From assembly GCA_905478925.1 (NCBI GenBank), contig CAJQKQ010000010.1:1-64000 (forward strand): DNA of 64,000 nucleotides, written 5' to 3'. The DNA is from an uncultured Verrucomicrobiales bacterium (GTDB lineage: Bacteria; Verrucomicrobiota; Verrucomicrobiia; Verrucomicrobiales; Akkermansiaceae). Shown here piece after piece: positions 1 to 64,000 of this stretch. Below the pieces are notes generated by a model. It saw only the letters and a program-made list of their open reading frames with translations, had not been told where the DNA came from and ran no database searches. Position 1 is the first letter of the stretch. The number at the start of each line of letters is the position of its first letter. A program made the position numbers and the translations under genes.

Positions 1-44
1 CGCTCATCCGGGGTCAGCTTGATATGATGCTTTTTGTTTGGCAT
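1..44 (-). CDS. start of an ORF cut by the window edge, possibly a transposase
   Basis: Fourteen complete codons are visible, reading MPNKKHHIKLTPDE from an ATG at 44. The 'IKLTPDE(R)' opening resembles the beginning of IS630-type transposases, which often start with a basic stretch followed by L-T-x-E-E-R. This is a weak match on very few residues. The position directly downstream of a truncated nnrS gene supports an insertion sequence here. It could equally be an ordinary small gene. Confidence 0.3.
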   Translation of the reverse strand, partial: MPNKKHHIKLTPDE

Positions 45-104
45 CACCTAACGAAACCGTAATTTGTAAAAGTACAAGTCAAAAAACCGAAAAAGAGCGA
101 CGAT

Positions 105-314
105 TTAGATCTGTCTATGCACTAGGAAGCCGGTGATGAAACATCCGCCGAAGCCGAGCACCATCATGCGGGCGTGCGCTTCCAGCGGATAGAACCCGAT
201 CCAGCCGTGGAAAAACGCGGGCCACATCAGCACGCCGATTACGGAACCGAGTATCCCGAGTGGGAAAAACAGTCGGAAAGGCTCGGTGGCGACGCGAGTA
301 AGATTCACGTTCAT
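105..314 (-). pseudogene. NnrS-family protein, N-terminal fragment
   Basis: The 69 codons match the start of NnrS, a multi-spanning haem/copper membrane protein linked to nitric oxide stress in denitrifiers. Visible features are the P-F-R-L-F-F-P motif, a first membrane segment (about residues 17-34), and the conserved E-A-H-A-R-M-M-V-L-G-F-G-G segment, which holds the conserved His and opens the second membrane helix. NnrS is normally near 400 residues with about 12 membrane segments, so over 80% is missing. The frame ends in unrelated residues (R-Q-I-stop), about 60 bases before an ORF that may be a transposase. It starts three bases after the nirJ-like stop, so it was the last gene of the nitrite cluster. 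Truncation by insertion is inferred. Confidence 0.6.
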
Positions 315-317
315 TTC

Positions 318-1532
318 CTAGCAGATGGCAGCCTCAGCGCCAATCTCTGCATCGCTGAGATAGCATGCGGGATCGCTGCCCCAGAGGTCGCCGTTGGCGA
401 AGGCGGCGCGGGTGCGGAAGCCGCCACCGCAGATATCGAACCATTTGCATCCGGCGCAGCGGCCGTGCATCAGTGTCTGGCGTTGTTCGGCCGTGAGGCT
501 CCCGACAGAGCGGATTTCCTCAAGCTGCGGCGCGGAAAGAGGATTGCCGCCTTCCCAGATGGTGGAGAACGGGGTCTTCTTGACGTTACCAAGTTGCACG
601 TCCTGCCAGAACTGGTCGGGATGCACGTTGCCCTGGGTGTCGATATTGGAAACGGCGCGTCCGGAGCTGGTCGCACCACCGCCGTTCCACTCGAGGAGCT
701 GGCGTGCCTGGGCGAGGTTCGCATGATTTTCCTGCTCCATGCGGTGGAGGAGGTAGGCACCATCGGCGGGTTGGGTGACGGTCAGGACTTCGCGGTTCTG
801 GTTGGTTTTGTCCCAGTGTTCGACGCGTTTGATGATGGTGTCGATGGCGAGGCGCGACTCAGCGGGATCGAGTACCTGGAGCTCACTGCCGCGTCCGGCG
901 GGGACGAGGTGATAGAAGCAGGTGCGCTGGATGTCCTGTTCTTCGATGAAATCGAGAATCCCGTCGATATTGGCGACGTTGTGTCTCGTCAGAGTCATCC
1001 GCAGGCCGGTTTTCTGACCGACGTCTTCGCAGTTTCGGAAGCCTTTCACGGCGGAATCGAAGGCACCCTTTTTGCCCCGGAATTCATCGTGGATCGCACC
1101 GATGCCATCGAGCGAGATGCCGACGTAGGCGACATTCGCCTCTTTAAGACGGGCTGCCTTTTCCGGAGTGATGAGCGTGCCGTTGGTGGAAATAGTGAGC
1201 TTCAGTCCTTGCTCTGTGGCGTAATCAACGAGGTCGAAAAATCGGGGATGGATGAGGGGCTCTCCGCCGGAAAGAAGAAGGGATGGAATCTTGTATGCTG
1301 CCAGGTCATTGACCACTTCCTGCATTTGCTCCCAGTTCAATTCACCGGGATACTGCTGCGCCATTGAGTCCGAGTAGCAATGGACGCAGCGAAGGTTGCA
1401 GGTGCGAGTGATGTTCCAGACAACGATGGGTTTTCGCGCGCGCGAGTTCGGTGCGGAATCCTGGCCCTGGCCGTAGCGCAGGTCATCGGCGGGTTGGGCT
1501 TCTCCAGTCCAGAGTCGAGTGATATTGATCAT
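318..1532 (-). CDS. nirJ: NirJ-like radical SAM/SPASM protein (haem d1 / tetrapyrrole side-chain enzyme)
   Basis: A 404-residue radical SAM enzyme. The [4Fe-4S] SAM-binding cysteines lie in C-N-L-R-C-V-H-C (about residues 45-52), followed by the S-G-G-E-P motif. A C-terminal SPASM region carries C-A-G-C-K-W-F-D-I-C-G-G. The segment G-N-V-H-P-D-Q-F-W and the ending D-P-A-C-Y-L-S-D are typical of NirJ, which removes propionate side chains during haem d1 synthesis; the close relative AhbC acts on didecarboxysirohaem. Its start overlaps the preceding radical SAM gene by four bases (ATGA), so the two are translationally coupled. The nitrite reductase here is a copper enzyme that needs no haem d1, and no nirS, nirF or nirD/L/G/H is visible, so the substrate in this organism is uncertain. 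Confidence 0.8.
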   Translation of the reverse strand: MINITRLWTGEAQPADDLRYGQGQDSAPNSRARKPIVVWNITRTCNLRCVHCYSDSMAQQYPGELNWEQMQEVVNDLAAYKIPSLLLSGGEPLIHPRFFDLVDYATEQGLKLTISTNGTLITPEKAARLKEANVAYVGISLDGIGAIHDEFRGKKGAFDSAVKGFRNCEDVGQKTGLRMTLTRHNVANIDGILDFIEEQDIQRTCFYHLVPAGRGSELQVLDPAESRLAIDTIIKRVEHWDKTNQNREVLTVTQPADGAYLLHRMEQENHANLAQARQLLEWNGGGATSSGRAVSNIDTQGNVHPDQFWQDVQLGNVKKTPFSTIWEGGNPLSAPQLEEIRSVGSLTAEQRQTLMHGRCAGCKWFDICGGGFRTRAAFANGDLWGSDPACYLSDAEIGAEAAIC

Positions 1533-2596
1533 TTGTATTGTCGTTCAGGTTGGTATGAGCAAGAGAGATCTTCGGCAAAGGCATCGCCGCTTACGCCGTA
1601 GGCGCGGGCGCGGGAGCCTCCGCAGATTTCCCGAAATTCGCAGCGTCCGCATTTTCCACCGAGGGCATCGGAATCGCGTAGACTGACGAAGAGCGGTTGG
1701 TAGCGGTAAATATCGGCCGGGTGACGGTCACGGACATTGCCACACGCGAAGGGAAGAAAGCCGCTGGGGCTGACGACGCCGGTGTGGGAAATAAACATCA
1801 CGCCACGGCCATCGCGGATCCCGAGTGGCGAGCGCATCCCCTGGCGACCTTTGTTTCCGCCTTTTCCACGCTGGGCGAGGACACGGCGGAAGTGGTGACC
1901 CTCGGTGGTTTTGATCGCAAACGGCGCTTTCCCGACGAGGTCTGCCATCTGTTCGAAAATTTCTTCGAGATCCTCGGGATGCGGGACTTCATTCGCTTGG
2001 GCACGACCGGTGGGAACGAGCACGAAGACGCTCCACATCGCGGGCTTGAGCTTGAACATGAGATCTCGGAAGGCGGGAAACTCCGCTACGTTCGAGCGGG
2101 TGAGGGTGGTGTTGATTTGGACGGAAAGGCCGGCCTCGCGCGCCATTTCCACGGCCTGGACGGTGCGGGCGAAGGTGCCTTTCACGCCACGAAAACGGTC
2201 GTGCGTTTCCTCGCAGGCACCGTCGAGGCTGAGCGAAATCCGCTCGATGCCGGACTCGCGGATGGAGTGGAAATCGAAGTTGATGAGCCGGGCGGTGCCG
2301 GATGGGCTGAGGCCGACGCGCATCCCCGCATCAGTGGCGCGGCGGGCGATTTTCAGGACATCCCTGCGCATCAGTGGATCGCCGCCGGTGAGGATGAGCA
2401 TGGGCGGTTTCAGTTCGGCGAGTTGATCGACCAAGGCGAAAGCTTCGGCTTGGTCGAGTTCGTTGGGATCGCGCTGGGGTTGTGCTTCGGCACGACAGTG
2501 CTGGCAGGCGAGCGCGCAGGCGCGGGTGACTTCCCAGAAGACAAGGAAAGGACGCTCAGAGAAAAGATCCGGAGCGCGATGGGCAGGGGCAATCAT
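1529..2596 (-). CDS. radical SAM/SPASM protein of the TIGR04053 / AhbD-like type
   Basis: A 355-residue radical SAM protein. The cluster motif is C-A-L-A-C-Q-H-C (about residues 28-35), followed by R-A-E-A-Q-P and L-T-G-G-D-P; the last replaces the usual G-G-E-P and is characteristic of the TIGR04053 group. The C-terminal SPASM cysteines are C-G-R-C-E-F-R-E-I-C-G-G. Relatives include AhbD, which converts Fe-coproporphyrin III to haem, and proteins found beside nirJ, so a porphyrin substrate is likely but not proven. It precedes nirJ with a four-base overlap. About 190 bases separate it from the sco gene, so it may belong to the nirK transcript or have its own promoter. Confidence 0.75.
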   Translation of the reverse strand: MIAPAHRAPDLFSERPFLVFWEVTRACALACQHCRAEAQPQRDPNELDQAEAFALVDQLAELKPPMLILTGGDPLMRRDVLKIARRATDAGMRVGLSPSGTARLINFDFHSIRESGIERISLSLDGACEETHDRFRGVKGTFARTVQAVEMAREAGLSVQINTTLTRSNVAEFPAFRDLMFKLKPAMWSVFVLVPTGRAQANEVPHPEDLEEIFEQMADLVGKAPFAIKTTEGHHFRRVLAQRGKGGNKGRQGMRSPLGIRDGRGVMFISHTGVVSPSGFLPFACGNVRDRHPADIYRYQPLFVSLRDSDALGGKCGRCEFREICGGSRARAYGVSGDAFAEDLSCSYQPERQYK

Positions 2597-2782
2597 GGCA
2601 GTGATTATTTTACTTAGGATTTCACAAGGACGATCCCCTGCTTTCGTTTCTAGATTCTCGTCACCATCCGAATGGACTTCAAGAATAAACTACAAATCTT
2701 TCTTTATTTAGACACGAAGGAAACGCAGAGGGCATGGTGGTCGATTAGAATTTGCAGGCGAGTTCAGCACTGGCAGCGGGAT

Positions 2783-3412
2783 TCACTCCGCCTTGTTGCT
2801 TTCAGATGCATCCAGAACCTTGCGAAGTGCTGTCAGCATTTCTGCGGGATCCGTTCCGAGACCTTCCTGGTTGTGAATGATCACACCCTCGGGCGAGATC
2901 AGGCTGATGCGGTTCGAGTGGGCGAAGTCGCTGTTTTCCAACTGGCGGTAGCGGGTGCCGATGGCCACGGAGAGTTCAAGCACGGAGTCCTGACTTCCAC
3001 GGAGACCGGACCAGCGGGTCTGATCCACACTCCGCTCCTTGAAGAACGCAGCCAGTTTCTCCGGCGTGTCACGCTCCGGATCGATGGATACGAAAACGAT
3101 GTTGACCTGCTTTTTCTGATCGTCGGTGAGTTCGCGCTCGATGGCCATCAGGTCGGCGGAGAGTCGCGGGCAGGCATATTTGCAACTGGCGTAGCCCATG
3201 GTGAGAAGGACCGGCTTGCCTTTGAAGTCGGCGAGGCTGACTTCCTTGTTATGCTGGTTGGTCCACTTGGCGTCGAGTTGATAGACCGATCCTTCCGCTT
3301 CGACGGAGGCTTCCTTTTTAGCGCAGCATGATTTTTTTTCTACCGCGGTGGCACCTTCTTCAGCGGCGGCAACGGCGAGACAGAGGGATAGGAAAATGGC
3401 TGGTGTTTTCAT
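2783..3412 (-). CDS. SCO1/SenC-family copper chaperone / thiol-disulfide protein
   Basis: A 209-residue exported thioredoxin-fold protein. It has a short N-terminal signal segment, then a small Cys-rich stretch (K-K-S-C-C-A-K-K). The SCO metal-binding motif C-K-Y-A-C-P lies near residues 77-82, and the distal histidine is in F-A-H-S-N near residue 164. SCO proteins deliver copper to periplasmic enzymes; here the obvious client is NirK in the same operon. The start codon overlaps the stop of the upstream formylglycine-generating-like gene (ATGA), indicating coupling. The extra CC pair before the fold is less usual and might be a second copper site. Confidence 0.88.
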   Translation of the reverse strand: MKTPAIFLSLCLAVAAAEEGATAVEKKSCCAKKEASVEAEGSVYQLDAKWTNQHNKEVSLADFKGKPVLLTMGYASCKYACPRLSADLMAIERELTDDQKKQVNIVFVSIDPERDTPEKLAAFFKERSVDQTRWSGLRGSQDSVLELSVAIGTRYRQLENSDFAHSNRISLISPEGVIIHNQEGLGTDPAEMLTALRKVLDASESNKAE

Positions 3413-4194
3413 GGTGTTGGTTCAGTGAGTTCGGCATCGCGTGCGCCGCGGAAACCGAGGTTTGTTGTCGTGTAGTTTCCTTCGAGACTGGAGCGGAAGG
3501 CATAGCGCATGAAGGCGGCGTAGTTGGCCGCGTCGGTGGCATTGACGGCACCGCCGGCACAAAAGAGAGCACGGTCGAGCGTGGAATCGCTGCGTGCGGC
3601 ACCGGTGACCATCTGGTTGTTGAAATCAACAACCCACTCCCAAACGTTACCGTGGAGTCCGACGACACCGTGGATATCGACGAGTAAGGTGTCGACGTCA
3701 GGCAGTCGGACAGGTGAAGGCTGTCCATACCATTTAAGGATGCGGGCGAGGAAAACGGGATCCTTGCTGGCATCGGCCTGGGTGGCATCGGCCCGGGCGG
3801 CGAATTCCCACTCGTCTTCGCGTGGGAGGCGTTTGTTGATGTTCTTCAGATAGGCGCGTACGGCGAACCAGGAAACGCGAACCACGGCGGCATTCGGTGG
3901 AGCGTTTTCCCCCAACTCCAGATCACCTGCCCAGTGGGAAAGGTAACCCTGATCTGCGAAGAGCTTGCCCACGTTCGAACGCTGCCATTTCGGATGCTCT
4001 CGGACGAAGGCGAGAAATTCCGCGTTGGTGACCGGCCGGCGATCGATCAAGAAGGTCTCGACCTTTCGCGGCTTGCTGATTTCGCCGAACATCGGCACAT
4101 ACTCCCCGCCCTCGACCCGCGCCATATCGGCGGGGATCTCACCGGCCAATGTCAGGCCGGTGAGCAGGGAAAGGAGGAGTGCTTGGATTTTCAC
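3409..4194 (-). CDS. formylglycine-generating-enzyme-like (SUMF1/EgtB/PvdO) exported protein
   Basis: A 261-residue protein with a GTG start and an N-terminal signal peptide (hydrophobic L-L-L-S-L-L-T-G-L-T-L-A). The FGE-sulfatase fold is indicated by G-G-E-Y-V-P-M-F-G near residue 30, R-P-V-T-N-A-E-F, L-P-R-E-D-E-W-E-F-A-A-R, G-L-H-G-N-V-W-E-W-V near residue 180 and the ending L-G-F-R-G-A-R. Proteins of this family are recurrent partners of nirK and sco in Bacteroidota and Verrucomicrobiota clusters, from general knowledge. Their role in nitrite reduction is not defined; it may be maturation or structural. It lies 12 bases after nirK and overlaps sco. Confidence 0.82.
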   Translation of the reverse strand: MKIQALLLSLLTGLTLAGEIPADMARVEGGEYVPMFGEISKPRKVETFLIDRRPVTNAEFLAFVREHPKWQRSNVGKLFADQGYLSHWAGDLELGENAPPNAAVVRVSWFAVRAYLKNINKRLPREDEWEFAARADATQADASKDPVFLARILKWYGQPSPVRLPDVDTLLVDIHGVVGLHGNVWEWVVDFNNQMVTGAARSDSTLDRALFCAGGAVNATDAANYAAFMRYAFRSSLEGNYTTTNLGFRGARDAELTEPTP

Positions 4195-4206
4195 GGACGT
4201 GTGCTG

Positions 4207-5658
4207 CTATTTCTTCGCAGCGCGGACTTTCGCAACTTGCTCAGGTTTGACTTCGACTCCGGAGTTATCCCAGACGGAGTAGACGTAGGTCAGGACATTG
4301 GCGACGTCTTCGTCGTTGAGTCCAAGAGTGGGCATGATGCTGTTGAACTTGTTGCCATTGACGGTGACTTCACCTTGCAGGCCGTGGAGCACGGCACCGA
4401 TGGATCGATCCACGTCAGCATTGAGGTAGTCAGACTTGACCAAGGGAGGGAATGCACCGGGAACGCCGGTTCCGGTGGGCATGTGACAAGCGGCACAGTT
4501 ACGACCATAGACGTTCAGACCGGCAAGGATGCGTTCCTCTTTGTTGGCGGCGGGAGGGGCGGCCTTGGTATTGGAGGGAATCGTCTGGATCGCGCCACCT
4601 TCTGGCAGGTAAACCTCGTCTTTCTTCTGACCGGAAAAGACCAACAAATCACCTTCACCGTCGGCGTTGAGAATCCCCAGTGCTCCCTTATTGAAAGCAC
4701 GGAAGATTGAGTGATCGACAAGGATGAAGTCGCCTTTGGTATCGAGCTTGAACTCACAGATGGTCGATCCGCCGGCGGGCACGAGGGTGGTCTGGACGTT
4801 CTCGTTGTAGCGGCTTCCGCCTTCTTGATAGACGCGGTCGAAGATCTCACCAATCACGTGGAAGGAAGAGACGAGGTTCGGGCCACCGTTGCCTACGAAA
4901 AGTCGTACGGTTTCACCGACGCTCGCTTTAAGCGCTTTTTCCCCGGTGAGAGAACCGACTGCACCATTGAAAACGACGTAGTCTGGGTTTTCTGCAATCG
5001 CCTTTTCCATGTTGAAGCCTTGGAGTCCGGCTTCACCGTATTTTCCGGTGGTGTAGAAGTCGCCCTGCACAACGTAGAACTCCTTGTCCACTTTTGCCAT
5101 GCCTTCCTTCGGCTCAACGAGGATCAGGCCATACATGCCGTTGGCGATGTGCATCCCGACAGGTGCGGTGGCGCAGTGGTAAATGAAGAGACCGGGGTTG
5201 AGCGCCTTGAACGAGAAATTCGTCTGATGGCCGGGAGCGGTGAAGGTCGCTTTCGCGCCACCACCAGGTCCGGTCACGGCGTGAAGGTCGATGTTGTGAG
5301 GCATCTTGCTCGTCGGGTGGTTTTTAAGAGTGAAATCCACCACATCATTCTGACGCACCCGGATGAACTTGCCGGGGACGCTGCCGCCGAAAGTCCAGAA
5401 GGTGTAATCCACACCGTCGGCCATCCGTTTGACCACCTCGGTGACCTCGATCTCGACCTTCACATTGGTCGGATGCTTGCGGGTGATCGGCGGCGGAACG
5501 TTCGGCGCATCGGTCAGGATCGCGACTTCCTCGCCCTTGAGCGGAACGTCTTCCGCTTCCGCGGATGGAGTTGACGGTGCGGTAATCGTGGACTGAGCCC
5601 GTGCGATCTGAGGTAGAACGAGGGTAGTTAGCAGGAGTGGTAGAAGGGTTCTTTTCAT
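4207..5658 (-). CDS. nirK: copper nitrite reductase NirK with C-terminal cytochrome c domain
   Basis: A periplasmic enzyme reducing nitrite to nitric oxide. Two cupredoxin domains carry all expected ligands: [10 protein letters not shown] (type 1 His, active-site Asp, type 2 His), F-I-Y-H-C-A (type 2 His, type 1 Cys), [10 protein letters not shown] (type 1 His and Met), S-S-F-H-V-I-G and L-V-D-H-S. The last ~95 residues form a c-type cytochrome with haem motif C-A-A-C-H and a distal Met in I-M-P-T-L-G. This fused domain probably feeds electrons to the type 1 copper. The start is placed at M-K-R-T-L-L, which opens a clear signal peptide ending A-R-A-Q-S. An in-frame ATG 15 bases upstream and a TTG at 5694 are alternatives. 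It is the first gene of the cluster. Confidence 0.93.
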
Positions 5659-5962
5659 GACGTTGGTCGGCATCAGACTGACTTCACGAGTCAACCTGAC
5701 ACCGCATGCTCACGAACTCCCCACGCAATTACAATAATAATCTATCTTTTATTCTCTTGTTTTTCGAATTCTCGAAAACCGAAAATTTCCACACCCAAGG
5801 GAGCAGCCGGCAAGGTTACGTTTCATTTTGTCGAAGCATTTGTAAAAAACGCTTCGGCAGGAACCCACCCGGCGGCGTCCGCCTGCCATTCGGGACGGGG
5901 GGCATCATACCTTTCACCTCGGATTCCCCTGTCGGTGATTGGATCAGATGCGATTCTGGATT
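5659..5962. promoter_or_regulatory. 304-base leader/intergenic region upstream of nirK
   Basis: No gene is visible between nirK and the hydrolase gene; both read on the minus strand. The region should contain the nirK promoter. A short inverted repeat, CGAAGC at 5832-5837 and GCTTCG at 5851-5856, could be a weak terminator for the hydrolase gene. No FNR/NNR-type box (TTGAT-N4-ATCAA) could be found by eye, so the regulator is unknown. An AT-rich stretch at 5728-5790 is the most promoter-like part. Confidence 0.4.
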
Positions 5963-6805
5963 TCACATCACCCCTTCGAGCCACGCGAGCATCCGCTTCC
6001 GGTAGGCGCCCTCATCGCGTGCCAGTGAATCGCCATGGCTGCCGCCCTTGACCTCGAACAGCGTCTTCGGCTCATTCGCCAGCTCAAACAGCTCCTTGCC
6101 CTGCGCGATGGGAACCACCTGGTCCCTATCCCCATGAACCACCAGCAAAGGGGTATCCTTGATCATCGCGATGCATCCTTTCGGGGAAAAATCATCCGAG
6201 ATCAGTTTTGCTGCAAGATCTCCACCGACCAGCCTAGCCATCGACTGATAGGACGCGAAGGTCCCGTCGATCACGATCGCCCTGAGCCCCTTGACGTGTT
6301 TTTCCGAAATAGCGGTAACCGATTTCGCCCCACCAAGGCTGTGGCCGTAGGAAATGAGCTTGCCCGCATCCACATCCTTCCGTCCCGCGACGTAGGCGAA
6401 GGCGCCTTTCACATCCTCCACCATCCCGTGACGATCCAGTTTACCTCCGGATTTTCCGAACCCCCGGTAGTCATACATGAACACCTGGTAATCGGCCTCC
6501 ACCAACCACATCACGAAACCAAGATGGTGCCCGATCGAACCCGCATTGCCGTGAGAAAAAACCACGGTTCCTTTTGCCAGTTCCCCCCTAGCAGGCATGA
6601 ACCAGCCGTGCAGCTTCGTCCCATCTGTTGAAACGAAATCAATATTATCATACTTGAAACCCCATTTGGCCGGAGTCGCAGGTTCGTCGCGGGTCGGAAA
6701 ATAGAAGAGACTGTCCGTGTTCAGTCCGGTCGTCCCAGTTTTCTGTGCCTGCATGTCCGCAACGGATATGCCCGTAAACATCAATGCTGCACCCAACCAT
6801 TTCAT
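5963..6805 (-). CDS. alpha/beta hydrolase (exported, BEM46/dienelactone hydrolase-like)
   Basis: About 280 residues from the ATG at 6805, chosen because it opens a plausible signal segment (M-K-W-L-G-A-A-L-M-F-T). The oxyanion-hole region is V-F-S-H-G-N-A-G-S. The nucleophile elbow is G-H-S-L-G-G, the acidic residue is in V-H-G-D-R-D-Q-V, and the catalytic His is in G-G-S-H-G-D-S. This layout matches serine hydrolases of the BEM46/YqkD group, whose substrates are largely unknown. It diverges from the RDD gene, so the roughly 100 bases between the two starts should contain both promoters. Confidence 0.8.
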   Translation of the reverse strand: MKWLGAALMFTGISVADMQAQKTGTTGLNTDSLFYFPTRDEPATPAKWGFKYDNIDFVSTDGTKLHGWFMPARGELAKGTVVFSHGNAGSIGHHLGFVMWLVEADYQVFMYDYRGFGKSGGKLDRHGMVEDVKGAFAYVAGRKDVDAGKLISYGHSLGGAKSVTAISEKHVKGLRAIVIDGTFASYQSMARLVGGDLAAKLISDDFSPKGCIAMIKDTPLLVVHGDRDQVVPIAQGKELFELANEPKTLFEVKGGSHGDSLARDEGAYRKRMLAWLEGVM

Positions 6806-6908
6806 AATCAAACACATAGACGAAATCACGCACTTGTCGAGGCCGGCTCGTAAAATTCCCATCAAAACCGTCTCGACCTGCTTCATGAAATTTCGTATAC
6901 GCGTCCCC

Positions 6909-7382
6909 ATGGAAGAGGAACAGCAAAGCGAAGTCACGCAATCACCGGCAGAGTCGACACCCCAGGAACAGCCGCCCGCCGTTGTGCCCGCCACCGCAGG
7001 CGAAGCGTCCCTCGGCCAACGGATCGGCGCCGCACTGATCGACGTCCTGATAGCTTCGGCGGCAGCATACGCCGCCAACCGGCTCGTCGGAGGACTTGGC
7101 TATGCGGTTCAGGTGGCATACCTGCTGACCCGCGATTCGCTTCCGTTCCTGGACGGGCAAAGTATCGGCAAAAAAGTGCTCAATCTCCGCGCCGTAACCG
7201 AAAGCGGGAAATCCCTCTCCGGGGATTGGAACTCCGGACTCGTCCGCAACATCAGCATGGCCGTCCCCTTCCTTCCACTTGTTGAGCTGATCATCATGCT
7301 GATCAACAACGGCAAGCCGGGCGGACTCCGTAGGCTGGGCGACCAATGGGCCAAGACCAAGGTCGTCACCGTTGCCTCCTGA
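6909..7382 (+). CDS. RDD-family membrane protein
   Basis: A 157-residue protein starting at ATG 6909. It has an acidic, Gln/Pro-rich N-terminus (about 35 residues), then the RDD signature: an L-G-Q-R-I-G-A-A-L-I-D-V-L-I first helix holding the R and D. A second membrane segment follows, then the conserved D-G-Q-S-I-G-K-K-V-L-N-L-R loop, with a third hydrophobic segment near residues 115-133. The family's function is mostly unknown; some members affect ion or solute transport. It stands alone, divergent from the hydrolase gene, and converges on proS with a probable shared hairpin terminator. Confidence 0.8.
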   Translation: MEEEQQSEVTQSPAESTPQEQPPAVVPATAGEASLGQRIGAALIDVLIASAAAYAANRLVGGLGYAVQVAYLLTRDSLPFLDGQSIGKKVLNLRAVTESGKSLSGDWNSGLVRNISMAVPFLPLVELIIMLINNGKPGGLRRLGDQWAKTKVVTVAS

Positions 7383-7498
7383 CCGGATTTTTTTACGAAA
7401 AACACGCGATCACGTAATATCGCTGGACCGTTACCCGGTTAGATTGGAGTCGTTCGCAACACGAACTTCCCCCCATCCTCCTGTCAGAGGTGTTTTGT

Positions 7499-9040
7499 TT
7501 AGTAGCTCCGTCCCCATAGGGTGACGGAGCTACTTTGTTTTCCGGTCAGGAAACATTTGTCGCCGACCTCTGAAAGCAAGCCTTCCGGGAGCCCCGCATC
7601 CGCCAGCGGCAGGCAGCGGATGGTGATCTTGTGCTGCTTGGAAAGCGCCTCCTCCTCCTCCGGGGTGCCCGCCCATGGGGTCGCCAGCCAGCCGGGGTTC
7701 TCCTTGTCCCAATGCGAGTCGAAGGCCGCGGCTTCGTTGCAGGCGGAAATGTTCGCATCGCGAAATTCCAGCGCGCGAGAGAGCATGTTTTCGTGGATTT
7801 CCTGGAGAATGTCGGGTGCGATTTGGATGAACTCCTCCTTGTCCATGAACGACTTCTCGGTCGGAGCCTTGTCGCGCCGCTGCAGACAGACCTTGCGGGA
7901 TTCGATGTCGCGCGGGCCGATCTCGATCCGGATGGGGGCGCCCTTTTTTACCCATTCCCATTTCTTCTGCCCCCCCTGGAGATCCCGTGCATCCACGAAG
8001 GCACGGATCGGATCGCCGTGGTAGGACTTGGTGGAGCTCAGGGTTTCCGCCAGCGCATGGCATGCGGCGAGCACCGCTTCCCGGGTGTCTTCCTTCGGCG
8101 TCACGGGAATAATCACCACCTGCTGGGTAGCGACGCGCGGCGGCAGCATCAGGCCATCATCGTCCGAATGCGCCATGATCAGCGTGCCGATGAGCCGTGT
8201 GGAAACCCCCCATGAGGTGGTGTGAGCGAATTCCTGGCCGCCCTCGCGGCTCGCGAAACTAATGTTCTGCGCCTTTGAAAAATTCTGCCCGAGGTAATGC
8301 GAAGTCCCCGCCTGGATTGCCTTCCTGTCCTGCACCATCGCCTCGATGGTCAGGGTCATATCTGCACCGGGGAAACGCTCGTTCTCGGATTTCTCACCGG
8401 GAACGACGGGGATGGCGAGGTGATCCCTCAGGAACTCCTCATAGAGCCGGTGAATCATCCGGGTTTCGACAATTGCCTCGTCCTTGGATTCATGCGCCGT
8501 GTGGCCTTCCTGCCAGAGGAACTCCGCAGTTCGCAGGAAAAGCCTCGGGCGCATCTCCCAGCGCATCACGTTCGCCCATTGATTGATGAGCAACGGAAGA
8601 TCGCGGTAGGACTGCACCCAACGAGCAAAAGCCGAACCGATGATCGTCTCCGAGGTCGGACGGATCACGTAGGGTTCCGCCAACTCGCCGGTCGGGAGCA
8701 TCTTGGTTTTGCCAGTCTCCTCGTCCTTCACCGCCTCAAGGCGATGGTGCGTGACCACCGCGCATTCAGTCGCAAAACCCTCTGCGTGCTCCGCCTCTTT
8801 TTCCAAATAGGATAGCGGGATCAACATGGGGAAATAGGCGTTCTGGTGCCCGGTCGCCTTGAAACGGCGGTCGAGCTGCTGCTGGATCAACTCCCAAATC
8901 CCGTAGCCCCACGGCTTGATCACCATGCATCCGCGGGTTTCGGAGTTTTCCGCGAGGTCGGCGGCTTTGATGACTTGCTGATACCACTCGGGGAAATCCT
9001 GCTCTCGGGTCGGGGTGATGGCGGTCTTTTCTTTGGACAT
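7499..9040 (-). CDS. proS: prolyl-tRNA synthetase, archaeal/eukaryotic-like type (ProS type 3)
   Basis: A cytoplasmic class II aminoacyl-tRNA synthetase of 513 residues that charges tRNA-Pro. The ending, a C-terminal zinc-like domain finishing in W-G-R-S-Y, is the hallmark of the short archaeal-type ProS without the bacterial editing insert. Motif 2 is around R-P-R-L-F-L-R-T-A-E-F-L-W-Q-E-G-H-T-A. Substrate-pocket segments include R-P-T-S-E-T near residue 138. The start is an ATG at 9040. The gene is monocistronic here. Confidence 0.95.
   Translation of the reverse strand: MSKEKTAITPTREQDFPEWYQQVIKAADLAENSETRGCMVIKPWGYGIWELIQQQLDRRFKATGHQNAYFPMLIPLSYLEKEAEHAEGFATECAVVTHHRLEAVKDEETGKTKMLPTGELAEPYVIRPTSETIIGSAFARWVQSYRDLPLLINQWANVMRWEMRPRLFLRTAEFLWQEGHTAHESKDEAIVETRMIHRLYEEFLRDHLAIPVVPGEKSENERFPGADMTLTIEAMVQDRKAIQAGTSHYLGQNFSKAQNISFASREGGQEFAHTTSWGVSTRLIGTLIMAHSDDDGLMLPPRVATQQVVIIPVTPKEDTREAVLAACHALAETLSSTKSYHGDPIRAFVDARDLQGGQKKWEWVKKGAPIRIEIGPRDIESRKVCLQRRDKAPTEKSFMDKEEFIQIAPDILQEIHENMLSRALEFRDANISACNEAAAFDSHWDKENPGWLATPWAGTPEEEEALSKQHKITIRCLPLADAGLPEGLLSEVGDKCFLTGKQSSSVTLWGRSY
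7501..7541 (+). terminator. intrinsic terminator of the RDD gene, lying inside the 3' end of proS
   Basis: A perfect 12-base inverted repeat, AGTAGCTCCGTC at 7501-7512 and GACGGAGCTACT at 7523-7534, is followed on the plus strand by a T-rich tail (TTGTTTT). On the minus strand the same bases encode the last residues of ProS, S-S-S-V-T-L-W-G-R-S-Y. The T-tract is only on the plus side, so it should mainly stop transcripts from the RDD gene. Confidence 0.65.
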
Positions 9041-9100
9041 GATGAGGGACGCAGAGTGACCGCATCCGCCCGTTCATTGCAAGCCGCTAGCACTCGGAAT

Positions 9101-9505
9101 TCAGCGCATTCTCCACCGCTCCTCGAGAGAGTGCACATAAAACGGCGCATAGCTCAGCACCGCGGAGACGGATGTCACGAAAAGGGCGATCTGCGTCTCC
9201 GGCAGATCCTTCGAGATGGCAAACATGCCCAGGATGCCGATCCCTTCCGCCAACGCCAAGCCGATGATCATCGCAGGCAAAAGCTTCGCAAGATCCGCAA
9301 TCTTCGGGATCAGTAGGAAACGTATCCCCATCGAGCCGGCTGCGAGCGCCATGACAACCAGCAGAAGCGGAACCGGTACTTCGCCCGTGTTGGATCCCTC
9401 GGGAATTCCGCCCGCCGCAAAGAAAAGAATAATGAACAGCCCGTTCAAGATCGCGAACCAGATGATCCAGAAGACAAATGGCAGCGGCGGTTTTTGTTCG
9501 CTCAT
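9101..9505 (-). CDS. small four-helix membrane protein, unknown function
   Basis: A 134-residue protein with four predicted membrane segments, about residues 9-32, 44-62, 74-96 and 103-120. The loops are short and the C-terminus is basic (E-E-R-W-R-M-R). No family was recognised. It lies 60 bases upstream of proS on the same strand and could be cotranscribed with it. Confidence 0.65.
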   Translation of the reverse strand: MSEQKPPLPFVFWIIWFAILNGLFIILFFAAGGIPEGSNTGEVPVPLLLVVMALAAGSMGIRFLLIPKIADLAKLLPAMIIGLALAEGIGILGMFAISKDLPETQIALFVTSVSAVLSYAPFYVHSLEERWRMR

Positions 9506-9685
9506 GGATGGAAAATTGAAGCTGAGACGTTATCAATGCAAGCCTGTCCGCTCATCCCTAATCCTTCAAACGTTTCAGCAGTATGCTCCGGCACTCGATA
9601 CTCATTGGCGGGCCGACGTGAACTTGCCCCCCGAGCAAACCCTCGGCCACACGCTTGCCTGCATCGAGATCGGCTCCCTATTTTT

Positions 9686-9774
9686 AAGGAGAAGGGTCTT
9701 TCCAAGCCCTTTGCGGAGGATAGGCAGAGAAGACTCCGCTTGATAGAAAGGGGTTAGGAAACACCCTTCTCCTT
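9686..9774. repeat. 89-base imperfect palindrome in a 336-base intergenic region
   Basis: Between divergent genes at 9505 and 9842, a long stem-loop is visible. The left arm at 9686-9703 and right arm at 9757-9774 pair at 17 of 18 positions. An inner stem pairs 9704-9712 with 9747-9755 (8 of 9), and GCGGAG at 9713-9718 pairs with CTCCGC at 9734-9739. No open reading frame of interest lies inside. It may be a small MITE or REP-type element, or a structured leader of the gene at 9842. Nothing else was recognised in 9506-9841. Confidence 0.7.
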
Positions 9775-9841
9775 ATTTCCAGCAATGGAACATACCAACT
9801 CTTGAACTCCTTGCCCATTTGATCCCTGATCAGACCGCATC

Positions 9842-10786
9842 ATGAAAATTTTCACCGCAGACCAAGTTCACCAAACTCTAAGTTATCCCGATTTCCTGGA
9901 AACCCTCGCTTCGACCTTCGGTGGCGATTTCACCATGCCGCCCCGGCAGTTGATGCCGCTGGCTCCCGAAGGCCCCGGTCACGATGCCTTCGCGATGCTC
10001 CCTGCGTGGAACGACGAAGTGATCGCACTAAAAGCATTCACCTACTTTCCCGAAAACCAAGCACCGGATCTGACAGTCTACGCCCAGATCCTTCTCTTCG
10101 ACCGGAAAAACGGCGCCCCACTCGCCTTGGTTGATGGGACCTCCGTCACCTACCGCCGCACCGCTGGCGTCTCTGCCCTGGCTTCCCGCTTCCTCTCACG
10201 CGTGGATTCGGAAGAAATGCTTCTGATCAACACCGGCCGCCTCGCCCCCTTCCTGATCGACGCCCATGCCAGCGTCCGCCCCCTGAAACGGATCCGCATC
10301 TGGGGACGCAATGCTGAAAAAGCCAACCAGCTCGCGAAGGAACTCGGACAGGACAGACCCGAACTGGAAATCACTTCTATCGACGACATCGAAACCGGCT
10401 GTGCCAGCGCCGACCTGATCGTCTGCGCCACCAACTCCCCGCAACCCCTGGTGCATGGCGCATGGGTGAAACCCGGCACTCATACCGATTTCCTCGGCAA
10501 CCACCACCCGGAGCATAGCGAATGCGATAGCGCGCTGGTCGAAAACGCAAAGGTCTGGGTCGACAGCAAAACCAACTGCTTCCGAGAAGCCGGAGAAATC
10601 CTCATCCCGATCGCCGAAGGGAAAATCAACCCCGAACATATCCTCGGCGATCTCGCCATGCTGTGCCGCGGCGAAGCGCCAAAGCGCACCTCAGATGACG
10701 AAATCACTCTCTTCAAATCCGTCGGCAGCGCCCTCGGAGATCTCGCTGGAGCCCGGGCGGTGTGGGAGGCTCAGCAAGATCGCTGA
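9842..10786 (+). CDS. ornithine cyclodeaminase / mu-crystallin family protein
   Basis: A 314-residue protein of the OCD/alanine dehydrogenase/mu-crystallin fold, with an NAD-binding Rossmann region near residues 140-220. Visible features are the P-P-R-Q-L-M-P-L substrate region near residue 37, T-Y-R-R-T-A-G-V-S-A-L-A-S near residue 103, and I-R-I-W-G-R-N, the start of the dinucleotide fold. Family members act as cyclodeaminases, dehydrogenases or imine reductases on amino or keto acids, so the reaction cannot be assigned. It precedes a Na+ symporter pair by about 100 bases. Confidence 0.85.
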   Translation: MKIFTADQVHQTLSYPDFLETLASTFGGDFTMPPRQLMPLAPEGPGHDAFAMLPAWNDEVIALKAFTYFPENQAPDLTVYAQILLFDRKNGAPLALVDGTSVTYRRTAGVSALASRFLSRVDSEEMLLINTGRLAPFLIDAHASVRPLKRIRIWGRNAEKANQLAKELGQDRPELEITSIDDIETGCASADLIVCATNSPQPLVHGAWVKPGTHTDFLGNHHPEHSECDSALVENAKVWVDSKTNCFREAGEILIPIAEGKINPEHILGDLAMLCRGEAPKRTSDDEITLFKSVGSALGDLAGARAVWEAQQDR

Positions 10787-10886
10787 ATCCGCTCTACGGT
10801 TGCGGTTTCTAAGCCCATGGAGAAATATTCTTTCCACGGCATGAGCTGGCGTTTAGACACTTTTGGAAGCCCCAAACCCTTTCCCC

Positions 10887-11153
10887 ATGAGCAAACTTCC
10901 CACCGAACAAGCGAAACGAGATTACTGGTCACAAAGCATCAAGTGGGTCCTCATCTTACTCTCGATCTGGTTCCTCGCCTCCTTCGGATGCGGCATTCTT
11001 TTCCGCACTTGGCTGGATGAGAACTTTCCAAAAATCGGCAACGCCCCCTTTGGATTCTGGATGGCTCAACAAGGTTCCATCATCATCTTTGTCCTCATCC
11101 TCATCGCTTACGCCAACGTCATGGCAAGACTCGACAAGAACCTCGAAAGATAG
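10887..11153 (+). CDS. DUF4212 small subunit of a sodium/solute symporter
   Basis: An 88-residue protein with two membrane helices (about residues 18-38 and 55-78). The N-terminal Y-W-S-Q-S-I-K-W and the middle G-F-W-M-A-Q-Q-G-S motif define DUF4212. This family is almost always encoded directly before a VC_2705-type sodium:solute symporter, as here, 54 bases upstream. It is probably an accessory subunit for acetate or other short organic acid uptake. Confidence 0.9.
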   Translation: MSKLPTEQAKRDYWSQSIKWVLILLSIWFLASFGCGILFRTWLDENFPKIGNAPFGFWMAQQGSIIIFVLILIAYANVMARLDKNLER

Positions 11154-11207
11154 ATCGAAAAATTTCTCAGCTTCTTCAGCCTCTCTACCTTCCCAGAAGT
11201 AAAAAAT

Positions 11208-13055
11208 ATGTCCCAAAACGCCTGGAACTTCCTCTTCATTGGCCTCTCCTTCGCCGCCTACATCTTCATCGCCATCAGATCCCGCGCGGGTTCCACCAAG
11301 GAATACTACACCGCCGGTGGCGGCGTCTCCCCCCTCACCAACGGCATGGCCACCGCCGCCGACTGGATGTCCGCCGCCACCTTTATCTCCATGGCAGGCT
11401 CGCTCTCCATTTCTGGCTATGACGGCTCCCGCTTCCTGATGGGTTGGACCGGCGGATTCGTCCTCCTCACCGTTCTCATGGTGCCCTTCCTCCGCAAATT
11501 CGGAAAAGCCACCGTCCCCGACTTCGTGGGTGATCGCTACTACTCACAAACCGCCCGCCTCGTCGCCGTCATCTGCGCCATCTTCATCTGCCTCACCTAC
11601 ATCATGGGTCAAATGCGTGGTGTAGGCATCGTCTTCGCTCAGCTCTTTGGCATAGAAATCTGGCTGGGAGTTATTATCGGAGGCTCCATCGTCTTCTTCT
11701 ACGCCGGCCTCGGCGGCATGAAAGGCATTACCTACACCCAGGTCGCCCAATACACCGTCATGGCCTTCGCCTACACTCTCCCGGCGGTCTTTATCGCCAT
11801 GACGCTCACCGGAAACGTCATTCCCCAGCTCGGCTTCATTGGCGACTACCAGGGTGCGGACGGATCAGTCCCCTTCCTCGAGAAACTCAACAACATCAAC
11901 ACCGAACTCGGCTTTGCACAATACACCGACGGCTCGCTCAGCACCATCGACATGTTCTGCATCACCGCCGCCCTCATGTGCGGCACCGCCGGACTGCCCC
12001 ACGTCATCGTCCGTTTCTTCACCGTCAAAGACGTCAAAGCCGTCCGGAAATCCGCCTACTGGACCCTCTCCTTCATCGCCGTCATCTACCTCACCGCCCC
12101 CACCGTCGGCTCCTTCGCTCGCGTCAACCTCATCGAAAAACTTCACGACACCTCCTACGCCGACGCCCCTCAGTGGATGAAAGATTTCGAAACCACCGGA
12201 CAACTCGCTTGGGTCGATAAAAATAACGACGGAAAAATTCAATACTTCGGCAAAGGAAAATCAGAATCCAAAAAAGACAACGCGGTCTTTGCGGGCAAAA
12301 CGCCAAGCTTCAACGGCTCAGGCGATGAAGCCGAACGCGGCGACCACGGCCAGCGCCTCGTCAAAAATGAAATTGCCACCAACAACCCCAACGAGCTCTG
12401 GTTCGGTGCGGATATGATGGTCATGGCCAGCCCCCATATGGGAAACACACCCAAATGGGTCATCGCCCTCCTCATGGCGGGCTGTATCGCCGCCGCACTC
12501 TCCACTGCCGCCGGCCTTCTCCTCGTCCTCTCCACCGCCATCTCTCACGACTTGATGAAAAAAATCATCAAGCCCGACCTCACCGATAAGGAAGAGATGA
12601 GATGGGCGCGCATCGCCTCTTTCGGTGCCCTCGTCGTCGGAAGTTTCTTCGCGATCAATCCGCCCTCCGAATTCGTCGCCAAAACCGTCGCCTTCGCCTT
12701 CGGACTCGCCGCATCCTCATTCTTCCCCACCCTTCTCATGGGTATCTTCTTCAAACGCATCAATAAATACGGCGGCATCTCCGGCATGGTCTGCGGCATC
12801 AGCTTCACCCTGCTATACATCATCTACTTCCAGTTCGGCCTCCCCGGTCTCGGAAAAGGAACCCCCGCCGATTACCTCTTCGGCATCTCACCCGAAGGCA
12901 TCGGCACCATCGGCATGCTGCTGAACTTCGCCGTAGCATTTATCGTATCCCACTTCACCCCGGCTACGCCGAAACACATCAAGGAGCTTGTGGAAAACAT
13001 CCGCTTCCCCCGCGCCGCGCCAGGAGAAGCCGAGTCCGCGCCGGTTAATCACTGA
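11208..13055 (+). CDS. sodium:solute symporter, VC_2705 subfamily (acetate-permease-like)
   Basis: A 615-residue inner-membrane transporter of the SSS family. [10 protein letters not shown] near residue 33, A-D-W-M-S-A-A-T-F near residue 54 and [10 protein letters not shown] near residue 130 resemble ActP and its relatives. An extra hydrophilic loop (about residues 320-395) contains D-K-N-N-D-G-K-I, which fits a calcium-binding EF-hand loop, and then a charged linker. The helices resume afterwards. With DUF4212 it probably forms a Na+/organic acid symporter. Substrate identity is inferred. Confidence 0.9.
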
Positions 13056-13061
13056 TGGAAA

Positions 13062-13148
13062 AAACTCTAAACTTTAAATTCTAAATCTCAAAAAAGAGTC
13101 CGAACGACGGCTCTTCCTTGAAGTTTAAAGTTTAAAATTTAATGTTTC
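13062..13148. repeat. inverted 7-base-period arrays around a hairpin (locus 1)
   Basis: Four 7-base units at 13062-13089 (AAACTCT, AAACTTT, AAATTCT, AAATCTC) face four inverted units at 13121-13148 (AAGTTTA twice, AAATTTA, ATGTTTC). Between them is a short hairpin, AAGAG-t-CCG pairing with CGG-CTCTT, whose right flank holds the CTTCC word. The array ends three bases before the GTG start of the next gene. Confidence 0.7.
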
Positions 13149-13151
13149 AGC

Positions 13152-14078
13152 GTGCTTGCTTTCTCCACCTGCTGGAACAACTCCCGCCACACCGAGGGCG
13201 AGGCGATGATTCAGGAAATACTCGAACTCGGGTTTCCCAACATCGAGCTCTCCCACGGGATGACTGTCGCCAAGCTTCCCGGCATCCGGAAAGCGTTCGA
13301 GGCCGGGATGTTCACCTGTGCCGGCGTACACAACTACTTCCCCTCCCCTGTGGAGGTGATGATCGACGCCCCCGACGCCTACGAATACACCTCACACCGG
13401 CCCTTTGAGCGGAAGCGGGCGATGGATATGACCCTGAAAACCCTGGAGCTCGCCGCTGAGTTCAAGGCGCAATACCTCGTCCTGCACATGGGCTCCGCGC
13501 CGATGAACACCGCAAAGTTCACCAAGCCGCTCACCAAAACAGTCGCCGCCGGAGAGCAGCGGGAGCCCTCCTACATAAGGAAGAAAATCGCCTTCATCAA
13601 AAAGCGCGAAAAACTCGCCCCTCTCTATTACCGCCGCGCCATCGAAGCCCTCGAGCAACTCGCACCGAAAGCCGAAGAATACGGCGTGAAACTCGCCGTC
13701 GAATCGCGGTCCCGCTTCGAGGACATGCCCAACGAGCGGGAAATGGTGATGCTACAGGAGCATTTTAAGGACAACCCGTGGGTCGGCTACTGGCACGATT
13801 ACGGCCACGTCCAACTCAAGCACAACCTCGGCCTCCTCGATCACCACGAATGGCTGGCCAGCATCGCCCCACACATCATCGGCGGCCATGTCCACGATGT
13901 CCAATGGCCCGCCCGCGACCACCGCACTCCCTTCACCGGCACCCTGGATTACAATTCCATACTCCCCTTCTTCCCCGAGAAATGCCCCCTGATCTGGGAA
14001 CTCAGCCCCACCCGTAAAACGGCAGAGATCCTCGATTCCCTGGCCATCTGGAAACACAAGTTCCCAGAGCGGAGCTGA
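13152..14078 (+). CDS. TIM-barrel protein, sugar phosphate isomerase/epimerase family
   Basis: A 308-residue xylose-isomerase-like TIM barrel (AP2Ec family) from a GTG start. Probable metal and active-site residues are in L-V-L-H-M-G-S, L-A-V-E-S-R near residue 180, Y-W-H-D-Y-G-H near residue 214, G-G-H-V-H-D-V and I-W-E-L-S. Family members epimerise or isomerise sugars or act as endonuclease-IV-like enzymes, so substrate cannot be given. The start directly follows a 7-base-period repeat array; the alternative ATG at 13142 is in a different frame. Confidence 0.75.
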   Translation: MLAFSTCWNNSRHTEGEAMIQEILELGFPNIELSHGMTVAKLPGIRKAFEAGMFTCAGVHNYFPSPVEVMIDAPDAYEYTSHRPFERKRAMDMTLKTLELAAEFKAQYLVLHMGSAPMNTAKFTKPLTKTVAAGEQREPSYIRKKIAFIKKREKLAPLYYRRAIEALEQLAPKAEEYGVKLAVESRSRFEDMPNEREMVMLQEHFKDNPWVGYWHDYGHVQLKHNLGLLDHHEWLASIAPHIIGGHVHDVQWPARDHRTPFTGTLDYNSILPFFPEKCPLIWELSPTRKTAEILDSLAIWKHKFPERS

Positions 14079-14079
14079 A

Positions 14080-14640
14080 GAATTCTACACAAGAGGCACA
14101 AGGGGGATTCTGGTTCGCGCTTGCCCCGTGGCCGACAATCCGGTGACATGTGAGTGCGTATTATGGAGATTCTGGATGATGAGGTTGTGAATGATTGGTG
14201 TGATCTGATCCGCGCGGAAGCACTGGATTTGCATGGCTGGCTGCGGAACGGCCAGAGGGAGAATGTTTATGAGAACGGGTTGCTGCATCGGCTTAGGAAG
14301 AGAGGTTTTGAAGCCAATCAGCAGCAGCAGATCGAGGTCCGTGATCGAGATGGCACATTGCTCGGGGATTATTATGCTGATCTTTTTGTGAACGAATCCC
14401 TAATCATCGAACTGAAGGCCACCAAAGCCATCGCCGACGAACACATCGCCCAACTCCTCGGTTACCTGAGGGCAACCGGCAAGCGCCACGGCCTGCTCAT
14501 CAACTTCGGAGCCTCCACCCTACAAATCCGAAAATTCGTCATCTGAACCTCATTTCCATTCCGCGATTTCTTCCAGAAACCTCCCTATCCTTATCCCAGC
14601 CCGAACCAACATCCCTCTTGTGCCTTTTGTGACAAATTCC
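14080..14640. mobile_element. GxxExxY unit with terminal inverted repeats
   Basis: A left repeat at 14088-14108 and a right repeat at 14612-14632 are inverted copies matching at 19 of 21 bases. Their shared word is TTGTGCC followed by TYTTGTG. Similarity extends outward to GAATTC-like bases at about 14080 and 14640. The 560-base unit contains only the GxxExxY gene. It sits between a plus-strand isomerase-like gene and an nhaC gene. There is no transposase. Mobility is inferred from the structure only. Confidence 0.55.
14163..14546 (+). CDS. GxxExxY protein
   Basis: A 127-residue protein of the GxxExxY family, named for the motif seen here as G-Q-R-E-N-V-Y-E-N-G-L near residues 36-46. The fold is PD-(D/E)XK nuclease-like: D-Y-Y-A-D-L-F-V then I-I-E-L-K-A-T-K supplies Asp, Glu and Lys. 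The ending L-R-A-T-G-K-R-H-G-L-L-I-N-F-G is also family-typical. The function is unknown. Such genes occur as solitary, repeated units in many environmental genomes. The ATG at 14163 is preferred over an in-frame GTG at 14154. It is bracketed by inverted repeats. Confidence 0.9.
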   Translation: MEILDDEVVNDWCDLIRAEALDLHGWLRNGQRENVYENGLLHRLRKRGFEANQQQQIEVRDRDGTLLGDYYADLFVNESLIIELKATKAIADEHIAQLLGYLRATGKRHGLLINFGASTLQIRKFVI

Positions 14641-14711
14641 AAAATCCATACCTCCGGATTCCAGATATTGCACAATCCAGAGAGAGACGCATCCTTCTGG
14701 CCTGCACTGCG

Positions 14712-16283
14712 ATGAAAAAGGCCATCATTCTCATCATCCTTCTAGGGCTGAGCGTATTGCTACCGGTTTTCGACCCTCCGGGATTTATTACTGCCCTGTG
14801 GCCGGCGCTCTGCGCACTCACGGTGATTGTCATCACCCGCCAAGCGGCGCTCGGGCTGGGGAGCGGCGTAGTGGCAGGCGCTTTACTAATCCATCACGAG
14901 AATCCCGCCGGGGCACCGCGAGCGATCTTCGCGGATTACATTTTCCCATCGCTCGACGGATCCTGGCATGTGGGCGCTATCGTTTTCACCCTCTTGCTAG
15001 GCGGCTTCGCAGGCTTGCTGGAGAAATCGGGTGGCTTCGACACAATACTCGCGCGACTGGTTTCCAAGGCAAAATCCCCTGAGAAACGCCTACTGGGAAG
15101 CGTGTATCTCATCGGCCTGCTGTGTTTCTTCGACGGCCTAGCGAACAGCCTACTAACGGGCCGGATCGCACGCCCGCTGGCAGACAAGACGGGCGTTTCC
15201 CGGGAAAGGTTGGCGTGGGTGGTGGACTCCACCTCCTCCCCAGTGGCCTGTGTGGCGTTCATCTCCACCTGGATCGCGACGCAGTTGAGCCTGATCCAAC
15301 AGGGACTGGAAGATGCTCCTTTCGCGGTGGAGCCCTACTCACTGTATTTCCAATCCATCCCGGCGAACCCGTATTGCCTGCTCACCCTCGTCCTCGTTCC
15401 GCTTGCCGTTTTCCTCAACTACCAACCGCAGGCGATGAGCCACTACCTGCCACACAAGCCCGATGAAAGCGACGGCACGGAACAACAGGAAGCTTCCCCG
15501 AAACACGCGGTGATCCCCCTGCTGGCGCTGGTGGTGGGGATTTTCGCTGCTTTTCCCCTGCTATCCTCGCCGATGACGAATCCGCTTTCGGCGGCCGGCT
15601 GGCGCGAGGCTTTCAGCGGGGATGCCGGGCCCTATGCGCTCGTCGCGGGAAGCCTCTTCGGCCTCGCGGTGGCATGGGCGATGTATCCGAAAGGCCGAAA
15701 CGTCTCTGCCAGCGGAGCCGCCTATCACGGCGCGGCGAACCTGCTGCCCGCGCTAATCATCCTCATTCTCGCATGGTCGCTGGGAAATGTGTTCTCCTCA
15801 CTGGGCGCCGGGGAGCAACTCGCGGCGGTGCTGTCCGATGGTTTCCGGGTCCAATGGCTGCCGCTCGCCGTGTTTGGCGCGGGAGCTCTGATGGCCTTCG
15901 CCACTGGCTCCTCATGGGGAACCATGGGCTTGCTGATGCCGCTCGCATTGCCCGCGACCCTGGTGGCGGCGACCTCCGCCCAAATCCCTCCCGACGAATT
16001 GGCGACTCTGATCCCCATGATTATCGGAGCGGTCTTCGGCGGCGCGGTCTTCGGCGACCATTGCAGCCCATTTTCCGATACGACCATCGTCAGCGCGATC
16101 GCCTCTGGATGCGAACCGACCGCACACATCCATTCGCAACTTCCATTTGCAGCCATCGCAGCGGGATTCGCCGCCGTCTCCTACGCACTGATGGCGGGAG
16201 GCATCCAAGCAGGGCTAGCTACTGGAATCGCAGCGCTGCTGATGTGCGGCGCTGTGGTAGTGCTGACGAAAAGGCGATCCTGA
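14712..16283 (+). CDS. NhaC-family Na+/H+ antiporter
   Basis: A 523-residue polytopic membrane protein with about 12 helices. The family is recognised by F-F-D-G-L-A-N-S-L-L near residue 140, D-S-T-S-S-P-V-A near residue 172, F-A-T-G-S-S-W-G-T-M-G near residue 397 and F-G-D-H-C-S-P-F-S-D-T-T near residue 452. It exchanges cytoplasmic Na+ (or other cations/amines) for protons. The gene is solitary. Its stop lies four bases before a palindromic repeat shared with a convergent gene. Confidence 0.88.
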   Translation: MKKAIILIILLGLSVLLPVFDPPGFITALWPALCALTVIVITRQAALGLGSGVVAGALLIHHENPAGAPRAIFADYIFPSLDGSWHVGAIVFTLLLGGFAGLLEKSGGFDTILARLVSKAKSPEKRLLGSVYLIGLLCFFDGLANSLLTGRIARPLADKTGVSRERLAWVVDSTSSPVACVAFISTWIATQLSLIQQGLEDAPFAVEPYSLYFQSIPANPYCLLTLVLVPLAVFLNYQPQAMSHYLPHKPDESDGTEQQEASPKHAVIPLLALVVGIFAAFPLLSSPMTNPLSAAGWREAFSGDAGPYALVAGSLFGLAVAWAMYPKGRNVSASGAAYHGAANLLPALIILILAWSLGNVFSSLGAGEQLAAVLSDGFRVQWLPLAVFGAGALMAFATGSSWGTMGLLMPLALPATLVAATSAQIPPDELATLIPMIIGAVFGGAVFGDHCSPFSDTTIVSAIASGCEPTAHIHSQLPFAAIAAGFAAVSYALMAGGIQAGLATGIAALLMCGAVVVLTKRRS

Positions 16284-16286
16284 TTT

Positions 16287-16419
16287 GGAGCGCAGCTTTT
16301 CAAGCCGCTTGCTTGAGACTCCAATAAAAACTTTCGCGCCCTCATGATGCCGTATGAGGTGGTTCGGGAGATTGATGATGGGGCGGCGCGTCAGATAGCG
16401 GCTTGAAAAGCCGCGCTCC
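16287..16419. repeat. palindromic element with GAGCGC-type ends between convergent genes
   Basis: A 23-base word at 16287-16309 (GGAGCGCAGC, TTTTCAA, GCCGCT) recurs inverted at 16397-16419 with one mismatch. It separates the convergent nhaC-like and traB-like genes. A similar word is at 47629-47650. A 20-codon frame from ATG 16343 to the TGA at 16403-16405 lies inside and ends within the right repeat. I cannot say whether it is translated. Confidence 0.7.
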
Positions 16420-16422
16420 TTA

Positions 16423-17268
16423 TCACTCCTTTGCCACCTTCCAGGCAGTGAGCCACTGGGATTTGACCCTTACAAATCCCTTTTCCAGCAGCCGCTTCTC
16501 CATATCCGGAAAATGCGCTGCACCGTAGAAAACTCCGATCTTCTTCCCGCCCTTCGCAATTTCCCGATCCAGCACTTCCATGCACTTCGCGTTGCGGTCA
16601 GTGATGATCACATTCTCCCCGGCCATCGCGTCGATCTGCTCGCCCCCCTCGGCCATGGAATGCATCACCTCCAGCTTCACGAGATCGGAACGCCCCGTCA
16701 GTATGCCCCTCATCAGGCGTAAGGTGTCGGGATTTCTCTCCGACTTCTCTGCCGCCATCCCTGCCTGGATCATGAAACCCAGCAAGGACTCGCCCCTCTC
16801 CTTCTGTAGTGCATCGAACTCCTTCATCGTAAGATCCGCGTGAACGAAGTTTTTCGCGAAATAATCGATCTCGGAGCCCTGCCCGGTCAGTCCCAGCGCC
16901 TTTTCCATCGATTCGTAGAGCGTCCGCAATCCGGCGAGCTTGTTCTCGCCCTCGGCCGCCACAGCGTCCTCCGGCTTGTTGCCGCCACCCAAATTTTCGC
17001 CTCCGACCATTTCAAAAAGAAGAACTCCGTAGCTTTCGAAACGTTTGTTGAGGAATTGGTAATATTTCTTGTCCGCGAGATGGATTGCACCAATCAGATC
17101 CACCCGCACACCATCCTTCTCGTAACCGAACAGCGCCGTCTGCAGCTTCGCGGAGTCGTCAGCCTCCTTCACCCGGATAAATTCCCCGGCAATACCCTCG
17201 TCCCCCATTGCAACCAGCAACCCCGCAATCATGGCGGCTTTCCGCGCCCACGACATTGTAATCTTCAT
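16423..17268 (-). CDS. TraB/GumN-family exported protein
   Basis: About 281 residues starting at ATG 17268, which opens a signal peptide (M-S-W-A-R-K-A-A-M-I-A-G-L-L). The family pattern is two G-x-x-H motifs: G-A-I-H-L-A-D near residue 58 and G-A-A-H-F-P-D near residue 256. A long helical middle lies between them. TraB/PrgY proteins are putative metalloproteases or pheromone-binding proteins. Its own role is unknown. It is divergent from ispG, leaving about 66 bases for both promoters. Confidence 0.8.
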   Translation of the reverse strand: MKITMSWARKAAMIAGLLVAMGDEGIAGEFIRVKEADDSAKLQTALFGYEKDGVRVDLIGAIHLADKKYYQFLNKRFESYGVLLFEMVGGENLGGGNKPEDAVAAEGENKLAGLRTLYESMEKALGLTGQGSEIDYFAKNFVHADLTMKEFDALQKERGESLLGFMIQAGMAAEKSERNPDTLRLMRGILTGRSDLVKLEVMHSMAEGGEQIDAMAGENVIITDRNAKCMEVLDREIAKGGKKIGVFYGAAHFPDMEKRLLEKGFVRVKSQWLTAWKVAKE

Positions 17269-17334
17269 GGAGACATTTTCGCACCGTATCCAGTCATTGC
17301 CCACGGAAATTTTCCGGTCTATCCTTCCGCGCCC

Positions 17335-19125
17335 ATGAGCGACACCTCCGCCCTAACCTATTGCCCCGATCTTCTAAGCTATTCCCGAAGGAAGAGCCGC
17401 GAAGTCATGGTCGGGAACGTCGCTGTCGGCGGCGATAACCCGATCCGAGTGCAGTCAATGATCACCTCAGACACCCGCGACACGCCCGCCTGTGTTGCGG
17501 AGGTTCTCGGACTGGTAGAAGCTGGCTGCGAAATCGTACGCATCACCGCACAGACCAAAGTCTATGCCGCCAACCTCGAGAACATCGCCCGCGAGGTGCG
17601 CGCGGCGGGTTGCAACGTGCCGCTTGTCGCGGATATCCATTTCAAGCCGGACGCCGCGATGGAAGCCGCGAAATGGGTGGAGAAAGTCCGCGTGAATCCG
17701 GGCAACTACGCGGACAAGAAAAAGTTCGAAATCCGCGAATACTCAAACGATCAGTATGAGGCGGAGCTCGAACGCATCCGCGAACAGTTCAACCCACTCG
17801 TCCATCTCTGCAAAGACCTCGGCCGCGCGATGCGTATCGGCACGAATCACGGCTCCCTCTCGGACCGCATCATGAACCGCTACGGCGACACTCCGCTCGG
17901 CATGTGCGAAAGCGCCTTGGAGTTCGCCCGCATTGCAAGGGACAACAGCTACCACGATTTCGTTTTCTCGATGAAAGCCTCCAATCCGAAGGTGATGATC
18001 GAGGCCTACCGCCTTCTCGTCGCGCGCCTCGATGCAGAGGGGTCGGATTGGAACTATCCGATCCACCTCGGCGTCACCGAAGCCGGCGACGGCGAGGACG
18101 GCCGCATCAAATCCGCCATCGGCATCGGCTCCCTACTCGCCGACGGCATCGGCGACACGATCCGTGTTTCCCTCACCGAAGACTCCATTCACGAGATCCC
18201 GGTCGCACAGGCATTGGCTGCGGCTTTCAACGGAAAAGCCAGTGATACATCCGACCACACACCGCTGTCCCCGTCCTACGATCCCTTCTCATACGAAAGG
18301 CGAAGCAGTTCGGTTCTCACCATCCAAGGTCACGAACTCGGCGGCGACAAGACCGTCCGTGTCTTCACCACCCAAGAGCGCTGGAACGCGCTCGCCCACA
18401 AGATCGCGAACATGGGCGATTTCAAGCCGGAGATCATCGCTGAGAAATCCCGTATCCTCGAAATCAACCCGCACGACGACGCCGCCATTTCAGCACTGAA
18501 TTCCGAATCGGAAACCCGTCTCATCACTGTCGCCGACGGTGTCCCCTTGGAACCAATACCCGCGTTCCGAATGCTCGCCTTCAAGGCCGATCCCCGCCAT
18601 CCCATCCTCCTCAAGGACACGCTCAACCCGCCATCCGGCGAAACCAATTTCCTCCACGCCCTACTTCCCGCCGCACAGAACATCGGCTCCCTCCTCTGCG
18701 ACGGCATCGGCGATGCAATTCTCGTCCGCGGCGAAACCGCCCCCGGCCAATCGCTGCGACTCGCCTACAACATCCTGCAAGCCGCCGGAACCAGGATTTT
18801 CAAGACCGATTACGTCGCCTGCCCATCGTGCGGACGCACACTTTTCAACCTCCAGTCCACCACCCAGAAGATCCGCGCCGCCACCGGCCACCTCAAGGGC
18901 GTGCGCATCGCCGTCATGGGCTGCATCGTCAACGGACCCGGGGAAATGGCAGATGCCGATTTCGGATATGTCGGCGGAGCCCCCGGGAAAATCAATCTCT
19001 ACGTCGGCAAAACCGCCGTAAATTTCAACATCCCCGAAGCCGAGGCCGTCGAGCGCCTCATTGATCTCATCAGGGAGCACGACAAGTGGATCGACGCCCA
19101 GGACAAAGCCCCAGCCACAGTCTGA
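17335..19125 (+). CDS. ispG: 4-hydroxy-3-methylbut-2-enyl diphosphate synthase, long form
   Basis: An iron-sulfur enzyme of the non-mevalonate isoprenoid pathway that makes HMBPP from MEcPP. At about 596 residues it is the long form known from plants, Chlamydiae and Bacteroidota, with an extra domain between the TIM barrel (ending near residue 270) and the FeS domain. The [4Fe-4S] ligands are in C-P-S-C-G-R-T-L-F and G-C-I-V-N-G-P-G-E near the C-terminus. The ATG at 17335 is chosen because it is the first Met consistent with homologues and avoids overlap with the divergent traB-like gene. clpS follows after three bases. Confidence 0.93.
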   Translation: MSDTSALTYCPDLLSYSRRKSREVMVGNVAVGGDNPIRVQSMITSDTRDTPACVAEVLGLVEAGCEIVRITAQTKVYAANLENIAREVRAAGCNVPLVADIHFKPDAAMEAAKWVEKVRVNPGNYADKKKFEIREYSNDQYEAELERIREQFNPLVHLCKDLGRAMRIGTNHGSLSDRIMNRYGDTPLGMCESALEFARIARDNSYHDFVFSMKASNPKVMIEAYRLLVARLDAEGSDWNYPIHLGVTEAGDGEDGRIKSAIGIGSLLADGIGDTIRVSLTEDSIHEIPVAQALAAAFNGKASDTSDHTPLSPSYDPFSYERRSSSVLTIQGHELGGDKTVRVFTTQERWNALAHKIANMGDFKPEIIAEKSRILEINPHDDAAISALNSESETRLITVADGVPLEPIPAFRMLAFKADPRHPILLKDTLNPPSGETNFLHALLPAAQNIGSLLCDGIGDAILVRGETAPGQSLRLAYNILQAAGTRIFKTDYVACPSCGRTLFNLQSTTQKIRAATGHLKGVRIAVMGCIVNGPGEMADADFGYVGGAPGKINLYVGKTAVNFNIPEAEAVERLIDLIREHDKWIDAQDKAPATV

Positions 19126-19128
19126 ACC

Positions 19129-19410
19129 ATGCCCGACACCACAACCCTCACGGAAACCGAAACCAACGTCTCCACCCAGCCCACCTGGAACGTGGTCGTA
19201 CACGACGACCCCGTGAACCTGATGGCTTACGTCACTTTCGTGCTGATGAAGGTTTTCGGATACAACGAAAAAATCGCCACTACCATGATGATGCAGGTTC
19301 ATCAGCAAGGGCTTTCCATCGTATGGTCCGGGGAACTGGAGAAGGCGGAGTTCTACGCCCAGCAACTCCAGTTGCACCAACTGAAAACAACAATCGAACA
19401 GGCCGAATGA
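19129..19410 (+). CDS. clpS: ATP-dependent Clp protease adaptor ClpS
   Basis: A 93-residue adaptor that delivers N-degron substrates to ClpA/ClpC-ClpP. The core is clear: N-V-V-V-H-D-D-P-V-N near residues 22-31 (the DDP-N substrate pocket), M-A-Y-V-T-F-V-L, and the conserved M-M-x-V-H-x-x-G-x-x-I-V stretch. The first 18 residues are a flexible Thr/Glu-rich tail typical for ClpS. It starts three bases after ispG and its TGA overlaps the next ATG. Confidence 0.95.
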   Translation: MPDTTTLTETETNVSTQPTWNVVVHDDPVNLMAYVTFVLMKVFGYNEKIATTMMMQVHQQGLSIVWSGELEKAEFYAQQLQLHQLKTTIEQAE

Positions 19411-19883
19411 ACATCGCACCCACCATTGAGGGAGGTCTTCGCATCGACCCGGAAAGCGACGAGGACTGGCATATCCTGCGTGCCATCGTCCTCGATGCAA
19501 ACGACCACGAAATCGACCTTGCAAGCCGCTTCGGCAGTCTCATCACCGACGAAAAGATTTCCGAAGACTGGCAGGACATCGTGGTGCCCGACCTACGTGA
19601 ATCATTCACGGATGACCTCAACCACATCTATGCATCCATCGAGGCCGCAGCAGCTTGCCCCAAGGACGGGGAGACACCGATCTGGATCACGCCCGAGGAT
19701 GCCTTCACCTGGTATAGTTCGCTCAACCAAGCGCGGCTCGCACTTGAGGAAAAATACCGGTTCGGCCCGGATCCAGAATTGGAGGCTGAAAATCGCAGCC
19801 CCTTGCGCCAAGAGGCCTTGCTACGCTCGCATTTCTATTGCGCCCTGCAGAGCTTCATTCTGACGCACGCACTCACTCTCTGA
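19407..19883 (+). CDS. DUF2017-family protein, partner of ClpS
   Basis: A 158-residue acidic soluble protein. It overlaps clpS by four bases (ATGA). DUF2017 genes follow clpS in Actinobacteria, and the general layout here is the same: an N-terminal D-E-D-W-H-I-L-R-A-I, a W-Q-D-I-V-V-P-D-L-R helix and a C-terminal W-Y-S-S-L-N-Q-A-R-L-A-L helix. Function is not established; the coupling points to a role in Clp proteolysis. The family assignment is by context and pattern, so moderate. Its 3' end overlaps the convergent SGNH gene by 11 bases. Confidence 0.6.
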   Translation: MNIAPTIEGGLRIDPESDEDWHILRAIVLDANDHEIDLASRFGSLITDEKISEDWQDIVVPDLRESFTDDLNHIYASIEAAAACPKDGETPIWITPEDAFTWYSSLNQARLALEEKYRFGPDPELEAENRSPLRQEALLRSHFYCALQSFILTHALTL

Positions 19884-20544
19884 AGATCGTCCGGTAGAAT
19901 TCCTCAGCAGTCACTTCGTTCCCATATCCGCTCGGATGGCTGCCGTCTTCGTAGAAAAGATCCGCCCCACGCCCGGCACGGAACTCTCGCTCCCATGCAT
20001 CGCCCGCTTTCACAGTGACAATCCCACCGCCGTTCCGGGAAGCGGAGAGGTATCCCTTCCGCACACGGTCGTTCATCTTGTAGAAATCATCGCCCGCAAT
20101 ATCCGGATTCCCGTCACGCCGGCCCCATGTCTGGTAGAGCAACGGCACAGCCCCGAGTGCGCGCGCCTCGGTTGCGAAGAACTGCACGCCCGGATCCATC
20201 TTCATCCGCCGCTGGCGCTCGTTGTGGGACGGGTTTGTGCTGTAGTCCTGGATCACAATCACGTCCCATTCTCCTTCCTGCAGTTTTTTCAAGGTACCCG
20301 GATTCCGCGAGTGTTTCGTAAGACTCCAGCCGCTGTATGTCGAGTGACCGATCCTAACATCCTTGCCCCTAGATGCTGACAACTCGCCAAATTCCTTAGG
20401 AATGCCGAAGCTGTAGCTGTTGCCAACGAAGAGGATCGATGGCCTGTCCTTTTTCGCGACCGCATCCAACTTCTCCCTCTCCCCCGCCACCGGAGCAAGA
20501 ACGCATCCCGACAAACCGAGAAAACCGAGGATCTTTGTAAACAT
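19873..20544 (-). CDS. SGNH-type hydrolase, probable lipoprotein
   Basis: About 223 residues from ATG 20544. This start leaves a signal peptide with a lipobox (L-S-G-C) and a 22-base gap after xerC; the longer frame from 20592 would overlap xerC. Block I is F-V-G-N-S-Y-S-F-G and block V is D-G-S-H-P-S-G-Y-G, giving the Ser and Asp-His catalytic residues of SGNH hydrolases. A long central segment carries V-I-V-I-Q-D-Y-S near residue 95. It is likely an outer-membrane or periplasmic esterase; the substrate is unknown. Confidence 0.75.
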   Translation of the reverse strand: MFTKILGFLGLSGCVLAPVAGEREKLDAVAKKDRPSILFVGNSYSFGIPKEFGELSASRGKDVRIGHSTYSGWSLTKHSRNPGTLKKLQEGEWDVIVIQDYSTNPSHNERQRRMKMDPGVQFFATEARALGAVPLLYQTWGRRDGNPDIAGDDFYKMNDRVRKGYLSASRNGGGIVTVKAGDAWEREFRAGRGADLFYEDGSHPSGYGNEVTAEEFYRTIFRE

Positions 20545-20566
20545 AATCAGTCTCCTAAATATTCTC

Positions 20567-21454
20567 TCACGCTCGCGGATGGGCTTCGTCATAGACCTTT
20601 TTCAAACGTTCCTTGGTCACATGCGTGTAGATCTGAGTCGTGGAAAGCGACGCATGGCCGAGCAACTCCTGTACCGTCCGCAGATCCGCCCCGGCGTCAA
20701 GCAGATGAGTCGCAAAACTGTGCCTGAGCTTGTGTGGGCTGACCCCGAACGGGATCCCGCTCAGCTTGAGATACTTTTTCAGCATCTGGTCGACGGCCTG
20801 CTGGGTGATCCTCGTCCCCCGGATGCTACGGAAAAGCGCTCCGTTCGAAACCGCCGCCTCCTCCCGGTATTTTCGGATCGCACGCATCGCAGCACCACCG
20901 ACAGGGACGATTCTCTGCTTCCGGCCTTTGCCCTCGACCTTCACCACCTCATCGATGAAATTCATATCCCTTACATCAAGCTCCAGCAGTTCGGAAATCC
21001 GCAAGCCTGAGGAATAGAACAGTTCCAGGATCGCCGCATCGCGATATTTTAGCCACGCTGGGCCCTTCGTGGGAGCATCGGATTTCAGCGGCATTTCCAG
21101 CAGTTCGTCCATCTGTTTCATGCTCAGCACAACCGGCAGGCCGCGCTCGATCTTCGGCATTTGCACCTCCGCAACTGGGCTTTTCGCAAGCCCCCGGCGG
21201 AGCACCAGGTATTTGTAAAATGATCGCAATGCGGCGAAGCGCAGGCGTATCGTCGAGCGTTTGAGCCCCTTCTTCATGAGGTCGTATAGATAGTTACGGA
21301 AATCATCGCCCGTCTCCTTTCTCCAGCATGAGAACGCAGCACCACGCCAATCTGCATACCTCGCAAGCGCCGCCGCGTAGTTCCGCAGCGTCAGCGGCGA
21401 GGCGTTCTTTTCAATCTCCTGAAATTGGAGGAAATGTGCGACGTCGTCGTTCAT
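20567..21454 (-). CDS. xerC: tyrosine recombinase, XerC/XerD type
   Basis: A 295-residue site-specific recombinase, the size of chromosome dimer resolution enzymes. The N-terminal SAM-like core-binding domain covers about residues 1-95. Catalytic residues are Arg in S-G-L-R-I-S-E, the H-K-L-R-H-S-F-A-T-H box, G-H-A-S-L and the nucleophile Tyr in T-Q-I-Y-T-H-V. The start is ATG 21454 rather than the TTG at 21463, which belongs to the adjacent repeat array. Nearness to ftsK fits the Xer-dif-FtsK pathway. XerC and XerD cannot be told apart by eye. Confidence 0.85.
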   Translation of the reverse strand: MNDDVAHFLQFQEIEKNASPLTLRNYAAALARYADWRGAAFSCWRKETGDDFRNYLYDLMKKGLKRSTIRLRFAALRSFYKYLVLRRGLAKSPVAEVQMPKIERGLPVVLSMKQMDELLEMPLKSDAPTKGPAWLKYRDAAILELFYSSGLRISELLELDVRDMNFIDEVVKVEGKGRKQRIVPVGGAAMRAIRKYREEAAVSNGALFRSIRGTRITQQAVDQMLKKYLKLSGIPFGVSPHKLRHSFATHLLDAGADLRTVQELLGHASLSTTQIYTHVTKERLKKVYDEAHPRA

Positions 21455-21455
21455 A

Positions 21456-21598
21456 AAATTCAAATCTCAAAATTTAACTTTCAAGGAAGAGGCGTGGAGC
21501 GGTGTGATGTTGATAAAGTGCCAGTGGAAAAGAAATTCATCGAGGCGACTAAGGCGTAGCCTTCCCGTTTGAGAGTTGAATTTTAAAATTTGAGTTTT
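21456..21598. repeat. 7-base-period arrays between xerC and ftsK (locus 2)
   Basis: Left units at 21456-21483 (AAATTCA, AATCTCA, AAATTTA, ACTTTCA) run into AGGAAGAGGCG at 21484-21494. Right units, inverted, occupy 21571-21598 (GAGAGTT, GAATTTT, AAAATTT, GAGTTTT). The left array starts two bases from the xerC start codon, and the right array includes the ftsK stop codon at 21597-21599. The middle shows GGAAGaGGC facing GCCTTCC. Confidence 0.7.
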
Positions 21599-24050
21599 AC
21601 TTAAGGAAGACCTCCCTCGCCTTCGCTCCATCACCGGGGCCTACGACCCCGCGTTGCTCAAGGATATCAACCATCCGCGCCGCGCGGGTGTAACCAAGGC
21701 GAAGCCTACGCTGTAGCAACGAGGTACTGGCCTTCTGTTCCTGCCTGACCACCTCGATGCAGCGGATGATCAGCTCCTCGTCGGCATCGGAAACATCATC
21801 CCCGTCGTCCATCCCGGCCGACTCAATGGTCTGACGGATGTCCTGTTCATACTGCGGATCCGCTTGACCTGCGCAGTGGTTAACAATCCTCTCCACCTCC
21901 TCATCGGAAACGAACGCCCCCTGTGCACGCTCCAGTTTCGCCGAGCCCGGCGGCAGATAAAGCATGTCGCCCTTGCCGACCAGCTTGTCGGCGCCTTTCG
22001 TATCGAGGATGACCCGCGAGTCGAGTGCTGAAGAAACCTGGAACGCGATCCGGCTCGGAATGTTCGCCTTGATGATACCCGTCACCACATCCGCACGCGG
22101 CGTCTGGGTGGCGATGATCAGGTGAATCCCTGCAGCCCGCGCCTTTTGCGCAATCCGGGCGATGCACATCTCCACATCTGCGGGAGCCGTCTGCATGAGG
22201 TCGGCAAGCTCGTCGATCAGGACAACGATGTATGGAAACTTATCCGGAATCTCCTCCTCCTCGATCTCAAGCTCCTCGAACTCCGCCTGCGGACCCAGAT
22301 CACCATCCTCAAGTGCCGACGCAATCTCCTCAATATCTTCAATAACCACCTCTGGCTCATCCACCTCTGCCACTTCTGCCACTTCTGGCTCAGGCTCTTT
22401 TTCCTCACGAGGACGGTTGTTGAAACCATCAAAGTTCCTCACACCCATTTTTGCGAAAATCTTATAGCGTTTCTCCATCTCGTTCACCACCCACTTCAGC
22501 GCAGCGACGGTCTTCTTGGGATCAGTCACCACCGGCACAACCATGTGCGGCAGCTTGTTATACATCTGCATCTCCACCACCTTGGGGTCGACCATGATGA
22601 ATCGCAGTTCGTCGGGCCCGAATTTGAAAAGGATCGAAGCAATGATCGAGTTGATACAAACCGATTTCCCTGAACCGGTCGCACCTGCCACAAGTAAGTG
22701 GGGCATCGCCGCGAGGTCACCGATCACGGTCTTACCGTAGACATCCTTGCCGAGAGCCAGCGGAATCTTTTTCTTCGCAGAGCGGAACTCGGGATCGTGC
22801 AACAGTTCATGCAGAGGAACCGCCACCTTGTTCGAGTTCGCAATCTCAATACCCACCGTGTCCTTGCCCGGAATGGGCGCGAGGATGTTGATCCGTTCCG
22901 CACGTGTGGCACGTGCCAAATCCGCCTCCAACTGCGAAATCCTCGAAACCCGAAGCCCCTGCGAAGGGTAGATCTCATAACGTGTGATCGTCGGCCCACG
23001 TGTGATATCGCCCGCGGTCACTTCGATTCCAAACGCTTGCAGCGTATCGACGATGGTCGTCTGGATCTCGATGAGTTCATCATGGTTCGCCGCCTCTTCC
23101 TCCACCTCGACAGCATCCAACAGATCGAAGCCGGGCAATTCGTAATCCTCGAATCCAGATATGGAAAGCGACTGATGGCTCGACTTTTTCCTCTCGAAAG
23201 GCTTCGAACCCGCCTCCATCTGCCCGGTCGAACGCCGTTGCGAGGCATCGATGATCTGCGGAACCGGGGTTTCGCGCATCGGAAGTTCCTTCTGTCCCGG
23301 TTCGTCGGTTTCGGCGGCCTTGAGCTTCGCGATTTCTCGCTCCACCTTCCGCTGCCCGCGCTGACGCTCGCGTTCGTTTAGCAAATCCTTTTCCCGGGTG
23401 GCCGCACGCCCCGCCTCGGTGCGGCTCTCCTTCCACGCATTGATTTTGGCTTTCACCAGTTTGTAGCACCCACGCCCGAAATCGACGGGTGTCTGTCCCG
23501 TCAGCGAAATCACGCCGAGGAAATAGGCGATGCTTACCACTGCAATGGTTCCGGGTTTGCCGATGACGGGCATCATCACAGAGCCGCCGAGCGATTTGCC
23601 AATCACCCCGCCGGCGCCACCAGGCAGATTGCAACGGGCAGCCCAGTCGACGAAAAGAATCCCCACCGCATGCAGCCACACGGCTCCAGCTACGAGAACG
23701 ACGCACAGCCCGAGGGCGATCCGCGGCCAGAGCCTTCCCCGGAAAGCCAGCTTCATCACGCCGAACCAAATGAAGCCGATCGCCAGCATCCAGCCCGCCG
23801 CTCCAAGTAGTAGGATCTGCACAAAGGCCAGGGTCCCACCCACCCATCCAAGCCAGTTCGCTCCGCTGACCTCGCCTTTGTTCGCAAATGGCTCGAACAT
23901 TCCCCACTCCGGAAGATCGGAAGGGCTATATGAAACAAGGGAAATCAGCAGAATAAGCCCTCCGGCCATCCAGCATACACCCGCGATCTCACTGGACCAT
24001 TTCTTCGGCTCCTCCACATGGCCGCGCTTCTTGTTGACTCGGTTCGCCAT
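21597..24050 (-). CDS. ftsK: DNA translocase FtsK/SpoIIIE
   Basis: An 817-residue septal DNA pump. Four to five N-terminal membrane segments lie in about residues 25-195. A charged linker follows (about 200-330). The motor has Walker A in G-A-T-G-S-G-K-S near residue 471 and Walker B in V-V-L-I-D-E-L-A-D-L. An acidic insert (E/V-rich, about residues 555-605) interrupts the motor between these. A winged-helix gamma domain at the C-terminus (L-R-L-G-Y-T-R-A-A-R) would read KOPS and activate Xer. The neighbouring xerC gene fits this. Confidence 0.93.
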   Translation of the reverse strand: MANRVNKKRGHVEEPKKWSSEIAGVCWMAGGLILLISLVSYSPSDLPEWGMFEPFANKGEVSGANWLGWVGGTLAFVQILLLGAAGWMLAIGFIWFGVMKLAFRGRLWPRIALGLCVVLVAGAVWLHAVGILFVDWAARCNLPGGAGGVIGKSLGGSVMMPVIGKPGTIAVVSIAYFLGVISLTGQTPVDFGRGCYKLVKAKINAWKESRTEAGRAATREKDLLNERERQRGQRKVEREIAKLKAAETDEPGQKELPMRETPVPQIIDASQRRSTGQMEAGSKPFERKKSSHQSLSISGFEDYELPGFDLLDAVEVEEEAANHDELIEIQTTIVDTLQAFGIEVTAGDITRGPTITRYEIYPSQGLRVSRISQLEADLARATRAERINILAPIPGKDTVGIEIANSNKVAVPLHELLHDPEFRSAKKKIPLALGKDVYGKTVIGDLAAMPHLLVAGATGSGKSVCINSIIASILFKFGPDELRFIMVDPKVVEMQMYNKLPHMVVPVVTDPKKTVAALKWVVNEMEKRYKIFAKMGVRNFDGFNNRPREEKEPEPEVAEVAEVDEPEVVIEDIEEIASALEDGDLGPQAEFEELEIEEEEIPDKFPYIVVLIDELADLMQTAPADVEMCIARIAQKARAAGIHLIIATQTPRADVVTGIIKANIPSRIAFQVSSALDSRVILDTKGADKLVGKGDMLYLPPGSAKLERAQGAFVSDEEVERIVNHCAGQADPQYEQDIRQTIESAGMDDGDDVSDADEELIIRCIEVVRQEQKASTSLLQRRLRLGYTRAARMVDILEQRGVVGPGDGAKAREVFLK

Positions 24051-24186
24051 CGTATTTCGTCACCGACAGCATCCCCCGACACCCTTCCGAGAGCAAGATT
24101 GTTTTATTTATCCGAAATTCACGGAAATCCGAATGATCTCGCCCACCCGCCTGGGCTCCGAAGAACTTGCCGGACAAGGGCGTCCC

Positions 24187-24561
24187 ATGTATGCCTTTTC
24201 ATCAATTCACATCCTCCCATTTCTACTCCTCATGATGGGAATCTTCATGGCAAATGCCCCGGCAAGCCCCCGATCTGCTCGCCCTCTCGCGTCGCAATCT
24301 CAACCGGGCAATATCCGCAACGCTGGAAGATCACATCCTACCTCGCCCGACAGAAAAAGCTACTACGGCACGGATGACCTGCCGGATCTGGCAATGCACC
24401 AAGGCAATTGGAAATTACTCTGCGACTACGATGGCCCGGATGAACTTCTCTATGAACTCGGGAACGATCCCGGCGAAACGAACAACCCCGCCGATCGCGA
24501 ACCGGCGATCCTATCGGAAATGACCGGGATGTTACTGGGCTGGCACAAGTCAATGCCCTGA
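24187..24561 (+). pseudogene. sulfatase remnant with frameshifts and a large deletion
   Basis: Three pieces of one sulfatase gene remain. A signal-peptide-like start (M-Y-A-F-S-S-I-H-I-L-P-F) is in the frame of 24187. The formylglycine motif C-S-P-S-R-V-A-I-S-T-G-Q-Y-P-Q-R, with Cys at 24276, is in another frame. The C-terminal segment A-M-H-Q-G-N-W-K-L-L then D-P-G-E-T-N-N-P-A-D is back in the first frame. A working enzyme has 450-550 residues; only about 125 codons remain. The intact cysteine motif makes the identity firm although the gene is dead. Confidence 0.85.
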
Positions 24562-24634
24562 GTCGGACATCGAACCCCGTCACCCTCTTCATGATTTTCG
24601 CAAATAAGCCCGAAAGAGGGTTCGTCCGGTCGGA

Positions 24635-24925
24635 TCAGCCCTCCCTAGCGAGAAACTCGGCCTCCTCCTGGTGGGAGTGGATCTGAAGGTTCACCTTCAC
24701 TCCTTCTTTCTCGGCCGCCGCATTGAGAACGCTGCGGATTGCCGAAGCCGTGAAACCGTTGCGTCCTATCAGCATCGCCACATCCTCCTGCGCCAGCACC
24801 AGCTTGAACCTCAGCCGATTCGGCCCCAGTTCTGCCACTTTGAGCTGCGCCTGCGTCGGATCATCAATAAGTTTCACCGCCACAAACTGCAGAAAATTCC
24901 TCAACCTATCCGTCACCGCTTGCAT
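24635..24925 (-). CDS. khpA: KH-domain RNA-binding protein (KhpA-like)
   Basis: A 96-residue protein from ATG 24925. The N-terminal half packs the short domain F-V-A-V-K-L-I-D-D-P, and the KH signature is V-A-M-L-I-G-R-N-G-F-T-A-S-A-I-R-S-V-L near residue 50. KhpA binds RNA together with KhpB/Jag and affects cell division in Gram-positives. The C-terminus has an extra acidic/His tail. It lies alone here, away from rpsP, which is a common partner elsewhere. Confidence 0.8.
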   Translation of the reverse strand: MQAVTDRLRNFLQFVAVKLIDDPTQAQLKVAELGPNRLRFKLVLAQEDVAMLIGRNGFTASAIRSVLNAAAEKEGVKVNLQIHSHQEEAEFLAREG

Positions 24926-25050
24926 ACGAATAGCATCTCCCAAGCCGCATCGCTCCGCAAGCCCCAATGGGAACAGAAACCATGGCGTGTTGCCCGGCCA
25001 TCGAAGTTTAGCGTTTCAAAAAAAATATTTCCCGGCCATCCTTTCCACCT

Positions 25051-25845
25051 GTGAAAGTCATCGCCGTAGCAAATCAGAAGGGAGGGGTTGGGAAAACCAC
25101 CACCGCAATGAACCTCTCCCACGCTCTCGCCCTCCGCGGCCAACGGGTGCTGCTGATGGATCTCGACTCGCAGGCGAACTGCACCAGCGGGCTCGGCATC
25201 GAGGCGGAGCCGATGTCCTCGATCTATCCGGTTCTACTCGGCGAGGCGGACATACGCAGTAAGTTCGTCACCGGCGGCCGGGAGAACCTGACCTTCGTCC
25301 CCTCGGAAATGGATCTAGCGGGGATCGAGATTGAGCTCGCCCGCTCCGATGACCACCTCACCCGCCTGCGCGGCATCCTCCAGGGACTGAAACCGAACAA
25401 CCTTTTCGAATACTGCATCCTCGACACCCCGCCCTCACTCGGCGTGCTGATGACCGCCGCCCTCGCCGCCGCCGATGAAATCCTCATCCCACTGCAATGC
25501 GAGTGGTTCGGCTTGGAGGGCTTGGCAAAAATCGTCGGCGTGCTCGATCAGATTCGCGACTCGGGAGCGAATCCAAACCTCACTCTCGAAGGCATCGTGA
25601 TGACCATGTATGACGGCCGCACGCTGCTTTCCCGGCAGGTCGTGGAGGAGGTAAAGAACTATTTCCCGGATGAGATCTACCAACAAGTCATCCCCCGCAC
25701 GATCCGCATCAGCGAGGCTCCCTCGCACGGCAAAACAATCTTCGAACACGACCCCTCGGGCAACGGCGCAATCGCTTACGGCAAGCTCGCCGACGAGTTC
25801 CTCGTCCGCCACGCCCGCGTCGGCCCGCTGCTGGCAACCACGTAG
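25051..25845 (+). CDS. parA: ParA/Soj-family ATPase
   Basis: A 264-residue deviant Walker A ATPase from a GTG start. Walker A is K-G-G-V-G-K-T-T with the signature Lys (residues 10-17). Walker A' is L-M-D-L-D-S-Q-A-N, and Walker B is C-I-L-D-T-P-P-S. Its size is that of chromosomal Soj/ParA. No parB or parS was seen beside it, which is unusual for a chromosomal ParA. It may be an orphan that positions other cargo, or parB may lie elsewhere. Confidence 0.85.
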   Translation: MKVIAVANQKGGVGKTTTAMNLSHALALRGQRVLLMDLDSQANCTSGLGIEAEPMSSIYPVLLGEADIRSKFVTGGRENLTFVPSEMDLAGIEIELARSDDHLTRLRGILQGLKPNNLFEYCILDTPPSLGVLMTAALAAADEILIPLQCEWFGLEGLAKIVGVLDQIRDSGANPNLTLEGIVMTMYDGRTLLSRQVVEEVKNYFPDEIYQQVIPRTIRISEAPSHGKTIFEHDPSGNGAIAYGKLADEFLVRHARVGPLLATT

Positions 25846-25850
25846 AGGTA

Positions 25851-25899
25851 ACTCCTCTTCCTTAGGATTTAACGTTTAGAGTTTGGAGTTTGGAATTCA
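25851..25899. repeat. 7-base-period array between parA and ybjN (locus 3)
   Basis: Units GGATTTA, ACGTTTA, GAGTTTG, GAGTTTG and GAATTCA occupy 25865-25899. They follow CTCCTCTTCCTT (25852-25863), the complement of the AAGGAAGAGG core. The last unit contains the stop codon of the minus-strand ybjN-like gene. Only one arm is present, unlike loci 1 and 2. Confidence 0.65.
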
Positions 25900-26412
25900 A
25901 TACTCCTCCTCTTCCCCGCCCGGCACCGGAGGAATGACATCCTCTCTCTCCAGCAGCCTCTCAAGATCGAGATCGGCGATGAGGTCGGCTGGCGTGCCGC
26001 GCACGATGGCGGCGTAAGGCACGATGCGATCCAGCTCGGCGATGGCGCAGTGCACCATGGAGGCGATAATATCGCCGTCGAAGCGGTCTTTCTCGAAGAG
26101 GTTGGTCACGCGGAAGACCAGCATTTCGCGGTCGAGATCATACTCGAAGCTGCCGAGCGTGAGCTGCTTGTTGCCGCGCATCAATAGCTCCAGCAGGGCA
26201 GGCATCTGCGGCTCGGCGATGAACATCGGGCTCTCACCGACCACACTGAGCGCGTTGAGCTCGGGAAACGCCTGCACCACCAGATCGACCCGCGTATGGT
26301 GCGCTTCGAAGCCGGCGCGCAGCACATCGCGGCCTTCGACGAGTTCGGCATGCCAGCCGTTTATCCCGAAAACCTCCTCCACCGATAGGATCTGCCTTGA
26401 ATGCGGTCTCAT
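25897..26412 (-). CDS. YbjN-domain protein
   Basis: A 171-residue soluble protein from ATG 26412. It has the alternating beta/alpha pattern of YbjN-type type III chaperone-like folds, with the segments A-V-V..E-S-P-M-F-I and L-V-F-R-V-T-N-L-F. The C-terminus is acidic (G-G-E-E-E-E-Y). The start overlaps the upstream membrane gene by four bases (ATGA), so they form an operon. Function is unknown; the family is linked to stress or motility regulation in enterobacteria. Confidence 0.6.
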   Translation of the reverse strand: MRPHSRQILSVEEVFGINGWHAELVEGRDVLRAGFEAHHTRVDLVVQAFPELNALSVVGESPMFIAEPQMPALLELLMRGNKQLTLGSFEYDLDREMLVFRVTNLFEKDRFDGDIIASMVHCAIAELDRIVPYAAIVRGTPADLIADLDLERLLEREDVIPPVPGGEEEEY

Positions 26413-26876
26413 GTGGCGCAATCGGATACCCGCCCCAGCACCGCCTTGGCAAGCAAGCTCCGAGTTTTTCTGCGGACAGGTTTCATGGAAAGGTGCATTC
26501 CGGCGGTCTTATCGTCGTTAAAATGCAGGGTCAGTCGCTGCCGTTTTTCATCCACTCCGGCATCGTGGATCTCCTGCCACATCACCACCTGCATGCCCTT
26601 CGCCGGGCGGAAAAAGGGGAAGATCTCCAGCCCCATCGGGGTCAGGATGAGGTAGGCGTGCTTCGTGAGATGCCATGCCAGCAGGAAAAGCCCCACCGCC
26701 GCCGCGGCACATGGAACAGCCCAGGCGGGATGAGGTAGCGCGGGATTTACATCACGGTAGTACCCGGTCGCTAGAAGCGTCACGGCGATCCCGACAAGAA
26801 CCGCACCGACCACGCAGAAACCGACCGCCTGGCCGGATCGGGTGAACCTCAGTTCCTTGTGCGGTTCGCTGAGCAT
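26409..26876 (-). CDS. two-helix membrane protein with a possible PH-like C-terminal domain, unknown
   Basis: A 155-residue protein. Two membrane segments lie at about residues 16-37 and 50-68. The remainder is a beta-rich cytoplasmic part with I-L-T-P-M-G-L-E-I-F-P and W-Q-E-I-H-D-A, reminiscent of bacterial PH domains. It is coupled to the ybjN-like gene by an ATGA overlap. No family name can be assigned with confidence. Confidence 0.55.
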   Translation of the reverse strand: MLSEPHKELRFTRSGQAVGFCVVGAVLVGIAVTLLATGYYRDVNPALPHPAWAVPCAAAAVGLFLLAWHLTKHAYLILTPMGLEIFPFFRPAKGMQVVMWQEIHDAGVDEKRQRLTLHFNDDKTAGMHLSMKPVRRKTRSLLAKAVLGRVSDCAT

Positions 26877-26888
26877 GATGCTTTTACC

Positions 26889-27218
26889 TCAGCGCCGACT
26901 CTTATCATTCGACCCGGCGTTCTCCGCCGCGTCGCTGGTCTCAATGGTGACGAATTCATCTCCGGCCTTGTGGCGGCGCCATGTATTCAGCCCGATCACG
27001 ATGACGAGCCCCAGCAGAAAGAACGAGGCTTCCATAAAAAAAGGCGTGGACATCACCCCGGCGATGGTGCCGAAGCTCTCCCCCAACCAGCCAGGAATGA
27101 ACCGCCAGCCCATGAGGAATGTAATGACCACCGCCGGGACGACAGCCAAGATACAGGCACCCACGAGGATCTGCTTGCCCCGGCTTTCCGCAGCGTCTCC
27201 AGCCTGTTCCTTCGTCAT
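26889..27218 (-). CDS. small two-helix membrane protein, unknown
   Basis: A 109-residue protein from ATG 27218. Membrane segments lie at about residues 17-37 and 57-77 (F-F-L-L-G-L-V-I-V-I-G-L), followed by a charged tail rich in E, D and S. It is 12 bases upstream of the next membrane gene on the same strand, so the three genes down to ybjN probably form one operon. No homology was recognised. Confidence 0.55.
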   Translation of the reverse strand: MTKEQAGDAAESRGKQILVGACILAVVPAVVITFLMGWRFIPGWLGESFGTIAGVMSTPFFMEASFFLLGLVIVIGLNTWRRHKAGDEFVTIETSDAAENAGSNDKSRR

Positions 27219-27316
27219 ACATAGCAGCCTATCGCCGGGAACGGGCGGACTCAACCGGTAATCCATTTCAAAAAGAATTACGGAAAACTTGATTAATTTT
27301 AAAAAGACGCCACCCT

Positions 27317-27532
27317 ATGTCCATCAAAGCGTCTTCCAACCCCCTCAAACCACTCGCTCTCGCCGCATTTCTAGCAGCGCCGCTCGTCTCCGCATGGGCA
27401 TGGAACAACCAGCGCCACGATTTACCGGCCTACCCGGCCACAGACGATCCCACCACTCAGCGCCTGCCCGTTGAGATCATCGCCTCGGAGACGCAGCCCC
27501 AGTGGGTTCTCGTTCCCATCGACCCGAGCTAA
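27317..27532 (+). CDS. small exported protein, unknown
   Basis: A 71-residue frame with a signal peptide (L-A-L-A-A-F-L-A-A-P-L-V-S-A) and a short mature part of about 43 residues containing P-A-Y-P-A-T-D-D-P-T-T-Q-R. It is upstream of the ilvA gene but separated from it by a repeat array. Nothing in it suggests a function. It is plausible as a gene because of the start, signal and codon use. Confidence 0.45.
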   Translation: MSIKASSNPLKPLALAAFLAAPLVSAWAWNNQRHDLPAYPATDDPTTQRLPVEIIASETQPQWVLVPIDPS

Positions 27533-27538
27533 CCCGGC

Positions 27539-27584
27539 TTTCTGAAGTTTTTCTGGTTTCTGATATCTGGATTCTGGTCTCTAA
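27539..27584. repeat. 7-base-period array before ilvA
   Basis: Units TTTCTGA (27539-27545), then after four bases TTTCTGG, TTTCTGA, TATCTGG, ATTCTGG and TCTCTAA up to 27584, seven bases before the ilvA ATG. It resembles the other arrays in period but differs in sequence, with a CTGG core. Confidence 0.6.
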
Positions 27585-27591
27585 TCCGGCC

Positions 27592-29145
27592 ATGACGCGC
27601 GACGATTCCCTGCCCCTGGACCGGCAACTCCGACAGGAAATCCTGCTCGCCCGGGAGCGCATCTATCATTTCGGGCAACCCACCCCGCTTGAGAAGCTCA
27701 TCATCCCCGACGGCCCGGAAATCTGGGTGAAACGCGAGGATCTCTCCCCCATCAAGGCCTACAAATGGCGCGGCGCCGCCAACCGCATGGCAACCCTCAC
27801 GGATATCGAGGCGGCGCGCGGCGTGGTCACGGCCTCCGCTGGCAACCACGCGCAGGGCGTGGCGCTGGCGGCGAAAAAGCTCGGCATCCTCGCCCGGATC
27901 TACATGCCCCGCTCCACCCCGAAGGTGAAAGTCGACGCCGTCTCCGGCCACGGTATGGAATACGTTTCCATCCACCTCACCGGGGACAGCTACGACGAGG
28001 CGGTCCATGCCGCCCGCGCCGATGAGAAACAGACCAAAGCTGTTTACATCCACGCCTACGACGACCTGCAGGTGATGGCCGGACAGGGAACGCTCGCCGA
28101 TGAGGTCGTCCTCTCAGGCCACGGCCCGTTTGATGCCGCCTACCTCCAGATCGGTGGCGGCGGCATGGCCGCAGGCGTTTCCACATGGCTGAAAACCTAC
28201 TGGCCGGAAATCGAGATCGTCGGCGTCGAGGGCGAGGGCCAGGCCTCCATGAAGGCTGCTCTCGCGACCGGAAAACCCGAACCCCTCCCGCAAGTCGACC
28301 TTTTCTGCGACGGCACGGCGGTGAAGCAGGCGGGCGACCTGCCTTTCCAAATTTGCAAGGACAGCCTCAGCCGCATCGCCGTGGTTAGCGATGCACAGGT
28401 CGTTTCCGCGATCCGCACCCTCTGGGAAGGCCTACGCTGCATCTCCGAGCCATCCGGCGCGATGGGGCTCGCCGCAGTGATCGCCGACAAGGAAAAGCTT
28501 ACCGGAAAAAGGGTGCTCGTCGTCCTCTGCGGGGCGAATGTCGACTTCCTCCAGATCGGCCGCATCGCCCAATCCCAGGGTTCCTCCACCCGCAAGAACC
28601 GCACCATCCGCGTCCACATCCCGGAAACCCCCGGCACCATGCTGAACCTCCTCGATAGCTGCTTCTCCGATATCGACATCACCGATTTCCAATACGCCAA
28701 AACCGATCCCTCAGAAGCCTGGCCCGCCTTCACCCTTTCCTCAGACGATCCCGCAGATCTCGCCGCGCTGCCGGCAAAGCTGAATGCCTGCGGCCATGAG
28801 TGGCAGGACATCACCGGAGCGACCGACATCGCTTTCCGTGCCATCCCCTTCCGTGGCGACCTGATCACCAACCCGGCATTCCTCCGCCTCGATTTCTACG
28901 AACGCCCCGGCGCACTCCACGACTTCCTCGCCAAGCGCCTGACCGGAAATGCGAACCTGATCTATTTCAACTACCGCCACTCCGGGGAACGCATCGGCCG
29001 CGCCCTCATCGGAATCGAATTCCCCTCCCCTTTCGAGCGCGATGCCTTCCTCATGGCCATCCCCCCACAGGGCGAGGGCTACCGCCTCTGCGAGCCGCTC
29101 GACGATGCCGCCGCTTCAAGACTTGCATTTCCATGCAAGACATAG
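27592..29145 (+). CDS. ilvA: threonine ammonia-lyase (threonine dehydratase), biosynthetic
   Basis: A PLP enzyme of 517 residues deaminating threonine to 2-oxobutanoate for isoleucine synthesis. The PLP lysine is in S-P-I-K-A-Y-K-W-R-G-A near residue 57. The cofactor phosphate loop is G-G-G-G-M-A-A-G-V near residue 188. The C-terminal third (about residues 335-517) matches the two ACT-like regulatory domains of biosynthetic IlvA, so feedback control by isoleucine is likely. The start is ATG 27592, after the repeat array. Confidence 0.93.
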   Translation: MTRDDSLPLDRQLRQEILLARERIYHFGQPTPLEKLIIPDGPEIWVKREDLSPIKAYKWRGAANRMATLTDIEAARGVVTASAGNHAQGVALAAKKLGILARIYMPRSTPKVKVDAVSGHGMEYVSIHLTGDSYDEAVHAARADEKQTKAVYIHAYDDLQVMAGQGTLADEVVLSGHGPFDAAYLQIGGGGMAAGVSTWLKTYWPEIEIVGVEGEGQASMKAALATGKPEPLPQVDLFCDGTAVKQAGDLPFQICKDSLSRIAVVSDAQVVSAIRTLWEGLRCISEPSGAMGLAAVIADKEKLTGKRVLVVLCGANVDFLQIGRIAQSQGSSTRKNRTIRVHIPETPGTMLNLLDSCFSDIDITDFQYAKTDPSEAWPAFTLSSDDPADLAALPAKLNACGHEWQDITGATDIAFRAIPFRGDLITNPAFLRLDFYERPGALHDFLAKRLTGNANLIYFNYRHSGERIGRALIGIEFPSPFERDAFLMAIPPQGEGYRLCEPLDDAAASRLAFPCKT

Positions 29146-29211
29146 CAAATCCGCAGCGTTTCAAATCATCTCGACACAAGACCGGCAACGGTCACACTTT
29201 TGCCCCACTCC

Positions 29212-29934
29212 ATGCGGACAGCGATTTTTGGCGACATCCATGCAAACCTAGAGGCTCTCGAAGCCGTCCTAGAGGATGCTGCGAGCCAGCATGTCACGGA
29301 CTACGTCTGCCTCGGCGATGTCGTTGGCTACAACGCCGATCCCGCCGCCTGCCTCAACCTCATCCGCGACATGGGCTGCCCCACCGTCAAGGGCAACCAC
29401 GACATGGACGCCTCCGAGGACTATTCGCTCGACTCGATGAACCCGGTCGCCGCCACCGCAATGAAATGGACACGCGAGCAACTCGACGAGGATCAGCGCC
29501 TCTGGCTCAAACGCCTCCGTATGGTCCGGCAGGTCGGTGACTACACCATCGTCCACAGCACACTCGACCAGCCAGTCCACTGGAACTACGTGACCAACCG
29601 CTTCGACGCGATGTCGAACTTCTCTTACCAGTTCACCCAACTCTGCTTCCACGGCCACACCCACGTGCCGCGTGTCTATATCAAATCGGACAAAGTCCGC
29701 GAGGTGCCCGCCGAGTCCGTGGAGATCGAGGCCAACGCAAAATACTTCATCAACGTCGGCTCCGTCGGTCAACCCCGCGACGGCGACCCGCGCGCCTGCT
29801 ACGCGATCTACGACCACGACTCCAACCTCATCGTCTTCCGCCGCATCAGTTACGACATGGAGACAACGCAGAAGAAAATTCTCGAAGCAGGCCTTCCCGA
29901 AATGCTCGCAGAGCGCCTTGAGGAAGGCCGCTGA
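29212..29934 (+). CDS. metallophosphoesterase, YfcE/DR1281-type
   Basis: A 240-residue binuclear metal phosphoesterase. Ligand motifs are G-D-I-H-A-N near residue 7, G-D-V-V-G-Y, G-N-H-D-M-D, H-S-T and C-F-H-G-H-T-H-V-P. The order and spacing are those of small calcineurin-like phosphodiesterases. The start is ATG 29212 (M-R-T-A-I-F-G-D); a TTG at 29200 is in frame. No neighbour reveals its substrate. Confidence 0.88.
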   Translation: MRTAIFGDIHANLEALEAVLEDAASQHVTDYVCLGDVVGYNADPAACLNLIRDMGCPTVKGNHDMDASEDYSLDSMNPVAATAMKWTREQLDEDQRLWLKRLRMVRQVGDYTIVHSTLDQPVHWNYVTNRFDAMSNFSYQFTQLCFHGHTHVPRVYIKSDKVREVPAESVEIEANAKYFINVGSVGQPRDGDPRACYAIYDHDSNLIVFRRISYDMETTQKKILEAGLPEMLAERLEEGR

Positions 29935-30091
29935 CCGGCAACCACGGAAGATTGCTTGAATGATGGAGCGGACGGTCTACGTACGACCCTGCGACTCGGC
30001 CAGCGGATTAATCCGGTATTTTCCGAGCGCAACCCGATTCGCTGTTTCACACCGCGAAACCCGGGAATCAACCAACACTCAAGCAATCAAA

Positions 30092-31156
30092 ATGAAACGG
30101 ACAATAACGGTATCCTGCCTGCTGGCAGCGATGTGCATGGCAACGACCGGCGTCTCGAACGCCCAAACCAAAGCCCGACCCGATCCGGACGGCAAACCGG
30201 CGAACATGTCCAAGCCAGTTAAGGTCTTCATCCTGTTGGGCCAGTCCAACATGGTCGGTGCCGGCAAGGTCAAGGGCGACAAGGAGGGAACCCTCGAACA
30301 CGCCGCCAAAACGGAAAGCCTCTACCCGTTCCTCGTCGATGGCGAAGGAGCTTGGACCGGAAGAAAAGATGTCCGCTACGTCCGCTACATGAATGGCAAG
30401 GAGTTAAAAAACATCTGGATGACCGTTTCAGAAGGAAAGATCGGCCCCGAGCTCGGCATCAGTCATCAACTGGGCAACGCCCTCGACGAACCGGTCATGA
30501 TTCTTAAGAGCTGCACCGGCAACCGCAGCCTCGGCTGGGATCTCCTGCCTCCGGGCAGCGAGTCCTTTGAATTCGAGGAAATGGACAAGAAGTCCAAGGA
30601 GATGAAGACTTTCATCTACCCCGGCTACAAAGGATCCCCCGGCGAATGGGAAAAAGGCACGGAACCTGAGCCCATCGGCTGGTATGCCGGCAAGCAGTGG
30701 GACACCGACATCGCCGATGCGAAGAAGGTTCTCGAGAATATTAGCAAATACTATCCCGAAGCCAATGGATTCGAAGTCGCCGGCTTCATCTACTGGCAGG
30801 GAGACAAGGATCGCTACAGCCTCGCCCACGCCAGCCGCTATGAGCAGAACCTCGTCAACTTCATCAAGTCCCTGCGCAAAGAATTCAACGCCCCTGAGGC
30901 GAAATTCGTCTGCGCAACCCTCGGCCAGAGCACCAAACAAGACGCCAAGGGCAACGACAAACTCGTCCTCGACGCCCAACTCGCCGTCGACGGCGAGAAC
31001 GGCAAGCACCCCGAATTCAAGGGCAGCGTCGCCACCGTCTACAGCAATCCGCTCAGCAAGGGCGGCGCCTCGAACGGTCACTACAACGGCGACTCCCGCA
31101 CCTACATGAACGTCGGTCTCGCCCTCGGGGAAGCCATGGCGATACTGCTAAAATAA
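30092..31156 (+). CDS. exported sialate O-acetylesterase-like (SASA/CE) protein
   Basis: About 354 residues with a signal peptide ending A-Q-T after ATG 30092. The SGNH-like nucleophile block is L-G-Q-S-N-M-V-G near residue 48. Later, I-Y-W-Q-G-D-K-D replaces the more common W-x-Q-G-E-S-D, and N-G-H-Y-N-G-D-S may supply the His. Such proteins de-acetylate carbohydrates. The altered catalytic Asp/Glu block means activity is uncertain. It stands alone, before the mre operon. Confidence 0.75.
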   Translation: MKRTITVSCLLAAMCMATTGVSNAQTKARPDPDGKPANMSKPVKVFILLGQSNMVGAGKVKGDKEGTLEHAAKTESLYPFLVDGEGAWTGRKDVRYVRYMNGKELKNIWMTVSEGKIGPELGISHQLGNALDEPVMILKSCTGNRSLGWDLLPPGSESFEFEEMDKKSKEMKTFIYPGYKGSPGEWEKGTEPEPIGWYAGKQWDTDIADAKKVLENISKYYPEANGFEVAGFIYWQGDKDRYSLAHASRYEQNLVNFIKSLRKEFNAPEAKFVCATLGQSTKQDAKGNDKLVLDAQLAVDGENGKHPEFKGSVATVYSNPLSKGGASNGHYNGDSRTYMNVGLALGEAMAILLK

Positions 31157-32544
<1,388 letters not shown>

Positions 32545-32581
32545 GCCCCGGAGGCTCCCCGCAAGGGGAATCCCAACGGCC

Positions 32582-33388
32582 ATGAAACCGCTCAACCTGA
32601 TCGCATTGCTTCTCTTCCTCGCGGGAGCGACGTGGGCGCTCACGCGCAGCGAACCCATTGTCAGGGAAATCCAGGTCGCCTATTTCAAGGCCATCGCGCC
32701 AACCCTGAAGTCGGGATCCGCACTGGAAACGAAAGCTCGGGAACTCCTCACGGAAACCAAACACTCGAAAGAACTCGATGCGGAGCTTTCCACCATCCGC
32801 GGCGAGATCGGCCGACTGCGCATCATCGAATCCCGTTTCAAGGCGCTTGAGAGGGAGAACTCAGAGCTGCGCCATGCGCTGAATTTCAAGAAAGCCACCA
32901 GCTTCGATGTTGTCGCCGCACAGATCATCCGCCGCCATCCGACCACGTGGTGGCAGACGATGGAGATCAATGCGGGTGAGAACCGCGGCATAGGCATCCA
33001 GCTTTCGGTGCTTTCCAACGACGGGCTTGTCGGGATCATCGACCGCCCCTTCAAGCAACGTTCCTCCGTCCTCCTCATCACCGATGAGAAATGCCAGGTC
33101 TCGGTCCGCGTGGAGGGCTCGCCGGAAGGTGGTATTCTTAGCGGCCAGCGCGGGGAGTTCGAAAGGAACCCCACCCTACGCCTCCAATATCTTTCCAAAA
33201 ACGCCTCACTCAAGCCGGGCCAGCGTGTGTTCACCTCGGGTCGTGGCGGAATTTTCCAGCCCAACATCCTCGTTGGCACAATCATCTCGGTTGAGAGGGG
33301 TCCGCTCGACTCCGAAGCCTTGGTCAAGCCCGCCGTGGATCTCAGCGATCTCGGCACGGTGTTTGTCGTCCTCTCGGAAAACCACTGA
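32582..33388 (+). CDS. mreC: rod-shape determining protein MreC
   Basis: A 268-residue bitopic periplasmic scaffold. One membrane helix (about residues 5-17), then a coiled coil (about 44-105, rich in E/K/L with heptads) and the beta-barrel domain with V-G-I-I-D-R, Q-R-S-S-V-L-L-I-T-D and S-G-R-G-G-I-F. The order and length match MreC. It is 37 bases after mreB and 12 before mreD. Confidence 0.9.
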   Translation: MKPLNLIALLLFLAGATWALTRSEPIVREIQVAYFKAIAPTLKSGSALETKARELLTETKHSKELDAELSTIRGEIGRLRIIESRFKALERENSELRHALNFKKATSFDVVAAQIIRRHPTTWWQTMEINAGENRGIGIQLSVLSNDGLVGIIDRPFKQRSSVLLITDEKCQVSVRVEGSPEGGILSGQRGEFERNPTLRLQYLSKNASLKPGQRVFTSGRGGIFQPNILVGTIISVERGPLDSEALVKPAVDLSDLGTVFVVLSENH

Positions 33389-33400
33389 TCAACCAACTCA

Positions 33401-33979
33401 TTGTTCCGCTACAACGTCAGCACAGTCTTCCTTCTGCTCGCCGCATTCCTGGCTCAGCAGTTCGTGCCTGCGTTCTCCGGACTGAGCCACGCCCGCATCC
33501 TGCTCGTCCATCTCGTCTTCCTCTGCTCGGCAGTCACCGTCACCACCCCGACAATGCTACTCATGGCATTCATCGGCGGCATCTTCTGGGATGCCCATTG
33601 CTCCCTCGCTCCCATCATCGCCGATCCCGAGATCTATTCCAAACCCGTTGAATCGCTCCGCTTCGGCTACTCCATCCTGCTTTTCGGCGGGATGGGATTT
33701 CTCATGCAAGGGCTGAATCCTCTTTTCCGCCAGGGGAAATGGCATTTCTCGGCCGCCCTCACAGGCATCGCCACCTTCCTCTACCTGGCCGCGGATTACT
33801 GCCTCATCTCCTTTGTCCGCGGCGACTTCGTAATCAGCCGTGCCATTGTGCGGCTAATGACCTATACCTCGCTTCTGACCATGCTATTTTCCCCTCTCAT
33901 CTTCTGGCTCCTGTACCGTTTGGCGAAACTCTTCGACCATTCGCTCTATCCGGAAGCTAACAGGAACAGACGCAGATAA
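33401..33979 (+). CDS. mreD: rod-shape determining protein MreD (probable)
   Basis: A 192-residue membrane protein with five to six segments and a TTG start after the mreC stop. Position between mreC and the PBP2 gene, size and topology fit MreD. Sequence conservation is low in this family, so the call is by context. The C-terminus is basic (N-R-N-R-R-R). It lies nine bases before the mrdA start. Confidence 0.8.
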   Translation: MFRYNVSTVFLLLAAFLAQQFVPAFSGLSHARILLVHLVFLCSAVTVTTPTMLLMAFIGGIFWDAHCSLAPIIADPEIYSKPVESLRFGYSILLFGGMGFLMQGLNPLFRQGKWHFSAALTGIATFLYLAADYCLISFVRGDFVISRAIVRLMTYTSLLTMLFSPLIFWLLYRLAKLFDHSLYPEANRNRRR

Positions 33980-33988
33980 CCCTTCACC

Positions 33989-36184
33989 GTGGAACCCCGC
34001 TTCAGACTCAGGCTTTACCTTCTGACCGCCCTCATTCTTGTGGGCTTCGGCACGCTGTTGTCCAGGCTCCACGAATTCCAGATCGAGCGGCAGGACGAGT
34101 TTCTCGCACTGGTTCCGGGAAACCGCACCGTGACAGTCCGCGAGCCCGGCATACGCGGCGAGATCACCGACCGCAACGGCATCCCCCTCGCACGCAACCT
34201 CCGCAATTACGTCGTCTCCTTCAACCTCGAGGAAATCGCCGCCGCCTACAGGCTCCAGCATGATGAAAGCCCTAGGCTCGACCGCCTGACTACCCAGAAC
34301 GGCCTACCGAGAAAACGCTCAGAAAAGGACATCGTAGCGATTGTCAACGAGTGGACAATCAAACCCCTGCAGCAACTCGGCCTCGCAAAAAACTACAACG
34401 CCGGTGCCCTGCGCACCCACTACCTTACCCACGGCGGCCTCGTCCCTTTCACCTATCGCGCGGATCTCACCTACGAGGATTTCTCTCGCCTTGCGGAACG
34501 CAACCTTGAGTTCCCCGGTGTCACCCTCGGCATACGGCCACAGCGCCAATACGCATACGGAACCCTCGCTTCCCATGTCATCGGATACCTCAAGCAGTGG
34601 GAAAAAGGCGATATCTCATCTGCCGACAAGCGCGAGTTCGACCACTACATCGGCGACGAGAAGGGCATCGCCGGCGTCGAGGCGACGATGGACGATCACC
34701 TGCGCGGCCCCGAAGGCCGCAAGACGGTGCTCAAGGACGAAAAAGGCCGCACCATAGGTATGCTCGACTACACCAAGCCCGGCATCGGTGCGGAGGTCCA
34801 GCTGGCCATCGATGCACGCATCCAGTTCCTCCTGGAAAACACGCTGCGCCGAGCAGGCCGTGCCGCAGGTGTCGTGATGGATGTGCGGACTGGCGAGGTA
34901 CTAGCCATGGCATCCGTGCCCGACTACGACCCAAACGCCTTCATCCCCTCCATTTCGCGGGAGAAATTCCTCGCCTATAATTCCAGCCCACAACTCTCCC
35001 CGTTCACCAACCGGGCCATCACCTCCTTCACGCCCGGATCCACAATGAAAATTCCGACCGCCGTATCCGGCGCGCTCCAAGGCATGGCGACACGCTCATT
35101 CTCCTGCGACGGATACGTCATGTACGGAAAGCATCCCGTCGGCTGCTGGCTGTGGAACATGTACAAGCGCAGCCATGGCTCCCTGACATTGCCCAAGGCG
35201 ATACAGCAATCCTGCAACCCCTATTTCAACAAGCTGTCCAATACCATCGGCCCGAAGGCGATGGTCGAGGGATTCTCCCTGCTCGGCTTGGGGAGCAAGA
35301 CCGACATCGAACTTCCGAACGAGGATCCCGGCATCCTTCCCGGATCGCGCGCATGGCGCGCCGCCTACCCGGGGGCGGTCATGACCCCCGCCCTCACCGC
35401 CTTCCTCTCCATCGGGCAGGGTGACACCATGACCAGCCCGATCCAGGTCGCGGCCATGACATCCTGCATCGCCAACGGCGGAAAATACTACAAGCCCAGG
35501 ATCGTGCGCAAGGTCACCGCAGAGGACGGAGCCTTGCTGGTTCCTGATCTCCCTGTCCTGAAAGTCGATCTCCTCCAATCCGGGATCAAGCAAACCGACA
35601 TCGACCTCATCCGGACGGGCATGTGGATGGCGGTCAACGAGGCCGGTGGAACCGCCGGAAAGGTACGCATGGACGACGTCGAAGTTGCCGCCAAGACGGG
35701 CACCGCGCAGACAACGGACAACGGCAAGAAATCCAACAACTCCTGGATGATTTCCTTCGCACCCTACGATAAACCCAGGTATGCGGTCGTGATCATGTCA
35801 CAGGCCGCTGGCTCCGGCGGCGGCGTATGCGGACCGCTGAGTAAAATCGTATACACCGGGCTGTTCGCCAAGGAGAAGGGGATGCGCCTCCCGCTCAAAC
35901 CGCAGACCGAATTCAAGGGGCATCTGGATTTTATCAAATCCATCGAACCGCCGGAGGACTTCCTTGCGGCCATCGAAGCATCGGAAATCCCTGTCGCCCC
36001 GACCGGCAGCTCCGAATCCGGCAACACCGAGGAAATCGGCGAGACCGGAAACGAGGTCGGTGAAGTCCTCCCGGAAATACCCATCGAAACCAACCCTGCA
36101 AGCACCTCTCCAAAACCGACAATCACCCAGGAAACGGACCGTGAGGGTCAAGTGATCCCACGCGCCACGCCTATCAGCGAGTGA
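33989..36184 (+). CDS. mrdA: penicillin-binding protein 2 (elongasome transpeptidase)
   Basis: A 731-residue class B PBP. One N-terminal membrane helix (about residues 6-25), then the dimerisation domain and a transpeptidase domain with S-T-M-K (active Ser) near residue 351, S-C-N near residue 409 and K-T-G-T-A near residue 570. It cross-links lateral wall peptidoglycan with MreBCD/RodA. An unusual Glu/Thr/Pro-rich tail of about 85 residues follows residue 645. Start GTG at 33989; its TGA overlaps a GTG that is one possible start for rng. Confidence 0.93.
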   Translation: MEPRFRLRLYLLTALILVGFGTLLSRLHEFQIERQDEFLALVPGNRTVTVREPGIRGEITDRNGIPLARNLRNYVVSFNLEEIAAAYRLQHDESPRLDRLTTQNGLPRKRSEKDIVAIVNEWTIKPLQQLGLAKNYNAGALRTHYLTHGGLVPFTYRADLTYEDFSRLAERNLEFPGVTLGIRPQRQYAYGTLASHVIGYLKQWEKGDISSADKREFDHYIGDEKGIAGVEATMDDHLRGPEGRKTVLKDEKGRTIGMLDYTKPGIGAEVQLAIDARIQFLLENTLRRAGRAAGVVMDVRTGEVLAMASVPDYDPNAFIPSISREKFLAYNSSPQLSPFTNRAITSFTPGSTMKIPTAVSGALQGMATRSFSCDGYVMYGKHPVGCWLWNMYKRSHGSLTLPKAIQQSCNPYFNKLSNTIGPKAMVEGFSLLGLGSKTDIELPNEDPGILPGSRAWRAAYPGAVMTPALTAFLSIGQGDTMTSPIQVAAMTSCIANGGKYYKPRIVRKVTAEDGALLVPDLPVLKVDLLQSGIKQTDIDLIRTGMWMAVNEAGGTAGKVRMDDVEVAAKTGTAQTTDNGKKSNNSWMISFAPYDKPRYAVVIMSQAAGSGGGVCGPLSKIVYTGLFAKEKGMRLPLKPQTEFKGHLDFIKSIEPPEDFLAAIEASEIPVAPTGSSESGNTEEIGETGNEVGEVLPEIPIETNPASTSPKPTITQETDREGQVIPRATPISE

Positions 36185-36234
36185 CCCGTTTCCCGACACA
36201 AACAACAAAATCATTTCCAACCAAACCACATAAC

Positions 36235-37821
36235 GTGATTCAAAAAATCAAAAGACTGTTAGGCATCGGCAACACCGATCCATCCCAAGGCAACACCATC
36301 ATCGTCAACGTAGAGAAACTCGAGCGCCGCGTCGCCCTCCTAGAGGACGGTGTCCTCGAGGAATACACCGTCGAGCGCGAGGGCGATCAGAACATCGTCG
36401 GAGGTATCTTCAAGGGCCGCGTCAAAAATATCGAGCAGGGCCTCAAGGCCATGTTCGTTGACATCGGCCTCGACAAGAACGCCTTCCTCCACTTCTGGGA
36501 TGCCATCCCCGCTGCACTCGATGGCGGCCTCGAGGAGATCGACCGCGGGGGCAAAAAGAAGAGCCAGAAGAAAATTACCTCGAAGGACATTCCCAGCATC
36601 TACCCGATCGGATCCGAGATCGTCATCCAGGTCTCCAAGGGGCCAATCGGAACCAAGGGACCTCGGGTCACAACCAATATCTCCCTCGCCGGCCGCTACC
36701 TCGTTCTCATGCCGTTCACCGAGCAGTTCGGAATTTCCCGCAAGATCGACGACCCGAAGGAGCGCCAGCGCCTCCGTCGAATCGTCCAGAACCTTTCCGT
36801 CCCCGAGGGCATGGGCATCATCATGCGTACCGTCGCCCAAGGCACCCGCGCGCGCCATTTCGTCCGCGATCTCGCGATGCTGCTTGAGCAATGGGACGCC
36901 ATCGACCAGCGCCGTGCGAACAACCCCGCCCCTTGCTGCGTTTTCCAAGAGCCGAATCTGATCGAGCGCACCGCCCGCGATTTCCTCACCGAAGAGGTGG
37001 ACCGAGTGCTCTGCGATGACGCCGAAACCACCGAACTGATCCGTGAAATCTCCGGGAAAATTTCCCGCCGCGCAAAGCGCCGCATCCACCACCTCCCGAC
37101 CGCTAACCAACCGATCTTCGAGCGGCTCAACATCCAGAAGCAGGTCGACGAGGCGTTTTCCCGCCAGGTATGGTTAAAATGCGGCGGCTATATCGTCATC
37201 GATGAGACCGAGGCGCTGATCTCCGTTGACGTAAACACCGGCCGCAACCGCGGCTCCAAGGATGTAGACAAGATGATCCTCCAAACCAACATCGAATCCG
37301 CTGAGGAGGTCGCCCGCCAGCTACGCCTCCGCAACATCGGCGGATTGGTCGTCGTCGACTTCATCGACATGCGCCACCGCCGCGACCAGATGGCGGTTTA
37401 CAAGGTGATGAAGGAACGTGTCAAAAAGGACAAGGCCAAGACCCAGATCCTCCAGATCTCCTCGATCGGCCTGATGGAAATGACCCGCCAGCGCCTCAAC
37501 GAATCGCTCCGCGACTCGATGTACGAGCCCTGCCCCTACTGCCAGGGCCGCGGCCGCGTGAAAACCCCGATGACCATGTCCATCGAGATCCAGCGCCGCC
37601 TCAACACCGTGATCCAGACCCACCGCGACCAGGTCGGCGACCTCATCGTGATCGTGAACTCCGACGTCCTCAACCGCTTCAAGCAGGAGGACGCAAAAGT
37701 CCTCGTGGAACTCGAGCGCTCCCACTCAGGGCGCCTCATTTTCCGCTCGGATCCGAGCCTCAACCGCGAGCGCTTCGCGCTCATTGACGCCGCGACCGAG
37801 AAGACCATAGAACAGGGCTAA
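36235..37821 (+). CDS. rng: ribonuclease G/E
   Basis: About 528 residues. An N-terminal S1 domain with the RNase E/G insertion (about residues 20-130) is followed by the catalytic DNase-I-like region with V-I-D-E-T-E-A-L-I-S-V-D-V-N-T-G near residue 320 (metal Asp) and the zinc-link C-P-Y-C-Q-G-R-G near residue 430. It cleaves 5'-monophosphorylated RNAs such as rRNA precursors. The GTG at 36235 is preferred; an in-frame GTG at 36181 would overlap mrdA and add 18 poorly conserved residues. Confidence 0.9.
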   Translation: MIQKIKRLLGIGNTDPSQGNTIIVNVEKLERRVALLEDGVLEEYTVEREGDQNIVGGIFKGRVKNIEQGLKAMFVDIGLDKNAFLHFWDAIPAALDGGLEEIDRGGKKKSQKKITSKDIPSIYPIGSEIVIQVSKGPIGTKGPRVTTNISLAGRYLVLMPFTEQFGISRKIDDPKERQRLRRIVQNLSVPEGMGIIMRTVAQGTRARHFVRDLAMLLEQWDAIDQRRANNPAPCCVFQEPNLIERTARDFLTEEVDRVLCDDAETTELIREISGKISRRAKRRIHHLPTANQPIFERLNIQKQVDEAFSRQVWLKCGGYIVIDETEALISVDVNTGRNRGSKDVDKMILQTNIESAEEVARQLRLRNIGGLVVVDFIDMRHRRDQMAVYKVMKERVKKDKAKTQILQISSIGLMEMTRQRLNESLRDSMYEPCPYCQGRGRVKTPMTMSIEIQRRLNTVIQTHRDQVGDLIVIVNSDVLNRFKQEDAKVLVELERSHSGRLIFRSDPSLNRERFALIDAATEKTIEQG

Positions 37822-37868
37822 GGAGCTCCCGGATTGACAATGCAAGTAATGCGGTATTCAGTTACAAC

Positions 37869-38059
37869 ATGAATTACTCGCAGACTCAAAAACGCACCAG
37901 CATGTCACTAGATATGCTGACGCGATGAATGCCGCCCGCATGAGCCCGGTCGAAGCCTTGGAATGGCTTCGAGCCGGAGGTGGGCTTATCGAAGAGGAAG
38001 CGAAATCTTTCCACAATGAGGTAGCTACGGAAAGGGCCGCAAAAAAATACTGGTGGTAG
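37869..38059 (+). pseudogene. antitoxin remnant, frameshifted
   Basis: Two overlapping short frames remain. One starts at ATG 37869 and reads K-R-T-S-M-S-L-D-M-L-T-R then TGA; the other starts at ATG 37925 and runs 44 codons to 38059 with P-V-E-A-L-E-W-L-R and ends K-Y-W-W. Together they resemble one VapB-like antitoxin of about 63 residues split by a frameshift. It is followed after four bases by a VapC-like remnant, which supports the reading. The call is moderate. Confidence 0.5.
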
Positions 38060-38063
38060 GAAT

Positions 38064-38243
38064 ATGACCCTTCACTTTGACACCAACGAATTGATCCAGA
38101 TCAATTCCACCTCCTCTGCTCTGGGTGGAAGACTGCTACCATGGCTCAAGCACGGCAATATCGCGGACGCTCCCCTCTGCACGAAGAATCTCAAGGACTT
38201 CAATCGCTTCATGCCATTCGGACTACGCATCGGAAACCCTTGA
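38064..38243 (+). pseudogene. PIN-domain (VapC-like) toxin remnant with internal deletion
   Basis: A 59-codon frame. The start H-F-D-T-N-E-L-I matches the N-terminus of VapC with its first catalytic Asp. The end, C-T-K-N-L-K-D-F-N-R-F, matches the conserved C-terminal T-x-N-x-x-D-F block. A complete VapC has about 130 residues, so about 70 are missing from the middle, including the central acidic residues. It is not expected to be active as a ribonuclease. No gene was recognised in the rest of 37822-38317. Confidence 0.65.
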
Positions 38244-38317
38244 TTAAATTTAGCGTAAAAAAATATTTCCACCCGTCGGGCATTCCAGCTGCTTGACCGC
38301 CACCTAACAACCACACC

Positions 38318-39721
38318 ATGTCTCACAAAACAAAGATCATCGTCACCCTAGGCCCGGCAACCGAAACGCAGGAGATGATAGGCAAATTGATCGACGGGGG
38401 CGTGAATGTGATGCGGCTGAATATGAGCCACGCCAAACACGAATGGGCTGCGGAAATGACCAAGCTCATCCGCGCTGAATCGAAAAAACGCAACGCATAC
38501 ATCGCCGTCCTCTTTGATCTCACCGGTCCATCGATCCGCACCGGCGATCTCGAAACGCCCTATGACCTAAAGGAGGGCGACAAGGTGGAGTTCCGGAGTG
38601 CCGATGTGGAAGCCTCTATTCCGCTTTCCACCACGGTCAACTACCCCGGCCTGATGGGCGATGTCACCGAAGGTAACACACTGGTCGTTGACAACGGTGC
38701 GTTGCTCATGCGCATCGAGCGGGTCGAGGACGACCGCATCATCTGCGATGTACGTACCCCGGGCTCGATGGGATCCCGCCGGCACATCAACCTCCCCGGC
38801 GTCCGATTGAACCTTCCGGCCCTCACAGAAAAGGATCACAAGGATCTCGCCCTTGCCGTGGAATGCGGAGCCGACTACATCGCCGGATCGTTTGTCCGTG
38901 ACGCCGCCCATGTGGAGGAACTGCGCGGTGCGATGGAAGCCCTCGAAGGAGAGGCGCAGATCATCGCCAAGATCGAGGATCAGGAGGCCGTCCGCAACAT
39001 CGACTCCATCATCAGGATCTCGGACGCAATCATGGTCGCCCGCGGCGACCTCGGCATCGAGGTTGATTTCGAGGATCTCCCCATCCTCCAGCGCCGCATC
39101 ATCAAACGCTGCCATGAGCTTGGCACCCGGGTGATTGTCGCCACCCAGCTGCTCGAATCGATGATTACCAATCCCACCCCGACACGCGCCGAGGTTACCG
39201 ATGTGATGAACGCCGCCTACGAAGAGGCGGATTGCCTGATGCTCTCAGGGGAAACCTCGGTGGGACGCTATCCGGAGCGCTGTGTCGAGGCGCTCGTCCG
39301 CATCTCCTCACGCATCGAACCGTCCGGCGGCCACGGCTTCGGCCAAAATGTCATCCTCAGCGATGAACGCCAGAAAACCGCCCGCGCCGCGGTCACGCTC
39401 GTAGATTCCCTGCCGGACGCACGGCTGGTGGTGCTCACGCGCCGCGGTGTGATCGCCAACCACATCGCCATGATGCGCCCCCGAACCAGCGACTTCTACG
39501 CGGTCACGCCCAAGGAAACCGTATGCCGCCAACTCTCGCTGACCCGTGGGATCCGCGCCTTCAAGATATCGTTCGCTTCGAACATCGAAGAAACCGTCCA
39601 ACGCGCCACCGAGCACCTCCGCCAACTGGATCTCGTCCGACCCGGCACCCCGATCGTGATCGTCTCCGACATTCTCTCGGATCACTTCGCCGCGAACTCG
39701 ATCTTGCTTCACCACGCTTGA
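38318..39721 (+). CDS. pyk: pyruvate kinase
   Basis: A 467-residue glycolytic enzyme converting phosphoenolpyruvate and ADP to pyruvate and ATP. Recognisable blocks are L-G-P-A-T-E-T near residue 9, N-M-S-H-A, the catalytic I-I-A-K-I-E-D near residue 213, M-V-A-R-G-D-L-G and L-M-L-S-G-E-T. The C-terminal allosteric domain is present but short. It is preceded by a decayed toxin pair and probably has its own promoter. Confidence 0.95.
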   Translation: MSHKTKIIVTLGPATETQEMIGKLIDGGVNVMRLNMSHAKHEWAAEMTKLIRAESKKRNAYIAVLFDLTGPSIRTGDLETPYDLKEGDKVEFRSADVEASIPLSTTVNYPGLMGDVTEGNTLVVDNGALLMRIERVEDDRIICDVRTPGSMGSRRHINLPGVRLNLPALTEKDHKDLALAVECGADYIAGSFVRDAAHVEELRGAMEALEGEAQIIAKIEDQEAVRNIDSIIRISDAIMVARGDLGIEVDFEDLPILQRRIIKRCHELGTRVIVATQLLESMITNPTPTRAEVTDVMNAAYEEADCLMLSGETSVGRYPERCVEALVRISSRIEPSGGHGFGQNVILSDERQKTARAAVTLVDSLPDARLVVLTRRGVIANHIAMMRPRTSDFYAVTPKETVCRQLSLTRGIRAFKISFASNIEETVQRATEHLRQLDLVRPGTPIVIVSDILSDHFAANSILLHHA

Positions 39722-39741
39722 GGCCTATATTCGGATTTCGC

Positions 39742-40604
39742 ATGAATAAGTTTTCAGCCCCATCAATCATCGTCATGCTGATCATGGCCAGTCCTCTGTT
39801 TGCCAAGCCAATCACCTTCGGACCGGTAAAAGGAAAACCAGGTGAGAGCATTCGCCTCGTCACCCATTCTGAAAGCAAGGACGGCACCATCGTGCAAAGA
39901 GTCGATGGCGAACCTTCATCCGGAAAAATTAAAATTATTCGCAAACGCGAACTGCACTGGACGTTCCGCGAACCGGAAGCGGATGGCTCGCGTAGGGGAA
40001 TGGTTAGGGTCGTCCGCTTAAGTTCGTCCAAGAGCGTGAATATCGACGGTCAGGAGAAAAAATCGGAAGACATCAGCCCCCTCACCGGAAAATTGTTCGC
40101 GATGACCAAACCCCGTCCGGTGAATGGGAATTCAAATTGGACGGCTCCTTTCCCCTTTCCAAGACACGTAGCGATATTGAAGAACTCAAGGTTTACCTGA
40201 AACGCAAATGGTTTCCGGATCACGCGGTCAATCCCGGTGACTCTTGGGAGTTCGATCCGACTTGGGTGAAAATGAACATCGAACGGGATCTGGGCAAGGC
40301 ATTGACCATAGGAACCATGACGCTTCGTCAGGTTCGCCGCTCCGCGAATCGGTCGATGGCCGTCATCGGTGTTTCGATTCGCAGCACAGGCGAAGGTTTC
40401 CGAAAAGATGGAAAACTCGCCGAAGGAACTGTCGATTTGAAGGGGGAACTGGTTGTGAATCTCGACACGATGCTCGACGAGTCTCTCGAACTTGAGGGAA
40501 CTGTCACCTCCAACAGCCAAATGGTCGGTGATTCCAAAAAAGTGGTTTTACCGGTCCGTATGGTTGCTACCAAGACCCTTTTCAAGGGTGGTGGCATCCC
40601 CTGA
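39742..40604 (+). pseudogene. secreted protein of unknown function, single frameshift
   Basis: The reading frame from ATG 39742 has a signal peptide (I-I-V-M-L-I-M-A-S-P-L-F-A) and continues to about 40108. From there the matching protein continues in the next frame (P-S-G-E-W-E-F-K-L-D-G-S then to the stop at 40604). Both halves have consistent codon use, and joining them gives about 286 residues. The shift lies in the AAACCCC run at about 40108-40114, a typical place for a real slip or sequencing error. The family was not recognised; a similar size and basic Lys-rich plan is seen in the protein at 55865. Confidence 0.65.
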
Positions 40605-40631
40605 AAATGAGCTCCATTCCATCTCAGTGGC

Positions 40632-43157
<2,526 letters not shown>

Positions 43158-43201
43158 GGTGACGGCGGGGCGGGGAAGTTGCAGCACACCTCGCCGGATG
43201 A

Positions 43202-43239
43202 AAAGCAAAACCCTGCCTACGGAATTCGCGGGCAGGGTT
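43202..43239 (-). terminator. intrinsic terminator downstream of the thioredoxin-like genes
   Basis: On the minus strand, AACCCTGCC and GGCAGGGTT (43231-43239 and 43209-43217) form a nine-base stem around a short loop, and a T-rich run with TTTTGCTTTT follows. It lies after the gene ending at 43267 and before the leuS start. Confidence 0.75.
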
Positions 43240-43266
43240 GGGATGATCGGTTGTGGAGCGTCTAAC

Positions 43267-43710
43267 CTACTTCTTCAGTAACTCCTTGAGGTGCTCCACA
43301 TAAGCGGCAGGACCTCCCTTGCGGTAACCTACGTCGCCGGAGAGCTTCTTGCCCTCGGCATCCAGTAGGAAAAGCGTGGGGTAACCCTCGATCTTGAACT
43401 GCTTGTCGAGTTTCTTGTTCTGGGCTTTCAACTCGGCGGACTGCTCCTTCTTGCGTGGAAAATCGACCTCCACTAGAACCAGGTGATCCTTAGCATACTC
43501 CTGGAATTCCTTTTTGGAGAACACCTCCTTCTCGAGCTTGATGCACCAGCCGCACCAGTCTGTCCCGGTGAAGTTGATGAAAATCGGCTTATCCTCGACC
43601 TTCGCCTGCTTCTTGGCCGCCTCGTAGTCGTGAAGCCAGCCAGACTCCCCGGCGACAGCTGCTGCGGAGAGGACAACAATGGATGTGATTGCGATGAGAA
43701 AATTTTTCAT
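43267..43710 (-). CDS. thioredoxin-fold exported protein (WCGWC)
   Basis: A 147-residue protein with a signal peptide (I-A-I-T-S-I-V-V-L-S-A-A-A-V-A) and thioredoxin active site W-C-G-W-C near residue 53. F-I-N-F-T-G-T-D precedes it and G-Y-P-T-L-F-L-L-D supplies the cis-Pro. A short Lys-rich helix region lies between. Such DUF255/thioredoxin_7-type proteins reduce or form disulfides in the periplasm. It is a tandem paralogue of the gene at 43717, seven bases apart. Confidence 0.85.
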   Translation of the reverse strand: MKNFLIAITSIVVLSAAAVAGESGWLHDYEAAKKQAKVEDKPIFINFTGTDWCGWCIKLEKEVFSKKEFQEYAKDHLVLVEVDFPRKKEQSAELKAQNKKLDKQFKIEGYPTLFLLDAEGKKLSGDVGYRKGGPAAYVEHLKELLKK

Positions 43711-43716
43711 GATATT

Positions 43717-44175
43717 TTAGTCGAGATCTTTCTTTTCAAGGGAGTCCTTCAGATGAGCGAGGAACTTGTCAATCTCCGGATACTGGGAGGCGAAGAACCG
43801 AGTGAACTCTTTGCCTTCCTTGTCGAGAAGGATCACGGTGGGGAAGCCCTCGATCTTATACTTGTCGGCATACGGCTGGTTCTTTTTCTTAAGCTCCGGG
43901 TCACCCTTCGGGAAATCAAGATGAACCAGCACGAAGTCTTTCGATGCCGCGGTCACAAACTCTTCCTTCGAGAAGACCTTCTTGCTCATCATGATGCAGG
44001 GTGGGCACCAATCGGATCCGGTGAACTCCAGCATGACGGACTTTCCGTCCTTTTTAGCGATGGCAATGGCTGCATCGACATCCGTTTCCCATCCTTTTGG
44101 TACTTTTGAAAATGCGGTTGTGGCGAGGGCGGCAACACCGAATGCTACGGCGGCTAGGTGGGTAATGGCTTTCAT
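43717..44175 (-). CDS. thioredoxin-fold exported protein (WCPPC)
   Basis: A 152-residue paralogue of the adjacent gene, with signal peptide (A-A-V-A-F-G-V-A-A-L-A-T-T-A) and active site W-C-P-P-C near residue 57. T-G-S-D precedes it and G-F-P-T-V-I-L-L-D follows. WCPPC instead of WCGWC suggests a different redox potential from its neighbour, so the pair may act in one electron chain. The two form an operon ending at the terminator near 43209. Confidence 0.85.
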   Translation of the reverse strand: MKAITHLAAVAFGVAALATTAFSKVPKGWETDVDAAIAIAKKDGKSVMLEFTGSDWCPPCIMMSKKVFSKEEFVTAASKDFVLVHLDFPKGDPELKKKNQPYADKYKIEGFPTVILLDKEGKEFTRFFASQYPEIDKFLAHLKDSLEKKDLD

Positions 44176-44255
44176 ATCGTATAGATATACGGAATACGGA
44201 CGCTTTTTATTCTAAATTTCTTGGCAAACACGAAAAAAAACGGAAATCCATAGTC

Positions 44256-44861
44256 ATGCCCGAGCTACCTCAACTGATCCTCGCCACCCGCAACGCCCAC
44301 AAAACCGAGGAGATCCGCCATATTCTCGGCCACCGTTTTGAGGTTCTCGATGTCCGTTCTTTCCCCGAGCTCCCCGAAATCGAGGAAACCGGCACCACGT
44401 TCCTCGAAAACGCCAGACTCAAGGCCCTGGGGATCAGCAACCGCATCGATGGCTGGGTGCTTGCCGACGATTCGGGCCTGGAGGTCGATGCGCTCGGCGC
44501 CGCCCCCGGCGTCTGGTCTTCGAGTTTCGGCGGCGAGGAGGGCAACCACCAGCTCAACAACGAGCGCCTGATGCGGGAAATGGCGGGAAAGACCGACCGA
44601 AATGCGAGATTCCGCTGCACCCTGGTGCTTGCCAAGGGCGGCGTGGAAAAAGGCGTTTTCCTCGGCACGGTCGAAGGTAGCATTGCCGTATCACCCTCTG
44701 GAAACGGAGGATTCGGCTACGACCCCCTTTTCATCCCAGCCGACCACAATGCCACGATGGCCGATCTCGGCGCGGATGTGAAGTCCCGGCTCAGCCACCG
44801 TGCGAAGGCGATTCAAGCTTTCGTGAGGGAACTGGAAACCGGAAATCTAGTGGATTTTTAA
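44256..44861 (+). CDS. rdgB: XTP/dITP diphosphatase (RdgB/HAM1)
   Basis: A 201-residue nucleotide pool sanitiser hydrolysing dITP and XTP. Motifs are I-L-A-T-R-N-A-H-K-T-E-E-I near residues 8-20, D-D-S-G-L-E-V-D-A-L near residue 71, F-G-Y-D-P-L-F near residue 155 and S-H-R-A-K-A near residue 181. The start is ATG 44256. It is followed by a lipoprotein gene and divergent from the thioredoxin genes. Confidence 0.95.
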   Translation: MPELPQLILATRNAHKTEEIRHILGHRFEVLDVRSFPELPEIEETGTTFLENARLKALGISNRIDGWVLADDSGLEVDALGAAPGVWSSSFGGEEGNHQLNNERLMREMAGKTDRNARFRCTLVLAKGGVEKGVFLGTVEGSIAVSPSGNGGFGYDPLFIPADHNATMADLGADVKSRLSHRAKAIQAFVRELETGNLVDF

Positions 44862-44904
44862 AAATGGTTTGGCTTGGTTTACTAAAACCTCTAAAATCGC
44901 CGCC

Positions 44905-45426
44905 ATGAAACGTCACTTTTTGCTATTTCTGGCCTTGTTGCCCGTGATCGCGACGCTTGGCTCCTGCTCCAGCCAGGTAAAGGCGCGGCAACCGGTTTCC
45001 TACCGGTTCAATCATGGCCGGACGGCGATGATCAAGAATGGCATCGCCTACGCCCCGAAGAGAGCACCTGCCGCCGTTAAGAAGGCGATTGCTGCGGGTA
45101 ACAGGCTACAGAGCAAGCCATACAAATGGGGCGGCGGGCACGCTCGGCACAGCGACAGCGGCTACGATTGCTCGGGCACAACCTCCTATGTCCTGCGCGA
45201 GGCCGGACTGCTCAAGGGTTCCCTCACCTCCAAGGGGTTTTTCAACTACGGGAAAAAGGGCGAGGGAAAATGGATCACCGTATATGTCCGCAACGGCCAT
45301 GTTTTCATGACCGTCGCCGGCCTACGGCTCGATACCGGTGGAGGAAGAAACAGTACCGGTCCGCGCTGGAAGACCTCCACCCGCAAGGGGAGCGGCCATG
45401 TCATGCGCCATCCCTCCAGACTCTAG
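44905..45426 (+). CDS. NlpC/P60-type lipoprotein peptidase
   Basis: About 173 residues from ATG 44905. A lipoprotein signal ends in L-G-S-C. The Cys nucleophile is in Y-D-C-S-G near residue 88 and the His in G-H-V-F-M-T near residue 133, as in cell-wall cysteine peptidases. The spacing is slightly short for a full P60 domain. The stop codon is supplied by a 7-base repeat array. Confidence 0.8.
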   Translation: MKRHFLLFLALLPVIATLGSCSSQVKARQPVSYRFNHGRTAMIKNGIAYAPKRAPAAVKKAIAAGNRLQSKPYKWGGGHARHSDSGYDCSGTTSYVLREAGLLKGSLTSKGFFNYGKKGEGKWITVYVRNGHVFMTVAGLRLDTGGGRNSTGPRWKTSTRKGSGHVMRHPSRL

Positions 45427-45451
45427 ACTCTAGACTCTAGACTCTAGGGTC
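45421..45451. repeat. 7-base tandem repeat between convergent genes
   Basis: CTCTAGA is repeated three times (45421-45441), then CTCTAGG and a diverged unit GTCTGAA. The first unit contains the TAG stop of the plus-strand peptidase gene at 45424-45426; the fourth supplies the stop of the minus-strand phosphatase gene at 45444-45446. The whole 17-base gap between the genes is repeat. Confidence 0.85.
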
Positions 45452-46094
45452 TGAAAAGACTCTCACGCAGTTCCCTGAAATCGCCCAGCACCCTGTCCGC
45501 AAGTGAGAAATCCAATCCGGCGGTCACCCGATTCGGTACGATCCAAGCATTCATCCCTGCGGCTTTCGCGGAAATCAGCCCGTTCAGCGAATCCTCGATC
45601 ACGAGGCACTCCCCCGCCGCCAATCCCAGCCTGCGAGCCGCCTCAAGGTAAAGGTCGGGAGTCGGCTTGATCCGGGGGGCATCACCTTTGCAGACGACTT
45701 CCGTGAAAAATCCTCCGAGATCGAGTTTATCCAGCCAGCCGTCCACCCAATTGTGAGAGGAACTCGACACAACGGCGGCCGGCAACCCCTTTTCCCGTAT
45801 CTCTTCGAGCAAATCCAAGACTCCCTCAATCGCCCCCTCTTTCTCCAGCGAGGCACGGATTTCAAGCTGCCGCTCTGAATCCATCTTGATCCAATCGAAT
45901 CCCAGTTGGGTCAGGTCTTCCAGATACGTCTTGGGCGACCATGCATCGAAGTCCGAGCCGATGCAGCGGGTGTAGAGGGAAAGCGGCAGTTCCTGACCGT
46001 GACTCTGAAACGTCCTGACCCACGCCTGGTAGATCGCCCATTCGGTATCCACTAGGATTCCATCAAAATCGAAAAGCACGGCAGAGGATGACAT
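45444..46094 (-). CDS. HAD-family phosphatase / beta-phosphoglucomutase-like
   Basis: A 216-residue HAD hydrolase from ATG 46094. Motif I is F-D-F-D-G-I-L-V-D near residue 8 with nucleophile Asp. The cap domain follows, then motif II in V-V-S-S-S (about residue 110), K-P-T-P-D-L-Y (Lys) and V-I-E-D-S-L-N-G (motif IV). The layout fits sugar phosphatase/phosphoglucomutase members; the substrate is not known. Its stop lies inside the repeat array. Confidence 0.85.
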   Translation of the reverse strand: MSSSAVLFDFDGILVDTEWAIYQAWVRTFQSHGQELPLSLYTRCIGSDFDAWSPKTYLEDLTQLGFDWIKMDSERQLEIRASLEKEGAIEGVLDLLEEIREKGLPAAVVSSSSHNWVDGWLDKLDLGGFFTEVVCKGDAPRIKPTPDLYLEAARRLGLAAGECLVIEDSLNGLISAKAAGMNAWIVPNRVTAGLDFSLADRVLGDFRELRESLFRP

Positions 46095-46238
46095 GCGACT
46101 TCGATGTTCTGGCGATGCCAATCCCGCAAGCTCGAATTCATAAATCAAATCGAAATATCAATCTTTCCGATTTTTGTTGGCTTTCCCGCCTCAACTTGGC
46201 ATAAGCCCTCAAACGTTCCATTCGGAACCGCCGATGTG

Positions 46239-46433
46239 ATGAATATACAAAGCTTCATTGGGGTATCCTCAGCCATTCTCCTTGCTTGGCTGGGTGCCAC
46301 CTACCTCCACAAGGTTCCCACCGAGAGCTATCCGAAACAGGGGCGCAGTTCATCCCCGATCACCGGGCAATCCGAGGATACCTCCGGGAAAATGATCGCC
46401 GACAATGTGTCCGGCATACCCGTAAAACCCTAA
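46239..46433 (+). CDS. small single-helix protein, unknown
   Basis: A 64-residue protein from ATG 46239 (preceded by GTG). One hydrophobic segment (about residues 7-21) is followed by a hydrophilic, Ser/Thr/Gly-rich tail. It lies six bases before the CDGSH gene on the same strand and may be cotranscribed with it. No homology was recognised. Confidence 0.4.
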   Translation: MNIQSFIGVSSAILLAWLGATYLHKVPTESYPKQGRSSSPITGQSEDTSGKMIADNVSGIPVKP

Positions 46434-46439
46434 TTTCCC

Positions 46440-46679
46440 ATGGCAGACGATCCAATTCCAACCGCAAAGAGCCCTACAAGGCTGGACCTCGAAGCTGGTA
46501 CCTATTTCTGGTGCGCCTGCGGCAAGACAAGCCACAGCCCTTTCTGCGACGGCTCCCACAAGGGTAGCGGAATTCAACCCCGCAAGTTCGAGGTTACGGA
46601 AAAGGCAACTCTGGCTCTGTGCCAGTGCAAGGCCACGAAGAATCCGCCTTTCTGCGACGGCTCCCACCGCAATCTTTGA
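46440..46679 (+). CDS. CDGSH iron-sulfur domain protein
   Basis: A 79-residue protein with two CDGSH signatures, each C-x-C-x(6-8)-P-F-C-D-G-S-H: W-C-A-C-G-K-T near residue 24 and L-C-Q-C-K-A-T near residue 61. Each binds a [2Fe-2S] cluster through three Cys and one His. Small tandem CDGSH proteins are redox or iron-sulfur carriers. The start is ATG 46440. Confidence 0.93.
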   Translation: MADDPIPTAKSPTRLDLEAGTYFWCACGKTSHSPFCDGSHKGSGIQPRKFEVTEKATLALCQCKATKNPPFCDGSHRNL

Positions 46680-46739
46680 ACCGGGACATAAATCCGCCAC
46701 CCGTTGACACTTGGCGCGACCAAGCATATCCTGAAGCCC

Positions 46740-47309
46740 ATGAATTCCCTCGGGATCCTATTGGCGATCATCATCGCGGCGGCATGTGTCGGCTGCGGTT
46801 CGATGAACGGTTCGGGGGATTGGAAAGGCTCCGTCAACCGCCAGGTCAACCAGCTCGGATACAGGAACTGGATCGTCATCTCCGAAGCATCGTTCCCTGC
46901 ACACAGCCGGGTCAGCATACGCCAGGTGAACGCAAATGCAGAAGTGCCGGAAGTCGTTGATTACGTGCTCAATGCCCTGGAGCTTACCCAGAACGTCCGC
47001 CCCAGGATCTACCTAACCCGTGAAATGAGGGCAGTTCAAAACGACTTCGCCCCGGGGATCGACCAGATGCGGCAGAAAATCTCCGAATCCCTCCACGGGC
47101 ATGAGCCAACAGAGCTCGATCAACAGTCCCTGATCACGCTCCTCGAGTCAGCGAACCAGAACTACGACGTACTTGTCATCCGCACGCCGACCGCCCTCCC
47201 CTATACCTCGGTCTTCATGGAGTTGCAGCCCGGATACTGGGATGCGGAATCGGAGGATCGGATGCGGCAAAGAATCCGCCGCGAACGTATGGAAAGGCTC
47301 GCCCGGTAG
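46740..47309 (+). CDS. lipoprotein with RbsD/FucU-like fold (probable)
   Basis: About 189 residues from ATG 46740. A lipobox (C-V-G-C-G) follows a hydrophobic segment. The core has I-V-I-S-E-A-S-F-P-A-H-S and A-L-P-Y-T-S-V-F-M-E-L-Q-P-G-Y-W, which resemble the RbsD/FucU sugar mutarotase fold. Export as a lipoprotein is unusual for this fold, so the function may differ. The assignment is moderate. Confidence 0.55.
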   Translation: MNSLGILLAIIIAAACVGCGSMNGSGDWKGSVNRQVNQLGYRNWIVISEASFPAHSRVSIRQVNANAEVPEVVDYVLNALELTQNVRPRIYLTREMRAVQNDFAPGIDQMRQKISESLHGHEPTELDQQSLITLLESANQNYDVLVIRTPTALPYTSVFMELQPGYWDAESEDRMRQRIRRERMERLAR

Positions 47310-47333
47310 TTCCACCCGCATCACACTCGCTGC

Positions 47334-47624
47334 GTGACACGTAACGAACTACTCAAAATCGAACGCGAAGCCGCATGGATCGGCGATGCGGTACTCGCCC
47401 TCTACGCCCGTGAATTCGTCCTCCGAGAGCGCGGCCGAATGGACGGGGTCTGGTTCACTCACCTCACCTCCAACGAATTCCTCAGCGGCTTTGGAAACCC
47501 CACCAGCGTCGAGGCAAAGATCGGTGATATCTACCGTGCCGACGGCCTGAAAGCCGCCCATGACCACATTGAGAGGGAGTTTCTCCCGCTGTTCAGGAAG
47601 CAAATCGTCAAAAAAACAAAGTGA
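47334..47624 (+). CDS. Mini-III ribonuclease-like protein
   Basis: A 96-residue protein from a GTG start. It has the RNase III catalytic-domain pattern without a dsRNA-binding domain: E-A-A-W-I-G-D-A-V-L-A-L-Y near residues 10-22, S-N-E-F-L-S-G-F-G and V-E-A-K-I-G-D-I-Y near residue 62. This matches Mini-III (MrnC), which processes 23S rRNA precursors. It is shorter than typical (about 130-140 residues), so it may be a reduced or degraded version. Confidence 0.7.
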   Translation: MTRNELLKIEREAAWIGDAVLALYAREFVLRERGRMDGVWFTHLTSNEFLSGFGNPTSVEAKIGDIYRADGLKAAHDHIEREFLPLFRKQIVKKTK

Positions 47625-47628
47625 TCTA

Positions 47629-47650
47629 GAGCGCGGGTTTTCAACCCGCT
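47629..47650. repeat. GAGCGC-type palindrome
   Basis: A 22-base word with GCGGGTT at 47633-47639 pairing with AACCCGC at 47643-47649. It shares GAGCGC...TTTTCAA...CGCT with the words at 16287 and 16397, so it appears to be a third copy, single instead of paired. Confidence 0.7.
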
Positions 47651-48156
47651 ACCTTGCGCCCCCAGCCAGAGACTACACTCTATTCAGAATATGGGATAGG
47701 GCTTGTGCGGAGCACGTGATTGGGTCGACACACAATATTACCAAATTGCCAGCCAAACTGGCGGAGTGGGAGCAATGGGACGGAGTAGAATGTCCGCCAA
47801 AAGTAGCGGGTAACTCCGGCATGGAGCTTGAGCTGCCATGCTGTCTTTGCCCGTGCCGTTTCGAGAAAACCCATTCGTAAAAATCAATTCTACGAACTGG
47901 GCGGCGGCGCAGGCTTTGGGCTGCTGGGATGCTTTATTCCCTGCTCTTGCGGGAAGCGGCGATCAACCATGCCAACTCGGTCACACGCAGCGGTCACCTT
48001 TCACCAATCTCCACCCTGAAAGCTGCGGATGACCTCAGCCGTCCTAAGCCTCCGGCGGCGGAATATCCGGACGAATCATCCAACACAATACGGAGACAGG
48101 CTCAAACATCATAACCGTTCAAATGGTATACTGCGGCTGGCCACGTCGCGCTCCAC
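47651..48156. other. 506-base region without a recognised gene
   Basis: Several overlapping short frames run through this stretch on the plus strand (for example 47838-48032, containing R-E-N-P-F-V-K-I-N-S-T-N-W), but none has a family match that I recognise. The hairpin-like pair CCAGCC/GGCGG around 47748-47766 is weak. It could be a decayed gene or a repeat-derived segment. Confidence 0.35.
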
Positions 48157-48192
48157 AAAAAAAAAGCCCCCCTGCGTTTCCACAGGAGGGCT
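48157..48192 (-). terminator. terminator of the rpoA-rplQ operon
   Basis: On the minus strand, AGCCCTCCTG pairs with CAGGGGGGCT (one G-T mismatch) around an eight-base loop at 48165-48192, followed by nine T residues. It begins 28 bases after the rplQ stop. Strong intrinsic terminator. Confidence 0.92.
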
Positions 48193-48219
48193 AGGTGATT
48201 GTTGGAAAATCAGATTGGC

Positions 48220-48705
48220 TTACTCAGCTTCCGCTGTGGCAGGCTCCTCCTCTTTCTTCTCGGCTGCTTTTTTCGCAGGTTTTTTGGCTTCAACTTCTGG
48301 GGTCTCCTCAGCGATAACCTCATCGATCTCGTCCTCGGAGCCGAGCTCTGGAAGATCGACCCACTCGATGATTGCCATCGGGGCGGCGTCAGTCATGCGT
48401 TGGCCGAGTTTGGTGATGCGGCAGTATCCGCCTTGGCGGTCTCCCGCGTTCGGTGCGACTTCCGCGAAGAGCTTGGCGACAGCATCCTTCTGACGAAGGA
48501 AAGCGATCGCAAGACGGCGGGAGTGCAGGTCGTTGCGTTTGGCCTGAGTGACCAGTTTTTCAGCGACAGGGCGAAGCGCCTTTGCCTTTCCGAAAGTGGT
48601 CTTGATCCGTCCATGATCAATGAGGCTGCAGGCGAGGTTTGCGAGCAGCGACTTGCGATGGGCGGTTTTGCGTTTGAGCTTTGTGGTATTGCGGCGATGT
48701 CTCAT
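48220..48705 (-). CDS. rplQ: 50S ribosomal protein L17
   Basis: A 161-residue ribosomal protein. The conserved N-terminus M-R-H-R, then T-K-L-K-R-K-T-A-H-R-K-S-L and the L17 core end near residue 115. The last 45 residues are an acidic then Ala/Lys/Glu-rich extension (E-E-P-A-T-A-E-A-E), longer than in E. coli, where L17 has 127 residues. It follows rpoA in the standard order. Confidence 0.95.
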   Translation of the reverse strand: MRHRRNTTKLKRKTAHRKSLLANLACSLIDHGRIKTTFGKAKALRPVAEKLVTQAKRNDLHSRRLAIAFLRQKDAVAKLFAEVAPNAGDRQGGYCRITKLGQRMTDAAPMAIIEWVDLPELGSEDEIDEVIAEETPEVEAKKPAKKAAEKKEEEPATAEAE

Positions 48706-48740
48706 CGTATGCTTCCGTTAATGGTTTCGGTTGGGTGGTC

Positions 48741-49823
48741 TTATTCGTCGAGATTCTGGGCGATGAGATCGGCAAGTCCGACCGGAGCCTCATCCTCCGC
48801 ACCGAGCTGCGGTCCGCGCGATGCGACGGAACCGCCGGCGAGCAGGGCTGGCTCGAAGGACATGCCGAGTCCGAGGCCGAGCTCGACGAGCTTGTCCTTG
48901 ATCTCGTTGAGGGATTTCTTCCCGAAGTTGCGGTATTTCAGCATCTCGGCTTCCGACTTCATGGCCAGTTGGCCGACGGAGGTGATGTTCGCGTTGTTCA
49001 GGCAGTTCGCCGCACGGACGGAAAGCTCGATTTCGTTGACGGACATGTTGAGGAGCTTCTTAAGAGCTGCATTCTCTTCGCTCGATTCGGCCGGTGCCTC
49101 CTCGAAATCAACGGCGTTCTCGTCGTAATTGACGAAGACGTCGAGATGGTGGCGGAGGATCGCGGATGCTTGAAGCAGTGCGTCCTGCGGGGTGATGCGT
49201 CCGTCCGTCCAAATATCAAGGGTGAGCTTATCGTAATCGGTCATCTGCCCGACTCGAGTGGTGTCCACGCTGTATTTGACGCGGGTTACCGGGGAGAAAA
49301 TGGAATCGATGGCGATAACGCCGATCGGCTGATCCTTGCGCTTGTTCTCATCGCCGGTGGAGAAACCACGGCCGACGCGAACCTCGAACTCGCAATCGAA
49401 CTTCACCTTCTTGTCGAGGGTGCAGATGACCTGGTTCTTGTTGACCACGTCGTAGATGTTGTCGCCCTGGATGTCGCCGGCCTTGATGACCCCGTCCTTC
49501 TCCACCTTGATGGAAAGGATGCGCGGCTCCTTGTCGTTGTGGGCGAACTTCACCTTCTTCAGGTTCAGGACGATGTCGGTGACGTCCTCGACGACACCGG
49601 GAAGGCTGGAAAACTCGTGTTGCACACCGGCGATTTTCACCGAGGTGATAGATGCACCCTCAAGCGAGGAAAGCAGGACGCGGCGCAGGGTATTCCCGAT
49701 GGTGTGGCCGTAGCCGCGCTCAAAGGGTTCCGCGACGAATTGCGCGTAGGTATCGGTTGCTGTATCCTCGTTGCGGATCAGGCGGTTCGGAAGCTCGAAA
49801 CGAGCAAGTGTTATGGCGGGCAT
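48741..49823 (-). CDS. rpoA: DNA-directed RNA polymerase alpha subunit
   Basis: About 360 residues from ATG 49823. The N-terminal dimerisation domain has F-E-R-G-Y-G-H-T-I-G-N-T-L-R-R-V-L-L-S-S near residue 30. The C-terminal domain, which contacts promoter DNA, has L-S-V-R-A-A-N-C-L and G-K-K-S-L-N-E-I-K. A tail of about 45 residues follows, longer than usual. No rpsK, rpsD or rpsM lies upstream in the expected place, so the alpha operon is split here. Confidence 0.97.
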   Translation of the reverse strand: MPAITLARFELPNRLIRNEDTATDTYAQFVAEPFERGYGHTIGNTLRRVLLSSLEGASITSVKIAGVQHEFSSLPGVVEDVTDIVLNLKKVKFAHNDKEPRILSIKVEKDGVIKAGDIQGDNIYDVVNKNQVICTLDKKVKFDCEFEVRVGRGFSTGDENKRKDQPIGVIAIDSIFSPVTRVKYSVDTTRVGQMTDYDKLTLDIWTDGRITPQDALLQASAILRHHLDVFVNYDENAVDFEEAPAESSEENAALKKLLNMSVNEIELSVRAANCLNNANITSVGQLAMKSEAEMLKYRNFGKKSLNEIKDKLVELGLGLGMSFEPALLAGGSVASRGPQLGAEDEAPVGLADLIAQNLDE

Positions 49824-50063
49824 GTTTGTTCTTTGGTTGCCGGGTTTCCCTCTCGCGAGTCGGTCGCTTTCACGACCTGAGGACCGACGGCGGTTCAATT
49901 ATCTTTCACTCGCGGGGCGCGAAGAGAATGCTTTGCGAGCCTTCTTGCAATGCTTTTTCTCGAAAAAACGCGATTTTCCCGGGTATTCGGGCTTTTCGGC
50001 TCAAAATATACCTTGGCATAAATTCCTTCAGCGAGTACCTCGTTATGTGTCTCCCTCAAAAAC

Positions 50064-50324
50064 ATGAAGTCTAGGAAAAATCTCACTCGATTTACGTACG
50101 AAAGCGCAGCTTTCGAAGGTTGGCGGCTCTGCATCAGCCGTGGCGGTACCACTTTCACCAAGTATTTCCCCGATAAGAAATACGGCGGTGCTAGGAAATC
50201 CCTCACAGCGTCGGAAAAGGTTCTAGTCGAGATCAAGCTCATCCTTGAAGGCGGCAGAAGAATCAACGGCAAGCTGAGCCCCGCAACGATACGCAAGGTC
50301 GGCGCGCTGCTTTCGAAGCTCTGA
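50064..50324 (+). CDS. small basic protein with AP2/arm-like DNA-binding look, unknown
   Basis: An 86-residue basic protein. The segment G-W-R-L-C-I-S-R-G-G then T-K-Y-F-P-D-K-K-Y-G-G-A-R-K-S-L resembles a three-strand sheet plus helix such as AP2 or integrase arm-binding domains. The match is by pattern only. It diverges from rpoA, with 240 bases between their starts, and stands alone. Confidence 0.5.
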   Translation: MKSRKNLTRFTYESAAFEGWRLCISRGGTTFTKYFPDKKYGGARKSLTASEKVLVEIKLILEGGRRINGKLSPATIRKVGALLSKL

Positions 50325-50381
50325 ATTTCTGTGACTCGGCATTTTCGATTCCCTGAACCGAAAACGGTGCTTTAGTCGCGA

Positions 50382-51174
50382 ATGCCCAAGGCCATCCATT
50401 GGTTCCGGCGTGACCTACGTATCGCCGACAACACAGCCCTGCATCACGCCTCAAAAAACGGCACGGTCATCCCTGTCTACTTACTGAGCGACTGGAAGGG
50501 CTCCCACCATTGGACAGGCTCCAACAGACAGCAATTTCTCTGCGATTGTCTGGAATCACTGGCAAAAAATCTCGGCACCCTCGGCGGCAGGCTGATCATC
50601 CGTGAGGGCGATGCTGTTTCCGCATTGGAAATGCTCATCCGCGAAACCGCAGCCGAAACCATCTATTATAACCGCGACCCCGACCCTTTCGGCAAACGAA
50701 CCGAGACAAGGCTTCACGAGCTCTGTTCGAAACTGAGCATCAGCTGCCACGGCTACGACGATGTAGCCTTGCACAATCCCTACGAAGTCCTGACCCAACC
50801 CGGCGGGCGCGCCGTACAGAAGCGTATGGATCACGCAGTCTCGAAAATCGTCCGCAGTTACTCGTCGCTGCGCGACATTCCATCAGAGGACGGCACCTCC
50901 CGCCTCTCCCAGGATCTTCGCTACGGTCTGATCTCCATCCGCACTCTCTATACAAAGGTGGAAGCGGAACACAAAACCGCGTCCGGATCTGCCCGTTTGG
51001 CGATAGGAATCTACATCAAACGTTGGATACCAGAACTGGCCGGAGTCGACCCGAAGGGATTCAAAGCCCCTCCGGAAGACAACCGCTCGCTTGCGGACGG
51101 CTATCCCCTCCCCTGCCTCGATCACAAAACCGAGCGCAACCGCACCCTCGCCATTTTTAAAAAGCACCGGAAAA
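50382..51174 (+). pseudogene. deoxyribodipyrimidine photolyase with central deletions
   Basis: The N-terminal alpha/beta antenna domain is intact (I-H-W-F-R-R-D-L-R near residues 5-13, to about 135). Then only short pieces of the FAD domain remain: T-S-R-L-S-Q-D-L near residue 172 and, after a jump of about 200 missing residues, Y-I-K-R-W-I-P-E-L near residue 211 up to K-H near 262. A working enzyme has 450-480 residues. The remaining frame is open and continues out of frame into the next gene to 51332, so the joins were in-frame deletions. Loss of the FAD-binding core should abolish repair. Confidence 0.8.
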
Positions 51175-51240
51175 ACAGAATCTCCTCATCATCCCAGTTT
51201 GTGACTTGGCGGCTTTGCGTGAGACATCCACCATCCCGCC

Positions 51241-52050
51241 ATGCGCTTCGCCATTTGCAACGAGACTTTCCGCGACCACGACTTCCCCGGCACCTGTGCC
51301 GAGGCCGCCCGACACGGCTACACCGGCCTTGAGGTCGCCCCCTTCACCCTAGAGAATCCAGAAAAACTCTCCTCCGCCGAGGCGGAAAAATACGGCTCCA
51401 TCGTCCGCGACCACGGCCTTGAAATGGTCGGTCTCCACTGGCTGCTCGCAAAAACCGAAGGCTTCCACCTCACCGATCCCGATCCTGCGATCCAGCAGTG
51501 CACTTTCGATTACGCTCGCCACCTCGCCGAGACCTGCTCCTCCATGGGCGGAAAAATCATGGTCTGGGGCAGCCCCCAGCAACGGACACTGGCGCCGGAA
51601 TGGTCACGCTCCGATGCCGAGGCGCGCTTCGTCGATTTCTTCCAACGCCTCTCCCCTCACCTCGCCGCCGCGGGCGTCACCATCGCCTTCGAGTTCCTGG
51701 CGCCATTGGAAACCAATTTCATCAACACCGCAGCCGAGACGATCACCCTCCTGGAGAAAATCGACTCCCCCAACGTCCGGCTGCACCTCGATGTGAAAGC
51801 CATGTCCGCGGACAGCAAACCCATCCCGGAGATCGTCCGTGACTCCCTGCCCTGGACCGCCCACTTCCACGCCAACGATCCCAACCTCCAGGGTCCAGGA
51901 ATGGGCGACATCGATTTCCCCCCCATCGCTGCCGAGCTCATCACGGGTGGCTATGACAAATGGGTCTCCGTCGAGGTCTTCGATACCAATATCCTCCCCG
52001 ACACCCTCGCCGCCGAAAGCATGAAAAATCTCCGTGCCGCTTTCGCGTAG
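51241..52050 (+). CDS. TIM-barrel sugar phosphate isomerase/epimerase or hydroxypyruvate isomerase-like
   Basis: A 269-residue AP2Ec TIM barrel. Metal-ligand candidates are in T-I-A-F-E-F-L near residue 144, V-R-L-H-L-D-V-K near residue 181, A-H-F-H-A-N-D near residue 203 and V-S-V-E-V-F near residue 241. The family includes hydroxypyruvate and inosose isomerases. It is 53 bases before the transporter gene, so the two may form an operon. Confidence 0.75.
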   Translation: MRFAICNETFRDHDFPGTCAEAARHGYTGLEVAPFTLENPEKLSSAEAEKYGSIVRDHGLEMVGLHWLLAKTEGFHLTDPDPAIQQCTFDYARHLAETCSSMGGKIMVWGSPQQRTLAPEWSRSDAEARFVDFFQRLSPHLAAAGVTIAFEFLAPLETNFINTAAETITLLEKIDSPNVRLHLDVKAMSADSKPIPEIVRDSLPWTAHFHANDPNLQGPGMGDIDFPPIAAELITGGYDKWVSVEVFDTNILPDTLAAESMKNLRAAFA

Positions 52051-52103
52051 AGATTTCCATCGCACCCCTTCCCTCTCCCATTTAGAAGACCTTCCAACGA
52101 CCC

Positions 52104-53756
<1,653 letters not shown>

Positions 53757-53795
53757 CCAAAGGACGCGCGAATTCAAATCCGCTGGCACTCCGAT

Positions 53796-54335
53796 TCAGA
53801 GTGATTTCCCTGACGGGACAAAGATTCCCTCCCTCGCGAGCTGTCTGCCGTCCAAAGGAAAATCGCCTTTCCCATCCAGCACGCGCCTCGCGATGTGGAA
53901 GCATCTCCATGCATGGGCGATGCGAATCTCCTGACGCGGTCCGTTCATTCTTGTAGCGAGATGCTGGAAATGGCGGACGGGATTCCCAAGGAAGCCGTGG
54001 CCACCATCGGCGGAGTTTTCCAGAATCCATTCGAGAGCAGCATAAGGCCACGGCCATGTTTCCAAGATGGGGTCGTCATCGGAAAGTTCTGCGGAGAATG
54101 CCCGGTTGAGCTGGAGAATGGCCTGGGCGGGCTTTCCCTCAAGCCAATGACCTTGGGCGAAACACAGGGCATCAAAATAGAAGATTGCGCGCCGACCCTG
54201 CCCGTGCCGTTTCTGGCGGGAGGGATCACAGGCAGGAAGATGCGGGCAGGGTTCCACGAAGGAAGCAAACCACGCAACCACCGGCAATGCCAGCGCCGGA
54301 AACCTTGTGATACCATGTCGCGAATCAGAAGACAC
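53796..54335 (-). CDS. hypothetical protein, conserved-looking, unknown
   Basis: About 179 residues from a possible GTG at 54335; an ATG at 54479 in the same frame would extend it by 48 residues. The sequence has R-A-I-F-Y-F-D-A-L-C-F-A-Q-G, K-P-A-Q-A-I-L-Q-L-N-R-A-F, G-N-P-V-R-H-F-Q-H-L-A and I-A-R-R-V-L-D, a helical repeat-like pattern. It reads as a real gene by codon use. I do not recognise a named family. It converges on the Nramp-like gene and diverges from the PFK gene. Confidence 0.55.
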   Translation of the reverse strand: MSSDSRHGITRFPALALPVVAWFASFVEPCPHLPACDPSRQKRHGQGRRAIFYFDALCFAQGHWLEGKPAQAILQLNRAFSAELSDDDPILETWPWPYAALEWILENSADGGHGFLGNPVRHFQHLATRMNGPRQEIRIAHAWRCFHIARRVLDGKGDFPLDGRQLAREGIFVPSGKSL

Positions 54336-54583
54336 AAATGACGGGATGATTTTGTAAGATGGCAAGGCGCTGCGAGGCAGCGGTGTGTGTAAAATGCCCT
54401 TGGGTGCACCGTGACCACGCAGGAATACAATAAATCCCCGGAGGGCACCGTTTCGGAAACCGAGCCGGAGGGCAACCATCCTCCCGGCTCCAAAGCCGAC
54501 CGCCCGAACATCGGCATGACCTTGCGGGAAAACTGAAGTTTAGGGTTTCCCGCATGCAGGAAAGTGGCAATCCTCCCGCCGAT

Positions 54584-55810
54584 ATGAGCAACCGTCTCGA
54601 AGGAAAAGTTCTCGTCGCCCAAGGAGGCGGCCCCACCCCGGTCATCAACCAGAGCATCGTCGGCGTAGCCCTCGAAGCCCGCAAATTCTCCCAAGTCACC
54701 TCCATCTACGGAGCTGTCCACGGCGTTTCCGGCATCATCAACGAAAACTTCGTCGATCTCACCCGCGAGACGACCCACAACCTCGAACAGGTCGCCGGAA
54801 CCCCGTCCTCCGGACTGCTTTCCACCCGCGACAAGCCAGATGAAGATTACTGCGCGCGCATGTTCGAGGTGATGAAAGCTCACGACATCCGCTACTTTTT
54901 CTACGTCGGCGGAAACGATTCCTCGGACACCGTCCGCATCGTCAACGAGCAGGCCGAGGCCGAGGGCTACGAATTGCGCGCCATCCACATCCCCAAGACC
55001 ATCGACAACGACCTTGAGGAAAACGACCACTGTCCGGGCTTCGGCTCGGCGGCGCGCTTCGTTGCCCAGGCGTTCATGGGCGTGAACCTCGACAACCGCG
55101 CTCTCCGTGGCGTTTACATCGGCTGCGTGATGGGCCGCCACGCCGGCTTCCTCACCGCTGCTTCCGCACTGGCGCAGAAATACGTCGATGACGGCCCGCA
55201 CCTCGTTTACGTGCCGGAGCGCCACTTCGATACCGAGCAACTGCTCGCCGATGTGGATCGCGTCTATTCGAAACACGGTCTCTGCACCATCGCCGTTTCC
55301 GAGGGAATTTCCGACAAGGAAGGCACCCCGATGATCGTGAAACTCCTCGGCAAGGAGGAGCGCGACTCCCACGGCAACGTCCAGCTCTCCGGCACCGGCG
55401 CACTCGGCGATCTCCTCGCCGACAGCATCCGCGACAACCTCAAGATCAAGCGCGTGCGCTCCGATACCTTCGGCTACCTGCAGCGCTCCTTCATGGGCAT
55501 CCAGTCAGACCGCGACGCCCGCGAGGCACGCGAAGTCGGTGAAAAAGCCGTGCAGTTCGCGATGTGGGACAACGTCGACGGCTCGGTCGCGATCAAGCGC
55601 CCAGTGCTCAACTACTCGGTCGATTACGAACTCGTCGACATCAAAAAGGTCGCAGGAAAAACCCGCCACATGCCCGACAACTTCATCAATGCGGAAGGCA
55701 ACGGCGTCACCCAGGACTTCATGTCCTACTGCCGCCCGCTGCTAGGATCCAGCCTTCCCGAGCCGCACCGCCTGCGCGCACCGGCCGTACAGAAAATCCT
55801 CAACGCCTAA
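54584..55810 (+). CDS. pfp: 6-phosphofructokinase, pyrophosphate-dependent type
   Basis: A 408-residue phosphofructokinase. G-G-N-D-S-S-D-T near residue 105 and P-K-T-I-D-N-D near residue 133 are the substrate motifs; the Lys in P-K-T (instead of P-G-T) marks pyrophosphate use. It phosphorylates fructose 6-phosphate with PPi in a reversible glycolytic step. ATG 54584 (M-S-N-R-L-E-G) is preferred; an in-frame ATG lies at 54554. An intrinsic terminator follows. Confidence 0.9.
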   Translation: MSNRLEGKVLVAQGGGPTPVINQSIVGVALEARKFSQVTSIYGAVHGVSGIINENFVDLTRETTHNLEQVAGTPSSGLLSTRDKPDEDYCARMFEVMKAHDIRYFFYVGGNDSSDTVRIVNEQAEAEGYELRAIHIPKTIDNDLEENDHCPGFGSAARFVAQAFMGVNLDNRALRGVYIGCVMGRHAGFLTAASALAQKYVDDGPHLVYVPERHFDTEQLLADVDRVYSKHGLCTIAVSEGISDKEGTPMIVKLLGKEERDSHGNVQLSGTGALGDLLADSIRDNLKIKRVRSDTFGYLQRSFMGIQSDRDAREAREVGEKAVQFAMWDNVDGSVAIKRPVLNYSVDYELVDIKKVAGKTRHMPDNFINAEGNGVTQDFMSYCRPLLGSSLPEPHRLRAPAVQKILNA

Positions 55811-55838
55811 GTTCGAACGTATACCGATTTCAAAAATG

Positions 55839-55872
55839 AGCCGCCGGAAAAACCGGCGGCTTTCTTATTTCT
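55839..55872 (+). terminator. intrinsic terminator of the PFK gene
   Basis: AGCCGCCGG (55839-55847), loop AAAAA, CCGGCGGCT (55853-55861), then TTCTTATTTCTT. The stem is perfect. It overlaps the 3' end of the convergent gene at 55865. Confidence 0.92.
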
Positions 55873-56986
55873 TCTCCGGCGGCTTCGCGGGCGCGGGCTT
55901 CTTCGGTTTCTTGGTAACCGCTTTCCAATCGCGATGCATCTTATGGTTCACCGTGCCCTGCATCTGACTCACCAGCTTGCCACCCTCCAAAGTCTTCCAG
56001 GAAACGATCAGATCGAGATCACTGCGCAACACGATCGGATAAAGCAGCGAGCACCAAATCTTACCCTTATCGATGGTCGCCTCGCCTCCGACTGTCTGCC
56101 CCTGCCCGTTATCCTTCTGGCTCTCGACATACGAGCCGCTGACCTCGAACACGGCGCACGGATGCCCGTGGACTCCCTCCATGCCCTTGAAGAAGATCTC
56201 GATCGTTCCGTTGTCCATACCATCGAACAAAAGATTCAGACTCTTGCCGGAAAGCTTCGTCACCTCACCGGTCTTCATCGGTTTTGTCCCGAACCAGCGG
56301 GGACGCGACAAAAGGCTATTTTCCACAAGGCGGGCGGTGACTTCCTCTTCCAGCCCCTTGCCCCAGGCCATAGTCTTGAATTCCTGGGTCGGCACCGCCT
56401 TCCAAGACTTTCCGACGTAGTTGAACTGCACGACCTTTCCTACGAGATTGTCCACGATCCTCTCCCTTGTGTCGGGCGGTTTCTGTTTCTTCTGGAGCGT
56501 CTCCTCGATCACCTTGAGCCTCGCCAGCCTCTCGGCTGCGTTGGGAATCTTTTCACTCACTTTCTCTTTCATGGTGAAGCGCACCGCGCCGCCCGCCATT
56601 TCATATTCCATCACCTCGTCTTCGCGGACAGAGAGTTCCATCGATCCCTCGCCGAACTGCGATTTCCCGGCAAACCTCACTTTGTTTAATTTTCTGAGCT
56701 CGGTGGAAATCACCTTCAAATGAGGGGGAAACGCAATATCCCTGCGGAACAGATAGGCGTCGCCCTTGGACTTCACGAGCTTCGCCAACGCCGGGTCGAT
56801 CTCAGTGCTGAGTTTCTCCTCCTTCGCCATGAGGTCGATCTCGGTGCTCTCGATCGATTTCTCCCCGGACTTGATCCAGCCAAACTTGATCGCCATGCCT
56901 TTACCGGCATCATATGCCATCACCATGCAACCGAGCACGGCGAGATGAAAAAGAACGGATAGGAGCTGCTTCTGGGACTTCTTCAT
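55865..56986 (-). CDS. membrane-anchored or secreted protein of unknown function
   Basis: About 373 residues from ATG 56986. One N-terminal hydrophobic segment (about residues 7-25) suggests a membrane anchor or signal. The bulk is soluble, with Lys-rich linkers and D-N-G-T-I-E-I-F-F-K-G near residue 265. The C-terminus is Lys/Pro-rich (K-K-P-K-K-P-A-P-A-K). No family was recognised. General plan and size resemble the frameshifted protein at 39742. Confidence 0.55.
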   Translation of the reverse strand: MKKSQKQLLSVLFHLAVLGCMVMAYDAGKGMAIKFGWIKSGEKSIESTEIDLMAKEEKLSTEIDPALAKLVKSKGDAYLFRRDIAFPPHLKVISTELRKLNKVRFAGKSQFGEGSMELSVREDEVMEYEMAGGAVRFTMKEKVSEKIPNAAERLARLKVIEETLQKKQKPPDTRERIVDNLVGKVVQFNYVGKSWKAVPTQEFKTMAWGKGLEEEVTARLVENSLLSRPRWFGTKPMKTGEVTKLSGKSLNLLFDGMDNGTIEIFFKGMEGVHGHPCAVFEVSGSYVESQKDNGQGQTVGGEATIDKGKIWCSLLYPIVLRSDLDLIVSWKTLEGGKLVSQMQGTVNHKMHRDWKAVTKKPKKPAPAKPPEKK

Positions 56987-57171
56987 GGGCGAAAACCAAT
57001 TCGGAGGGATGATAGTCAAGAAAACCTAACATTGACATCACTTTTTCACAGATCGGAAAGCGGTCGATAATCCCTCTGAATTACAGAGATTTCTCGACTG
57101 ACGGAACCAAATCGCTAGGATGCCAAATCTGACGACCCGTTGTCGGGAAGCGAAACAACAAATTAAAACGC

Positions 57172-57870
57172 ATGAAGAAATATGTAGCGGAATTCATTGG
57201 TACATTTTGGCTGGTTCTCGGTGGTTGCGGTAGCGCGGTGTTGGCCGCCACATTTCCCGATGTCGGCATCGGCCTGCTGGGCGTTTCACTGGCATTTGGT
57301 CTGACCGTCCTCACGATGGCATTCGCCATCGGCCACATATCTGGCTGCCACCTCAATCCGGCGGTCTCCTTCGGACTCTGGGCCGGCGGACGGTTTCCGG
57401 CGAAGGAATTGCTCCCTTATATCGTTGCTCAAGTCGTCGGCGCAGTGGTCGCAGGTGGAGTTTTATTTCTCATCGCCAGTGGTAAACCGGGCTTCGATGC
57501 ATCCGCAGGCTTTGCCTCGAACGGTTACGGGGAGCATTCGCCCGGCGGCTACAGCTTGCTATCAGCCTTGGTAGCCGAAATCGCCATGACCATGATGTTC
57601 CTGCTGGTTATCCTAGGAGCCACCGATAAGAGAGCTCCGCAGGGCTTCGCACCCATCGCCATCGGCCTGTGCCTGACCCTGATCCACCTGGTCAGTATCC
57701 CGGTGACAAACACATCGGTGAATCCGGCCCGCAGCACGGGTGTAGCGGTTTTTGCAGGTGGCTGGGCGATTGCACAGCTTTGGCTTTTCTGGATTGCCCC
57801 GATTGTCGGCGGCATCCTCGGCGCTGTAATTTACCGATTCATCGGGAGCGAGGAGAAGCAATCTTCCTGA
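57172..57870 (+). CDS. aqpZ: aquaporin Z-like water channel
   Basis: A 232-residue major intrinsic protein with six helices and two half helices. The NPA motifs are H-L-N-P-A-V near residue 60 and S-V-N-P-A-R-S near residue 183. The selectivity-filter Arg after the second NPA and the following S fit AqpZ. The first residues [13 protein letters not shown] are typical. It stands alone before a MITE-like repeat. Confidence 0.95.
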
Positions 57871-57930
57871 ACCCCGAACAAGGGCCTTTGCGAATCGGCT
57901 TTATCCTCAGCTGAACTACGCCTCCCACCC

Positions 57931-58146
57931 CTAGTGTTCTGAAAATCTTAATCTGATGGATGGGCGAAGGCGATTTTTCCCAAGAGCAAGGCGCAAGGAG
58001 GGAGTGCATCGAGATTCACGACTCGACGCGCAACGCAGCTATTGGGAAAAAGCGTCGAGCGCTCTCAACCTACGCGACCACCGGAAGCCTTTTTCTCTAG
58101 ACCTTAAAAATCCCCATCCGTCAGCTTAAGGTTTTCAGACCACTAG
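57931..58146. repeat. 216-base MITE-like element with 35-base terminal inverted repeats
   Basis: The left end (57931-57965) and right end (58112-58146) begin CTAGTG and match inverted at 30 of 35 bases. An inner pair with TTTTTCCCAA and its complement (about 57973-57989 and 58038-58054) pairs at 15 of 17. No coding capacity is visible. It fills the gap between aqpZ and asd. The CTAG ends could be part of the element or of the target site. Confidence 0.75.
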
Positions 58147-58153
58147 TAAGCTC

Positions 58154-59152
58154 TCACAAAATCTCCGCAATCTGCACTGCGTTGAGCGCCGCGCCTTTCC
58201 GCACTTGATCGCCAACAACCCAGATATCCAAGGCATTATCGAGGACAAGGCTCTTGCGGATGCGGCCGACTAGGCAGTCGTCCTTGCCGGTGGTGTCGAG
58301 CGGCACCGGGAAAAGCTTGTTCGCTGGATCATCGACGACCTGTATGCCCGGCTTGCCCGCGTAGGCGGCCTTCGCTCCCTCCACGCTGGGTTCGTTCGCA
58401 AACATTGCGGTGATCGAGACGGAGTGCGAGCGGTAAACCGGCACGCGCACACAGGTGCAGGAAACCTTGAGTTCCGTAATGCCGAGGATCTTCCGCCCCT
58501 CGTTGAGCATTTTCATCTCCTCCTTGGTGTATCCGTTTTCCGTGAAAGAATCGACCTGCGGGATCACGTTGAAGGCGATCTGGCGCGGATATACCTTCGG
58601 CGTAAAATCCCGGCCGTTGGCGATGGCTTGCACTTGCTCCTCAAGCTCCACGATGCCCTGCGCCCCGGAGCCGGAAACCGCCTGGTAACTCGATGCGATG
58701 ACACTTTCCAAACCATATTTCTCATGCAGTGGAGCCAGCGCCATCAGTGAGATAATCGTCGTACAGTTCGGGTTCGCGATGATGCCCTTCGGCCTGTCTT
58801 TCGCGGCGGCGGGATTGATTTCCGGCACCACTAGCGGCACGCCCTCGTCCATGCGGAACGCAGAGGAGTTATCAATGACCACGGCACCCGCAGTAGCTGC
58901 TGAAGGGCCGAACTCGAGAGAAATATCTCCTCCTGCGCTGAACAGGGCAATGTCGATGCCCTCGAACGAATCGTGGGTCAGTTCCTTCACGGCAATCTCC
59001 TCGCCTCGGAATTTCATGGTCTTCCCTGCCGAGCGGGCGGAGGCCAGCAAGGTCAGATCGCCCAGTTGGAAGTTTCGCTGCTCCAGGCAAAGGAGCATCT
59101 CCACGCCGACGGCACCCGTTGCTCCGACAATCGCCACATGAGGTAGTTTCAT
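58154..59152 (-). CDS. asd: aspartate-semialdehyde dehydrogenase
   Basis: A 332-residue enzyme making aspartate semialdehyde for lysine, threonine and methionine. The NADP fold starts G-A-T-G-A-V-G near residue 10. The catalytic Cys is in N-P-N-C-T-T-I near residue 130. The substrate segment Y-Q-A-V-S-G-S-G-A-Q-G is near residue 157, and the His is in Y-R-S-H-S. The gene ends eight bases after the MITE-like element. Confidence 0.95.
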   Translation of the reverse strand: MKLPHVAIVGATGAVGVEMLLCLEQRNFQLGDLTLLASARSAGKTMKFRGEEIAVKELTHDSFEGIDIALFSAGGDISLEFGPSAATAGAVVIDNSSAFRMDEGVPLVVPEINPAAAKDRPKGIIANPNCTTIISLMALAPLHEKYGLESVIASSYQAVSGSGAQGIVELEEQVQAIANGRDFTPKVYPRQIAFNVIPQVDSFTENGYTKEEMKMLNEGRKILGITELKVSCTCVRVPVYRSHSVSITAMFANEPSVEGAKAAYAGKPGIQVVDDPANKLFPVPLDTTGKDDCLVGRIRKSLVLDNALDIWVVGDQVRKGAALNAVQIAEIL

Positions 59153-59312
59153 TTCTCGTCATACCGGCACATGCCGGGCGGCGAACAATATCCGGATCAC
59201 CTCCCCTTGCAATCCCTAAGCGTGACCCTTGCGAATCTTGGGAAAGTAGGTTCCCAAAACTTCAGTTTTCTTGACATTTCATGTACGGATGTGCTTGGAT
59301 ACACCGCAGGAG

Positions 59313-59654
59313 ATGGCGAAAAAACGATTCACCGCAGACAAGCTTGCCCGCTTGGAAGGGGCCACCAGGTTCATCCAGGGAATCAATAAGCTATTCTGTA
59401 TCCTCCTCGCGGTTGCCTTCGGCCTCCTGATTGCCGCCACCGCAGCACCACAGAAACGGGAACTCAACAAACTCCAGCGCAAGCTCCAAGCCACGCAGGA
59501 ACGCGAGGAAAAAGCCCTTGCCCGCAAGGAGCACAAGGAAATCCAACTCCAGGCTCTGCGCGAAGACCCGTCTTATCTTGAGATCCAAGCGCGCGACCGC
59601 TTGAACTATTACCGCAAGGGCGAACGAGTCCTTCGCTTCGGTGGCGAACGCTGA
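59313..59654 (+). CDS. FtsB/DivIC-like septum protein
   Basis: A 113-residue bitopic protein. A good ribosome-binding sequence (AGGAG) precedes ATG 59313, favouring this start over an earlier in-frame one. One membrane helix (about residues 26-46) is followed by a coiled coil (about 50-85, with Q-R-K-L-Q-A-T-Q-E-R) and the E-D-P-S-Y-L-E-I-Q-A-R-D-R-L-N-Y-Y segment typical of FtsB/DivIC. It should act with FtsL/FtsQ at the division site. Confidence 0.8.
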   Translation: MAKKRFTADKLARLEGATRFIQGINKLFCILLAVAFGLLIAATAAPQKRELNKLQRKLQATQEREEKALARKEHKEIQLQALREDPSYLEIQARDRLNYYRKGERVLRFGGER

Positions 59655-59677
59655 GACCGCGGGTTCGTCGATCCGAA

Positions 59678-59749
59678 ACCCTTCCCGATTGACCGCCCGA
59701 CGCCCTCCGCCATACCCTTCCCGATTGACCGCCCGACGCCCTCCGCCAT
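59678..59749. repeat. two exact 36-base tandem copies before the secreted protein gene
   Basis: Copy one is at 59678-59713 and copy two at 59714-59749, identical, then a degraded start of a third (ACTTTTCCC) just before the ATG at 59760. The copies form the leader of the next gene. Confidence 0.85.
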
Positions 59750-59759
59750 ACTTTTCCCC

Positions 59760-60443
59760 ATGCCCCGCTCCTTCAAGGCCATCCTCCTGTTTATCTTCCT
59801 GCTGAGCGCAGCCTCGCAGGCGGAGCACGTTATCGTCGCCGGTGGCCCCGCATTGCGGAAATGGGAGAACTTCCGCGTAGACAATGACAGACATGACCGC
59901 TGGTGGGCGAATTTCATCCGCGCCTCCACCCTTCGTATGGCCGAAGTCCGGCTCGCATATGGAAAGGACGCGCCCCTCGTCTGGCTCGTCTTCCGCCCCG
60001 GTTATGAAGCGCGCGGCCGCGAGGACGGAAAACCCTACACAACCTGGATTGCCGAGCAGGCGACGAAGCGCAGGGCGACCCTAATCTGGTTCACCTCCTC
60101 CGGGGATTACATCAACAAGATTAACTCCCGCCCGCGCGGCTCCGTGAAAACCTACGACTACTTCGGCCACTCCAACAAGTTCGCGTTCCTCTTCGACTAC
60201 GGCAACGAGATCATGGCTACATCCACCGCATGGCTTCACGAGCGTGATATCCCCCGACTGAAATCCTCGATCTTCAAAGCCAACGCCTACTGCAAATCCT
60301 GGGGCTGCCACACCGGTGCCTCGATGTCCAAGGCCTGGAAAAGGCACCTCGGACTTCCCCTTGAGGGAGCCAACGGAAAAACCGTCTATACCATGGTCGG
60401 ACGCGGCCAGATGCCCAAGGGCTACGGCGGCTGGACTCAGTAA
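59760..60443 (+). CDS. secreted protein with a possible caspase-like His/Cys pair, unknown
   Basis: A 227-residue protein with a signal peptide (I-L-L-F-I-F-L-L-S-A-A-S-Q-A). D-Y-F-G-H-S-N near residue 133 and S-W-G-C-H-T-G near residue 180 give a His then Cys pair in the order seen in caspase/C14-like peptidases, where G-H-G and A-C-x-S-G are usual. The spacing of about 47 residues is plausible. The family is not recognised, so this is a guess at fold. It follows two 36-base tandem repeats. Confidence 0.5.
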   Translation: MPRSFKAILLFIFLLSAASQAEHVIVAGGPALRKWENFRVDNDRHDRWWANFIRASTLRMAEVRLAYGKDAPLVWLVFRPGYEARGREDGKPYTTWIAEQATKRRATLIWFTSSGDYINKINSRPRGSVKTYDYFGHSNKFAFLFDYGNEIMATSTAWLHERDIPRLKSSIFKANAYCKSWGCHTGASMSKAWKRHLGLPLEGANGKTVYTMVGRGQMPKGYGGWTQ

Positions 60444-60445
60444 CA

Positions 60446-60483
60446 TATTAAATTTTCAGATTTTCAGCATTTCAGATTTTACC
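60446..60483. repeat. 8-base-period array just before bioB
   Basis: ATTTTCAG at 60452-60459 and 60460-60467, CATTTCAG at 60468-60475, ATTTTACC at 60476-60483, then the ATG at 60487. The array starts three bases after the stop of the upstream gene, so it forms the whole intergenic gap. Confidence 0.7.
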
Positions 60484-60486
60484 CAA

Positions 60487-61473
60487 ATGACCCTAACCGA
60501 ACTCCAAGCCCTCCACTCCCTGCCGTTTTTCGAACTCATCCAGAAGTCCCGGAAAGTCCATGATGAGAACTGGGAGAATCCCGAAGTACAGCTCTGCACC
60601 CTCCTTTCCATCAAGACCGGCGGCTGCTCCGAGGATTGCTCCTATTGCGCCCAGTCCGCCCGCTACAACTCCGGGGTGGAATCCGAACGCCTGATGGCGA
60701 AATGCGACATCATGGAGCGGGCGAAAGTCGCCGCCGAAACCGGCTCGACCCGTTTTTGCATGGGCGCGGCATGGCGCGGCGTGCGTGGTGGCACCCAGCG
60801 CTTCGAGCAGGTTCTCGATATCATCCGGGACGTTTCAACGCTCGGCATGGAGGTCTGCGTCACACTCGGCGAGCTCGGCCCCGAGGAAGCAGTGCAGCTC
60901 AAGGAAGCAGGCGTCACCGCCTACAATCACAATCTCGATACCTCCCCGGAGCATTACCCGAACATCGTTACCTCGCACACCTACGAGGATAGACTGCGCA
61001 CCATCGGGAACGTCCAGAAAGCCGGTATGTCAGTCTGCTGCGGCGGCATCCTCGGCCTCGGGGAAACGATCACCGACCGCCTGCGCATGCTTGAGGTCAT
61101 TTCCAACTTCGATCCACAACCGGAGTCGGTGCCGATCAACTCCCTCATGCCCATGCCCGGCACTCCGCTCGCGGAAAACCCGCAGGTGGACACCTTCGAC
61201 ATCGCCCGCATGATCGCGATCACCCGCATCGCGATCCCCAAGGCGAAAGTCCGCCTCTCCGCAGGCCGCACCCGCCTCTCCGACGAAGCCCAGGCGCTGT
61301 GCTTCTTCGCGGGCGCAAACTCGATCTTCTACGGCGACAAACTCCTCACCGCGAAAAACCCCACCGTCGAGAAAGACCAGGTGCTGCTCGCAAAGCTCGG
61401 CCTTTCCCCGCTCGCACCAAACGTCCCCGAATCCTGCGCAGCAAACATAGAATCCCAGCCGGTTCCTGCGTAA
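60487..61473 (+). CDS. bioB: biotin synthase
   Basis: A 328-residue radical SAM enzyme inserting sulfur into dethiobiotin. The SAM-cluster motif is C-S-E-D-C-S-Y-C near residue 47. The [2Fe-2S] ligands appear in the later C-V-T-L and C-C-G-G segments. The start is ATG 60487, chosen because the homologous N-terminus begins there. No other bio gene is beside it. Confidence 0.95.
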   Translation: MTLTELQALHSLPFFELIQKSRKVHDENWENPEVQLCTLLSIKTGGCSEDCSYCAQSARYNSGVESERLMAKCDIMERAKVAAETGSTRFCMGAAWRGVRGGTQRFEQVLDIIRDVSTLGMEVCVTLGELGPEEAVQLKEAGVTAYNHNLDTSPEHYPNIVTSHTYEDRLRTIGNVQKAGMSVCCGGILGLGETITDRLRMLEVISNFDPQPESVPINSLMPMPGTPLAENPQVDTFDIARMIAITRIAIPKAKVRLSAGRTRLSDEAQALCFFAGANSIFYGDKLLTAKNPTVEKDQVLLAKLGLSPLAPNVPESCAANIESQPVPA

Positions 61474-61535
61474 ACTACGAGCTGGACGGACGATTTCCGT
61501 TCCTCCCGCAGCCCGGCCTCAACTAGTCTCCGAGC

Positions 61536-63650
61536 GTGGCGGTCGCCCTCACAGAATATAGAATCGAAACCGACGGAAAATTCTTCCGCCGGAACGGCCA
61601 ACGAGTCTGGCTTCGAACCGTCACCTACGGCCCTTTCCCGCCGGGAAAACCCGCGTCGCGCACCACGGAATTCGCGCGCATCCGCGAAACGGGTTTCGAC
61701 TCGATCCGCATCTTCACCCTGCCGGATCGCGCCCTGCTCGATGACGCGGAGCGAGCCGGGCTCACCGTCTTCGCCGGGCTGAATTGGGATCACTACGGGG
61801 ATTTCCTAAAAAAACCAGTCCGCCTTTCCGCAGCGAATGTCAGGCTCGACGCTTGGCTCCGCGAACACGCCACACACCCAGCGCTCACAGGCATCTACGT
61901 CGGCAACGAGATCAGCTCGGATCTCGTCCGCTGGATGGGGCCCGCGCCAGTCCGGGAAGCCATCGAAAGCCTGATCGAACTCGGCCGCAACATCGTCCCT
62001 CACCTGCTTTTCGCTTACGCGAACTATCCGTCCACCGAGTACCTGGAGCCCGCCAACGCCGATTTCTCCGCATTCAACATCTACCTCGAAGACAGGGACG
62101 CATTCACAGCCTACCTCCGCAGGCTCCAGAACATCGCCGGCGACCGGCCGCTGGTGGTTTCCGAATTCGGAATGGATTCGCTCAGGAACTCGCTCGAAAC
62201 CCAGGCAGAGACCCTCGGATGGGCGCGGCAAACCGCTCACCAAGAAGAAACGGCTGGATTCACAGTGTTTTCATGGAGCGATCTGTGGGCGAGAGGCACA
62301 AGCGAAATCACTGACTGGGACTTCGGCATCACGGATCGCGATGGAAACGAAAAGCCAGCCTGCAACACCTTGCGGAAATTCGCCTCCAGCCCTTCCACAC
62401 ATAACGCAAAATTCACGGTCATCGTCTGCACCCGAAACGGCTCCGAAAGGATAACCGCCTGCTTGCGCGCGCTCGGACGAATGACTGGAAATCCCTTCGA
62501 TACAATCGTGGTCGACGACGGATCGGAAGACGGCACCGCCGCCCTCGTCGACGCCGAGTTTCCGGACATCCGCCTTATTTCCATCCCCCCCTCCGGGCTC
62601 AGTGCCGCGCGCAACATCGGGGCCGACGCAGCCACTGCCGAGATTCTCGCCTTCACGGACGACGATTGCGAGCCGGACCGCGAATGGCTGATTCGCCTCG
62701 AGAAGGCATTCCAGGACCCCGACGTTGCAGCCGCCGGCGGCCCGAACTTGCCACCACCCGCCCGGACTCCTGCCGAGGCGGTGATTCGCTCCGCGCCCGG
62801 CGCACCAAGCCACGTCCTGCTGGACGACACCAGCGCCGAGCATCTGCCCGGCTGTAACATCGCCGTGCGGCGGGCTGTGTTCCAAGCCATCGGCGGCTTC
62901 GATCCCGTGTTCCGCACCGCTGGCGACGATGTCGATTTTTGCTGGCGACTCAGCGACGCCGGGCACCGCCTCGCATTTGTCCCCGGGGCTTTCGTGTGGC
63001 ACTGGCGCAGACCTTCATTGCGGGCTTTCCTCCGCCAACAGCTCGGTTACGGGAAAGCTGAAAAGTTTCTTCTCACCAAGCATCCAGTGAGGTTCGGAAA
63101 AAACGGGGAAGCGCGTTGGACGGGCTTCGTCTACGGCGGCGGTGCCATCCGCGCCGAGGACGACTCGGTGATCTACCACGGCCCGATGGGAAAGGCCGGC
63201 TACCAGTCTATCGTCAACCGCATGCTCCCGCTGCGCCCCATCGACTCAGCGTTCCGCAATCCCTGGACGAATTTCCTCCTCGCCCTCGTGCGTATCCTGC
63301 AACCCGCCGCTCGGCGTTGGGCGAGGAATCGCCGAATTCGCTTCGGCTTCACCAAGCCCGCCGCAGCGGAAAGCCCAAGCCCTGTCCGCGAATTCGGGAT
63401 CGCCGGAACCGACGGATGGAGCCGCGACCACTGCCTCTCCATCCTTCTCCACGCAGGCTGGCAGGCATCCGGCAACACGGATCCATGGGATCTGGAAAAA
63501 GGCGGAACCCGCGTTCTCGTCGCTGCCGAAAACCTCGGTGGAGGCCTCACCAACTGCCTTTTCCGTGTCTGGGGCAGCCACGCTGCGGCGATCGCCCTTG
63601 AGCACGAGCTGCGCGCCGCGCAGTCTCCCGATGAATCCCTTCCCAACTGA
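61536..63650 (+). CDS. fusion of a glycoside-hydrolase-like domain and a GT2 glycosyltransferase
   Basis: A 704-residue protein from a GTG start. The first ~285 residues form a clan-A-like TIM barrel: V-G-N-E-I-S-S near residue 127 and V-S-E-F-G-M-D near residue 208 would give the acid/base and nucleophile Glu. Residues about 292-560 are a GT-A family 2 transferase with V-V-D-D-G-S-E-D-G, F-T-D-D-D-C-E-P-D and D-D-V-D-F-C-W-R-L. The last ~110 residues are unassigned. No membrane helix is obvious, so it may act in the cytoplasm on polysaccharide or sugar chains. queA follows after two bases. Confidence 0.8.
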   Translation: MAVALTEYRIETDGKFFRRNGQRVWLRTVTYGPFPPGKPASRTTEFARIRETGFDSIRIFTLPDRALLDDAERAGLTVFAGLNWDHYGDFLKKPVRLSAANVRLDAWLREHATHPALTGIYVGNEISSDLVRWMGPAPVREAIESLIELGRNIVPHLLFAYANYPSTEYLEPANADFSAFNIYLEDRDAFTAYLRRLQNIAGDRPLVVSEFGMDSLRNSLETQAETLGWARQTAHQEETAGFTVFSWSDLWARGTSEITDWDFGITDRDGNEKPACNTLRKFASSPSTHNAKFTVIVCTRNGSERITACLRALGRMTGNPFDTIVVDDGSEDGTAALVDAEFPDIRLISIPPSGLSAARNIGADAATAEILAFTDDDCEPDREWLIRLEKAFQDPDVAAAGGPNLPPPARTPAEAVIRSAPGAPSHVLLDDTSAEHLPGCNIAVRRAVFQAIGGFDPVFRTAGDDVDFCWRLSDAGHRLAFVPGAFVWHWRRPSLRAFLRQQLGYGKAEKFLLTKHPVRFGKNGEARWTGFVYGGGAIRAEDDSVIYHGPMGKAGYQSIVNRMLPLRPIDSAFRNPWTNFLLALVRILQPAARRWARNRRIRFGFTKPAAAESPSPVREFGIAGTDGWSRDHCLSILLHAGWQASGNTDPWDLEKGGTRVLVAAENLGGGLTNCLFRVWGSHAAAIALEHELRAAQSPDESLPN

Positions 63651-63652
63651 CC

Positions 63653-64000
63653 GTGTCCCTGCTGACCAAAGACTACGACTACCACCTCCCGGAGAAACTC
63701 ATCGCCTCCCGGCCACTGCCGGATCGCGCCGCATCGAGGATGCTCGTCATCGACCGGAACACGGGCACCGTCTGCCACCGCATGTTCGCGGATTTCCCTG
63801 ACTACCTTCGTCCCGAGGATCTGCTTGTCCTCAACGACACCCGGGTCATCCCCGCACGCCTGTTCTCCGATGACGACCGCATCGAACTGCTCTGCCTCGA
63901 CCGGCTATCGCCCACCCTCTGGCGCTGCCTCGCGAAGCCGGGGAAACGAATGAAAGTTGGTCGCACCCTCACGGTCGGCGAAATTTCAGGAAGCGTAGTG
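63653..64000 (+). CDS. queA: S-adenosylmethionine:tRNA ribosyltransferase-isomerase (partial)
   Basis: The N-terminal 116 codons are visible from a GTG start, cut by the window edge. D-Y-D-Y-H-L-P-E-K-L-I-A, P-L-P-D-R-A-A-S-R-M-L-V and L-V-L-N-D-T-R-V-I-P-A-R-L are the well-conserved QueA opening. The enzyme builds epoxyqueuosine in tRNA. It lies two bases after the fusion gene. Confidence 0.93.
   Translation, partial: MSLLTKDYDYHLPEKLIASRPLPDRAASRMLVIDRNTGTVCHRMFADFPDYLRPEDLLVLNDTRVIPARLFSDDDRIELLCLDRLSPTLWRCLAKPGKRMKVGRTLTVGEISGSVV

Follow-up and report, generated by a model that had tools for sequence, protein, structure and literature searches.

The window, the whole 64-kb stretch of DNA that was analysed, contains a small GxxExxY gene that lies between two host genes and is enclosed by a long inverted repeat (the arms, which together with the gene are referred to as the cassette), with the following layout:

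13152..14078, + strand: upstream host gene, a 308-aa ORF, co-directional with the GxxExxY gene; it abuts the downstream gene in genome G004
14080..14121, + strand: left arm, with the words CACAAG-AGG-CACAAG and the tail GGTTCGCGCT, located by repeat search and flank alignment
14163..14546, + strand: GxxExxY PD-(D/E)XK nuclease gene, encoding 127 aa if read from its ATG, with a GTG at 14154 as alternative start
14598..14639, - strand: right arm, which repeats the left arm in inverted orientation (81% over 42 nt)
14712..16283, + strand: downstream host gene, a 523-aa membrane transporter-like ORF, co-directional

The left arm starts 2 nt past the upstream gene's stop codon. The preliminary description of this locus had reported inverted 21-base repeats matching at 19 positions, which is exact for the core, CACAAGAGGCACAAGGGGGAT on the left versus CACAAAAGGCACAAGAGGGAT on the right (reverse-complemented, 19/21), while the full repeat is longer, pairing 14080-14121 with 14598-14639 over 42 nt at 81%. 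Local alignment of the 250-nt flanks gave an arm score of 44, compared to a best score of 29 among 2,887 random placements of identical geometry elsewhere in the 64-kb window. The CACAAG-AGG-CACAAG words recur about every 9 nt rather than every 7, and genus-wide autocorrelation of arms likewise peaks at lag 9, followed by 8 and 10. Two period-7 tandem repeats are present in the window, AAGTTTA (×3.9) at 13121-13147 and CTCTAGA (×4.9) at 45414-45447; the arms had been held akin to these intergenic arrays, which turned out to be plain period-7 repeats of unrelated sequence and were rejected as cassette remnants for that reason. No further word array of the cassette-arm type was found in the 64-kb window, and Rfam gave no match around the cassette. 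Chance and local array composition as the source of the arms were ruled out by the placement controls and by six loci of one genome with differing words.

The GxxExxY family is widespread and often multi-copy. The nuclease-like core proposed for the window protein was borne out by matches to TIGR04256 (E 5.6e-31, 107.3 bits, curated cut-off 35) and PF13366 (PDDEXK_3; E 4.1e-28, 98.5 bits, cut-off 22), with the family motif at G30/E33/Y36 and the active-site residues D73, E83 and K85. Nine positions are invariant in an alignment of 17 diverse sequences (G30, E33, Y36, D73, K85, Q97, Y101, N114 and F115). An AlphaFold2 model (pLDDT 95.4) gave the Cas4 nuclease SSO0001 as best Foldseek match (PDB 4ic1, E 2.7e-4, TM 0.58), with LHK-Exo, RecE, lambda exonuclease and a Holliday junction resolvase as further matches; the modelled core fold is that of the PD-(D/E)XK nuclease superfamily, of which the protein is a predicted member of Cas4/lambda-exonuclease type. 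A sequence-profile search of the PDB found no related chain, and no HUH/Y1 tyrosine nuclease was detected, the protein matching PD-(D/E)XK families only. GxxExxY is also the only recognisable gene between the window arms, and no transposase match was obtained there. The dN/dS values were 0.02-0.09 in the most informative orthologous pairs (pairs with L057 were left out owing to a frame offset), and GxxExxY genes are under strong purifying selection. The genome of the window carries six such genes, two of which (L004 and L006, on contigs C12 and C15) are interrupted by an in-frame stop codon, in line with continuing decay. Database counts of 0 of 50,697 phage records and 8 of 72,556 plasmid records led us to reject the cassette as phage or plasmid cargo, and a role as defence gene was rejected given the weak PADLOC matches.

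Similar flanks accompany GxxExxY genes elsewhere. Using an arm score of ≥30 as threshold and placements within the very loci scored as controls, arms were present at 79 of 91 scorable loci of the same genus (controls, 10/2337) and at 57 of 78 scorable loci of a set covering >20 phyla, archaea (Methanothrix, Methanophagales) included (controls, 2/1419). The check proposed in the preliminary description, a search for like flanks around other GxxExxY genes, was thereby answered positively, and the opposite outcome, homologues with unrelated flanks, did not materialise. In the genome of the window, five of the six genes are closely flanked by long inverted arms (39-54 nt), each with gene-specific words, and the sixth (L005) is accompanied by several shorter word arrays that lie farther out. 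The arms follow a common plan, consisting of an outer A(A)CC and then 3-4 words of 6-7 nt, inverted on both sides of the gene, often with widening inter-word spacing as in CGCAGAG-1-CGCGGAG-2-CGCGGAG-3-CGCAGAG. In the readable cases, the GxxExxY gene is co-directional with both neighbours at 44/50 loci of the genus and 36/42 cross-phylum loci, and this sense orientation with respect to both neighbours suggests that it is expressed through host transcription. Transitions among the arm mismatches are skewed (65 vs 107) in the 79 same-genus loci, which are related and not independent, in the direction opposite to G-U pairing on the gene strand; the skew is absent from the cross-phylum arms (69 vs 62).

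The arm word varies between loci and tracks the protein, not the site. Across 2,365 pairs from unrelated sites, protein identity correlated with arm similarity (rho 0.27, permutation maximum 0.084), with median arm scores of 49-51 at >70% protein identity versus 13 at 30-40%. The word class undergoes 18 changes on a 74-protein tree, compared to an average of 48 when words are shuffled fully and of 22.1 when they are shuffled within sites (minimum 19, 0/1000 reaching 18); because the tree was a quick one from a short alignment of 103 columns, change counts alone were used. The word pattern of the window occurs in 2 of 73 genomes, its own and G022, which are the sole holders of this nuclease clade (2/2 holders vs 0/71 others, chance probability 1 in 2,628). 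In G022, which carries the window gene's nearest relative, a gene-less arm pair lies directly downstream and the left arm was not recognised. CAC-word arrays are present in several genomes without a CAC-clade GxxExxY gene, and G023 (96% complete) has 22 CGC arrays with no GxxExxY gene detected. A universal one-to-one link between array and gene was therefore rejected, as it holds for the word of the window and fails for CAC words.

Empty, decayed and solo-arm sites were found in the same genus. In the complete genome G004, the two neighbours of the window cassette (85% and 82% amino-acid identity) are adjacent, with ~38 nt from stop to start and no words, compared to a gap of 633 nt in the window. 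The clean absence in relatives that had been named as a check is thus seen at this very site, and the gene is not at one site in every relative. At a second site, between the halves of a split metH, a cassette is present in many genomes of the genus, and the gap takes every form between intact and empty: full cassettes, internal deletions with arm traces and a partial nuclease gene (L134, L148), solo arms (L141, L149, L151), scars, and short word-free gaps (L136, L138, L139, L140, L144). It follows from L134 and L148 that a gene-poor arm pair can arise through internal deletion. Neither the empty metH sites nor the empty window site contains a palindrome. No target-site duplication was seen by eye in the empty/filled alignments, in which divergence blurs the exact insertion points. 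The metH gene itself is split in most genomes of the genus into N-terminal (homocysteine-binding) and C-terminal genes (e.g. L003, L153, L154) at the point where the cassette lies, while G012 and G049 have a fused metH; an ancient insertion, perhaps that of the cassette, may have left the split as its scar.

The detailed evidence for mobility comes from one large genus, represented mostly by metagenome-assembled genomes. Over 318 orthologous-site pairs, the cassette mostly shows lower conservation than the flanking DNA (median difference -0.053). The reverse was observed in four species pairs, L064/L065 (cassette.998 vs flanks.881 identity), L003/L058 (.988 vs.821; L003 is in the genome of the window), L091/L092 (1.000 vs.884) and L012/L020 (.986 vs.889). 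In the first three, the identity tract reaches 12-51 nt beyond the left arm and 5-40 nt beyond the right one, and the L091/L092 tract has a sparse extension of reduced divergence ~240 nt downstream, as in co-conversion; the left edge of the L012/L020 tract is less sharp, and one contig stops there. Present and absent alleles are thus found along with horizontal same-site transfer and co-conversion, as for homing genes, the cassette being far more alike than its flanks in the four species pairs. Chimeric assembly is an unlikely source of four independent arm-bounded tracts with matching flanks on both sides, and ordinary homologous recombination with selection for the cassette could explain the same-site transfers. 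Other pairs show whole-cassette replacement, in which cassettes with differing words take each other's place at one site: the flanks are 89-90% identical, the cassettes 73% and the proteins 53-59%, and the word is different. A change of site is seen in L008, which lies at metH and encodes a protein that groups with the pheS-pheT site clade (80-82% identity to the nearest members) and carries the GCCAAG word of that clade; the cassette moved to a new site together with its arms.

Gene-less copies are numerous. The genome of the window has 19 arrays matching CGCNNAGNCGCNNAGNNCGCNNAG, none of them beside a GxxExxY gene (backwards control, 0), and arrays of this type occur in 55 of 61 genomes of the genus; many CGCNNAGNCGCNNAGNNCGCNNAG- and CAC-class arrays are inverted pairs, 43-220 nt apart. 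The word of the window is found at 5 places in G022 and at 7 in its own genome, including the two window arms, inverted pairs on C5, C58 and C141, and a single arm on C37. The C5 pair is missing from the same intergenic spot in G072, G008 and G005. A family of gene-less pairs with a constant 69-nt spacing and a conserved interior (L116/L117, L120 and L122) was observed in three species (G044, G060 and G058), and its member L116 adjoins an SRP RNA gene. At L271 (G000:C141:3700-4521), a CACAAG-word inverted pair encloses an inverted array of differing words, GAACGCTAAGTTAGCAAAG / CTTTGCTAACTTTGCGTCCTTC, and this is one miniature element nested inside another. As in MITEs, the terminal inverted repeats hence recur in copies that lack the gene (C5, C58, C141 and the 69-nt family). 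The suggestion that empty remnants of the unit exist elsewhere held for the genome, as evidenced by C5, C58, C141 and C37, and is also borne out by L134, a clear deletion remnant at the metH site of another genome, but failed for the unrelated arrays in the window; many of the gene-less pairs are devoid of any gene remains and may be miniature forms that move independently, not remnants.

Taken together, we consider it probable that the window contains one copy of a selfish, homing-like mobile cassette, made of word-array arms and a single PD-(D/E)XK nuclease gene and accompanied by miniature derivatives. Sequence comparison shows that the gene and both arms form the unit, which is gained, replaced, moved and lost in one piece, and that the arms co-diversify with the nuclease and also exist in gene-less forms. 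The early proposal that a nuclease gene plus inverted short-word repeats makes up a minimal mobile unit is therefore well supported by the like flanks elsewhere and the empty site in G004. We propose that the cassette, placed between co-directional host genes, probably relies on host transcription, and that its nuclease would recognise word arrays of its own class and cut DNA there or at the empty allele. Repair of the break from a cassette-carrying donor would then copy the cassette in, in a homing-like manner. The cassette spreads whole, arms and gene, mostly to the matching site in other species and sometimes to a new one, later to decay and then vanish, and the gene-less pairs would be miniature derivatives mobilised by the same enzyme.

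MITEs and autonomous transposons have terminal inverted repeats and internally deleted and gene-less derivatives. The cassette is similar in all these features, but has no transposase (DDE, HUH, serine or tyrosine recombinase). The likeness of the window protein to Cas4 SSO0001 (4ic1) and lambda exonuclease concerns the predicted fold of the catalytic core and the D...(D/E)xK residues; unlike SSO0001, to which it has ~22% identity, it is little over half the length and has no CRISPR context. Homing genes are not known to have inverted word arms specific to a class, or miniature copies that lack the gene. The closest working analogues of the cassette are REPtrons and free-standing homing endonuclease genes. 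With the latter, the seg/mob genes of phage T4, it shares a lone nuclease gene in gaps between conserved genes, sporadic presence and co-conversion (PMC2988022), whereas the cassettes were not found in phage records. T4 mobE lies between nrdA and nrdB and relies on promoters upstream of nrdA (PMC2988022), and by analogy the sense orientation of the cassette suggests host transcription. REPtrons consist of RAYT/TnpA-REP, a HUH tyrosine enzyme, with REP/REPIN repeats (PMC3116915, PMC8266576), and resemble the cassette in combining a nuclease gene with inverted repeats, in their dispersed gene-less inverted doublets and in a repeat type that co-evolves with the enzyme. In contrast, the enzyme of the cassette is PD-(D/E)XK and lacks the HUH tyrosine that defines REPtrons, its arms are multi-word arrays, often of 40-54 nt, instead of single palindromes, the gene unit crosses species, and several word classes and genes occur per genome.

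These likenesses raise the alternative that the nuclease is mostly resident, as in REPtrons, and that the true mobile clients are the gene-less pairs, excised as single-stranded hairpins, with the gene merely adjacent. The dispersal of inverted word pairs in most genomes, the tie between repeat type and enzyme, the conserved sites under purifying selection and the gene-less pair directly beside the gene in G022 all agree with this reading, yet the cassette itself crosses species and is replaced as a unit, several different GxxExxY genes are present per genome and the enzyme fold is unrelated to that of HUH enzymes; we regard it as unlikely. It is also conceivable that the arms are the target, gene-less palindromes spreading alone and the nuclease gene homing into their middle and so splitting its own recognition site, given that the gene is central between matching arms, that gene-less palindromes with a spacing of 43-170 nt are common and that the word tracks the protein. 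The empty metH and window sites without a palindrome, the derivation of a gene-poor pair by internal deletion in L134 and L148, and the failure to find a clean case in which the same site has one palindrome both filled by the gene and free of it nevertheless make this distinctly improbable.

Two further explanations do without a selfish nuclease. The gene could be a useful passenger, its product serving the host in repair or defence, the arms being autoregulatory operators and the transfers reflecting host selection. Strong purifying selection and the presence of arms near the gene on both sides fit such a role, which appears very unlikely in view of the repeated loss, pseudogenes and empty sites, the exact inversion of the arms at both ends, the gene-less copies elsewhere and the weak PADLOC matches. 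That the arms act as RNA, pairing within the transcript of the operon so that the nuclease frame is looped out or protected, while the gene spreads via ordinary recombination only, would suit the sense orientation inside co-directional gene runs, but we can give this hardly any credence, since G-U-compatible arm mismatches are not in excess on the gene strand (65 vs 107 in the genus, 69 vs 62 across phyla), Rfam has no match around the window cassette and gene-less pairs are scattered genome-wide.

Returning to the homing-like cassette, we lean, somewhat tentatively, towards the broader proposal that such cassettes make up a class of selfish DNA that has not been described before and occurs in most phyla of bacteria and in some archaea, its words and nucleases diversifying jointly and driving the homing-like spread of the cassette and its gene-less copies. 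The open-access papers searched contained no description of a GxxExxY cassette or of an origin for the word arrays, and the class is counted as new because of this negative result and because the cassette has neither the transposase of transposons nor the HUH tyrosine enzyme of REPtrons. The GxxExxY family and the interspersed word arrays are hereby joined as parts of one mobile unit. If correct, this would provide an origin for many interspersed arrays of the CACAGAG/CGCAGAG/CACGGAT type in these genomes, as well as a family of mobile elements without transposase and a natural set of nuclease-DNA word pairs differing in specificity, and it predicts that every GxxExxY protein binds and cuts its own word class.

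A second dispersed repeat was observed, which is AT-rich and ~36 nt long, AAACTTCAAATCTCAAAATTCAAACTCCAATGAAG, with one copy at L251:317-352 (G000:C5, about 19016-19051). Its matches number in the dozens, spread over many of the genomes of this genus, and it may be another word-array class; AT-rich stretches resembling it adjoin several solo CGC arrays.
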